In this document: piece by piece, positions 1 through 64,000 of the stretch
Layout: the number at the start of each line of letters is the position of its first letter
Numbering within the stretch: position 1 is the stretch's first letter
Assembly (NCBI RefSeq): GCF_023343835.1
Contig: NC_064439.1
Location: 40,665,508 to 40,729,507 of the forward strand
Source: Lagopus muta
Taxonomy: Eukaryota; Chordata; Aves; Galliformes; Phasianidae
Direction of reading: 5' to 3'
DNA: 64,000 nucleotides
Program-made: the position numbers and the translations under genes
The notes under the pieces: generated by a model
Databases searched by the model: none
What the model was told of the DNA's origin: nothing
The model's input: only the letters and a program-made list of their open reading frames with translations

Positions 1-3000
1 AGCAGTGTAGGACTCGGCTGCAGGTCTGCAGAGGTCAGAACGCAGGTGGGACTCTGCAAGTGCCAGGGAAGGAGTGACCTGAGGATTTGCTTCACACCTG
101 AACATCCCCAACAGACATCAAAAATGACAGTCTGACACACAAGGGCTCCTCTGGTCTCTGAGTACATCTGCAGGCACGTGACCTTTCCCTTTGTCCTGCC
201 TTTCTTCCAGAACTGAGGGAATTTCAACCTGTATGGATAAACAGTGATTTAGAGATCAGACCTACGTAATCCTAGTTTCCTTCAGCACAGAAGTCAGAAA
301 AAGTAGCATCGTAGATGTTGGTGTTTTAGCAGATGACCTATATGGAAGCTGGGGTACGGCGCAGGGCATAGCTGGAGGCAGATGAGGGAAAATAGGACAC
401 AAATCTGCAGAACTCAATACTCATTTGTTTTGCTGCTCGTAGAGCAGTATGATTACCTGGGACAGCACTTGTAATGAGCTTCAGCACCAGTTTCTGCTTT
501 GTCTTGATCAAGAGAGGTAACAGCAGAATTTTTCCGGAGACATTTGAATGAATAAATGGTTTTTGTTTCAGAAACCAGGGGAAGTGTGACTATTATTATT
601 ATTAATGAGTGTTGTCATCATGCCCATTTCGTAGATATGTTGCAGCTAATTTTAACCAATGTGCCAACTCTTTCTGAATTCACATGAAAATACATCATCT
701 TAAGACACATGAAAATATCAGGAACGTGCTCACCTACAAGCTCAGTGCAGGAATTTTAGATAGCTGAAAAAGCAGCCAACTGCATCTCTTCGAGCACTTC
801 TCCTCTGCCCTCCAGGCTGGCTGTGGTTTTCTACTTCCAGTTGTTATTTTGGCTGGGTCACTCTACAGGACTATTTTGGGGTACACATTGGCCACTAGCT
901 ATTTTTTGCCTCCAGCTAACTAGCTGTAGAGACACTGCTTGGGAATCCCAGTCATCCATCCTCACTGGATGCTGAGATCTTGATCAGGCTGTAACACCGA
1001 GAGAAGTGTTGCAAGACCAGCTGGTGTTAATGACAAGTCCATGAAGCACATACCCAGAATCTCGTCCTGGCAACATTTGCAGGAGCTGGGTTAGGCTCCA
1101 AGGAGAGTCCAAGATTAACAACCAGGGAGGAGAGCAGAGATTACAGGAGTCAGACATGCAGTCATCTTGGGTGAGCTCCGAATCCTCCATTCCTTCCAAA
1201 GACAACTTTGTAGATGACAAAGTGAGAGGTTTGCTTCTGAAATGCAGGAATTACTGCAGGGATGGTAATGAGATCAATAAACTTGACAACTGCTAGTTAG
1301 ATGTCAAGCCTGGGAGAGAACCTGCGTTTTTGCTATTAATAATCAGACTGAGTTCTGGTAATGCTGCATACACAGATTGCCTCCTGAGCAGGCTGTAAGT
1401 CACCACCAAGTGGGAGTTTCTGGATGAGCTCCACAGTGACCCATACCATTGGATCTCACCAGTTATGGATGAGCCTGTGTTCACTGTCACTGTCATAGCC
1501 TCAGTGAGTCAGGCATGAGGACTGAAATCAGGCGGCCGAGAAAGGAGGTGACTTCCTGTCCCTCTCAAAGACAACCTGCTGGGTTGCCAACATTCACTTA
1601 TATCACTTGTTGGCATAATTCTCGGAGATGCTCAGCCTAAAACTGACCACTACTGACAGCTGGTCTGAGTAACCACACAACCCGGGACGCAGTGTTTAAT
1701 CCACAACCTTCCCGGCTGTCATTCCAGCAACATGGAAGCCATCAGGCACAAGACTTTTCACCAATTCACTGGTTAAGGTAACTTACAGATCAGTGATGAT
1801 CAGTCTGCATGTGCTATTCTTTGTCTAACTTCATATTTCGCATCCTAAGACAGTCTAGCCAGTCAAGGTGGGAGTCACCTCACCTGACATCAGATGTCTT
1901 CATCAGAGCTGCCCTTTATAATCAAGAAGAGAAGTGGGTACTTGTAAGATATGAGTCACCTGCCCTCTTTCAGATGTCTGCACTGGGATGAGATGACTCA
2001 TCTGCTTCACAGTGACTACAAAGGGAGCTCAACCAGCAAGTTCAGATAAGACATTTCCACTGCAATGCCTACGGTTGGATGAATACTATTCTTAATATCT
2101 TCAGGTGTGTCACTGGCCCTATCTCACTTCTGATCTGCCATTTCTGAACAAAACAATATGTTTGCCCTGAGTCTGAATCCCACCTACTTCCAGCCCTGCA
2201 AATATGGAGATATGGAATGAGTTCTTGGAGCTCAGCACTCAGAGTGTGGTACAAATGAGAGGACACCATTTTACAAGTACAAACCTCAAACTGGATAAAA
2301 AGTCTGGGACTCAAGCTTTGTCTTTTATTCCCTGTAAGAAAATCCCAAAGGCTGCTGGGCTTCTTGAAGGGAACAGCTGTAGAGACAGCTCGAGTTTGCA
2401 GGAGACAATGCATGAGCCTTTGGCGCCCAACCTCCCGTTTCCCTCAGCCTTTTCTCTCCCCTCCTTTCTGCAAAATATGGGCTCTTTCTGAGCACCTCAG
2501 TCCTTGCCTCCTGCTGATCCCACTGCTGCAGCCCTGCAACATTTTCCCAAAGATTGACTGGGGTACAAATCAAGGGTTGTAAGGAGTGGACATTGAAAGG
2601 AAAAGCTAAGATGTACCACAGATCCTGCCAGCTGCATGAAATAAATAATCTGGGCACCAAAAAGATTTTTTTTCACTCCAGCCTCTTTTCATTAAAATGA
2701 GCGGTTACTTATGACACCAATACAAACTTCTCCAACAGAATGATCTTCAGTGGACAGTATCTCTTTAAATAATTTTTTTCTAATCTAATAACTAACTTCA
2801 TCAAGCATCCAAAATCGATGCTTTCTGGTAGACATGGACCCAAACCCATTAAGACCCTTATTATTCAAGCGTGTGCTTCCCTTCAGCTTTTATCTCCCCT
2901 CAGGGATTTTCATAGCAAAGCAGGCTTTTGTGATTTTGTGTGTGTGATTTTTTTTTTTTTTTAATTAGCCCTTCTGCCCTGGAGTCTTCTATTTGATTTT

Positions 3001-3654
3001 CCAGCATCCAGGGAAGTGATTTTTTGACTATGCAATACTTGAATAGAATTTTTTTCCCTCTTAGTTCTTCATTATCAATGATAATAAAGCTTCATGAAAG
3101 ACATGTAGAGGCAGCAAAGCACAAAAGCAAGGCAACCCTTCAAAGGGGAAGCCTCTCATCATGGGATCTTGTTTGTCTGACGTGCACAAGCGAGCAGTCC
3201 ATGGGGGTGCACAAGTGTACATCAAGTGGCTTTGGCAGAGCTGCCTGACACCCGTGCTCTTGAGCACCTGGAGTTCTATGAGTGCTGTTGGTGTATTTTT
3301 GTTTTTATTTTCTGTTTTTCTTTAATTTCATTTCGTTTAATGTGGAGACCAGACCACTTGCTCAGCTACATCTATGGGAGAGCTTGTAATTATCACAGCC
3401 TTTTCTGCTATTAACTAAGGCATTGGCCTCCTTTCCTTTGCCCTTACTTATTTCGGCCCTCAGCTGGCAATCACCAAAGCTCTACAGCTTGTTCAGAGGC
3501 TGGGACATGGAAACCAAGATGCTAAAGCTTTCAGTAGCCAGTATATATGGATGGGAAGTGGGTGCTTTGCTAAGTTTTCCTGCTGGTTTTAAACCTGCAC
3601 GGCAGTTTGTAAAGGAAACTCAGTGTGAGCTGACAGCAAGTTGCACTAGACAAT

Positions 3655-3696
3655 TTTAGTGGTCTTTTCCAATCTGAATGACTCTATGATTATGAT
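3655..3696 (+). mobile_element. CR1 3' tail fragment
   Basis: Short CR1 terminus (AGTGGTCTTTTCCAATCTGA then ATGACTCTATGATTATGATT). The body is missing or too diverged to see. Confidence 0.6.
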
Positions 3697-4724
3697 TCAA
3701 AATTGCTGTAGAATCGTGTGGCAGCTTCAGACAGGAACTCCAAAAGCGAGCGGCTCTTCTCCTGTTTGTGGAGGAAGAGCTCTGTAACCTGAAAGCCTCG
3801 TTTAGATGTCCGTGCAAATCAGTTCAGTCAAATATCATCTGGCTACACATCTCCAGCTAACAGAGCTTCCATCTTGAGCTGTACCCACCTGAGCTGCAAA
3901 AATCCCCATAGCCTGGAAGCTTTGTGGCTGTGCACAGTTCTGGGGAAAGACACAGTAATAGCAGATGCAATATGGAAGATGTTGATCGTGTAACACAACC
4001 GAAATTGCCAGAAGTGTCTGTCACATAGAGAAATTTGCTTTGCTTTCTTGGCCCAATAGGGCCATTTCCAAAGGTAATTGCTTCTTAATGTAATCTTGTC
4101 AGCAGTGAGCCCTAGACCAGGACTGAGGGCTCTGAGTTGTGTAGTAATTTTCATACTGATTCCATACGTTGTCATATTTAAATTGGGTTGCCATAGAATT
4201 TCTGATCCTGATCCTGAGACGCTACTCCACACAAAAGGAGAATTAGAGCAGGGCTTATCACCTTCTCGCCCCGTGGCTTTGGGGATATGGCTTTTCTCAT
4301 TCTGCATCAAAAGCACTGGAGATCATTTCCAGTATGGCTGTGTGCTTTTCCTTGTGTTTCTGTGGGATCCCTGCACTCAGGACGAACTAGATGGTCAAGA
4401 GCAAGGCAAGGTTGTGCATAAGGCCAGTTTTTAACAGAGCAGGAAAAACAGTGGACAAAATTGGGGTTTTATCCTTGCCCAATGCACAATATTCTGGCTC
4501 TGCTGTTTGGGTGGCTTTGTCCCTCACATCCTACCTGCCTCCATGCCTTCTGTAAGCAGTGCTGGGGGAGAAATGTGAGGAAAGATCTGCTGATCTGTAC
4601 ATTGCAGGAGGCTGCAGGGGAAGAACCTATGGAGTGACAAGTTTTCCCTGCAGAGAACATAATTTCTGCATAGGTAAGCACTGCAGGGCTGAATGGAAAC
4701 CTGCTTTTGTGCAGATTGCATCAG

Positions 4725-4954
4725 ATTGCAGATTTCAGACGGGATATGAGGAAGAATTTCTTCTCAGGAAGAGCAGTGAGGCAGTGGCACAGGCTGCCCA
4801 GAGAGGTGGTGCATTGTCCCTGGGGGTCTTCAAGAACCGTGCGGATGTGGCACTGAGGGATGTGATCTAGTGGTATGGTAGTGATGGGCTTGATGGTTGA
4901 ACTAGATGAACTTAGAGGTCTTTTCCAGCCTTAATGACTCTATGATAAGAATGG
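4725..4954 (+). mobile_element. CR1 3' fragment
   Basis: Contains the hallmark GGCACAGGCTGCCCAGAGAG, then a diverged TTCAAGAACCGTGCGGATGT segment, and ends with CCTTAATGACTCTATGAT. Confidence 0.9.
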
Positions 4955-5122
4955 GCTGACAGCCGCTGTAAAACCACTCTGCATGGCTTTCCTTTATGTT
5001 TCCTTCTCCAAGGATAGGTGCAGTTAGGCAAGCTGCACTTGCCTAACTTGCTTTCAGGAACATGCTGGTCTCCATCCCTTTGTAAGACTGCAAGAGACAG
5101 GGTCTGGGTTTGAAGAATTGTT

Positions 5123-5548
5123 ACAGAATCATCACAAAATCATGAGTTGGAAAAGACCCTTAAAGATCATCTGGTCCAACTCCCCTGCAGTGAACAGGAA
5201 CACCTACAGCTCCATCAGGATGCTCAGAGCCCCATCTAGCCTCACCTTGAGTGTCTCCAGGGATGGGGTAACCCCTGGGCAACCTGTGCCAGTGCATCAC
5301 CACACTTACTGTGAAAAATGTCTCCCTTATATCCAATCTAAATCTCCTCTCTTTTAGTTTGAAGCCATTTCCCTTTGTCCTGTCACAACAGATCCTGCTA
5401 AAGAGCCTACCTCCTTCCTTACAGCCCCCATTTAGATACTGAAAGACTGCTCTCAGGTCCCCCCCAGCCTTCTCCAGGCTGAACAGCCCCAGCTTTCTCA
5501 GCCTGTCCTCGTAGAAGAGGTATTGCATCCCTGGGATCATAAGAAAGC
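5123..5548 (-). mobile_element. CR1 3' fragment, minus orientation
   Basis: Reads as reverse-complement CR1 from its 3' tail (ACAGAATCATCACAAAATCA) through the GGCTGAACAGCCCCAGCTTT segment. GC-rich unique sequence follows. Confidence 0.92.
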
Positions 5549-8477
5549 CACGTTCCTTTGGTTTCCCTTTCCTGAGCAACCTACTGTTTGGCAGGCTCAG
5601 TGCACAGCATCCCATTCGTAATGAAGACGCACCCCAGTGGGGCTGCTACCTCGGCGTGGGGACACAAATCCATGGGAGGCACGCAGCTGTCAGGGCGGAG
5701 GGCAGCCCCCAGCTGCCACACTCACAGCGATGCTCCCCTCTCAGGCACCTCCTGCCATCCGCTCCCGGCTGAATTCGAGCTGCGTCCACGTTCCCCCCCT
5801 CCCCCCATCTCCGCTTATCACCGCTGCTGTCTCCGGCAAATTGCCCCCTCTGTGCTGGCTGCACCGCTAATGAGACAAGCTTTGGTTCTTGGTTTGGGTA
5901 TTGTTCCATTCCTTTCCGCCCATCTGCAGCAGCAGGCTGACTCCCGCACCCCATTGGGGCGGTTGTTTGTGGACGTGCCACAGAGAACAGAAACAATTGG
6001 GAAAAGCAGAGCCGAGCGCTCTCCTGCTGCACCACGCGGCTGCTGTGGCAGTGGAGCCCCAGTGCCGCAGGAGAGGGCACAGCCTCTGGTAAATCGGGTG
6101 AACCTCCTCATTGCTTCCTCTGCGAAAAACAGCACCACGCATCCCTTTCAAAATCCGCAGCTCCTGGCAATAGAGCAAGCCAGGAATAAGTACATGTAGC
6201 CATGTAACAATGCATATATCGCCATTTAGATGAGTGTAATTAATGCACGCACACTGGCATGGGCTCACGGGCATCAGGCAGAGAGCAGAGATGAGGAGAT
6301 CTTGAATTCTGCAGGGTGCAGGGCAGCAGTGGGGCATGGCCTGGTGGCAGGGCAAGGATACATTGTTTGGAGGAAGAGGATGCTTGCTGTGCTGCCACTG
6401 GTTCCTGGAGCTGAAACCTTAATCACGCTGGTAGTAAAGGGGAGCCGCCCGTCAGTTAGCCACAAAAATACCTTTCTCTTTGTTTTTTCACCTCGAATAT
6501 AGTTCTTATGTTATTAGGCTTACAGTGTCATGAGCCACCAGAGCAAAGGGAACACACATTAGTGACGGCCCATGGATAATGTTTACTGAAAAAAAGGGGC
6601 AGTGGCATTACGCAAGCCATCGCCTCTCCTGCTGCAGACATGTCCCCTAAGCAGCCAGAAGACGGGAAAGGTGGACGGGGTAAATGCTGAGCTCTGAATT
6701 CCTGAGCCACCCAGCCTGTTACTAATTACCGCTGTTAAATATTGACACAGTGAGTGCACACAGAGCTCCCAGCAGAGCTCCGTGCCCCGTGGCAGCAGCA
6801 GCCCAGCAGAAGAGCAGCTCCCAGCAAGCGGACATTGCGGGACCCCAACGCACCCCACATGCACAGGCTGGCAGACATGTGGGATGTGATGGTGAGAATT
6901 ATTACCCCTTTTGGGGTAACCTGTGATGGAGATAGCCCATGCCAGGAGTCAGCATCATCCCCTTCTCTGTGGAAAGAACCAGTTCTGTTGCCATTTAAAT
7001 TGTACTGAGTTTCCAAAGCCCATGGAGATGCGAAGTCCATCCCCTTTCATGCTCTTTGTGTGATGAACGTGAAGCCATGCTCACAAGGCTGGCAGCACGT
7101 GCCTTGGCTGATCTACTGCTGTGCTGCAATCTCTGTTTCAAGGGACACTGCATGGGGCCAGTTATCTAATTAACGGCTCGTGTGATGTGTGCTGGGCACT
7201 GCTCAGGGAGCCTGATGAAGCCAGACCGTGACTGCATTACCGGTTCTGCAGGTAGGGCCTTCCCTCCCTTTTTTTCGATGACGCCACCAAGAAACTACAC
7301 ATTTACAAAGCCCAAAGGAATGTAGTAAGAGCCATAGCGTGGTCATTCCCAGAAGGGTGCCTCCTGCTATCTGACAGAGCTGGAAAAACAAGCAGCACTT
7401 GATCAGGGGAAAGAGCTGCTGCCATGCAGCTACAGAAGCCATGAAAAACTCTTTGCTGTCTCACAGAGCCACCTTGCACTCAAGCGCAGACATTTCCCAG
7501 AGGTGAGGAGAGGCCCAGCGGACTGTGTTTTGCAATTTATGCTTTGCATTAATAATCCTAGTGTAGTATGCCCCAGTGGCAACGCCAAACTTCAGGAGGA
7601 GTTCTGGCTACCTCGGGCCAGCAGCAGCCAATTATGACAGCCAGGGCACAGGCGGGCAGGCTTGGCATGCATGGCTCAGTGTTGCCACTCCCCATTGCTG
7701 CTGCGTGACTCACAGCAGCTCACAGCCTTCTTGACAAAGGTTTTACAGAGACAAAAAGAAGCACAGCAAACAAGAAGGAGTAGAACAATAAGAACCCTTG
7801 AGAAAAGCCAATATAAAATTTTCCTGACTTTTATTAACTGAAAGGGATGGTGTGATGCGATAAAAACTGGCACTGATTTTTCTGTATGAATTCCCTGTTT
7901 CAAGCACAATATGTCCTTCTTAACAAACCATACAAAGTCTCAGTTCTTGACAAATGCCTATGCTGGAAGTGAGTGTATCATCCATAAGGGCACAGAAAAA
8001 ATGGAGCCCTGTGCTTGGAGGGTGGCCAGCAAAACAGCCGGGAAAAAGGCAGTCACAGTTCTCTACACACTGACCAGGATTAAAAACTGGGGAGAAAGAG
8101 GTTGGTTTTGCCAACTGCAATCACAATTATTAGCCAGCAGCTGTAGCTGGGAAGGGGGAGAGCAGCACAAGGGGTGAATGCAAGCTCACATCCACTCAGG
8201 GATGTGACACAAGCTCTGAGCCCACGCATGCGCTAGCAGTGTCCTGCAGTAAATGCAGTGTTGGCGTCAGGTGTCCCTTCCAAGCCTCTGCAGCACTGGG
8301 GCACAGGGGGACCCATACCAAACTCAGCCCTCTTACACTTACAAGCTTACACTTGTGTGACATTGATCTTGATGCCAGCAGTCACAAAATCTTCCCAGAC
8401 ACTGGCTGGTGATAACAAGACAGAGGGCTTTGCTACAGATACATGTGCTCGTACCTTCTCCCTGGAAGGATGGGATA

Positions 8478-8660
8478 GAAACATAGAATAGAATCATAGA
8501 ATCAGTAAGGTTGGAAAAGACCACTAAGACCATCTAATCCAATGGCCAACCTGTCCCCACCATGCCCACCGACCACGTCCCTCAGTGCCACAGTGCCTTG
8601 GACACCTCCAGGGACGGTGACTGCACCACCTCCCTGGCCACGTAGCTCAGGCCAAAGCTT
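8478..8660 (-). mobile_element. CR1 3' fragment, minus orientation
   Basis: Starts ATAGAATCATAGAATCAGTA followed by GGTTGGAAAAGACCACTAAG. It fades after the CACCACCTCCCTGGCCACGT segment. Confidence 0.92.
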
Positions 8661-8814
8661 CCCACAACTCAGCTGCAGTCCCAGGCAGGATGGGTTCCAC
8701 CAGCACTGGGTGGTGCGGACACCAGCTCCCATCCAGCACCCATCTGCAGGCCAGGAGCGAAGCTGCTTTTATCATCGCTGTAACGCTTAGGTGGACTGAA
8801 AATTTAGGCTCTGC

Positions 8815-8827
8815 TGCCCTCTAGGGG
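8815..8827 (-). promoter_or_regulatory. Candidate CTCF-binding core
   Basis: The minus strand reads CCCCTAGAGGGCA, one difference from the commonly cited core CCASYAGRKGGCR. It is isolated between CR1 fragments in the region downstream of MTURN. Single-motif evidence only. Confidence 0.35.
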
Positions 8828-8949
8828 CCTGCTATAAAACCCCAAAGCGTAAAGCATTGATGGCCGATCTTTCGGACAGTCTGTCAGGGAGACTTGTGCT
8901 TAACATAGCCGACATCCACTTCTGGGCGCTTCACCACTGCTGTAATTAG

Positions 8950-9080
8950 AGTCATAATTACAGAGTCGTTAAGGCTGGAAAAGACCACTAATATACCCCA
9001 GTCCAACCCCCACCATGCCCACTGACCATGTCCCTCGGTGCCACATCCACTCAGTTCCTGAACATCTCCAGGAATTATTC
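8950..9080 (-). mobile_element. CR1 3' fragment, minus orientation
   Basis: GTCGTTAAGGCTGGAAAAGA tail, then the CCACCATGCCCACTGACCAT segment. Confidence 0.88.
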
Positions 9081-11643
9081 AAATCTGGCCCAAGTGCTGC
9101 TTCTTCCACTTCACTATTACAGTCACAATACCTTGGGAAAAGTGCACAAGCAAGGCAAAGTTATCGTAGAGAGGAATAACCAGGTATCATATAATTGCTG
9201 CTCTTATTTCAGCACAAGAGAGGCACCTGGGAGCTTGAAGAGTTGTTTGCCTTCTCCCACTGCATCAGTATGGCTAGTAAAAGATATTACATCCTTTTCT
9301 ACAAATCTTGCTTTAGTTTTGTCTTCACAGCACAGATGCATACACCGAGGCACTAGAAATAAAGCTCAATGTGCTTTTTTATTGTGTTTCATCACACACT
9401 GAGCAAGTGGTGGAAACAGGAATCTTTTCACAGAGAAGAGGGAAGGTGAAAACTTGGAGTAAGGTAGTGTTAATTCTGAGACAGCACACCAACCTGCTAA
9501 GGAGGGGTAACTGCAGTTCCCAGCTGGTTCTGCTTGGTGACAGCTCTGCTGGGAGAGAGTAGGCCAGAGATACAGAGGCAACACAAACCTCCAGTGCATT
9601 TGTTCTCCTTGAGACAGAGCCAAAATGCGGCAAAGCCCTGGGGCAGCCTGCTTTCTTAACTGAGGAAGGAGATCTGGAGCATGGACAGACCTGTGTGTGG
9701 AGCAGCATGCCCCGGCTCAGCCACCATCTTGTGTGGGGTCCCTGGCCTCAGAGAAAGGCCCACTGTCCCACAGCTGACACCTACATGAGCAGGGTGCTGC
9801 CATCCACAATTGTAAAGGTGACTGCAGCTTTGGAAAAAGGAGAAGTCCATCCAGCCGATCTGAGCAGGCAGTGTGTTCCCAGCAGCTGCAGACGGGCTGG
9901 GTCCATCGCCTCTTTCATAGGAGCAGCTGTATATGTAAGAAGACAGTAGCAGAGCCCAACCACTGCCTCAGCCACACTCAGGTGTCCCTCAAGAGGCTGT
10001 GAGTTCCGTGCTGCCAGGATTGTTCACCAAGGGAGCCAGCCAGTAGGCACTCTACAGGCAGGAGCCTTGGAGTTGCCAATGAGGGCTCTGGATGTACCAC
10101 AGCACACACCATGGCCACAGTCCTCCCACAGAGCACTCACACCACATGAAGGGCCAAGAATGCAAGGCAAAGTGCTAAGTTAAAGCACTCGCTCTTGGGC
10201 TGAAAATGCTCTTCAACCCACAGACAAGAGACTCGTGACAAAAGGAAACAATTGGCAGCATTCCTGCCACTAAATCAGAGTGAGAAGATGTCAAAGTGAC
10301 AATTAAAATGGCAGTGTTTAAAAAAAAGAGGCAAATGAGTTGAACATAACTTCCTATTTTCATTTAAACGTCGTTACATGTCTGTTAATTAGAACAGATG
10401 TCTCCCTAATCTGTGCAAAACAAAAGAGGACCTGGGAAATCTGAAACACTTGCTCATCTGCAAATATTACCACTAATTCCCATGTTCTGACAGCAAATCT
10501 TTCGCACTAAATGGAAAGACCTGGCAGTTCAGGATCCTGTCTTGCAGAGCAGGGCTTATTCTGCAACACCCAAAGCTCAGATGAAATCATTTTCTCCTCC
10601 TTACACCTGCAAACACCAGGTGTATCTCGGGAAACACAAGCCTCTCCTCCTCTTCCTCACACACATTTTAGCTACACTTTACCCCATCAGGACCCCTGTT
10701 TAGTTTATTTTGCTCACAGAGAAAAGACTCCATCAGTCACTAGCATTTGGTAAGCTCTTTAATGGCAGCCTATAGTGTAACTACACTGTTGGATTTGACA
10801 CCTCGGTGGTGGGAGAGGAAGGAGGAAGGGAAGAATAGACAGGGCTCCTCTGGAGGCTCACACCTGATAAAGCATTGAGCAAAAGGGCAACACTTGACAG
10901 CTTTGAAGTCCAAAAGAGACAGAGATCTTCCAGTCAGAAAAACAAATGGTGGCAAGCTCGGCAAGGACAGTCTTCACATGGTGTGGTCTAACATTATTAC
11001 TGCTTGAGGTGTTGAGCTCTGACTGATCCCCACATCATTATAGGAAAACTCAACAACAAAAAGATGTTGATGACTAAAATCTGGGGCTGTCGTTTCCACT
11101 GCCACCCCAAAGATGAAAGCAGACATCCTTTATACACAGTGCTACTGCAGATCTCTGCCTACAGGAGCAGCAGCATGTCAGTGCAAAAAGGAAATTTCAG
11201 AGTTGGATGTATTTTACATGAAACCAGACAGCTTTGTTTAGTAGCTCATTTGAAGACTGTTTCTTCAGACAAAGGAACAGCCTCTTTGTTAATCTGAGCA
11301 TTTGTGACCACACTGGGATGGACAGCACTCTGGTACACAGCTTTGCAGAAACTGGGGTTTGTGATAACACAGACGTTTCTTCAGGTATTTTCTTCCTTAA
11401 AAAAAGCCCTTAGCTATGAGGGGAAAAAAACCATGCCAGAGATACAGACTGCAGCCAGAGAAACCTCACTTTCTGGATGCCCAGCCAGGACAGTTTAAGG
11501 GGGCCTGATTTTTGAAAGGTAGATTAGTTAGATAGGCATCAGTCTCACACCCTTGTGAAAGGGGTCTTCTTCACCCTCTTTGGCTGCTTTGTCTTTTCTG
11601 GATATGGGAAATTCTGAGGACTGAGCAGTATTGATGTGGGGTA

Positions 11644-11705
11644 AGGATGGACATGAGGAAAGGATGTACATGAGGGAATGATGGACGTGAGGGAAGGATG
11701 GATCA
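11644..11705. repeat. Minisatellite, about 3.5 copies of a 17-18 bp unit
   Basis: Units approximately AGGATGGACATGAGGAA at 11644, 11661 and 11679, then a partial copy. Confidence 0.75.
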
Positions 11706-12919
11706 AGTGTTAACCTTGCTGATCGCAAGCTGGGTCCCTGTGAAAGATCAAAACACAAGCTCAAAAAGGCTTGTCCCCTATGGCATCTTTGCAGGGCAAT
11801 ACCCATACTGTCATTGCAGTCAATATTCTATCACAGCCTCACATCCCAGCTTCCAGAGGAGAAAAGGCCAGTCACTCGCTAAGCAGCCTCGCAGGAACAT
11901 CTGCTGCCCCCAGCCACCATCTCACCCAGCATACCTTACACATGACTCTGCACCAAAATGCAGCAGCAGTCATATAGTCAGGTTGCCAAAGCAGAACCAG
12001 CTTGGGCTGCTCCCCTCCTAAGGAGCATTTTTATGAGCAGGCACCTTTCAAAGGCACTAAACAAAGAGGAACCAGCCCCGGGCAGAGCTGAAGAAGCCTG
12101 CCATCAGGCCATCATGTTCAGGGGCGTGTTACTCCCCACATCTCTGTGAGGAGAAAGTTTGCCAGTGTTTTTTCTCAATGCATCATTAGCAAATCCTGTT
12201 AAAGAGTTTTTTACTGCATACTTCATAAAGCAGCTTCCTGCTCCCTGCCCATCACTCTGACCTACTCACACAACACCACAAATTACACAGCTAGGGAAGA
12301 GGAGAAGGCCTTTTAGTTTTTCTCAGCTCCTTCTTCCCTCATCAACTCAATGTATTCATTGGGCAGGATGCTAGCAGAAACAAGTGACTGTGCTCAGGAA
12401 TGCCCAGAGCAGTTTTTACATGCACTGCAGAGGTTCAATAAGCAGATACCTTGCAGGTGGTTGGGGTGGTCTCCAAATCCTGGCATCTCCCCAAAAGGGT
12501 CCTTTTCCTCCTCTCACCGAATTTCACAGGGACCCAGCTGCTGAAATCCACCCAAAGCTCAGAGCAGGGCAGTGGCAGAGCCCTAACCCACATTCTCTTA
12601 CTGAGTCCCCACACCTGCAAGTGTTTGCACATGTGTTCACAGGTGCAGCCTCTCAGTGTGGCAGCCCAGCCAGGGCCACGCTGTCTTCAGTGAGTTACTG
12701 AATGGTTACCAACCCCAAAATGTAGAGGACTGAAGAACAAATAAACACAAATAAAACTTGTAAATACTTTGTGATACGATGAAGCATTAGGTAAGTGTGG
12801 AACACGTAACATGATCATACAGAAATGTATTTGGTCAAAGGAAGCAATCAACATTTTTTGATAAAATACATTCTATATTAATGCTCATTCACATTTAACA
12901 CACACGTCACTTAAGTTTT

Positions 12920-15276
12920 CTTGTGTATAAAATTTCCAGTTTATTGTTAGTGTTGCCTGGCAGTGCTTCAGTACAGCAGTGAGGCTGCACGCTCTGCTCC
13001 CAGCAGCATGAGGGGGGACACAGGTGTGCAGCTCTCTGCAGGGCTGAGCCTCATGCAGCCTCCAGAGTTGCATTTGAATACAATCTTGCTGGCCGTAGTG
13101 AGAGCTTTAGAGAACAGAGAACATCCCCCACCAGAGAGAACAGGAGAGAACAGCCCCCATCTACCAAGCACTTGCACTCTGGTGGAGAGATCACTCCAAT
13201 GGCACATGGCATTCCAGAAAAAGTGAGTTAGTGAATGCAGAAAATAATGTATCTACATGATTTACAGCTTTATGTTTGCATACATCCATATTAATGTTCA
13301 ACCGCTCATTAACAATTCAAACAATAGTTTGTGCTACTGTAAATTACATCTTGCTTGGCACTGCAGCAGAGGGAAGCCAGCCCCAAAAGATCCATTTGTA
13401 CGAGCCGTAACCAAAGCAATGGATGCTACAAAGAGAAAGCTTCTCCTGAAGCAAGGTTATGACATCTTTTTTCATGGGGAGGAACAAAAACTTAGGGACC
13501 TAAAGCAGGGATGGAACCCACTGTTCTTACACTTTATAATTGTAAGCAAAAAGCCTATTGCTGCTGCACAGTGTTAAACAATGAACTGCCACAGTTCTCA
13601 CGTCACTAGTCCATAGAAAATGTGTTGCAACTACCGTGTTTATGCCTGCATGCCAAAAGAATGTACAAAGTTTCATTAAGATCTGTTTCTCTTCCGTTCT
13701 TTTTTATATTCTTAAACCTGAACTTTGAAAGCATTGCAGACATTCCTGTACGTAATCGGGTACCACACACTGTCCTGGTTATGGAAGGTCTTTGCGTCAG
13801 GCTGGAAAAAAATCAGGTGCTCTGCACCTCTGAACCCATCGTCAGAAATGTAAATCCCCAAGAAAACTTCCTCTCTTAAGTAATCTTGAAAAATAAAAGT
13901 CTTTTAAAAGTCTATGGAAAAGGAGATGTTGCTACCAACGGGGTTTTCAAAATGGTGTGAGCTGTTTCTGGGAATTGTCCTATCATTTTTTCTTCGCTCA
14001 CTTTTTGTTTTCATAAAGCTAATTCTGTATAAAAGGGCTTTCAAAGTGTGTGACCTTCATTTTGCCATTTAGAAAGAAACTGGAAGAAAGGAATAAATTC
14101 AGAAACGCTACGTTCAGTCACAGAAAACAGATGTCTTACAACAGCATCACTCTGTTTCTTATATTTTCAGTACAAAAGGCATGTAAATAAGGAGACCCTG
14201 CATCTTCACAGTCTGGCACTCACTGGAGCCACTTAAACCCATGCAAAGTAGGTATAAGATACGAGGAGCCTCCTGCTTGGGTAGTGTTTTAGCTCCCCTC
14301 GTCAGAGGTGGAAATGCTCAGATTAGCTCAAAGACCAAAGAGGGAGGAAAAGGTCCAGCATAATGTTACAAGCTGGTTTACAGACTTATGGCTTCCAAGT
14401 TAAGTTGCACTTCAGTTGGCGACACTGCAAGATTTGTGCAGTAATTTATCGATGTTTTCAAAATAGTGAAGCTTACAGTCGGTTTTCATGCAGACGTGGG
14501 ATATGCAATGGCTGCCTGTAATTGATTGAATTAGTACAAAAACAGTATTTGGCTTTGGGTTAAATGGTGTGAGAGAACCCAGGTTTGTTTTGATATGTAC
14601 TGTCAATGCCAGAGCTCTAATTGCTCCCGGTTATGAATCCAATCACTTGTAAACTCAGGTGTCAGTAAAATGACATTAACAGGTCCAACACAAATACCTC
14701 CTGGACTTGTCACTCTCCATCATTTTAGCTGAGCCTCCACGTGCATTTCTGCAGCACTGACCACTATTAAACTAGTGTTTTTCAGGAGAAACTTCTCAAA
14801 ATATGGTGCTCTGTCTGGTAGAGAGCCACAAACCACAGCTGTTGAACTAAAAAGAAAAGTGCTGGTTGCATCTACTCTCTGCACCAATTTCCCCGAGAGA
14901 TGACACGCCAGGAGTGCTCAGCACACCGACCCTGCAGTCCCTACATTCAAGGCAACCCTACATTCATGTCAGTGAACATTACTCTCAAACACAAATCAAG
15001 GAGACAGTCAGCAACAAAACTACTTCTAGACTGGTAATGGCAGAATACTACCAAGACAACTCCATAAAAACTCCACTGAAGCAGGAGCAAAATTCAGGTC
15101 ACTTCTTAGCAAAGCCCATCACAGATTGCTATTATTTTTTTAAATAAACATTTCATAAAACTTGTATCCTGGGAGCCAGATATCCCACGTGATGAGCGAA
15201 ATCAAACAGGCTGACGTGGGACTATCTGACCCCACCAGGTGCCACGGGATTCCCAATTCTACAGCTCCTCTGGACA
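12920..15276 (-). other. MTURN: MTURN 3' UTR (candidate, ~2.35 kb)
   Basis: After the stop codon (15279-15277) the first AATAAA on the minus strand is at 12945-12940, followed within about 20-30 bases by TG-containing sequence. No AATAAA lies between it and the stop. A UTR of this size fits the long 3' UTR of maturin mRNAs in other vertebrates as I remember them. The span is AT-rich and has no convincing ORF or CR1. The boundary is inferred and needs transcript data. Confidence 0.55.
12940..12945 (-). terminator. Poly(A) signal AATAAA, candidate for MTURN
   Basis: AATAAA on the minus strand, the first after the MTURN stop. Cleavage would be expected near 12,915-12,930. Confidence 0.45.
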
Positions 15277-18200
15277 TTACTGCTGACTGACACCCATTTG
15301 TTGGTGATCCGCTTCTGGTTCCTCTTCTTCCATATCTGCATTATATTCTTCAAACGCATCATCATCAACATCTGGAAGCCCAAGTAGCTACAAGGAAGAG
15401 AAAATACGGTGTAATAGCCAATTACCCACTCATGTTTCACTGCACATCTTCCCACAATACCTAGATGCCACTTGTTAGAAATCTCAAATCCTAGAATAAC
15501 AGCATTACGTAACTGTCTCGACTCTCTCCTTCTCCCTCTTGCGACGACAGAAAGATTTAAAAATGCATCCTCGCAGCAAATTAAGTGCTCAGAGACCAGA
15601 AGATAAATAAAACCAAAGCAAAGCTCATTCAAAGAGCTCTGCCTTTTTCCCTGAGGTCGTATCACAATTTTTGAGTGTTTAGGTTTGGCAGTGGCTTCAA
15701 TTCAGAACAAACTATGATCATACTGTAGCAGTGTTCATTTGATTTAAGGTTGTGTTCAGTAGCCATTCAAATGCCAAAAAAGGAAGAATCCACGCGCAGA
15801 ACTGGCAGTGCCCCTAAGCCCCAAGGATCCTGCCACGTTAAGTGCTTCTCTTAAACTCTTCATTCCATTACACCAATGAAGACTTGTGTGCTGGGTGAAG
15901 CAATCTCCATAAGAAATACTGTGTATTCAACTCAAAGTTGCTCAAATCCCTTTATATTTCTGACCAGGGAAGATCAGCTAGCTCAAATTTAATTTTCAAT
16001 GTCTGGATGCCTCCATGTGACGGCTTGCATTTCTGCAATGGCATTTATTTGCCACAGGAAAAGGAGCAAATAGAAGTGCTTGAACTTTTCCCCTCCCCTC
16101 CAAAAGCTGCCAAGAAGTCAGGAAGACAGATGAACCAAATAATAAGCAAACTAATGTATCTGTTCTGGAAATCTCATATTGGAATCCTACACTACCAGCT
16201 GTTAAGAACCTCAAAGCAAAATCGTGTGCCAGGCATTATTTGGAATAGTACATATTCAGCTTGCCAGGGCTGGAAGTGCAGCACAGACACGTGCAACACC
16301 CTGTTTGGACTGTGACACAGCTGTTGTCTCTCAAAAGAGACAAAACCTAGAAAAATCAAGACAGTGATGCTTGCTTGGTGGTGATATGAAAATGAGAAGG
16401 CTGTGGCAAGGCAGATGTTTAGTTCAATTTTGATTTAAATTTAGTCCACGATCATCATTCTAAATTATTCGGAGGATACAAAGCCAACACACAGAATTAG
16501 CTTCTGGGTCCATGCATTCTTCAACTCACTGTGAGAAAACCATTTTTTCAGTTGCAGGGCTTCTTGGCATTGAAATGGAAGGAGAATTTGCTGACTAACC
16601 CCCCTCCTTCGCATTTTAAAAACGCCTGCAGATACCCCAGTGTTCTTACTTTCTGAGCAGAACAAACAGTAAATATTCCTATGCACACCTATTTTTCACA
16701 TCTTATGTTCAGCTGCATAATGTGAATGTGAAACTACGTGGTTCGTTTTCAGGATGTGGGGGTTTTCTCTCGTTTTGAAGCTAAAATTAAAACACTTTTT
16801 CAAATGGAAAAGCAAGGCCTCTACGCTTTTTTTTATCTGTCAGAATTATTTTCACTCAACTGATTTGGTGCATTCAAATTAGATTTGTGTGTGGCACTGC
16901 TCTGTTTACATCAGCCAGCAGAAAGAGCTTTGATCATATTTTTTGCCCAGCTCCAGTTATAATTCCTCCCTGATTTGCAGGGAAATGAGCACAGGAGTGA
17001 GAGCCTCATCTTGATGTTACGGATACTGGAAGCCTTTCAGGTATGCAAAAGTAGCACAAAACCCCCCAGCATACACCAGGAGAACCAAAAGGACATGCAT
17101 AAGCCTCCAGGTCTGTTTGTCATGCATCCCCCCCCCCTCCTGCAGCAGGGACATACAGCTCTCCTCTCCCTGGCGTGGCAAACATCAGGGGTGATATCAC
17201 CCACCTTAGGCAGGTTTTACAAAGGAAGACGAGAAACATGGTGTGAGCTGTGATTTGCTTCTGGTCTGTATTTGCTACATGGCAGTCTGGAAATGACTTC
17301 AATGGAGAGCAAAAACAAGGAGGAAAGAGGTAGGCAAAAGGAACAAAGCTGGCAGGTAGGGGAATGCATGGGGAGGAGGACAGGGAGGGTGGTGAGGAGA
17401 GAAGGAGAACAACGGCCGGCAGCAGCACAGCATGAACTACAGCTACTTATTCCTACTGGCTGAACTACCCGTTTGCTGGGTACTTTTTGGAAGTAAAGGG
17501 GAAAGTAAGCAGGACACGTGTGAATTCAAGAACTCAGGCTAAGAAGAGCCTGGACACAGGCTTTTAGATCAAAGGTAAGCACAATCCACGAGTCCAGCAA
17601 TTTGCTGCTAAGTTTTATGACTCACATTTTGGTTCTCTGCAAACTCTTGAGGTTGGTGCCATTTCCCTCAGGCATTTTTTTTTTTTTAATTTCTATGTCT
17701 TTCTTAACTCTTTCAAAGTGCCCTAATGCAAATAAACCTAGTAGCTTTTACATCTCAGACTCATGAAACAAGCAATACTTCCTACCAGAAGCTGACATAC
17801 AAACACACTGTGAAACAACCCAAGTAGATAACAGAGCTTTAGCACACCACATGATGCTGTATAGAGGTGATGTGCTTCAGTCGTAGCTCGGTGTGATGGG
17901 ATTCCATGTGGAGGTGTTTAGAAACACGGACACCTCTGTCTGATCCTTTGACTTCCTGCTTAAGACTTTTAAAACTGCCTGATCATCTTGGATGTCCATC
18001 TGGAAACACACTGAGGAACCTCTCAGAAAGAGCTTACTGAACTCCACAAACCTGCTCCCCTCTCAGCCTCTCAGACTGAGTACCCAAGATCATGGAGTGC
18101 TTCAGAAAAGCATGATCTGATTTTCAGCTTTCCCTACACTGCTATTTTTCAAACTGAAATCAGCCAGACTTTCCTCTTACAGTGAGCTTTGCTTGGATAC

Positions 18201-21200
18201 TGGGGAAGAAACATCCTGTAAATGCATCATTACCTCCATGCTCACAGCAAGGCTATTTCATTAACAGAACAGGTCTGGCATTGAAAGGACAGAGGATGGA
18301 GGGAAGGAGTGCCAAGGATACCATTTCCCAGTACTGATTGGTTTCATTCTGATAAAAGCAATAGCAATAGTGTACAATAGCTGTTTCCATACATCTGTAA
18401 TACCACACTTCACTTTTTAAGTGAATCGTGGTTGTGTGTGTCTGCTATTTTTAATAATTACAGTAAGGGAAAAACATCAGTACATTTCTCATTAGACTTG
18501 TCAACACACAGCCATACGCTGCATGGTGAAACCAGTTCCGTTACACTGATGCAAACCTCTCAGTAACTCAGTGAAAGGAGAATCTCATAAGCAATCTTTG
18601 TGGTACATCCCAGAGACAATGAAGAGGTACTTGGCTGCAGTCTGCTAGAGGGCTCCAGTAACAGAGGGTGTTCTTGAGCAGATGAAAGCACAATGAAATC
18701 CAACAGACAGCAAGCAATGCTAGAAAAAGATCAGATTATATCTAAAAGAGTTTTTTTGGACAAGAGTATAACTAATCATTAGAAGGCAAATTGCCCATTA
18801 GTGTTGCACTCATTAAGTCACCAGAAGTCTTCACATCAAGACCAGATGTCTTGGTAAAGATGTGTTCCAGCTTAACTACTGCTTGTGAGCTTGGCTATAG
18901 GAATCACTGGGTAAATGCTAACGAAGCACCCAGACTAAACAAGCATCACGGTTCCCTCAGCTCTGAACTTCTTTATCCCAAAGTGCAGCTTAAAGCAGTT
19001 TGAGTGAAGCCAATTTCTCAGCAACTTAAGCTACACTGAAATAAATGTGGTTTAAAATGAAGTAACTGATCTGTACCAATTCAATTAAGTCCCCTTGAAG
19101 TCCTCTTTAGTTAAAATGATGCAATTATCTCCTCAAAGACTCAGCTTTCCTGAGTGGGAGAAAACAACCATGAAAATAACCAAGACCTAAATATTGTCCT
19201 GGGAAGAATATTTATATTTTTCTATGTTTTCACAATTACAAACAGCTGTACTGAAGGTTCAGATTTCCAGTCCTTCTAAGAAAAGTGTGCATCTGTTCTA
19301 TTTATTTCCAGTCTCTCAAGGATTAAAATCATGCTTTCATGTCAACCAGCTGTGGCTTTCCACAGCTTCTTCCCAAGCACAGAACAGAATCATGGAGTCA
19401 TTAAGGCTGGAAAAGACCTCTAAGATCATCTAATTCAACCATCAGCCCATCACTACCATATTACTAAACCACATCCCTCATTGCCACATCCACACGGTTC
19501 TGGAACACCTGCAAGAATGGCAACTCCACCACCTCCCTGGGCAGCCTGTGCCACTGCCTCACCACTCTTTCTCAGAAGAAATCTTTCCTAATGTCCTCTC
19601 TGGCACGACGTCAGGCCGTTCCCTCTCATCCTAAGATCTGCAACTGTCTGACAGAGGCTGACATGCTAACACCCCAGCGCCTGAGAGAAGTAAGCTGCTG
19701 CAGGAGGGAAGTGGCTTTGCTCCATCCACTGCTGCCTACGGACAGTCACAGACAACTGACAACCCTTGGCAGTAAAACAGAGGCACTTACAGGTCTGAAG
19801 GATTTGAAGACTTTTTCCAGTATTTCATGGAGTGTCTTTTTCCCGCAGGAAGAGATGTAATCCTGCGCGAGCTGCAGAAAAGGTAAGCAGTCTTCACTCT
19901 CACTCCAGACGTGCTAAAAGCCAACAGCAACACAAGAAAGAGGCATTAACAGGAGCCCACACTGGCTTCTCCACAGGTTTTTAAAAGGTGGTGGGTCATG
20001 AATAGCCAAAGTACACCAAGCACCCGAGTTCAGACCTGCACTGGGGGCTGGATCAGAAGCCAGGCTTCTGGGGAGGAACTTTGATTTTATTGACAGCAAG
20101 AAATGGAAGGCAGGGAAATCCACCTGGGAGAGAAAATCCCTTATGACTGTGCTGGCAGCAAAGGGTACATGCCTTGCATGCACACGCATTTTACAAGCAG
20201 AGGTGTTTTCTTTGATACTAGCCCTGTTTGGACCTGAAAGTCACACTGGGTATTCTCTTCTTATGCATAACCTGCTGCCGAATCTTCTCTTAGAGTTCTG
20301 TTCTCCCTAGGCCTTGGGAGCCACATTTAAACCCATTTGGGATATTCCTCTCCTCTTGCCCCTGCTTGAGAGGGGCCAGCTCCCCAGCCTGGCTTTGTGA
20401 AGCCTCTCCCAAAAATGCTGCTGCTTCTGCTCTTCTGAGGCTGTCCGAAATGGAGAGCTGATGGATGGAAGCACTCTGACAATGCCGCTCTTTGCTCACA
20501 AGTGTGGCTCACCGCACAATTTAATGTGCACTCTGAAAGACCTTGACTCTGAAGTCTTGGTGCACAGGACTATCTTACAACGAGAAGTTGTAATGCTGCA
20601 AGAACTGTTGGAGACACTTAGACCTTTATTTCTGCATGGCAATTCTTTTCCCCAAAGTGCTGTGCAGCTTTTTACTGTGCTATAAACAGCAGGGTATGCT
20701 TCAGTGGGGACAGGAGAGGATTTCTCTGAAGCTTAACTAATGCTCAGAGAAAGAGCAAGAACCACACATTCATCCCCAACACAGGGCATGCATGCTGCCT
20801 CTCTGCTCAGCGGTGAGCCAGGGATGCAGGTTTCCATTTGTCTAATGAAAAGACTGCTTAACATCACTGAAGTTGTGTGTTTAAGGCAAAAGCAGCAATT
20901 GCCTCGCTACTGACCTCACTCAACCTGCACAACTGCAGCACAATGGTATGCTAAGAAAAATCCCTGTCTTACTGAGTAGGTTCTACTTGTTCCAGGCACC
21001 CAGAGTTATCTCTTGGCAGTCTGGCAGCCCTCAGAAACACATACCACAGTCTCACCATTCCCCATGCCATTTCACAGCCATGGGCCTTGCGGTCCTACAA
21101 ACATACAAGCAGCTCTTGTCTCAAAAAAAAAAAGCCTGGCTTTGGGATTGTTAAGGCCTAAAAAGGCAGGAAGTACACTAAATGGACTCAAATGAACCCC

Positions 21201-24200
21201 GTTAAAAATACCAATGAGCTCTTTTCCAAATCACAACATTGTAACAACAGCCTGGAGATTTTGGAGGTCTGGCTCACAGTTCCTTAATGTTCAAGCAGTA
21301 ACCTTTTTATTACTTCTAATCTTTGTGCCAAATGTAAGGCCTGAATATTACAGGTCAGCAGTTTGTGTCTTGTGCTAAACTGCTGTAATTGTTTATTTGT
21401 GTGTAATGATTATGACCGTTAACATCCTGGTTCTTGTTTAAATTGTGGCTTCTTTCAGCTATGAGATCTATGCACAGGGACTTCCACATCCACGAAAATC
21501 AGGCCTTGCCCTTTTATAACTAATAGCTGGTTTGCTTCCCAGGGAAAGCTGACCACATGTCATCCTACCATGTTTTTTACAAAGCCTTCAACTGTGTAGC
21601 CTCCACATTTCAGTCTCCAGCAGGAACGCGCCAGCAGCAGCAGAGAATAAGATGATGGAGCACAAGGAGAAAACCTTACCAACCCATCATTCAGCCTTTG
21701 AAGAGACGTACCTATTATATCACAAGGCAACAAGCAAGTAAGGCTTCCACCAATTTCCATGCCAGCAGATGTAAAACTGTGGCTCTGGCAACACGGACAC
21801 ACTGACACCTCTCACCTGCCATCAGCTTATGGAAAATATTTAGGTTCATGACCTGTGCTCTAAAACATTTACAGGAAATCTTGCAACGAAGTGGCATAAT
21901 GGTTTTATTTGCTTGATTGGTTACTTTGAATATCAGCAATAACAAGGTGGCAAAACAAATGTCAAGACTTAAGGAATAGCTCCTCAACCCTCACTCACAT
22001 TGCTTATGGCTATACAAGTCCAATTAATTTTCTGAGAAAACTGTGAACCTCAGGAGCTAAACTGTTCATAGTTCAGCTTCCAAAACGCTGATTTGGTGAG
22101 TTTTAGTATCCAGGAGGTGCTGACAGCACCTGTGAACTCCAAAACAGGTCATCTGCACCCCTAGCGTGCTGAAAGATCCAGCCTAGAGACACCTTTCCAG
22201 GAAATTAAAATCATGTGATCCTTGTGATCTCAGGTTTTATACAAGACCCTGTTTTTATCTCCCAGATTGCTTCTTGGCAAACTTTCCCTGTCTTTTTCCA
22301 CCTCTCTTTTAAACTCAGCATGCTCATAATTTCCTCCTCGCGAGTGAGTTATCATGGACTTCACTGGCACCTCCTACGTAGTTTTTTAAGTCACATTATT
22401 ATGAAATGAGGACATAAAGAAAGAGAACAAGAATATCAGGCACCAGATGCTGATTAAATGTAAGGTTCCTTTGTCAGACGTGTAAGACTGAAACATCGCA
22501 AAGTCTACCACTGGTTCTATTTCCTTTCTCTGTCATGCTCTTCCATCTTAACAGAGCCGTGCAACTCAAAGGGCTCAGGTGCAAGTGAGAATCTGTCCCA
22601 TGGCCCACATTAAATCTCCTTAAAATAAAGCTCAGCTTGTAATTGCACGTAGAAAGCAAACATATTCTGGAACATGAAAAATAGGATAGGGTAAGGAAGG
22701 GTAGGATAGGACAGAGCTGTAAAAAGGCAGCAAACCAAGATAGCTGAGCTGGGAGCATAACTGAAGGCCCACAGTGCACTCGAAGCAGAAATGATGGCAC
22801 TGGTGAACGATGCTGGTGAACCACCTCATCAGCAGTTCTTAATCGCATTAAGGAGACATCATCGACAGGAAAAGAATTAAGTATTCTACCTATCTGTCTA
22901 CCTTGAAAGTTAATAGGAAAAGTACCTTGAGTGGTAATGCCACAAAACAGAAATGTAACCCTTCTGCTTGGTTTTGGCTTCAGATGGGGAGTCCTTCCCA
23001 ACCAGCCCCGTCCTGCTGCCAGACTCCTGCTTGGCCTCAAGTTCTTTACCAACAGAGTGGTGAGGTGCTGGAACGGGCTGCCCAGCAAGGCTGTGGATGC
23101 TCCATGTCCCTGGAGGTGTTCAAGGCCAGGCTGGATGGGGCCCTGGGCAGCCTGGTCTAGTATTAAATGGGGAGGTTGGAGGCCCTGCATACGGTAGGGG
23201 TGTTGGAGATTTGTGATCCTTGAGATCCCTTCCAACCCTGGCCATTCTGTGATGGCCCAGCACGGCCCCTGCTGCAGGTGGGCACTGGTCAGACTGGGGC
23301 TGCCCTGGCACAGGGGTCCCACATATCTCCTGGCATAAGCGGAGCTCATCTTGGGTCACTTCCCTCAGGATCCAGCACAACGTGGTGAGCACACATCCTG
23401 CTCACCGGGACCTGCACTCCCAGAGGCGTTGCTTGCCTGCTCTTTGTCTCACTGACCCGGCCATCAAACCCCCCCTCTGCTCACCTGCCGGGTTGGGAAT
23501 TCGTCAGTACTTCCCTAGCAGGACTAGAGGTGGAAGTTGCTGCAGGAAGAGCACGAGCTGCAGCTCCGACGCCGTTCCGGGAGCTATCGGAGCCGCAGTC
23601 CTTCAATTGCACCCAACCGGCGCTCCACACCCGCGAGCGAGGAGCCGGAGCCGGACTCGATGTTCCTTAAGATTCCCTTCCAGCTCGGGATATTCTGCGA
23701 CCTCGCGACACCTTCGGCGACGAGGAAGCTCTCCCCATGGGGGCGGGGGCCGGGATCGGACACCCCGGCACCACAACTCGCTGCCCAACTCGGCGGGGCC
23801 CGGCGGGAGGGGCCGCACCTGCCCGGGGCGCAGCAGGGACGGCCCCGCTGTCATCCCGACTCCATTTTATCCCTGTCCATTCTCCATTTGCCAAACGGCC
23901 CCGCGAGCCCCCAGCCGAACCCGGGCGGCACGGCGGAAGCTTTCGGAGGAGGGGCTGAGGAGCGGTGTTCGTGGGGGGGCATCGCGCGCCGTGGGGACCG
24001 AGGGGAGCCGGGGGGCTGTCCGTGCCCTGCCCGCCCCGCACCGGCCAACGACTCCATCTTGCAGCTTTCGGCGCTCGCACGGAGGGCTCCTCCGGCCCGC
24101 AGCCCCCCGGAGCTCCCCCCGAGGCCGGAGCCCCCTGGGCACGGCTCTAACACCTCCCTCCTCTCCTCCCCCCCCCGCGGTCACTCACGAAATTGTCGCC

Positions 24201-24350
24201 GCAGGCAGCCTCCGGGCACAGCACGTAGAAGGAGACGCCGGGCTCGGCGTAGAAGTCCATGCGGCGCTCCGTCTCCTCGGCGGCGATGAGCTGGAAGGGC
24301 GTGCGGGCGCACCACCGCTCCGCAGCCTCCGCCAGCGCCTCGAAAGCCAT
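15277..24350 (-). CDS. MTURN: Maturin (MTURN), 3 coding exons, 131 aa
   Basis: Coding exons on the minus strand are 24350-24189 (54 codons), 19913-19791 (41 codons) and 15387-15277 (36 codons plus TAA). All junctions are phase 0 with GT/AG borders (donors GTGAGT and GTAAGT, acceptors TTTTAG and TTGTAG). The 131-aa total equals the length I know for human maturin (C7orf41/Ells1). Diagnostic segments are ETERRMDFYAEPGVSFYVLC in exon 1, HVWSESEDCLPFLQLAQDYI in exon 2, and the acidic tail EEEEPEADHQQMGVSQQ in exon 3. Known role: a small conserved vertebrate protein that promotes neural progenitor differentiation and is also linked to megakaryocyte differentiation; no enzymatic domain is known. 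No signal peptide or membrane segment is visible. As I recall the human protein, exon 1 is the most diverged part and is alanine-rich here, which fits its position in a CpG island, while exons 2-3 are almost unchanged. The start ATG is the first codon of the conserved N terminus. The identification is secure. Confidence 0.96.
15388..19790 (-). other. MTURN: MTURN intron 2
   Basis: About 4.4 kb between exons 2 and 3, bounded by GTAAGT and TTGTAG on the minus strand. It contains a CR1 fragment close to exon 2 (19382-19645) and a short C run near 17128-17138. I found no nested gene; the ORFs here are short and unlike any protein I recognise. Confidence 0.9.
19382..19645 (-). mobile_element. CR1 3' fragment next to MTURN exon 2
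   Basis: Reverse-complement CR1 from GAATCATGGAGTCATTAAGG through CTCTGGCACGACGTCAGGCC. It ends about 145 bases from MTURN exon 2, inside intron 2, in the same orientation as the gene. Confidence 0.92.
23000..23256 (+). mobile_element. CR1 3' fragment in MTURN intron 1
   Basis: Contains GAACGGGCTGCCCAGCAAGG, TTCAAGGCCAGGCTGGATGG and CCTTCCAACCCTGGCCATTC, ending near TCTGTGATGG. Confidence 0.9.
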
Positions 24351-24760
24351 CGCCGCCGCCGCGCTCCTCGCTCCTCGCTCCGCGCCCGCCCCCGCCCCGC
24401 TGAGGTGCCGGGGTGGCCCGCGGGGAAGGGGGGGGGGGGAGAGGGAGGCGGCGGGCGGTGGGCCGGGCCTGGCCGCCCCCCGGCGGGCTGCGAGGGAGGG
24501 GGTTCCTCGGAGCACGCCGCCCCCCAGAGCCCGCTCGTTGGGCTCGCTTCTGTCTCGCCGGCGCCGACCCAGGATGTGAGGCTTCCGGGAGGACGCGAGG
24601 CGCGCCGAGCCAAGCGGTGCGGGTGGCTCCGGTCGGCGGCAGGCACCGGGCGCGGTGCGCCGTCCGTCCCGTGACGCCGGCAAGTCTGACGTGACACCCC
24701 GTCTTCGTCAGCTCCCGGAGGCTGTGGTGCTCTTCTAGGGCTTGGCCTGGGCCCGTCGCA
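23540..24760 (-). promoter_or_regulatory. MTURN: CpG-island promoter of MTURN
   Basis: The sequence is very GC- and CpG-rich on both sides of the MTURN start codon at 24350, in sharp contrast to the AT-richer flanks. A run of ten or more G lies at about 24428-24437, and C-rich tracts at about 24168-24178. The transcription start should lie between 24350 and about 24700, since transcription runs leftward. No TATA box was found at an obvious position. The island extends well into intron 1. The bounds are by eye. Confidence 0.75.
23655..23702 (+). mobile_element. CR1 3' tail remnant inside the MTURN CpG island
   Basis: GGACTCGATGTTCCTTAAGA then CCCTTCCAGCTCGGGATATT matches the tails of the CR1 copies at 29095-29145 and 54825-54872. 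It is about 490 bases into intron 1 from exon 1. Confidence 0.7.
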
Positions 24761-25261
24761 CCCCGCTGGGCGGCCGAGCAGGGCTTGGGGCTCTCGGAGT
24801 GCGACGCGCACAAAGGAGCCCCCATCCCGCTGCCGTTGCCCAAGGAGACGGTCACACAGCAGAAAACCCCAGTATGAGCACAGCGGCATGGTGCTGGTAG
24901 GGCTGGGACTTGTGTGCACACAGCCCTCCCAAATCCAGGTAGGATGCAGCGTTTTGGCATCCATCTGCAATGGCAATTTCAAACGGATCGTGTCCCACAC
25001 AGTGCCCGTGCCTATGGCTTCTGTGCATCTTTAAAGCCCCACGTGAACACCTTTTTATCCCTTAAAACACCACTTAGATTTGTACTGTGCTTGTTATCTC
25101 CCTTCCACGGGATAGAGAAGCTGGCAGGTTTTACTGAGATGTTCAACGCCTCAATGCAGCATGTTCCACAAAGCCTTTGTCGTATCTGACAGCCCGTAGA
25201 CACTCATATGCAGTGGCCTTGCTTATTTCCTTGTGTGTTTGTGCTGGCTTCTGTTGCCCTT

Positions 25262-25800
25262 CACACCAGTGCCCTTGCAGCAGCTATGAAAATGTCTCCT
25301 TTCTTACAGCCCCCCTTTAGATACTGAAAGGCTGCTCGCAAGTCTCTACGCAGCCTTCTTTCTGCAGGCTGAACAGCCCCAGCTCTCTCAGCCTGTCCTC
25401 GAAGGAGAGGTGCTCCATCCCATGGATCATTTCTGTGGCCATTCTCTGGACACGCTCCAACAGGTCCTTGTCTCTCCTTCACTGAGGACTCCCCATTTGG
25501 ACACTGTACTCCAGACGAGGCCTCAACAACACTGAGTAGAGGGGCAGGATCGCCTCTCAATCGGTTGACCCCACTTCTTTTGATGCAGCCCAGGATACGG
25601 TTGGCTTTCTGGGCTGCGAGGGCACTCTCTTGTCTCATGTTAAATCTTTCATCAACCAGGCCCCCCCAAGTCCTTCTCAGCAGGGCTACTCTCAAGTTCT
25701 CCCAGTTTCTGTGCATATCTGGGATTACCTCGACCAGAGCAAAAAATCTTATACTTTGCTTTTTTTGAACCTCGTTAGTTTGATGTCATTGATGAATCTC
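25262..25800 (-). mobile_element. CR1 fragment (internal/5' part), minus orientation
   Basis: Reverse-complement CR1 with GGCTGAACAGCCCCAGCTCT, GCTCCAACAGGTCCTTGTCT, and the more 5' segment CAGCCCAGGATACGGTTGGC. It directly abuts another minus-oriented copy. Confidence 0.9.
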
Positions 25801-26255
25801 AGAGTCACAGAATAGCAGCAGTTGGAGGGAACCTCAAGCAATTATTGAGTCCAACCCCTTGCTAAAGCAGGTACCTACAGCAGGTAACACAGGCAGGGTC
25901 TTGAGTATCTGCATGGAAGGAGACTCCATAATCTCTCTGGGCAGCCTGTTCCAAGTACTCCATCACTGAGCTTCCTATGTTCAAGTTTTAAGCCATTATT
26001 CCTTGTCCTATTTTTATGCACCACTGAGAAGAGCCTGGCCTCATCCATTTGTCTCCCACTTCCCTTTAGATATTTATAAACATTAATCACATCCCCTCTC
26101 TGTCTTCCCTAGGCTGAACAGACCCAGGTTACTCAGCCTTTCCTCGTAAGGGAGACACTCCAGGCCCTTTATCATCTTTGTGGCTCTCTGCTGGACTCCA
26201 TCTAGGATATTCCTGTCGTTTCTGAACTGGGGTGGCCAAAACTGGACACAATATG
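25801..26255 (-). mobile_element. CR1 3' fragment, minus orientation, tandem with the preceding copy
   Basis: Starts AGAGTCACAGAATAGCAGCA, passes GTCCAACCCCTTGCTAAAGC, and ends around TGAACTGGGGTGGCCAAAAC. Confidence 0.9.
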
Positions 26256-28734
26256 AAGATATTAAAGAGTATCAATCCCAATACTATAGAGCATGGTTCC
26301 CAAAATATCAGATCAAAGGTACAAGTCAGCAGCAATGGTGAATGGATAAACCGATTTTCTGCAGTTTGCACAGACTGGAGGAGGTGAAGAAGGGAGATTT
26401 GCAAAGGATTCAGTACCTAGAACCTCAGCCCTCCCCTCGGCGATGGGCACAGGCCAGAAGGCTGGAAGCCAGCAGCCCTTAGTGGGGGAGGAAACATGGT
26501 GAGGGGTTTTGCACTTGTCAGGACTTGAAGACATTAAATGATCCAGGGGAAAGATTCAGGAGATGGATAGAAAGCTGTACAAGCTGAAGAAACAGAGGTC
26601 TCCCACAGGTCTGGAATCCAACACATTCAGCTTGTGGACTGGGCCACCTCCAAGATTACTTTTCCTTTATGTTTCTTATGAAGAGCCCTCTTTGGCCTAC
26701 TTTTGGTGAACTGCCAAGTAATTTGCATTAATTTGCCTGACCAGCTGTAGTAACCCGCTTGTCCTCCCGTGGCCCTCATTATTCACCATTCTGCTGTGCT
26801 CTAAATGCAGAAAGGGCAGCGGGGTGAGCTCCAGCGAATTGCTGGAGATGCACCCTTAGCAGCTCTGCCACGCTGAACCGTTCTCACAGCTGGCTGATAT
26901 CTCACAGATTATTCTCCACCTGCCTGCCCTGCTTCTGAGGACACTCAGCTTCCCATAGACTCAAATCGATGTTTTTCTCATCTTTAAGGATAGAAATACG
27001 TAGTGTCGCAAGCTCTAAATGACCAAAAAAGAGTGAGAAATCTGTAGAAAATAAGGATCCCACTGCTCCCCCAGATCCTGATATCCTCCTTTGAAGTCAT
27101 TGGCTGAACTTATTGTTTTGGCAGTCAGAAGTCACCAAACGAATGGTGCAAATCTGAGCTATGGAAAATCCACTCGCTAGTGAGCAGCTTTCCCCAGTGG
27201 TGCTGCCTTCTCCAAGATGTGAACTTAAAACAAAATCATCAAGTCACCCCAAATTTGTCCTCATCCAAGTCCCTGCATTTTGGAGGATGGTGTGCTAAAT
27301 GCGAGGGGGAACACAGCGATGCAGTTGTACCACGCTGAGGCCATGTGGTGCAAAGTCAGTGCTGTGTGTCCAGGCTGCATGGTGCTGTGCATCTACGGAA
27401 TGCATGGCACGTTGCATCTGTGAGCAGCATGCTGGAATGCAATGTGGGAATATTTAGGTACTCAGCAAACTGGGTGACACCGTGGATCACTTCACTGGAA
27501 GTTCTGAAGATATTTCCATCCATCTCCCCATTAATCTGGCTTTTGAAGTCCATCGTGAGATCTGCATCCTACTTCATCCAGGTCAAAAAGGCCGGCTGAT
27601 TCCAAAAGATGTTCACTTTCCTCGCTTTCTGGAGCACAGGCTGCATACACCTTTAATGCTCAGTGACCTTTGGAAAACAATATTTCTTTCATCTCAGCTA
27701 TAGACGTGCTGGCAGGAGCGGAGAACTGTGAGCTGCGCTTGGAGCCAACCAGCTGGATGTGGGCAGCCTGGGGGTAAGGGTGGAGAAAGCAGGCAGCATC
27801 TGCCTTCACACACTGCCTTGTGCAAAGAGGCTGGCATGGTTCAGCTCCTGCTGCCTTCATCAGGAAGCACATACCTGCATTGCTCTCACCTATCACTGGC
27901 TACACTTTCATCATTGCTTACCAATGGACCTGTGCAGCCTGCGTTGGCAAATGGGGGTGTGTTATCACTTGCTTTATTAAGAGGTGAAATGTTTGATTTT
28001 GTGAAGACCTGAATATCATAACACACCATAGACTCTTCAGGCAAACAAATAGGATTTCTTGACAATTTGCTGTCCTTTATTGTACTGAAAGGGCACAGAG
28101 ATGCAGACTGTTCCTGATTTTCAGATGAATTGCTCCTCTGGTGTAAAAGATACTCTCATAATAGTCCCAAATTAGCTGATTGCTTGAAGTGCCAGAATAC
28201 TTAATGCTCTGCTATTTTAAACATATGGAAATTGATTCAACACTTATCATCTATTTAGAGATGTAAATTTATTGAAAAAGATGCCACTTCTTCCTCAGCT
28301 CCAGGCAAGCTCCGACGATTGGTTTTCTGGGCACAGGCAGGTTTTTACAAGGCCCAGTGATTTTAACTGTGGTAATTTACATTCTTTCTAAAGGCAGAAG
28401 TAAAGGAAAATTGACTGTATTATCTACAGAGGAAATAACCCATCAATACGAGCACTGGTGTAAACTGACACGGCTATGGCTGTATCTGCTATGTTGTACC
28501 ATGAGGACCTTATAGCAGGCACAGACACTGACCCAGGCTTGGGCACAAGCTCCTCTCACAGCTGCTCTGGCAGTAGGGCCCACACCGACATCGGCAGCGT
28601 GGGCTTCTGTCACTGCAGCACTGGGACACAGTCATAGGAAATGATGGAGTGCTAGCAGTGACTGCTGTCACACTGGAAGGGTGAAGACACAGAGGGCAAA
28701 TACAGCTAATGGACAGCATCCAAAGGAGGCTATA

Positions 28735-29152
28735 GAGATGGAGAAGGGTCTAGAGGGCAATGTGAGGAGTGGCTGAGCTCCCTGTGTTTGCTCAGCGCAG
28801 AGCGGAGGAGCTGAGGGCAGGCCTCATGGCGGCTGCAGCTGCTCACAGGGAGCAGAGGGGCAGCGCTGAGCTCTGCTCTGTGTGACAGCGACCAGACACA
28901 AGAGAATGGAGCTGTGCCAGGAGAGGGACAGCTGGGGGTGAGGGACAGGGTCTGTGCCAGAGGGTGGTGGGCATGGAGCAGCCTGCCCAGGGCTGTGGGC
29001 ACGGCACTGAGTGCTGGAGCTCAAGGTGCATTTGGACGGTGCTCTCAGACATTGGGTTTGGGTTTTGGGTGGTGCTGTGTGGAGCCAAGATTGGACTCGA
29101 TGGTTCTTGTGGGTCCCTTCCAGCTCAGAATATTCTGTGATTCCGTGGTTCT
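28735..29152 (+). mobile_element. CR1 3' fragment
   Basis: Reads GAAGGGTCTAGAGGGCAATG through GGAGCAGCCTGCCCAGGGCT to TTCCAGCTCAGAATATTCTG and GTGATTCCGTGGTTCT. It belongs to the same subgroup as the tails at 23655 and 54785 (…GTGTGGAGCCAAGA…). Confidence 0.9.
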
Positions 29153-30224
29153 AAGGCAGGCACCCCTTAGAAAAGGGATCTGTGTTCCCATGTAATGCAG
29201 CCAGAGCTGCTGAAAGCACAAAGCATCCAGCATTTATCTGCAATCCCTGCAATGGCAAGCCCTAGGGCTAAAGGCAGACATGCGAGGTCAGGATGGGGTG
29301 AGAAAATATGTGGCCGGCCTGGTTGTAGCTCTGCCTCTGGATCCTTCCTTTGGATTTGGTGCAGTCACCTTACATCTCACATAACAGTCAGATGGAGATT
29401 CATGTGCATTCCACAGGAATGTTGTTCATGCTTTAACATTTGTGAAAATAGGAGTTTCTCAGCTATTTAATCATGTGTTATTATTCAGCATGATTCATCT
29501 ACTAATACCATGGCTATAAAGTTTAATGTTGTGCTCCTGGGATCCAGCAGCATTTTTTAATGTGCTTCTTCTCCTGGTATTTTCACAGAGGGGCTGGCGC
29601 AGTGTTAGAGAGCACTTACACAGTGAATGCCCCAGCCATCTCCACTCACTGTGCTCTGGTTTGCATCACGAAAAGGGCTCACAGAGTGGATTCCTCTCGT
29701 ATGAAAGGCACATGGTGTGAACAGTGCAAACTCAGCAGCCTCCTGCGTTATGGACCCATTTCCAGGCTGTACTGCTCACCAGCACAGGCACAGCTGTAGT
29801 GTATTTACTGCACCGTAGAGACTCCTGATGGCATTTGGAAAGTGAGTGGATGGGCTGGATTCATTAACTGCAAAGCCCAGTCTCTTGACTAGCTAATATC
29901 TAATTGAAGACTTTATTTTCTTGACACCTGCCTTTTTATGATGCTGCCTTCAGCCTCAGTAGCACAGAAAGAAACTGGGTGCTGTTCTCAGTGTATAAAG
30001 CACTTTAAACTTTATCCCAGCCATGTCCCAAGTGCAGCCTGGCCCAGCCCACCCTGCAGCTGCCCCTTGCCATCATGGCAGTGGCTCGCCCAACAACAAC
30101 TACACAGTAGTGTGCTATTAACACTGTGCTGACTGAAACCAAGACACAAGTAGAATTATTATACTTCTTATATCTGTCGTCATTTCCATGGAAATAAATA
30201 GGAGGCATTACTTTTGGAGAACCC

Positions 30225-30298
30225 TACGTATATTCGGCCCAAAACAATTCCTCCTCACTCAGTGCAGTGCAGGCAGGCCAGCAGGTTGGACAGCCATG
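30225..30298 (+). mobile_element. 3' end fragment of the same hAT/Charlie family
   Basis: The sequence CGGCCCAAAACAATTCCTCC through AGGTTGGACAGCCATG matches the right end of the element at 41849-43227, including its terminal repeat. No matching left end was found upstream, so this is a truncated or diverged copy. Confidence 0.6.
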
Positions 30299-31807
30299 CT
30301 TTTGCATTAACCTGAAGAAACTAATGTGCAGTAAACCAGGGCTACTATAGAACTCTTTTTGGAAGTAAATGCTCTGGAGGCCAGGTTCAGTCAGTATCCT
30401 CCAGTGGGATGTGGGGATCTCCTTTGTCTTAAGGCCAACACGAGCTTGGTTGTTTTTGTCAAGGGTTATAAAGGGTGGCAGTAGGAAAATGCTAAGGATG
30501 GGTCATAGCTGTGGAAGAAAAAGCCAACCCCCCAAGTTACAAAGGGGTCTTGGTAGAGTTTAGAGGTTGGCTGTGGTTGTGTGGAAGTGAAAAATTGCTT
30601 CTCATTTACAACGTGCAGGGAAAGCTTTCCTACAGATTAGGCCATGCAAAACTGTGCCTCATATAGGGTGGCTTGCACATGGATGCCCATGGATAGAACT
30701 GTTTTCACAAAAGTTCAAGAGAATTAAAATCACAGAGGGAATGATGAGGATTCAAAAATGCATGCAAATTAATCTTCTGAATGGAAATGCTACTCAAGAG
30801 AAACAGAGAGAGATGTCCAAGAGTTCCCAAATGAATCAGGAGCCCGTGCTTCTCTGAGTGTCAACATTTTCCTAACCCGCTCTCTTCAGATGACACCCAT
30901 GGACTCACAAATGGAGCCTGAGGCCAGAAGATCCAGGCTTCTCAGAGCTAATCCCAAAGCTGATACCACGCGGTAAGACCCTTCTCCTGCTGGCAGGCTG
31001 CAACAGTCAGTTGCAAATGTATTTGCTCTAGGTTGTCGGTGCGGTCTCCTTGGAAGTTAGACATGGTTACTTTTGAAAATATGACACATCTGTGACTTAG
31101 AAAGCCAGTTTTCAGCAGTTGTTTAGAAAGTTTCAAGCGTTGTTAAAGTAGCTGGAATCACAGCCTTGTTTATACAAAAGAAAATCTGAACATTTCTAAC
31201 CCCCACACTAAACTGGAAGAAGAGTGCATCTTTTTTGCTGTGTTTAAGGAAGCTTCAGCCATTGCCCTTGGTGTTTATGGTACAGCAATGCACTGATTTG
31301 GCAGCACTTTGGCCAAAGACTTGAAGTGCAAAAAGTACAGTCCATCGGGTGCATTTTGCTGTATGACACCAGAAGATGTACCAGAATTTACAGATTTGAT
31401 GAGATTTCAAGCCAAATTATACAGGATTCCTGCCAAGAAATCCCGTAATTTGTCTGATTTATTTAGTCAGCAATGGTTTTAAAACACATGGTCCAACTGC
31501 AACCCAACAGCACACAGAAAAAAAGAAGTCAGCCTTGTTCTGGCACCTGCTCCCACCCACAAAAGGCCAAAATGTCACGTGTGGGCACACAAAACCCACT
31601 GGCAGCACTAAATGAAACAGCAGCATCAACTGTCTCACCAAAATTCTTGGTCACATCCCTTTAGCAAGACGTTTTTAAGTGGCCTCCAATACTTGTGGTG
31701 AATTTTACTTATAATAGTGATGCTAAATGCATGCAGCTAGCGCAGGCCAAGGCTCAGTGAGAGAACACCCTCACAGTAGTAGTAGGAGCTCAAGGGCCTT
31801 TCCCCTC

Positions 31808-32020
31808 CCATGGAATCAATAGTATTGGATGGTCCTTAAAGACCACCTAGTCCAGCTGAACAGGGACACCTACAGCCCCACCAGGTGCTCAGAGCCCAGC
31901 AGACTGACCTTGGGTGTCTCCAGGAACGGGGCACCCACCTCCTCTCTGGGCAACCCGTGCCAGTGCACCATCAGCCTCACTGTAGAAAGCTACCTCCTGA
32001 TGTCTGCCCTTACAGAAGCC
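31808..32020 (-). mobile_element. CR1 3' fragment, minus orientation
   Basis: Diverged tail, then GTCCAGCTGAACAGGGACAC and GGGCAACCCGTGCCAGTGCA. Confidence 0.85.
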
Positions 32021-33867
32021 AGAGCTGGGTTCAGTCAGCTTATCTCCTCAGGACAAGATTTGGGTGCACAAAGTACGCTGACATCCAACTACTTCAGATT
32101 TACTCGTTTGTCCCAATGATTCCCCAACATCTCAGCTTTTGTTTCGACACTACTTTTATTTTCCTTTCCTATCTACGGACTGCGGATACAAGGGTAATAA
32201 AAACCTCTGAACAACCAAGTGAATTTAACACATCACCACTCGTTGTTACCTGAGAAAATCAGGCGATTACTGATAATAAGTACTCTCCATTACATGCAAT
32301 TCCAGGCTTCATTTCTCTTAGTTTGCAAATTAAAAAATAAAGAAATACATGCATGGATTGTTGAACTTCATTTTTATTCACGTAAATAGACTTTGAAGGA
32401 GGAAAGAAGACTATAAAGCTTTGCCCAGCAAACTGATTTTATACATAACCACAAGCAGGCACATGGCTAGTCTGTAAAAATGCAAATTGTGAAGATCAGT
32501 CTCGGCACAATGCCTCAAAATTGGAGCATCACCCCTCTGAGTTATTCTGAGCAACGCTCAAGAATACTATGATTCCCCTATTAGTTCTTCTCAACAAGCC
32601 AATCTTTTATATTTGCATTAAAGAAATGAAAAAGTAACTGTATGGATTCAAGGAGATTGTCATAAATTACAGTTTAAATCATTATTGACTATCAGTACTA
32701 AAACAATTCTAGTTAAGGGAAAAGTCATGAGCAGGCCCTGTTTGCTGGTGAAGTCTTAAGGCAAGTCAAAGCACTGCAGTGGTGGAAGACACTGAACGGA
32801 AGAAACCATCAGAGACTAATGCTGACCTCACCAAAGCCAGTGGGCAGCTCTCCCATGAGCGTGAAGAAGTGTTTACTTTGATTCAATTCATTCTGATAAT
32901 TGCATTCCATACGCATTGTTTTTTCGCATTGAAACTAATTGTCGTATAAAAGTGTTTATGAGTAAAAAATTAGCCTAAGGTGCTAAGACCTGCTAGTGCT
33001 AAGATAGAACCATCTGGAACACTTTGCTCCATTAAGAGGTTTCATCAAAAAGTATTTTAGCCCATTTATTTCTCTAGCCTGTTAAATATATCCCCAGTCA
33101 ACTAACTCAAAGAGTTCTAAATAACCGCTTTTCTGCAAGTTACTTCAATTCCCATTTCCATCCGAATAGAACTTGCTGCAAATCACCAACAACAGATAAG
33201 TAACATTTAGGGCTCCTCAGCATACAAGACACCAAACTTTGGGAGCCCCATCAAAACATCAGGCTGGCAATAGCTTTAACACTGACGTTCATTAAAGGAC
33301 ACATAACGAGGGGGCGGCTGGCTTCTCTGCCCTACGAGCTGCCCACCAATGCTTCCACAGGGCTGACCTCCATCAGACACACCACGTACCTGTGGGCAGG
33401 GCACATTCTAGAAAGCTTCTCAGGGAGGAGATGCCTGGAGCCACTTGTGATAGTGGGAGGGAGGGGACAGGCCGGTCCCACACAGGCAGGGACTGCCCTA
33501 CAGCCATGACCAAGCTGTGGGCCGCCACGTTTCTCACCAGCCCAATGGGAGCCGTTTGTCGCAGCCTGGGAGCGCGGCACGCGGCTGAAATGCTCACAAG
33601 CTGCAATCCTGACACAACACACCTCCAGGGGACACAAAGGGTGGCTGAAATGTAGCAGCGATCGGCATCTGTATGGAAATATGCTGCTGTGGTTGGAGGG
33701 GAGGAAATGGGAGGTAACCATAAACCATGACCTTGGGTACAAACACAAAGCAAGGCAGAAACTGACTGCGAATAAAGCTTTCCTGCTTGCTGATTTAAAC
33801 CACAGTTGAAGTGGTGATTCAAATCAGTGCAGCCCGCTGTTGTCTTATCCTCGTAAGTTCCACGTAT

Positions 33868-33873
33868 TTTATT
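33868..33873 (-). terminator. Poly(A) signal AATAAA, candidate for EAF1
   Basis: Minus-strand AATAAA preceded by TGTATG and followed by ACGTGG-type sequence, about 1.83 kb after the EAF1 stop. Confidence 0.4.
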
Positions 33874-34848
33874 CATACATAATTAGTAAACTTCCTATGA
33901 CGTGTCCTGGATTTTAGAGTGTATGTGCAGCCAATGACTGAGGCAAAGAAAACATCTCACTGCTGCTTTTCTTTTAAGCACAAGCAGTAATACTGTGAGC
34001 ACATTTACTCACAGAAGAATAGGAGAAAAAAAAAAAAACCAAAAACCCCAAACAAATCACATCAGCTGTGGCTTTACATCAAGTATATTTCATAATTGTA
34101 TGTTAAAATATGTACCCACATCATAAAACACTTTAAAAAAACAATTATTTTTAAACGTTATGTACAGTAATGCAAAAATATGCCTAAATATGTATCGAAT
34201 GCAAAAAAATAAACCATTTAATAAAATCTCCCTTCCAATGACACCCTGCTCTTCGATACCTTAAAAAAAAAAGGAAAGAGCTCGGTAAACAAACAGGAGT
34301 TACAACACAAACTATCAGACAAAAGCAGTGCAAAGCAGACATTAAAGAATGGAGAGGCATCCAATCCAGTTTAATTCCAACTGGATTACACCACAACTGC
34401 AGTGTCACTCAGCCTACATCACTTGAATTTGGGGTTTAAAAAGTTAGCCTTGTGCTCAAGATTAAGAGGCTGCCCTGGAACTCATTTCCATCAGAGCAAG
34501 AAGTTAATGATAATCCAGCTGAGCACCCTTTAAGCCCCCTTAAACAGGGGTGAATTTCATGGTAAGCAAACATTTCTTGCTCTGTGTAATTCTGCCAAGC
34601 ACGGAGATCACATCCAACAAATAGTATGGACTAAAGTCTACCTGGAAGCTGTGGTGGGAGAAAGGCTCGTGCTGTTTCACAGTTGCTTCGTCATCTCCTC
34701 TTTCTGCATCCTTTAGGAAACTGCAAACAAGGCTCTGGGTCTTACCATTTCAGCAAGTCCATTATCTCCTATTTGTGACACTGCAATTTCATTGGCAATC
34801 ATGCTCCTACGTATTTCTAGGACTAAATGTCTGAATTAAATTAGGTGC

Positions 34849-34854
34849 TTTATT
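34849..34854 (-). terminator. Proximal poly(A) signal AATAAA, alternative for EAF1
   Basis: Minus-strand AATAAA about 0.85 kb after the EAF1 stop. Use of this site would give a short 3' UTR isoform. Confidence 0.3.
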
Positions 34855-35334
34855 TGCATGAGAAAATGCTGATCTGGATCTCACTTGGATGTGCTCAGGT
34901 GACTGACGTATATCCTATATCATGCTAGAGTAGCTGCCCTCAGAGCACAGCTGACCTGTATGTGAAATATAGCTCTTCTTTGTAAAAGCAATCTGAAGAG
35001 GTTTCAGTATTGCTCCCTATGTGAGAGGTGGCAGGAAGCTCCATTTAAAGACCTGCTTATAAGGCACTGGTGCAGCAAGGTTTGTGACAAACATGGTTTT
35101 ATGATTTATCCTTTCCAACTATTGAAAAGTATATCCTTTAAATCAATCATAAATAGCAATAAAAACACATTAGAAAAGTCCCAAATCAAATAAATCAACT
35201 TAGTGTTGATGCTTAATTTATAACAGTCCCACTTCAGTGCACACTCTAGGTTCTGCATGGTTGTTGTTGTTTTTTTAAACTCATTGTTGGCACGCACTCA
35301 CCCTATATTACAAAAGCCCCCCAACAAAGACACA

Positions 35335-35376
35335 ATGGGCTGAATATCTTCCACTATGGACTGAATATCTCCTACA
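35335..35376. repeat. Two-copy 21-bp tandem duplication in the putative EAF1 3' UTR
   Basis: ATGGGCTGAATATCTTCCAC and ATGGACTGAATATCTCCTAC occur in tandem. Confidence 0.8.
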
Positions 35377-35704
35377 AATAAGAAATTTTCTGATGACATG
35401 ATGAAGTTACATGTTAAGCTTACAAATAATGAACAGATAAGAACACAGGGGCATATACTGGCTTCCCCACTGTACACACCTATGTAAAGCTTTTAAAGAA
35501 TAAGAATATACACAAAATATACACTCAATTTGCAAAGTAAAACAGCCCTCAACATCTGATATTTTACAAAGTTACACATTCCTTCTATTAAAATTCAACA
35601 TGTGGAAGTATTCCTGTGCCAGATCCTCTTTGTAAGCAATATGATCACTTCAAGGTAATTTAGTTCTTCATGTATATGTAAGAGAAGCAGGAAAAGCTCA
35701 GCTT

Positions 35705-38700
35705 CTAGTCATCACTGTCACTCCCAGATTCACTCAACTGCAAGTCATTTCCTACGGGAAACAAAAACAACAAAACACAAGAAGTGGGTAGGCACATTTA
35801 ATTGCAATCAAACCAAAGTACAGCCACATGTACACTACAAGATAAAAATAAGCACAAGAACTGAATGCAAACGTCATCTCTGTTTAAGGGAGTTGTTCAC
35901 CATGCCCAAGAGCATTAAGAACTGCACAGGGCTCATACACACCCTGATCCAGGTCCGACACAGCCACGTAATCTGCTCCCCAGTGGGAGGACAGCACTCC
36001 CTTTGCTAGCAGCTGCAGAAGGCATCCCACAGCATCCACCCACCAATTTCCTCTATACAGCTCTGGGACAAGGCATTGAGGAACACACTGATTTCACCCA
36101 AGTGTTACCTCAGGCATTCGCTACTGTCAGGAACACTGTCTGCCTTTGCCAGTTTACCAGCAAGCCTTTTCAGTACCATCTGTATAATACCTAAACTTGT
36201 CCTGAAGCTGGAAACCCTACATTTATCTGCATTTGAACTCTCCCAGTTCCCTTTTTGTGGATTGCAAGAGATGTACTCAAACATGCCTCAGGAGAAATTT
36301 AAAATAAATTATGATAAATAAGTTATGGTTTCTTATAAATGTAGTATTTTAAGTCCACTGAACCTGATCCAGCGTAAAGCCTAATCCGTGTTTTCACATT
36401 ACAGTAATTCTTACCCTCCAGTGCACCATGTCCACCTGCACTAATGTTCTGCTGTTCACTCTTTCTACTTGGAGGCCTGAATTGAGACTCAGCATGGTCA
36501 ACAGGGGTCACCATGCCGATGCCCACAGGTTTTAGACCAGACTGAAGCAATCTCCACAGCTTCAGATACGTCTCAGCCTTCTCTTAAAAAAAAACAACAC
36601 ACCTGTCCACATACTTCAGCCATTGCACCTCTTTGGGATTACTGTTGGGTAAACTGTACTTCATGGAGCTAGCTTAACATGCTAGATAAGTGTCTCAAGC
36701 AGCTTCCCAGAGAAATAAGACAGAAGCTTTACTTACGGAGCGTGCTCATGAGCTGATTGCTTCCTTGTGGCCTGCTGGTGCCGTTAGCAACAGCATTCCT
36801 ATTGTTATACTGCTGGTGAGGTGGCTGGGAAGGGGAAACATGTGCTAGCTCTTCCCCCTCACTGCTGGAGCTTTCATCTTCGCTTCCAGATGAGCTTTCT
36901 GAGTCCGATGAGCTGCTTCCACTGCTGCTACTCATCTGCTCAATAATTTCAACCTCTGCTCTCAGCTCTGAAATGAAAGGACACTGATCTGGTTGGAACC
37001 ATGAATAAGCCTCATGGAATTTGGGAAAAGAATACGAAAATGCAATCGTTTTGTCAAGTACAATTTATAACATCAAAATAGCTCATATGAAAAAGAGAGA
37101 GTCAGGAAAGAAGAAACAAACCATCCCGACATTTTTTCAACCCAGTTGTTGCAGCTGAATTAGAAGAACAGCAAAGTTTAGTGCCACAAAACCTTCATTT
37201 CTGTTATTATTACTTTTAAACTTTACACTTACAAAAACACTTCCTGCTTCATTATTTTCCCACAAGATTTTATGCTTTAAATACAAACTAAACACATTTT
37301 CTCAATGAGCCTTACAGGCCAAAAGCCAGCCCTTTTTTTTTTTTTTTTTTTAAAAGCATTTAAACATGCAGGACTCTAAATTCTGGTAGAAGTCAGTGAC
37401 ATTTAGGCTTCTGGTAAATGCAAAGAGAGAGAGAAAGCATAGGCATATGACCACAACAGAAGCTGCTTTGACTTAAGAGTGTATGAAACTGCTCCAGCAC
37501 AAAGTCACACAGCTCATTTTAAAGAAACTCAGGAAACAGATAAATGACATCAGGTAACTTAGCAGTGGGACAGGCAAGAACAGATGAGAACCTTCACACA
37601 CTGGAGAGTAGTGACAGTGGTGCCATAGAGCTAACAAGTAGCCATGGAAAACGGACTGCTCTGAAACTGGGAAGTTATTCAAGTCAGTCACACTTCACTT
37701 TATGGTTACCAGCATAAAGAAATAGTGGAATAGCATGACAGCCTCATCAGCAAAAGTTGGTGCTGGCTGAACAACTGGTTACTGTGCAGACTTTAAGGTA
37801 AGTCACAAACCATTCCACATTGTTAAATTTGTTGTAATTACAAACTCTGTTAGAGGAATATTTTTTTTTTTCCTGTATCTATGCACAAAGCTGAGTATCT
37901 AACTACTTACTTCATGTAGGAAGGTTTCCAGGAAGGAACAATATTCACATGTGTTATTCAAAGTATAAGAAACCATCAAAATTTAGGCTCTCATTGTGCT
38001 AGCAGTTCTACACCCACAAGGTAAGAACTCAGTGCTTGTCCTGGACAACTTAAGGGCTAAAGAAAAAAGGATGAAAGAAGAGACAACAGAAACACAATTG
38101 TGCCTACCCAACAAATGGAGAACTGACACTAGGAGTAATTTACCTTAGATCAGTCTTGAGAGTTACTCAGACTGAGATGAAGCACAACTCCTGAGCTAGG
38201 GACATCTTCCTGATATGGCATACCCAGAGCATACAAAGCAAGTCCCTCCTTCATGTAAAAATGGCACAGTTTTAATTCTTACTGTCTTCAGACCACGCAC
38301 AAGTAAATGCGAACAACTGGAACTCTTCTGTTTTTTAATAAGATCAGTTTTCCTTGGGCTGCTTAACACTTCAGTGTAACAGCTAAGTTTTCAGCCTCCA
38401 CATAATTTGCTGGCAGGAGTTCCCCTAGCTCAGCAGGTATTGCTTTCAGAAATTAACTTATCCTTTGCCTGTTCTGAAGCTGCTACTTTTCAATTTCAAA
38501 GTTCAGAGCTCAATTTCAAGTGCTATAGCTATATTGAATTAGAGACAAGGAAGGCATATTGAAAGAGAACAACTGTATTACTAACTCCAGCTGGGTATTT
38601 AGTGATAATGGGGTTGTTCCTCAAGTCCACTTCCTGAAGTGAGATCCCCGACTAGATCAACTGTGGTTTTTGTGCTTTATTAGTATGCCAGGCAAAATTT

Positions 38701-41700
38701 CCCTTTTCATCATTAAGACGTAGCATGAGAGACCATTGGAAGTGGGGGGAAAAATATGCAATTAGGCCAACAGAAGCTGTTATTTTGTACTGTAATGACT
38801 TTCTCAGTCCTTCCCAACAGAGTCTTACAAGCTTTACAAATCCATTTCATGGCTGGAATCTGCTACATGTAAAAATTAGTGCTGTTAAGTCGGTGTTCTT
38901 ACCTACCCTTACTTAATATTTCAAATGATAAATGTTCTCTGTGTTCAAGGCTAAGAAAGACATAAGGAGAAGTAAACAGGAATAAAAGCACTTTCCCTTT
39001 AAATATTTTTTTCCTAGCTTCAGAATATGAAATTTCCGCATACTTTTAATAAGGATAAGAATCATTAGCTGTAAGTTACAGTGTTGCTAACACTTTGCTA
39101 GAATATTCTGGATTGTAGCAAGCACAACCACATACAGACTGCAGTCCACAAAGCAAGAAGATTCAATAAATAGGTCTGTAGAAAGATGAGTGAGAATTAC
39201 AGTACTTACTGAGGAGAGTCTATGGTCAAAAAGGAGTGTCTTGGTATGCAGAAGTGGAAAGAACATACCAATCCAGAAAGCAGCTTAGAAAACAGTGGGA
39301 AAATAAGAATCAGAAAAGGATGGTGAAGCAATCCAAAAGAAATGGGTGTTGAAAGGGAAAGGATGCAATAGGAAGTGCTCTCCAGAGACTAAAGAAAGAG
39401 AAAAAGAAAAACAAAAAAGAAAAAGAAAAAGAAAACAAAAAGTCTTAGCAAGGAGTTTGAACTCAGTGTGGTAGGTGAGGAGAGAAATGAAGGAGGGAAG
39501 TGATGCAAGCTGGTGGTTGGGAAAATAAAATTAACCTAGCTAACACAGAGATGAGTAGCAGCACTGGGGGGTTTCTGCTGGGAAGGAAGAGACCTGGAAA
39601 AACCCATATGAGAGCTTTGGATACAAGGAGGGAAAGGGATGACATCTTGGCTGAAGCAGTAAGGTAAAGTACACACACAGATAAATCATAACACCACCAA
39701 CACCATGAAGGGCAAGGACTGCAAAGGTATGTGTGTTATCAGTGACAGTGGTTAAGGATGGAAACTCAGCTCAACGCCATTTTCTAATCAACTTTTGCCT
39801 GAGAGAGGCTGTTCTACTTCCTTCCAGGTGCCTTGTCTCTTAGCTCCTTGAGTCTAGAATTCTAAATGTCTTTTCTCTGGAAAGATGAGAAAAAAAGTCA
39901 TTGTTTACACTAATGTGGCTGAGCCAACGATGACTCCAAAATCTTGCAGGAAAAAATGGCCTGCTTTAAAAATGTCAGAGTCTGCATTTTTCAATTTGCC
40001 TGTCATGCTTAGTGCAGTTACAGGTATGGAAGCCTCAGCTAAATGCTTCCTTGCAATGCCTCCAGTTAAAATAGCTATGCGTGTACATACCTGTACCTAT
40101 ACACTAAGCTGAACAATGAAAAAAAATCAGACCTTTCCTAGACCACTTTTTGCTCCTCAAGATCAAGCTCCTCATGCTGATGAGCCTTTAAGGCTTAAAA
40201 GATGACAAGAGTCAGGATGTGCAGCAGCTAGCTTTAAGAAAGCTTTTCACACAGTGTACTTTTGAACATTTGCCTTAATTGAATCTACATCATCTGAAAA
40301 GGCTGAGATTGCCAGGGGAATCTTTTGCATCTGGAATGTTACAGCTGTAGGTTTACTTCCAGGAAAAGAAAATGGGTTACTGTTTTATACTGACAGTCCA
40401 CGCAGTTTTTAAAAGTAAAAAAAGTAATAATTCAACAGCCTTTCTTAGCAGGGCTCTTTTCTGTGTGTATTTTATACCAAAGGCCCTAATCTCTTCCAGT
40501 AATTGTGGCTAAAGGTTCTTGCCTCTTCATTCAAAACAAATAGGCCACGCAGGGTTTTTTAACTAAAGCCCTAACCTTGGGCTGCAAGACTACCACAGGC
40601 TTTTGGAAATGATGTCACTCAGCATTAGGGAGAATAAGGCTGTATGTTCATAGCAGAATACTTGCTGTTAATAATGGTATGCAAGCTGGAGAGAAATCAA
40701 CTTGATTTTGGCATTTTGAATATGCAGAGATGGCAGCTAGAAGAGGCAGTAATTCACAGTGAAGTGCAACAATTTTGGTGGAGAAGTCCTTGAGAGACAA
40801 ATACTGTTCTGTGGCATAATACTTACAAGACTACAGCTGCCTTTTAAATAAATAATACCTGCTCAGATTCTTAAGCACTGAATCTATAGTTTCCAAACCA
40901 GATATACGTTTATGTGGTTCTTTTAGTTAATGCGTGCTTTAATTATGTCAATATTAATTAAAACATCTCTGTCATGGTCAAATACGGCTCATGAATGCCA
41001 GTAATCTCATGTACACAAATGGCTATCATGTTGCACTTTTGCAAATGTTCACTGCTTAATGATTTTTGATCATAAGTAGCCACATATTCAAAAGAATAAG
41101 CTCTTACCCTCTCTGTTCCTCCTTTCATGCAGGAGGGCAAGATAAAAGCTTGCACAGCAAAAGACTCTTCTAGTGCAGGACCCTACAGACAGCCTCCCAA
41201 AGGCCTCTCTGCCTGCACAAAGGACTGGTTTAACTCCCATGTGTTCTGCCTCTGTCCTCAAGCACTGCTATTTGGACAGCTGCAAAAAAGGATGGATGCA
41301 AGGACTGACTGACCTGGAAGTCATCTGGAAGTCACCTGGAAGTCAGCTCATTCTTATGGGGAGTTGAAGGAACGCACAGCTGAGGGTAGTGGAGGTAAGC
41401 AAAAACCTAACACTGGGCTTGGCTTAAAACTACTGTTAAACATCACAAGGGCTGTGTCTTACCACACCCTTGAATAGGGCATACTGGGAGCAGGGAGAGT
41501 CATAGTGCCACAGCAATGTTTTCAATGACCTCCTGCGAGGATTTTAAGTTCTGTGCTATGTCCATTAGAGAAGAAGCACAGAATTTCATCTTTACGTTTG
41601 TTGTTTCATACACCAGAGTTAATTCAACCACAGGAAAAGCCACTGCTTGAACGGAAAGAACACGATCTTTTCACAGCTTAAAAGTCTTTAACCATGAAGA

Positions 41701-44700
41701 TACAGATCAAAGGACTGGAGACTATCTTACAGCTTCTGCATTTAAGTTCTCTTAATTGTTTTTGTTATACAATGATGCCACTTTAGCCCTACCTTTGCCA
41801 AGTACTTTCTCATTACATAGATGGTTTAGTAACGCTGATGCTCTACATCAGGTGTGTCCAACCTACAGGCTGCACACAGCCTGGGGCAGCCAATAATGAG
41901 CCCCCATAAGATTGTAAACTTTTAATGTTTTTCTTTGATTAAAAGTATCTCTAAAAGAGATACTTCTCATGAGTCGATTGCACGAGGCTCAAACACAAAC
42001 TGAGCAGGGAATAGTGGAACAGTGCAGAGGGCACAGCGCAGGGCTGACTGCCTTTTGCACCACCACACACACAGGTGAACTGAAACCTGCATGTGCTGCA
42101 CATGACACATGTCGTGCTGTTTGGCATAATGCAGTCATTGGCCACAACAATATTTCAACCCACCTACCCCTGTGTGTGCCTGTGAAGACGTGTGTTTTAT
42201 TAAGCAGACATGTAAGTTTTCTTATTTCACTACTGAAGTTGGGCTTGTGATATTTTGTAAAGTTATTAAATAAGTTAACATGTTCTCTTTGGAAGAAATA
42301 CCCACAATACTCATGCAGTGCTGACAAGTTTTGTAATTTTCAATGCTTTAAAAAGTTCACAAGAAGTATGAAACAGTTGGGTGATTTGTTTTTTTTGTGT
42401 GGATTTGGTCGCTCATTTTAATGAGTTAGACATGTGTCTTCAAGGTGAAAACCAGCTTATCTGTTCTATGTTTCAAACCACAGTAGCATTCCAAATGAGA
42501 CTTAAACTATGGCAAGCTCAAGTAATGGCAAATAATTTTATGCATTTTGATATATTGGCTAAATACAGTCCTGAGAACACTGAAAAATATGCAGCTGTGC
42601 TTTCTGTTATGATAAAAGTTTGAAAATAGGTTTCAAGATTGAAAAAAAAAAAAAAAAAATCACCTTTGTGTGTATGTGTGTATTTGTGACTCCATTTTCA
42701 ACCAACAGAATTATATAACCGGTGAATTTTCAAATGAAATGTATAGAATTACAATCAGACATTCAACTTGAAGACAAAATTTGATCATGTCTCTTTTCTA
42801 AACCTTCATAAGCTCTATCTGATCAGAGAGAAATACCCCTTGCTTCACAGTCACACCTTGTTCACATCATTGCTTTTTGGCTGTATGTACATTTGTGAAC
42901 AAATATTTTCAAGGATGAAGCACAGGAAGAGTAAAATTAGATAAAAAAAATCTGTGATGGACACATGGAGAACTCACTGAGAATTGCAACCACTGTCATC
43001 AAACCAGACACTGATGCATTAGTTTCACAAAACCAAGGTAGTTTTATAAAATCCACTAGTTTTATGTTTCTGTTGCCCTTTTTAGTTTTAATACAAATAT
43101 ATAAAAATAAAAGAAGTTTTTCACTTATATAATATTAACTATGTTATATGTGTATTTTATATGCAGCCCAAGACAATTCCTCTTCATGCAATGTGGCCCA
43201 GGCAAACTGAAAGGTTGGACAGCCATGCTCTAAATAATCAATGGTGGAAGTGACAGTAAGTGCTGAAAGGTTGAGAAATGCTTAGAAAAATAGAAAGAGC
43301 ACATAGTGAAAGCAGAAAGCAAACTGCCCAGGTATTTTCCCTCTTTCTTTTCAGCCTTTAAAGATTCTCTCTATGAAATACCAATTCAACACTCTACTTT
43401 TAGTACAAGTCAGGTGTTCTTTAGTTTGATTTTAGAAACCAAACTCAATAGATCATTTGTTTGGAGGTACTTTCCAACAGAAGACAATCATGTGGCAAAA
43501 AACTCCAAAACTATAACAGTTCTGAATGATGTGACATATTTTTAGACTGCTAGAAAATAGTTCTTGCAGTACAGATGTCACAACAGACAAATGTAATTGT
43601 TCTGCTGTAAAAACATGACCTTTACCAATTGCCATGTATATGCAGAAGAGCACCCCCCCCCTATTTTAAGTATCTGATTATACATTATATATAAAGACAC
43701 TTAAAATTTACAACTGATTCAGTTTTTAAATTGATATATAACCTGATAGCTTTCTCCTTACCTATTACACGGGAAATAAAAATGGCAATGCAGCTAAGGG
43801 AACTGTAGCTAACAAACTCTCAGACTTCGATTCTGTCTGCTGACCAGCATCCAGGTATTGAAAATATTACTGCTGTGAAAGAGTGAAACCAGTCAGCACC
43901 TATACAGACACACAGACAGCTCAGCTGTAAAAGTGTCACTTAGTGATTATCAAGAACTGAAAAGACAAAAAAAAGCCCCACTAATAATCAACACAGACTG
44001 GGAAATTAACATAGGCTAAGTCTAAAGGCAAAAGTAGCTATATGGGATAAGGGTAGAGATCCAAAAAGAAAACACTAGGAGAAAGAACAGCCTTAAAAAG
44101 AATGTAATTGTGTCTGGTGCCAGATAAGCAACCTAAGAGAACCAAATAAAAATCTCAATTTAAGATCTTCCTCATTCTGACAGTATTAACTGCAGCAAAA
44201 TAACTCCAGCATGAAAGGAAGGACTTGGGCAAAGAAAGTGAGCCCACAGTAGAACACTGAGACAATGCATTGCCTAAGAAGGAGACACAGTTGAGGCAAC
44301 AGTCCCTTGAAGTGCTTCAAGACACTTGAAGAGCAGGTACAGCACTATATGGCAGGTGTGATAAAAGCTACAGAGGAGCCATGGTATTGGAAGCAGTTGG
44401 CTTGTTCTCTCCTTCATCCTTCCCCTACTAGCACTGCTTGACATGGCCCAGACTCCAGTTCCTGTAATGAGGACACAGTCACTGAGCCTTCCTGCTAAAT
44501 GGTTCTGACCTTGCTTTACACAGGGTTAACCCCAAGCTACTTGACTGCCTCACTACATCTTGGATCAGCAGCTGTCGCCGTTGTTTAAAACACCCATTCA
44601 GCCCATCTAGCATTCAGCTGCAGTAACTTCTATCTTCTGAATTCACACTTCTTTTGTTGTCTTTCCATATCAGAGAAATAGTTTGGAAGAAAGAAAGTTA

Positions 44701-47700
44701 TTTACAAGCAGGAAGCTCTCTCATACCAGAAAACACTGCAGTATAAATAGCTATACGCTGGCAGAAGAGAATAGATAATTCACCTTTAAGATGAGATGTA
44801 AGACAACAAACCAATTGTAAAGAACCAGCTTCTAATCCCTGAACATTCTAACACGTTTTTATACATTGTAAGTCATAGTTTTTATTAAAAAGAAGAAAAA
44901 CAATCCAAACCCAGAAGTCACACACCCTTCTTTACCTCTCTTAATGTCATCCAGTTGAGGCTCAGGTGAAGGATTATCTTTCAAAGGAGAAGTTTTAGGT
45001 CCAGTTGCTGGCTTGGTTGGGGCTCTGAACTGTGGAGGAGGTTGAGATGCTCGGGCAGACTGTTGTTCTATTCGGGCTTGGATCTTACTGCTGCCCTCTG
45101 CTCTGAAACAACAATCAGAGACATTGAGCACTACTGTGCATCTGTGTTCAGCTTTTTCAATATCCTTGTGCTAATGCATGATGTGTGACTTCCTTTGAAC
45201 AGCACTCTATGTTGTTTCATTAAGCTGAGCAGTGAGTGACAGGTTTCTGTATGTAACACATGATTTTGGCAGCAAATATGCCTACTGCAACATCCTTAAA
45301 AAATGCATTTTCAAACCCAGGTGTGTCTCAGCGGTGCCAAATTCACAAGCTGAAGAATAATAAAGGTTTTCATTTAGCAATCAATATTTGTAATTTTAGA
45401 AAAGCATTAGCAACCACACTAGTTTAAATCAACCATATGAAAAAAAAAAAAAAAAAAAAAAAAGCACTCATAACAAAATCCTGCTTAACATCACCACAGC
45501 AAAATAAATGTTTTTCTCACTTGCAATTGTACATTCTCAAACTGAACTCTCTCAGAGGTCAACCTGACTGGAGCAATCTGTTTTGCTGATAAATACAGCA
45601 TGAAAGCATTTATTTCTCATTTTTCATTCACTTACTATTATCCCTTAGAAGAAAAAAAAAAGAAAAAAAAAAACACCAAAAAACCAGTTTAATATGTTTC
45701 CTTAGTGGGAAATTGTCTACAGGATAATGCCATGCTTAGCTGATCAATCCCAATCAGGTGTTATTTCCTTTTCTGAATCAATGGCGTTATTTGGACTGTA
45801 GAACAGTCAATACCCTTGGAAGAAAAAACATACTCAGGTCCCTCTGTGTCACACTACAGTGAGGTTAAAGTATGGAGTGTATTTATCACACAGCAACAAA
45901 GCCTTTGGGAATATGTCTCTATGTAGCACAGCATGGAAACAGTTTATGTGTATAATAAGAGCTCAGTTTTGGTTCAAGAGGGTCCCAGCTCCATAACGTG
46001 ACACTTTGTGCCTGTAAGCTCTTCCCACACAGAAACAAGTTAAACTAGCCCATATGGAACTTCCTGGGACTTCACCTAAACATCTTCTGGTATCTGACCC
46101 ACTGCATTTAGCACTAATTAAAGAATGTGTGTGCTACAGTGAATCACCGATGAAGCCACAAAAACTAGGCACAGAGCCACCTCCTCCTTACTGAAATACA
46201 GCCTTTACGTATGACAGCAGTACACTTTACATAGACATTTATGAGGCATTCTTACTCAGAGGATAGTGAGGCACAGCTATCCGAGAAGCTGTGGTGCCCC
46301 ATCCCTGAAGGTGCTCAAGGCCAGGTTGGACGGGGCCCTGGGCAGCCTGGTCTGATGGCTGGCTGCCCTGCCCACAGCAGGTGGGCTTTAAGGTCCCTTC
46401 CAGCCCAAACCATTCTAAGATTCATGATTTGTTCTGTGATTTAGAGTAGAAGTGAAGATCTGGGGACATGTTCACTACCTCATGTGAAAGGTCAAAGCAA
46501 AAGACCATCTCCAGTATTAATTATGCTCTTAGAACTACAGAAGACCATATGTAGACAAAATGCAGTTTCACCTCTAGGAATGTAATCACGATGTCCACAC
46601 TAAAAACTCTGCTCCTACACTGTCCACAGGTTGTTGAAATCCAAGTAGCCATGAAAAAAAAAAAAGCCATTTCTGAGATAGAATACTGAAGGACTTAAAA
46701 AAAAAAAATAATAATAATAAAAAAATCACCATTCCTCAAAACATAGATCCCCAATTTTTTTTTCCCCTGCCTCTGCTTAAGAAAAGCTGAAATGTTTAAA
46801 CCTTAACAGAGTCAAAACTCAGTGTATCCTAAACAGCATACTGAACACAAGCTCTCCTGGTACTCCTTGGCTCCTTTCTGCCTTAAGCTTCATCTGGCAT
46901 TATCAGCAGAATTTAAATTGCTGGGAATCTAAATCTCATCTGTAAGTACTCCTATCCAGTGGACAAGACGTCTTGCCTTTGAGTGACACATGGATGAGTT
47001 ACCATTACTGACACAGAGAAGCATTACAATCCATTTACTTTTAACTCAAGGTGGTTTTTGGCAAACTTCCATCCAATTCCTAATAAGCTGCAACCCACGT
47101 TCCTGTTACTTGTAGCAGCTAAAAGCTCTACAGCGCAGTGAAGTGTTTTTTTTCTTTAAAAAAACGTAACATACTTGTAGAATTGTTTAAGATCTGCTTC
47201 TTCAGGAAACTGCTTTTAGATCTTAATATCCTGTGTTCCATTGGCTTTGAAGGAACAGAATCCAAAGGTTTCAGGCACTTGCAGAACAGCAAGACTACTA
47301 AAAACGTTCCAGCTGTTCACTTTGTAGCATTTGCACAAGTCTGAATATTGGGTCAGAGAGATTTCTGGCCTTGGCAATTCCAGGCAAAACCCCACAACCA
47401 TTATTTCTTCAGTTTTCTTTTTTTTTTTTTTTTTTTTTCCCTTTCAAGTTGAAGCTTTGGACTTTGCTCCACTCAATGTGCCACTGATCCAATACAGTGA
47501 TAAGCATTTCTTGCTCCTTAATAGTATGTTATTAAAGTATCATGACTCCCACAGAAGCTGTAGGGAACAAGCCCATAAAGCACAACAATCCTTTTGACAG
47601 CCTACTATTTTCATCATCTGTTTCAACTAACCAGAGACTCCTGAAACACATTCCATCTTTCAGCCAGCTTCAAAAACTTCAAATCGTCAGAGATGCTTCA

Positions 47701-50700
47701 CTGCAAACTATAATTATGTCCTTTCAGCGGTGGAAAATTTACGAATTCTTTACTCTTGGATTTATGCTCCCAACAGCTACTTTTGTTTTTTTAGGCAAGA
47801 TAATTGGCTGTGTAAAGCTGATAAGGTTTAGTAAGCAAACATTATTCCAAAATAAAAGATAATCGAGTTCAGGTTTGAAAGATACCATCTGAGCAGGAAA
47901 CTTCAGCAAGAATTCATCCTATTAACTCAGCCCAGTCACCAGCTTTACCTTGTTTTCTTGACTTGAATGTTGCTACTGAGTTTTTCCAGAACATACTCCC
48001 CAGTGTCATGATTGATAATAAGCACACAGTCCTTCTGATACGGCCTTTTATTTCCTTTAAAAACAGTCATTGGAGGAGTTGAACCCTGGTATCAAAGAAA
48101 GAGCACATTTTTGTTTGGTTACATTTCTCTATCTAAAAGTTTATAAACACTAAGGCAAATGATTGTGTTTCTTCTGACTAGGGGGCTAAGCAGATAATAG
48201 TTAGCTCCTACTGAAAATACTCTTTCATGAAAAGGGAAAAATACAGTTAATGCAGTAGAACCAGCTTCCTCATAGCAACATTATGCCTTTCATCACACTA
48301 TGTGCCTAAACAGGGATGAAACACCTTCTCCATAGTTGCCATTATTTACATTTGTTTGCTTTCCTGCCATTAATGTGCATCACAACAGGACATTACAAGA
48401 CATACTGAAAGAAGTTCTCAGCTACGAGTCCTCAGATTTCACTGTAATACACACTTAGCTATTCAATACAAGAGAAATGTTACAAATGTTTATTCATACA
48501 CATCTTTGCACATTAATGGCAGGAAAGCAAACAAAATCAGGAATAAATTTTATTCCGAGTAGCAAAGCAAATCAATCAAATGTTATCAATTCAGAATGAA
48601 ATTCCTGTTCCCAGCATTGCTAATAAATAGAATATGCTTCCATCTAAAATGGCTTCTGAACATTAAGGGCGAAAAAGGAGAATTTCCAACAAAGATACTG
48701 TAAGATGTACAGGTACGATTCAGAAAACATCAAAGTCTCATGACAGTCTCATCTTCAAAGGCCTTTTACATTTTTATCACTCCTACATTTAAGCGAGGAA
48801 AATAACATTTAAGGGAATAAAAAGCAAGTTGAAAGTCAAAGCCTGTTCCCTGTTGACAAATAAATCAGGAAACAAAGAACAAATTTAACAAAAGCTGATC
48901 AAAGTTTGTTGGCCACCACTCTATGAACCAGGGACCTCTAAGCTCACAAAAGACTCTGATTTGGGCTGAAAAATGAGCAGAGATTTAAGCCCTACCTAAG
49001 TAATCCCTAACACAGGGTTTCCAGATCCTGCTGATTACAGCACAGAAGAAGATGGATGATACAGGTAAAATAACCAGAGCTGTTTGCTAAACTCTCATGC
49101 TTGAGAACAGAGATTCTTCATTTCTCCAAACATGACTGTTTATCAAACATGAAAGCTGCTAAATCCACAAGTAGAAATAGTGTTTCAAGTTACCCAAGCA
49201 GTCAAGGGACACGAAACCAACTCCACTGAACAAATCATCAAACAGAGACATCTTCAGGGATCAGGCAATTTCAAAAAACAAGCTAGAATCTGCATCCAGC
49301 TGGCACGCATCTCAGAAGCAAAGCAGGAACCAAGAAATTCTGTAAAGTTTGTAAGAGTGAAATGACCTCAGAATTTTTCACTCCTCTTATTATATTCCAC
49401 GTTTCTAAGGAGCATAAGCAGTGCTTCTGTGGAACAACAGACACACAGTGGCTGCAGTTAGGTCCCGTCCCTCTGGAGCACACTGTGAGCTGAAAGCCAC
49501 TCATAGCAATACAATCAAATTAAACTCATCAGAAGAAAGATTTGGAAAGGGGCATTACAAGCAATGTTGTTCAATACAAAATCTGAATGAACAGCACAGT
49601 TGCCAGACAATCAAAAGTAAATACCATGGCTATTAATCACATCGTTGCCTGCTCCCAAACAGCACTACTGTGCTCACCACTTCTATACACAAACGAAAGC
49701 AGGCAAACTTCCAAACGTGACCAAAGCCAGATAAAAGGCAGGAGCGGGGAAGCAGGCTAAAGCCTTATTCACCAGGAGTATTACCACAGTACCAACAGCT
49801 ACTGATTAAAAATACCAATGTGCTAGAATTAACAGTCCCACAGGAATCTGAGATGTGGCTTCCAAAGTGACTGGTGCTGCCCTGCTATCACCAAACTTAT
49901 CTGTATCTCTGAATTTTGTTTATTAGCTTGACACGTAGCATTATTTTCAGCTAATAAACAAATCCAGTTCCAGCATGCAAGTGTTTTTGTTTTGTTTTTT
50001 TTTTTTGCTTTGTTTTGGTAAGGCAACCACAGAGCTTTCAACGACAAAACAGCTACATCTGTAAACAGTTTTAACACTTGTTTTATTACTGTGTGACCAT
50101 CAGTCTCATCAAGTAGATATTTATGGCATAATTTAAGGAGGAAGTGGATGGGAAACTACTTCATTGTTGCTCACTAGAAAACTCCCCCCTGTCCCATTGA
50201 TAAAGCTAGAGGCAGGGTACCATCTGTCCTATCTGTGCATGTAGGAAATAAACAAGGCTACAGGCCCAGCTTCAGCTTCTGAACAGCACATCCTGACTAA
50301 ACCCACAGTTACTCCGCTTCTATTCCTTACATTGTAGCACTAAAAATGGAAGGAAATCAGGTAGAGAGCTTCAGCTAAAAGAAGTCGTTGTCCTTTTATA
50401 CAAGTAACAGTAAGAAGGAAGGAATCAAAAGAACCAACTGAAGCCCTACAAATAAGGCTCTTAACACAGACTCAATTGCACGGTCCTCTCCTCGCATAAC
50501 GTGCTGTAACTTTAGCTGCTCAAACACTGAGCCCACCTCTTCCAACAAGAGCCCAACCTCTTCCAACAAGTAAAAAATAACATACAGGGCAGAATGGAAT
50601 TACATTGCAAATAATAGGGATACATTCAATACCACAGTCAGCATTCTTACCGGAATATGTGGCAAAGTGATTGTTACATCATCTCCTTTACCCACTTGGA

Positions 50701-53700
50701 TCTCGCCTTCACAAGACGTATCAATCGATGCCGGCTTAAAATCATCTAGGGAGGAAAACAATTGTGATTATGACTCTTGGAATCTTCAGAATTTGGAGCC
50801 TTTAGAATTCTCCTCGGCAAAAAGGCACCACACATTCACTGTGGCTACAGGAAATGCTAAAATACATAGTGGCTTGCACCAGGGGTGAAACAGTACACCA
50901 GTATAACCTTGTTCATATTCACAGCTCCTGCCACCTGATGGTAACAGATGTAAAATTCTCTTTTAAAAATGGAAGTAAATTACCAGACTGTGTCTGAAAG
51001 ACCAAAAGCAGGCTCCTCCTGATGTTTGATGTTGCACACAGGTGTAAAACTGTATCAAGCATCCCATAGGAGTATCAGGTCCCAGACCCAGGACTCTATG
51101 GCTCCTGCCACCTCCAAACCTGAGGACTCCATCTATATCAAAGGCTAATTGAATGAGACCAGCTCATTTAACCTCACTGATATTTTTGACTACTAACAGA
51201 CATCTTGCCTTTGCAACACCCACTTGAGAGGACACCTTAGCTCCCATCTATGGGAAAAAAAAGGTGCTGGTGTTATTTCACCAGGCTCCACACAGGGCCA
51301 AAACTGCTGTAGATGGAGAATGGAGAGCATAACTGAGGTCAGACACTGCTGCTGCTCTAAACAAAGCCCCACTTTCAATAATTTCTGCCACACTGTATGG
51401 AATGCTTTCTCCCTCAAGTAATGCGTTTGTGTTTAGTATATTTATTTGAACTAAGAATATTTTAACTTCAAAAGTATTTCCCCCTCTGTAATTCTGTCAT
51501 GCTGATGAGCCATGAAAACCTGTAACATTGTGACAGAGGATTTAGACAAAATGAAATAAGATCAGACAGCTAAGTATTTCTTTTAAACAGGCATCCATAC
51601 AATTCTAGCATCTCTGGATACAAGAGGTGCAGTTACATTTGCAACCAAGACTTTTAATTACTGCATTAGTTAAGACATCAATATCTTAGAAAAACTAAAT
51701 TTCAATTGCACTATGAAAAGCACATTTGCCAGGGAAAGAAAACAGCTTGTAATAAATTCTCATTAAGGGGACGTTAATGTCTAATTGAGTTTCACTTTGA
51801 CAGCACAACAAGCAGAATCAGGCACACTTGACTTAATCCTCATGCCTTAACTGCCAGACCAAATCACATCTTTCATATTCATCTGCGCAATCAATTTCTA
51901 GCTATTGTTTCCCACCTACTTTATGTGCAAGCTTGCTAAATAAAACAAAACAGCTGTAGATGAGCTGCAGTCTTTGCCAAAAAGGGATCAAGGGTTTCAA
52001 TGGCACAGTCACTAAATGAAAAAACACAGCACTATGATGCTCCTTTCTTAGGTATAAGTAAAATACGCTTACTCTAAGCAAACACACAACAAATTGCTTT
52101 CATTCAGAAAGCTCATTAGGCATGCATGCTCGGCTAGTTTTGCTGTAGATGGAGTGCACGTATGCCTTTTCAGCTGTAAAACCCAATCCTTTTTCCAAAA
52201 GTCAAATATTTTTAGATGCATTTCCAAACCCAGTTTTTCAGTACAGGATTTCATAAACGTCACAGAAAACAATAAAGTGTTTTAAGGAGGAAGAGACAAA
52301 TCCAGCTTGCAAAATCCTCTTACTGCAGTTTGCATGAAGAGGATTACAGGGATGATATAATGCTCAGTTCCCAGACAGATCATCAAGATCAACCATTAGG
52401 AAAAAGAAAATCAAAAGAGATCTCACTTGAATGTCATCGACTAAAAATACAGCACATTAAAAGCTCTTCTGAAATAAAAAACACACTCTTTCAATTGTAG
52501 CCTGAAGTGCTTTGGCTCTGCAACCCCTGGAGAACTTGATTATGAAAGCACTTTACATTCTAGAAATACACCGCATTGCTATCTGGATACAGCTTGGGTT
52601 TAATTCGCCCACTATCAGACGGCATCCTCATTCCTTTGATGGTCGGGCTATTTTAAATCTTTGATTTATAAATGGGGATTTGCTGGTGCAGCAGAGCTGG
52701 CTAGAAGCATTCAGTGCTATATGTAAACAGCTACATACACCAAATGTATGGTACAGCATTCTTCAATATGGTGGAATTATGCATGATCAGAGGGAGGAAC
52801 CACGCAAAATTTAAGCAGGCAGAAGCTTTTGTTTGGGGAAATGGCTTTGCTTCAAGCACTGATCATCTTCTTGAGGAACAGCTCAACCTAGAAAGTTGTT
52901 CCCTCAGTTCTCGCTCAGACCTCACCAAATTACACATCACAACCACGAGACTGCACTCCCAGGACTACACATCACGTAGCAAAAACCTCTATTATTAATT
53001 GTACCAATTCCTCACCCAATCACAAAGCGACCAAAATACAACTTCAGCATTATTCTCATTTACTGCTGGTGATTAACTACTCATTTTAAGCCCTGGGCCT
53101 GTTTACAGAATCACAGAATCCTAGGGGTCAGAAGGGAGCTCTGGAGATGACCAAGCCCAACTCCCTTGCTAAAGCAGGTTCCCCACAGTAGGTTGCAAGG
53201 ATGAAGTAGCAGTTCCCTGGGAATGATTAGGACATGAAATAGCAATTTTTTGCCAACAGAATTCCAGCAGAGGAATGCAGTGAGCTCTTTCCTCTCCAAA
53301 ACCATCTCCTTAACATGAAACAAAACGCTCCCAATGTTACATGAGAACAGTTGGAGTGGTCTCTGTCGACTTAATGGCAGATTGTTCCTGTTATTCTAAA
53401 ACTGTTAATGCTAGAGACCATGCCTCAACACTTCTCTTACTCTTCAGAGTTACCACATATATGGCAACACCGTGTGAGCCTGAGTCACTTCTCCCCGCTT
53501 CCCCAGAAAGTGATTTACTACCTAGATCACTAGAGGAGGGGTCGTGGTGCCACGACAGCAACCACCTCCATTCAAACTTTAAATCCAAACTGCGGCTCCT
53601 TGAGCCGGGCCCGCGGTGCCATTAGGGAGGAGAATAAAGGAACACAAGCAGCAAACCGTCCACTCACGGTGGATCCAGGGAAAACTTCAGACAGCATTCA

Positions 53701-54094
53701 ACCACGCCAGCTTCACCCCCACTGCCTGCCGAGACCCTGGGTGGGACGGGGTGGACGCTGACGGGGGAAACGGGCGCAGAGAGAAGGAAGAAGGACGGGC
53801 CGGGGGAGGCACAGCCGCAGTGAGCGAGGGGCGACAGGGGGGAGGGACCCCGGGAGGGCGGCGGGGCATCGCTCTGCCCACAGCCCAGCACAGCCCGGCG
53901 GGAAGGGGCCGAAGGCAGGGGGCTCGTCCGCAGGAGGGGCGGGAGGAAAGACGCGGCCAGGCTAAGCGGGAGGAGAAAGGAGGGCGGTGCTCACAGCGGA
54001 TGGTGTGGAAGAAGGCCTTGGGCCGCCGCTCGAAGCTCTCGCCCAGCTGCAGCGGGTGGTCCTCCTTGTCCAGCGGGTTCGCCGAGCCGTTCAT
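35705..54094 (-). CDS. EAF1: ELL-associated factor 1 (EAF1), 6 coding exons, 258 aa
   Basis: Coding exons on the minus strand are 54094-53995, 50745-50651, 48085-47949, 45102-44936, 36967-36737 and 35751-35705 (777 nt, 258 aa plus TAG). The phases join cleanly. EAF1 binds ELL and ELL2, stimulates RNA polymerase II elongation, and is found with super elongation complex components in Cajal bodies and nuclear speckles. Visible parts: the N-terminal EAF/ELL-interaction domain at about residues 10-110 ([19 protein letters not shown], then [20 protein letters not shown] and [16 protein letters not shown]); a proline/serine-rich linker with [20 protein letters not shown] at about 150-167; a serine/acidic transactivation region at about 179-210 ([20 protein letters not shown]); and the terminal motif [11 protein letters not shown]. 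The poly-proline run I remember in human EAF1 is shortened here to PPPQ. The start follows the canonical MNG N terminus. EAF2 is less likely, because the linker and C terminus match EAF1. Confidence 0.97.
36415..36582 (-). CDS. EAF1: Candidate 168-bp cassette exon in the last EAF1 intron
   Basis: This lies on the EAF1 strand between exons 5 and 6. A pyrimidine tract (TGTTGTTTTTTTTTAAG) gives an acceptor just before 36582, and CTGGAGG|GTAAGA gives a donor after 36415. The 168-nt exon is open throughout. With the phase-1 end of exon 5 (…CTC C) it begins CAG AAG GCT GAG, and it leaves phase 1 (…CTG GAG G) so that exon 6 continues in its normal frame. Inclusion would add 56 residues, including [20 protein letters not shown] and [18 protein letters not shown], between the serine-rich region and the [11 protein letters not shown] tail. 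I do not know of this exon in mammalian EAF1. It could be a chance open stretch, since 56 stop-free codons alone is not rare. Confidence 0.4.
39387..39440. repeat. Purine-rich (GAAAA)n-like tract
   Basis: Almost uninterrupted A/G run in EAF1 intron 4. On the transcribed strand it is a pyrimidine tract. Confidence 0.8.
41314..41346. repeat. 3 x 11-bp tandem repeat
   Basis: CTGGAAGTCAT, CTGGAAGTCAC and CTGGAAGTCAG in succession, in EAF1 intron 4. Confidence 0.85.
41849..43227 (+). mobile_element. Degraded full-length hAT (Charlie-like) DNA transposon
   Basis: The left end CAGGTGTGTCCAACCT (41849-41864) and the right end, read in reverse complement as CATGGCTGTCCAACCT (43227-43212), match at 13 of 16 positions. 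The flanking 8 bases, CTCTACAT (41841-41848) and CTCTAAAT (43228-43235), agree at 7 of 8, which is the 8-bp target duplication typical of hAT. Inside, an open frame around 42405-42620 reads [20 protein letters not shown] and then [14 protein letters not shown]. This resembles the hAT-derived transposase relatives GTF2IRD2, ZBED and FAM200. No intact transposase remains. It lies in EAF1 intron 4, in reverse orientation to the gene. Confidence 0.85.
45103..47948 (-). other. EAF1: EAF1 intron 3
   Basis: About 2.8 kb (donor GTAAAG, acceptor TTTCAG). It contains a plus-oriented CR1 3' fragment at 46250-46428, A-rich runs near 45438-45462 and 46690-46722, and a T run at about 47418-47438. No coding signal. 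Confidence 0.9.
46250..46428 (+). mobile_element. CR1 3' fragment in EAF1 intron 3
   Basis: Contains GTGCTCAAGGCCAGGTTGGA, GGGGCCCTGGGCAGCCTGGT and GGTCCCTTCCAGCCCAAACC, ending ATTCTAAGATTCATGA. Confidence 0.92.
48351..48535. repeat. Perfect 29-bp inverted repeat with a 127-base spacer
   Basis: The left arm 48351-48379 (begins TTTGTTTGCTTTCC, ends TTAATGTGCA) is the exact reverse complement of the right arm 48507-48535. Pairing stops at once on both sides of each arm. It lies in EAF1 intron 2. Confidence 0.9.
50531..50571. repeat. Two-copy tandem duplication of 20/21 bp
   Basis: GCCCACCTCTTCCAACAAGA is followed directly by a near-identical 21-base copy. It lies close to EAF1 exon 2, in intron 2. 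Confidence 0.85.
50746..53994 (-). other. EAF1: EAF1 intron 1
   Basis: About 3.25 kb (donor GTGAGC, acceptor CCCTAG). The exon-1-proximal part (from about 53.7 kb) belongs to the CpG island. A CR1 3' fragment lies at 53106-53195. No nested gene was seen. Confidence 0.9.
53106..53195 (-). mobile_element. CR1 3' fragment in EAF1 intron 1
   Basis: ACAGAATCACAGAATCCTAG tail followed by ACTCCCTTGCTAAAGCAGGT. Short copy. Confidence 0.85.
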
Positions 54095-54470
54095 GGCCCC
54101 GCACCCGCCCGTCCCGTCCCGGCCGGTCCCTTCCTTTCCTCCGCCCGCCGTGTGCGCTGCCGCCCCGCGCCCTTCCGGGCGCCGAGTGCAGCCGGGAAAG
54201 CGCTCCGGGGCCGGCGGCGGCGGCGGGTGCGGAGCGAGAGGCGCGGGGCCGAGCGGGGCTGCGGGCCCCGGGGAAGGGGAGAGGGGGGAGAGGGGCCGGG
54301 GGAGGGTCCGCCCCGCTCTCCGCCCTCGGGAGGGCAGGGCAGAGCGGGGCGCGGGGTAACGCGCCTCAGGAGCCGCCGCCAGCCTGGGCCGCGCCGGGCA
54401 GCGCTGTGAGGGTGAGGGCTGAGCGCGCGCGAGGCTGCTGGAGCGAGGCTGGGCGTGTGAGTGCTGTGAG
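53700..54470. promoter_or_regulatory. Bidirectional CpG-island promoter of EAF1 and METTL6
   Basis: Strongly CpG-rich sequence surrounds the EAF1 start codon (54094, minus strand). METTL6 is transcribed the other way, with its first coding exon at 55648. A good donor (GAGG|GTGAGG after 54411) suggests a noncoding METTL6 first exon ending there. A CTTCCGGG ETS-type site lies at about 54172-54179. The two genes are also head to head in human, which supports a shared promoter. No TATA box is evident. Confidence 0.75.
54300..54411 (+). other. METTL6: METTL6 5' noncoding exon (candidate; only the 3' edge is defined)
   Basis: A donor AGG|GTGAGG after 54411 lies in the CpG island upstream of METTL6. 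The coding exon at 55648 is preceded by a very strong acceptor: a T-rich tract at 55501-55533, then CCCCCAG ending at 55540. Such an acceptor implies an upstream exon, and this is the best donor seen. The 5' edge given is arbitrary. Confidence 0.4.
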
Positions 54471-54784
54471 GCTGGACAGGGTTCTGACAGCTCTTTGTTT
54501 CCTTTGCCAGTGTTTGTAGTTCGTGCTTGTGTTTGTGTGGTTCTGTTCGTATCACAGATGATAAAATGTCTAAATGAAGCGTTCTTTTTTTTTTATTTTC
54601 TATTTTTTGCTTTAAGTTAGGCAGCGCTGCTTGTTCTCACTTCCATTTTGGAACATGGATGCTCGTTCCTGCCTGGGGTTGCTTGCATTCATATCTGACA
54701 CACTTGTGTTGCCTGCACTTCCCTGGATTTAATCCAGTGTGCCGACCTGGGTCTGGATGTTTGCTTAGAACTAGCTTAACTTTT

Positions 54785-54873
54785 TGGGGATTTTTGGGTG
54801 GTGCTGTGTGGAGCCAGGAGTTGGACTCAGTGATCTTTATGAGTCCCCTCCAACTCGGGATATTCTGTGATCA
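54785..54873 (+). mobile_element. CR1 3' tail in the METTL6 5' intron
   Basis: GGTGGTGCTGTGTGGAGCCA through CCCCTCCAACTCGGGATATT and CTGTGATC. Same subgroup as the copy at 28735-29152. Confidence 0.85.
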
Positions 54874-55500
54874 GGGGTAGGGTCTGGATCCCTCCTCAGC
54901 CTACACAGGGCCCTGTTCATTGCTCCATTTTTCTTAAATCCTGGGGGGAAAACAAAACAATACAGAAAACAAACTGTGATGGTTAAAGGGGTTATGATTA
55001 CTTGGGAAGAAGCAGGGAAGGAGTGCTGACACAGGCTGGCTGCAGGCATCACCATACTGGTTTTGCTCTGTTGCCCAAGTGACTTGGTGCTATAAATGCT
55101 GATGTTTCTCTCACTGAGGTGAGAAGAGGAAAGAGAAATGCTAACACAAGCGCAGATTGTTTTACCTCTTGAGTGAGACTGTCACCTGTTTATCACTACA
55201 TTTGTCTTAGGTGTTGCTAACTGGAGTTCACAAGAACCAAAGCTTTCCTTTTAAGTCAGTTTTAGTGCAAGAAGTTTATAGCTATGCCATCTTTCTCCTG
55301 GAAGGTGGGTTTCTACAATACAAAAAGAAGACCTGTAGATTCTTTTAAGTATCTTCTTTAATTTTTACATCAGTGGGATTTCATACTCAGTGTTAGCTTG
55401 CATGGAAGAGTTCTGAAATTAAGAGAAGTCAGATGGCTTTGCACTTTGTCAGGTACGATAGATTACCATAAAGCCCTAATTAGTATGTATTGTGACTTTT

Positions 55501-55540
55501 CCTTTTTTTTTTTTTTTTTTCTTTTTTTTTTTTCCCCCAG
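55501..55540 (+). other. METTL6: Long polypyrimidine tract and acceptor of the first METTL6 coding exon
   Basis: Nearly uninterrupted T/C run of about 37 bases ending in CAG at 55538-55540. A second AG at 55549-55550 could serve as an alternative acceptor. The 5' leader between here and ATG 55648 contains the in-frame TGA 55588-55590. Confidence 0.6.
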
Positions 55541-55647
55541 TTGCTTTTAGGTATCTAGGAATTTTACCTAAGTTAAGAAATGTACACTGAAGAAAAGAAA
55601 ATCACTCTTGGGTCTTCATTGTTCATATCTGTGTGAAAGATTCTAGG

Positions 55648-58600
55648 ATGTTCCATGAAAACACATCAGCAGATTGCTTAACTGAAGTAACAACTTCTAC
55701 TGAAGATGGTGCTTTCCAAACAAAAGGCCATAATATGAGACTCCTTAGCCCAGAAGAAGCAGAGAGACTGGCAAAAGATCGGGTTTTGGTGTCTGACTTC
55801 AAACAGCTGAAATTGGAAAAAGAGGCACAGAAGAACTGGGATCTTTTTTACAAGAGAAACAGCACCAACTTCTTCAAAGACAGACACTGGACAACCAGAG
55901 AGTTTCAAGAATTAAAAGCATGTCGGGAGGTGAGCTCTATGCACTTGCTCTGTAGCAGATGGGATTGATTGTTTTCAAATGATTTAATAGTACTTCTAAT
56001 TAAACCATGAATTTGGGAGCACTAACATGTTACGTGTGCAGTGCTCTGTGCAGTCCCTCAGTATCAAAGATGCCACCTCAGAAACAGGTGCATCAGATCA
56101 ATTTAAAATTGGATACTGAGAGTGAAATCTAGAAACATTTTTTCTGTGTCCTAAATAAACTATGATGTTTAAAGTTGGAGCATTTCAAAACACAGCTTTA
56201 AGGAAAAGCACCCGGAATTATAGGCTAATTGCAGAACATTGATGAGAGGAATAGTTATTTGCATCTGTTGTTCCTTATATCTGAAAGAGACAAGTAAGAA
56301 ATGGTACAACAATCTGTTTAGACATCTACTCCTCAAGTAATTAAGAAATATTAATGCATTCTAAAAAGATGTGTACTTTGACAAAAAAAAAAAGATTCTT
56401 CTTCTGTAGTGTCAAAGTTATCCAATGGATAGCTACTTTAATTTCTGAATCAATGGTAAATTAAACTTGATTATTGCTTTTAATGTACTGATTGAACAGT
56501 GTTTCTGCTGATATCACCAGGAAAATAAAAACGATGTGCTTTTTCTTGGCTTTCTTCCACCCCAGTTTGCAGACCAGAAACTGACCATTTTGGAAGCGGG
56601 CTGTGGGGTTGGAAACTGCTTATTTCCACTCTTAGAAGAAGATCTGAATATTTTTGCATATGCCTGTGATTTCTCTCCTAGAGCTGTTGAATATGTGAAG
56701 GTTGGTGTGATATTTGGAACTTCTTTTAGAGTATTCTTAGAAACTTATACAATTACAAGTGATGAGCTTCCCTTGCCTGTCTATATGAAGAGTAGAACAG
56801 AATTGTTTGACCTACATTTTTCCATGTTGACTTGTAGTATTACGGTCATATATATGGATGAATGTGTTGAAGACTCTGTTTCTTGGGAGCGGTACTATGT
56901 TTCTGGCTATGAGATACCAGCAAAATTTCTCAGGGACGAAAGCTTCCCTTGCTTTTTGTTTTTTACTTTTTTGATATAGTGCTGCTAATTTTCAGTGAAA
57001 GCATGCTCTTTTTGTTCCCGCAGAAAAATTCCCTGTATAGTACTGAAAGATGCAAAGTGTTCCAGTGCGATCTCACCAAAGATGATCTTCTGGAAAATAT
57101 ACCAGCAGATTCTGTGGATGTCGTCACCCTTATATTTGTGCTTTCTGCCATTCATCCTGACAAAATGCATCTTGTCTTGAAGAACATTTACAAGGTAATT
57201 CTTTAACACTTTATTTTACAGTCTTTAAAGCACTCGTATTCTCCTTAGTTTGAAAGTACAATTTTACTCTGAATCCTGGTCTAGTGTACGTTATGAACAC
57301 AACAAAATGGTGTCTTGCAGCTGTCAGTTTGGCTTTGACATTGTCTGATACAAATGATGTTCATGGGTTGCTGAAATGTTTGGTGGTGAGGTATAGATAA
57401 TAGCAAACTGTAGCTGACTTCCAGAATATGGAAAAACTTGCAGTTAGGATGTTATTGTTGTATGTTATTATTATTGTTGTTATTATTGTATGTATTGTTA
57501 TTACTAAACCTGCTTGACCTGTGATGATTTAGAAATGGAGAGCTTGGAGATTAACATTAACGTAGAGAAACTCAGCACCCTGGGCTGCTTGTGTTGGCTG
57601 ATAGGTAAACACAGACCCATCCAGAGGGCAGTTCTGAAAGGTCACAATTCAAATGGTTTTATGTTCCTAAGGTGATCTCAAGTCATACATTGGCTGGAGT
57701 TTCATAGTCAACATGTGCTTTTTTTTTTTTTTATATAAGTGTAGGTCTGCCTTTGGGCTCTTATATTAGCAGATATCCTGCTCATTTTGTTATCAGTTAG
57801 AAAAAGGAATGTTTGATATTTTTTTTTTAATTATTTTTATTTTTTAATGTACCTCCTGCTATTTTCTAAAGTTGAGATTGGTTCGTAGCTTGTGCACCTG
57901 AAAAAGCTAATTACTGTTTTCTGTGTGGAAATGTCTGGCTCATTGAACTCACTTGTAGGTTTCTGTATGAATTTGCAAGTTGCAAATACTCACTTTCTCC
58001 TCCAACAAATACAGCTGGTATTGCTGAGGTAGAAAGGTTGCATGTATCAAATATCACAAGTCAGAAAGGGTAGTGAATATACGTTTCTAAACTATTGCTT
58101 GATTCTCTTATCTAAGAGCAATTTAAACAAAAAAATGAACACCTAACCTGCAACCCATTTTCCTAAAATTGCAATATAAGAAAAAGAAAAAAAAAAAAAG
58201 AACACTTTTTTTCCTTCTTGCATTAAAAACGTTGTGGATTTCTATATTTTATTTAGCAGAATTGTGTGCTAGATGGTACCTAGCCAGCAAATGAAGTGCC
58301 ATGTTAGGACTTCATTTTTATTGTTACAGTGTATACATTTTTCTTTCCACTGTGTTTGAAGAGTGTTGCAGAAAGCTTATTTAATTGTTCAGCATCCAAA
58401 CAGATATCTGAAGGCAATTCATATTGTAGTGTTCATGGGAAGGAATTCTTTTAAAAGCTAGCAATCTGGTTTGTATACAACGCTTTTGTTGCATGAGGAA
58501 TGAATTCAAAATACATACAGCTTGTGTTAGGATGGAGTGTGTTAGGATATGTCTTAATAACGTGTGTATAAGCATGTATACACAAATCCATCTACCTTAT

Positions 58601-61488
58601 TAAAGCATGTATGTTTTACATGACAGGTATTAAAACCAGGCAAGTGTGTCTTGTTCAGAGACTATGGCCTGTATGATCATGCGATGCTCAGGTTTAAATC
58701 TGGCAGCAAACTTGGAGAAAACTTCTATGTTAGACAAGATGGGACAAGATCATATTTTTTCACTACAGGTAAGATGCTTTCTTTTCTGTGATCTTCAACT
58801 TAAGTTTGATTCAGAGAATTGGTAACATGCCCACTGGAGTTTTGTTTTTGCACAGGTGACTGTCAAACGGTCGTGTACTTCATTTGTCTTCTCTTTTTGT
58901 TACTATTTATGGGAGGCTGTTTATTGGATCGACAGGACTTTATGGAGCTGCTACTTGTTTACAAGCTTTGTGTATTTTCTATCGTGTAACAGGAGCAGAA
59001 GTTTCTAAATTTGTAGATTTCAATCAGATTTGTTGTATAAAGGAAAAGAACAATGTTCAGTAAAAGTTCAATAAAAATATTTGTGACACAGTTTTGTTGA
59101 GGTTATTCGTGAGGTTATTCTTGGTGTGGAAGATGAAGTGTGCCAGTGAAGTGCACAATTTGTAGATGAAGCAAAATAGGGTTTCCATTTGATACAGCGT
59201 TTTAACAGCTTTCCATTCAGTGCTCTGAATGCTTTATGAAGGCTGGTAATTATTGCAGGTTATTGGCTGCTAAATGGAAGCACAGAGACATGAAGGAATT
59301 TGTGAAGGCCCTCAATATGAACTCAATATGGGTTTATAGCTCATCTCTTAACTCCCAGTTCTTCATAGTAAACTTCAGTGGACTGTCACTTCTCCCTGTC
59401 AAATGTAACTGTCAAATTGTGAAATGAAAGCTCTGTGTTTATTTCTGTGGGCTCTTTTTTCCTAGTCTGAAGCAAAATATAGCCACTGAAGAGGCCAATT
59501 TGAAGCCAAGTAAAAGTTCAAATTTTATGACTTAATGTATTACTTAATTGCTTCTGATAAATAAAGAACATTAATCGTGTCTGAGATTTTTCTATTTTTC
59601 ACAGGACTATGATGAAATCCTAGATAATGCAGGCTATTCTACAGCTTCATTAAAGCACTTCCAGGGCCATTATTTACTGAGTGATTTTTAGTTCCACTTT
59701 AACAAATTAGCTCTAAAAAAGAGAATGGATGCTAAAGGGACCAAATAAGAAATTGGCTTATCTATGTAAATTTAAATCCCATTCTTACCGTGTGTTAGAA
59801 TTGTTTCTGAATGAGAAATTCTGTTCTAGTGTGAAGGTGTGCTTTGGAGGAAAAATTGTGATAGGGAGAGTGAAGAAAAAGGAAGGAAAAAAGTGAACTG
59901 GTCTTACATTGGTTGTGTGAGCTGTTGTTGTGCCTTGGGAATATCTGTGGCTGTCTCACGGATCGCCTCTGCTCCCATTTATTCATTCTGATCACATTTA
60001 TCTTACTAATTTTCATGTAAATATTGGTTAATGCTTGAGAATTCCTGTGTTACTAGAAATGTGACTCCATCATTCTTGTACAGTTGGCAACCAGTCCTAT
60101 TTTTTTAATTTAGCAGAGGCACTATTCTGCTACATCAAGTCATTACTACGTAGAATGATTTGAACAATGCCTGTTTGTAGCGTATCTGACCTCAGATAAC
60201 AACACTGATGCTCCATGGCAATGAATCCATTCTTCTACTCTTAGAAATAATCTTAAATTTGGGGAGGAGTAAATGTTTCTAATTCTGATTCTGTTCAATT
60301 TATTCATATAAAGTTTCAGTTGATGCACAAGTAAGTGCTATTTATTAGTATTTCATTAATGTGGATTCTCCATTTTAAAAGAACACACACTGTTTATGGC
60401 CAGTCCGTGTGGTTTCCTGTTGGGCTTATGATGACATAAGCCTGCCTTCCTGCTGAAATTGGTGGTCTCTTTTGCCCTTCTCAACGTATCACCTCTTCTA
60501 CCTCTTCTAGTTCTGGTGCTCCTAAGCCACACGATCAGCTCTTTTGTCAAGCCCATCACCTACTGAAAAAGAGTGTGTGCCTTTGTTTTCTACCAAGTAG
60601 CAAAAGTTTAGTATGGCTTAAATTTCCAGAGGAATCACACCTGAAGTAAATGAAGCAAGGGGTGGGAAAAGAAGGATATTGGCTTGTAGCTAATATGACA
60701 GGTCAGTAGTGTGGGCAGCCCTCTCTGTTGCATAGATGACCTTGTCTGTGAGGCACTTCTGCCACCCCAAAGGGAGATAAGCTTTGAATTGTGGTCTTTT
60801 GTGTTTGAGAAATGTCTTCAGTTTGACTTAATGCAGACTTGGTACCACTACAACCACTTCACTGTTTTTTTCCTTTTTCTACTAAGCAATGGTTTGTGAA
60901 GGTCAAGTAACTTAGGTTTTTTCTCAAGCAGAGATGCATTTTCAAGTCTGGATCACTTCTGAAATATTTGAAATAAGTGTTGTGTTCACCTGACAAAGCC
61001 AGCTGTGCAACTCGAAAATGCATTGGTGTCAATCACAGGGAGAATGAGAAAGCTCAATAAAAATAAGAGATGTGGCATGTTTTGGAAACTAAACAGTAAC
61101 TAGCTTAAGTCTCAGTTTTCAGGCTGTTTTGCTCAAGTTGATGTTTCCAAAGGTGTCCTGTATTGATTTTATTCAGAAGTGCAGCAGTCAGCTTGCACAG
61201 AACAGCTTGAAATCTAAAGGCATGTGTGGTTTTTCGTACTCTAACACATTAGAATGTAAGCTTATAAAAACACTGGCTAGTGCTTTAAAAATAGCAGAAA
61301 CATAATTTTTCGTCTAATTTTTTTTTTTTTCACTTCTAGAGTTCTTGTCTCAGCTCTTCAGGGCAGAGGGATATGAGGAAGTGGTCAACGAATACGTGCA
61401 CCGAGAAACTGTGAATAGGAAAGAAGACTTGCGTGTTCCAAGAGTTTTTCTTCAAAGCAAATTTCAAAAGCCTTTCAGTAAGACATAA
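55648..61488 (+). CDS. METTL6: METTL6, tRNA-Ser N3-methylcytidine-32 methyltransferase, 5 coding exons, 292 aa
   Basis: Coding exons are 55648-55929, 56566-56700, 57024-57194, 58627-58768 and 61340-61488 (879 nt including TAA). All have GT/AG borders; the first three introns are phase 0 and the last is phase 1. METTL6 uses S-adenosylmethionine to form m3C at position 32 of tRNA-Ser and acts with seryl-tRNA synthetase. Visible motifs: [20 protein letters not shown] and [12 protein letters not shown] before the fold; SAM-binding motif [40 protein letters not shown]; the [18 protein letters not shown] strand/helix; and [14 protein letters not shown] with [16 protein letters not shown] chose ATG 55648 because an in-frame TGA lies at 55588-55590 and no other ATG lies between. 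This makes the N terminus about 27 residues longer than the human start I remember; an internal Met (HNMRLL) is an alternative start. METTL2 and METTL8 are excluded by overall sequence and length. Confidence 0.96.
55930..56565 (+). other. METTL6: METTL6 intron after coding exon 1
   Basis: Phase-0 intron bounded by GTGAGC and CCCCAG. No repeats or genes were recognised. Confidence 0.9.
57195..58626 (+). other. METTL6: METTL6 intron after coding exon 3
   Basis: Phase-0 intron (GTAATT … GACAG). It contains a TTA/TTG microsatellite at 57463-57500, T runs at 57720-57732 and 57820-57830, and an A-rich run at 58178-58200. No gene seen. Confidence 0.9.
58769..61339 (+). other. METTL6: METTL6 intron after coding exon 4
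   Basis: Phase-1 intron of about 2.6 kb (GTAAGA … CTTCTAG, with a T run before the acceptor). No recognised gene or CR1 lies inside. Confidence 0.88.
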
Positions 61489-61623
61489 GTTCTTTCTGAT
61501 TAGCAATAGCATCAATGATAGCACCTAGTTTTTCCTTGTGGGTGTTTGTCTGCTTCATACTCCATAAATGGCTGCATCCTCTTGGTTTTCATCCTCAGAT
61601 ATGAAATATGAATGTTAATTCTA

Positions 61624-61629
61624 ATTAAA
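61624..61629 (+). terminator. Possible METTL6 poly(A) signal ATTAAA
   Basis: Variant signal about 135 bases after the METTL6 stop. A second ATTAAA lies near 61786. No AATAAA precedes the CR1 insertion at 61870. Confidence 0.25.
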
Positions 61630-61869
61630 ACTTTAAGATGGTTTTGCAAAGCAGGAAAGTTGATGAGTACCTGTATTCCTGTTTTTAAAGTAAATCTTCT
61701 GCAGCACTGTCAGGTGAAAGAGATTTTAAAAATGTTTAAGTTCTAATTTTTCTTATTAACTGGCACAATCACTATTTTCATTTTTATTAAAAACTATTTT
61801 TAAATAAGCATTCTTTTTCTATCACTTGTGTTTGTGATTGACATCTTAATGTTACAGTATTTCATCTTT

Positions 61870-62272
61870 CCATTTCTCCTATGAAGAAAGGTTGAGGGAA
61901 CTGGAATTGTTTAGCTTGGAGAAGAGAAGGCTCCGGGGGGACCTCATTGTGGCCTTCCAGTACTTGAAGACAGAGTATAAACAGGGGGAGGAACGGCTGT
62001 TTACAAGGGTTGATAGTGATAGGACAAGGGGGAATGGTTTTAAACTGAGATGGGAGGTTTAGGTTAGATATTAGGAAGAAGTTTTTCACGCAGAGGGTGG
62101 TGACACATTGGAACAGGTTGCCCAAGGAGGCTGTGGATGCCCCAACCCTGGAAGCATTCAAGGCCTGGCTGGATGTGGCTCTGGGCAGCCTGGTCTAGTG
62201 ATTGACCACCAGGGCAGTTGAAACTAGATGATCTTTATGGTCCTTTTCAACCCAGGCCATTCGTGATCTTCT
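61870..62272 (+). mobile_element. CR1 3' fragment in the METTL6 3' flank
   Basis: About 400 bases of CR1 with TTTAGCTTGGAGAAGAGAAG, AGGAAGAAGTTTTTCACGCA, TTCAAGGCCTGGCTGGATGT and CCTTTTCAACCCAGGCCATT. It is the best-preserved copy in the window, and lies between METTL6 and the minus-strand candidate exon. Confidence 0.93.
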
Positions 62273-62579
62273 TACGGCATTTGTAGGGCTTCTGAGTATG
62301 ATTTCTCAGGTGCAAGAAATGGAATGAAATGGACTCAGTTAGGGATACTTTGAAGTTGCTTCAGTATTTTAATCTTTTTAATGTGCTCAGCGTTTAGATA
62401 TTTTATATGAACATATGTAAACATATGTTCTTAATTTTATGCTTGAAGGAAATTGTTAAAGAAACAATTTGTCTTTATCCCTAATTAATTTCATATGTTC
62501 TTCCTTTGCTGAGCCAAAGCAGTCAAGATTTTTCAAGTCAGTTTCCCCTTTGGAATGAAAATTTGTAAGCTAGAAGTAC

Positions 62580-62585
62580 TTTATT
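62580..62585 (-). terminator. AATAAA next to the orphan minus-strand exon candidate
   Basis: Minus-strand AATAAA about 6 bases after the TAA at 62593-62591. This is the main reason the open stretch is treated as a possible terminal exon. Confidence 0.3.
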
Positions 62586-62590
62586 TTACA

Positions 62591-62805
62591 TTAAGTATAT
62601 TCTGCTTCTCCTTTCCTGAGCAGAGGTCTTAACTCTTCTCTGTCACTCTCAGAAAAGTGTTGGTCTTTGCTCTTTCTGTCACTAAAAGGGATGCTGATGT
62701 TATGCCTCAGCCTGTCAGAGTCCTGACTGCTTGAAAGGAATTTTTCTTTTTGCTTTGATGGCCCTGGCTCCTTGTAACGCAGAGCCACTTGTTCTTGGAT
62801 GATAT
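62591..62805 (-). CDS. Unidentified candidate terminal coding exon, convergent with METTL6
   Basis: On the minus strand a T-rich acceptor (TGTTTTTCAG ending at 62806) is followed by 70 open codons and TAA (62593-62591). AATAAA follows only a few bases later, at 62585-62580. The peptide is hydrophilic and charged, with KEPGPSKQKEKFLSSSQDSD and the C terminus REELRPLLRKGEAEYT. It would begin in phase 2 (two bases completing a codon). I do not recognise the protein. In human I know of no gene between METTL6 and SH3BP5 on this strand apart from antisense noncoding RNA. It may be the last exon of a gene extending beyond 64 kb, part of a lncRNA, or a chance open frame. The overlapping frame (62715-62915) is shorter and less convincing. 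Confidence 0.3.
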
Positions 62806-64000
62806 CTGAAAAACATGTCTGCATCTTTAATCTGCATTTTGACCAGCTGCTCTGCATCAGGGAAAGTATCTGGTGACTTGTGCAATTGGCAGCAGCGGTA
62901 ATGTAACGCACACAAGTTGCAAGAAGGGAAATTTCAGAGAAATACTATCTTTTTGGGTGTGTTTTTTTTTTTTTTTGTGGAAGGAGTGGGGAAAATGTGT
63001 GCAGGCAGATGTTGGGACAGGGCCAGAGAGGCGTGGAACCTCCTTACTTGGAGGAAGTCGACTGGGCAAGGCCTTGAGCAACCTGCTTGAGAGTGACTCT
63101 AAGTGGGGATTTGATCTCTTGTGGCATAAATTACTCAGGCTGTTGCTCCACTCAACTCGTGTGTTATTAGATGACACATGCATCTGATACAGATCAAAGG
63201 TGTTTGCTTATCTTTGACAACTATCTGCAATGCATGATACTGAATTTTTTTCAGCACTTACACTGACTCTGTGGGCACGGAGCCCACAAGTGATATCTTT
63301 TTCAGCGTAAGGCCTGTCACTGTTACGGAGTTTATCAGTCAGATTTTTGAACAAATGTGAGCTGTCAGAGGTCTTATACAATTTGAGAGGGTTGTAAATA
63401 AATTTTCAGGAGATCATTGCTTTGTTTCAGGGCTTTACAGCTTTCTTCAGTTTGTTTATTTTATTTTATTTGTTTGTTTGTTTGTTATCTGCTACCATAA
63501 GCCCCAAAGCTGGATTTATTGTACAATCAAACTTGGGCCTCAGTGGAAAAAGAGATTAAACAACACAATTCTTACGACCCTTTGAGGATGGTTATTATAT
63601 GATATCTCCTTATTTTATAGCGAGTATCATCCTGGGATTTATGTATTACTGATTCCCTGCTGTGCAATCCATTAGCACTTTCTGCTATACGAGCAATAAA
63701 TGTCTAGTAACATTTACAATAAATGGAAAAGTACATTAGAAGGGGATATAACAGCAATAGCATTATTATAATCTAAGCAATCATCATTTTGTAGCTTCCC
63801 TCAGCAAATGTTAATCTTTACTACAGCAGCTTTGCTATGATTGGATGTAGCTCTGTTGGCTTTAGAGCAGTTTGGACCATGCAACTCCAGGTGTCCTACA
63901 GGGCTGGTGCTTGGTCCTTTCAGAGAGATGACACATAAATGAGGCAGAAGGATTGCCCTATCATGGTTTCTTGTTACTTCAGCATTCCTGAAAAGGAACT
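62806..64000. other. Terminal stretch without a supported gene
   Basis: AT-rich unique sequence with a T run at about 62962-62976 and a microsatellite at 63455-63485. If the minus-strand exon candidate is real, this would be its intron. Confidence 0.6.
63455..63485. repeat. TTTTA/TTTG microsatellite
   Basis: (TTTTA)n passing into (TTTG)n after METTL6. Confidence 0.8.

Follow-up and report, generated by a model that had tools for sequence, protein, structure and literature searches.

The last intron of EAF1 in Lagopus muta contains a 168-nt segment with the confirmed anatomy of a cassette exon, in that a splice site can be recognised at each end, the length is divisible by three, the phase is symmetric and the reading frame is open. 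Segments of this quality are within reach of chance in non-exonic DNA, and this one is probably an intronic pseudo-exon that is mostly skipped and is included either never or as splicing noise. On this reading, chance would have placed a good enough acceptor and donor around a stretch open in the matching frame, and the spliceosome would join exon 5 directly to exon 6. At most, a low level of unselected inclusion would occur, still in frame, giving EAF1 with 56 residues added before its last 14.

Gene model and anatomy of the segment

EAF1 lies on the minus strand of the window (the whole 64-kb stretch of DNA analysed here), where six exons (Table 1) give a 258-aa protein with the Pfam EAF domain PF09816 (E 9.8e-27). 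Residues 1-258 of this form, in which the segment is skipped, align to residues 1-268 of chain O, the EAF1 chain of PDB 7okx (268 aa; E 5.2e-136), which we take to be the human protein. This end-to-end match fits the original prediction that skipping gives the canonical protein. Exon 6 begins at 35751, within CCCGTAG/GAAATGAC (slashes mark exon borders). The gene stands head to head with plus-strand open frames at about 53.8-57.2 kb of the window, across a GC-rich stretch near 54 kb; these frames presumably resemble METTL6. Another GC-rich open frame on the minus strand, at 24150-24707 and containing MAFEALAEAAERWCARTPFQLIAAEETERRMDFYAEPGVSFYVLCPEAACGDNF, is perhaps the first exon of another gene.

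Table 1. Positions of EAF1, the segment and related features (window coordinates unless a contig is named; splice-site scores from splice matrices).
Feature	Position	Strand	Remarks
EAF1 exon 1, coding part from ATG	53995..54094	-	
EAF1 exon 2	50651..50745	-	
EAF1 exon 3	47949..48085	-	
EAF1 exon 4	44936..45102	-	
EAF1 exon 5 (Ser/acidic region)	36737..36967	-	phase-1 donor TCC/GTAAGT, exon end 36737
EAF1 intron 5 (last intron)	35752..36736	-	985 nt, phase 1
EAF1 exon 6, coding part	35705..35751	-	end of Arg codon, 14 residues, stop
Candidate cassette exon or pseudo-exon	36415..36582	-	168 nt, phase 1-1, 55 residues flanked by the split Q and G codons
T/G-rich tract and AAG acceptor GTGTGTTGTTTTTTTTTAAG	36583..36602	-	score 5.7
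Segment donor AGG/GTAAGA	36409..36417	-	score 4.5
Competing donor-like site CAG/GTGTGT	last base before site 36603	-	score 5.7; about 20 nt upstream of segment acceptor
Other phase-1 open pair in window	3889-3939	-	51 nt, scores 5.8 and 5.9
EAF2-like paralogue	G000:C11, about 10.536-10.546 Mb (searched stretch 10.527-10.547 Mb)		

The borders of the segment are read directly in the sequence as TTTTTTTTTAAG/AG and GGAGG/GTAAGA, which bears out the predicted 168-nt unit with its AAG acceptor and GTAAGA donor, and both flanking junctions are phase 1, so that its phases fit exons 5 and 6 as proposed. The description of the segment as stop-free holds for the required frame, the one with one carried-over base; the other two frames contain 3 and 6 stops. 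This open frame spans 36583 to 36326, beginning at the acceptor and continuing 89 nt beyond the donor. A strong pyrimidine tract had also been claimed. A T-rich tract does precede the AAG, but it is T/G-rich, and AAG is a weaker type of acceptor than CAG or TAG.

Splice sites were scored with splice matrices. On these, the segment acceptor (5.7) falls within the range of the five real EAF1 acceptors (4.5-8.3). The five real donors of the gene range from 0.5 to 4.8, the weakest being those of exons 1 and 5 at 0.5 each, and the segment donor (4.5) exceeds all but one of them. The segment is the sole pair scoring at least 8 (30-300 nt) within intron 5. All five EAF1 introns together hold 23 pairs scoring at least 8, 14 of them of length 3n and two open in the phase of their own intron; the segment is the longer and higher-scoring of these two. 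Just upstream of the segment acceptor, the donor-like CAG/GTGTGT (5.7) outscores the real exon 5 donor (0.5) on the same matrices, and U1 bound to this donor-like site might hinder use of the acceptor. Taken as an alternative exon 5 donor, this site would lead to a stop right after STLRK with loss of the conserved tail, making the predicted product a candidate for nonsense-mediated decay. As for splicing motifs, intron 5 has a CTGAA at 36619 that may act as a weak branch site, and it contains no TGCATG.

Inclusion would replace the junction Arg by Gln, 55 residues and Gly, a net gain of 56 residues before the C-terminal tail. The predicted products of 258 aa (skipped) and 314 aa (included, open throughout) agree with the gain originally predicted. 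When the 314-aa form is compared with chain O, query residues 1-244 match chain residues 1-254 and residues 301-314 match 255-268, leaving the insert unmatched at the R254/N255 junction. The chain resembles the skipped isoform throughout; unlike the inclusion form, it passes from R254 directly to N255 with no 56-residue insert. The proposed absence of the segment from mammalian EAF1 is borne out for this chain, in a comparison that covers one protein only. An inclusion isoform that preserves the frame is mechanically possible as judged from the sequence. Its predicted insert would be slightly basic and partly hydrophobic within an acidic region, with 7 K/R against 5 D/E among the 55 whole-codon residues, and may start with an amphipathic helix.

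Chance expectation, codon usage and composition

The anatomy was compared with two null models. Dinucleotide shuffles (n = 2000) of the 985-nt intron 5 were searched for pairs of 50-250 nt at least as good as the segment; 13.7% contained an equal or better pair, 5.6% a pair of length 3n and 0.6% a phase-1 open 3n pair, of which the real intron has one. The genomic null consisted of 20 stretches of the bird's own genome (200 kb read on both strands, or 400 kb of strand), unscreened for genes and searched for pairs of 100-250 nt. It yielded 113 pairs, 37 of length 3n, with 15 open frames in 12 distinct pairs, distributed as 8, 4 and 3 over phases 0, 1 and 2. When the mean of five null open frames per phase is scaled arithmetically, chance alone predicts about 0.2 phase-matched open segments for the EAF1 introns together (17.6 kb) and 0.01 for intron 5. 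Across the whole window, two phase-1 open pairs of segment strength are present on the minus strand, the segment included, and none on the plus strand. The segment is unusual for one named intron, but as the top candidate from a search of both strands of a 64-kb window it is nothing out of the ordinary. Comparable site pairs turn up often (113 in 400 kb of strand), and chance can account for the segment's anatomy.

Codon usage was scored in bits per codon from a human codon table. The segment scores 0.039, within the range of EAF1 exons 2-5 (-0.076 to 0.069), and its annotated frame is the best of the six by a margin too slight to count as evidence. Open intronic windows average -0.21, with 2.7% of 1042 reaching the segment's score, as do 3 of 63 intron ORFs. 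The 15 open frames of the genomic null all score lower (best -0.056 versus 0.039), though the score mostly follows composition. Open shuffles of the segment itself score as high in 431 of 934 cases, and real exon 5 does no better under the same test, with 437 of 511 shuffles as high. The codon test is therefore powerless here, the 2.7% and the 3 of 63 are mostly a composition effect, and codon usage was rejected as proof of coding.

The composition of the segment (T 0.23, purine 0.57, GC 0.51) differs from the rest of intron 5 (T 0.32-0.33, purine 0.50-0.51). In EAF1 introns 1-4, values as extreme are found in 3.4% (T), 6.0% (purine) and 4.3% (GC) of 799 windows. With cut-offs set post hoc at the segment's observed values and windows that overlap, 8 of 15,956 windows in these introns are jointly as extreme, with zero open in the tested frame; elsewhere in intron 5 the count is 0 of 495, and in EAF2 intron 5 it is 0 of 5092. 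In the 20 other stretches of the genome, 606 of 56,200 windows are jointly extreme, and in 155 of these the tested frame is open as well. Of seven real EAF1 and EAF2 exons that were measured, six would not reach all three cut-offs, and intron 5 has another stretch of similar size, at 36080-35901, with GC 0.53-0.58 and without a matching exon. Exon-like and rare in EAF1's other introns, the composition is a weak hint that mildly favours an exon.

Relatives, origin and protein context

The paralogue at the EAF2-like locus, which we take to be EAF2, offers a comparison within the same genome. Its 14-residue tail is identical to that of EAF1 (14/14), in both genes encoded by the last exon after a phase-1 intron, and the tail is also identical in the PDB EAF1 chain; the exon before it is only 37-39% identical to EAF1's. 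The EAF2-like gene differs in its last intron, which is 5273 nt long and also phase 1. On the sense strand of this intron, tblastn over the 20-kb stretch gave no relative of the segment better than E 10 among the matches listed, and none of the intron's nine site pairs (two of length 3n) is phase-matched and open. The two best tblastn matches listed, at E 0.056 and 0.078, run antisense to EAF2 and were taken as chance, so shared ancestry with an EAF2 exon was set aside.

In the bird's own genome (1.03 Gb), the segment matches one place by DNA and one by protein, counts that are lower bounds as common words were skipped. No EAF1 retrocopy, bearing or missing the segment, was found at E up to 1. 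Of the six matches obtained, three are EAF1 exons, two are EAF2 exons and one, at E 0.27, contains four stops. Pfam searched with the insert returned no relative, and PDB searched with the insert alone gave weak short matches only, seven at E 0.043-1.4 (designed TIM barrels, EB1) that were taken as chance. Scans of viral and prokaryote contigs confirmed neither EAF1 nor the cassette, nor any contaminating bird DNA. Rfam has no match inside 36415-36582 at E up to 1. Among repeats of at least 25 nt within 30-46 kb, the only one to come this close is a poly-A-anchored pair that touches the T tract and not the segment. Shorter elements include an imperfect inverted repeat of 19 nt (79%) that pairs 36534-36552 in the segment with 36755-36773 in exon 5, and a 10-nt inverted-repeat pair within the segment at 36489-36519. 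A transposon origin was rejected on the single place found by each search and on the short imperfect nature of the repeats that touch the segment. Top-ranked titles and abstract openings from a literature search contain no report of an EAF1 cassette exon, and the relevant content in the available portion of PMC7660910 is EAF1-AS1 only.

The original prediction placed the insert inside the transactivation region, a placement that rests on mapping of the paralogue EAF2 and not of EAF1. The review PMC11586179 gives the C-terminal activation region of EAF2 as 177-262. It names four segments that reportedly enhance transactivation, 162-245 and 246-262 among them, and states that the p53 interaction requires 245-262. 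Placed on EAF2 by homology, the insert would lie close to the boundary between 162-245 and 246-262. According to PMC9638944, EAF1 binds ELL at both ends and promotes self-association of ELL. Inclusion would keep the frame and separate the 14-residue tail from the Ser/acidic region by 56 residues.

Weighing a pseudo-exon against a cassette exon

Like known intronic pseudo-exons, which are frequent in this genome, the segment has paired sites that resemble the consensus and are spaced as in an exon; it differs from them in having an open frame in the needed phase and an exon-like composition. It is also close to the frame-preserving cassette exons of vertebrates, with which it shares an acceptor and donor, 3n length, 1-1 phase and an open frame, while being known here from genomic sequence alone. 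A genuine, regulated cassette exon, whose insert just before the 14-residue tail and after the Ser/acidic region could alter activation by the tail or its partner contacts, is a minority reading, well below a pseudo-exon in likelihood though far from negligible. Its splice sites score like EAF1's constitutive ones and its phases are symmetric, only 0.6% of the 2000 intron shuffles do as well, and the composition is rare in EAF1's other introns. The tail's identity in EAF1, the EAF2-like protein and the PDB chain suggests that its context may matter. The EAF2 segments tied to transactivation and p53 in PMC11586179 also count in favour of this reading. Against these points stand the lack of a relative in the EAF2-like locus and in the viral and prokaryote contig scans, a codon score matched by nearly half of the segment's own open shuffles, the comparable GC-rich stretch at 36080-35901, the competing donor-like site just upstream of the acceptor, and the post hoc choice of the candidate from a 64-kb window. 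The weights given here are judgements: for any given intron, a frame-preserving exon that has gone unrecorded is unlikely to begin with, and the shuffle result and the composition raise this low prior.

Far less probable is an older remnant, neither chance nor working exon, such as a lineage-specific exon that has decayed or a piece of an old mobile element with an exon-like composition. The contrast in composition with the flanking intron would fit such an origin; the single place found by each own-genome search (lower bounds), the short and imperfect nature of the repeats touching the segment and the empty Rfam result all speak against it. A mostly skipped pseudo-exon, normally left out of the transcript and probably not under selection, remains the preferred reading.

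If the segment is unused, it would be a clean case of how complete an unused exon can look, in which sequence anatomy alone does not establish an exon. A more specific proposal, that birds or sauropsids possess an EAF1 isoform in which a 56-residue basic and hydrophobic insert, placed exactly between the Ser/acidic region and the 14-residue EAF1/EAF2 tail, tunes contact with elongation factors or partners by tissue, is doubtful, more so than a cassette exon as such. If the segment is used, it would define an EAF1 isoform not represented in the PDB EAF1 chain, at the junction before the tail that EAF1 and EAF2 share, and would offer a natural tool with which to ask what that tail does.
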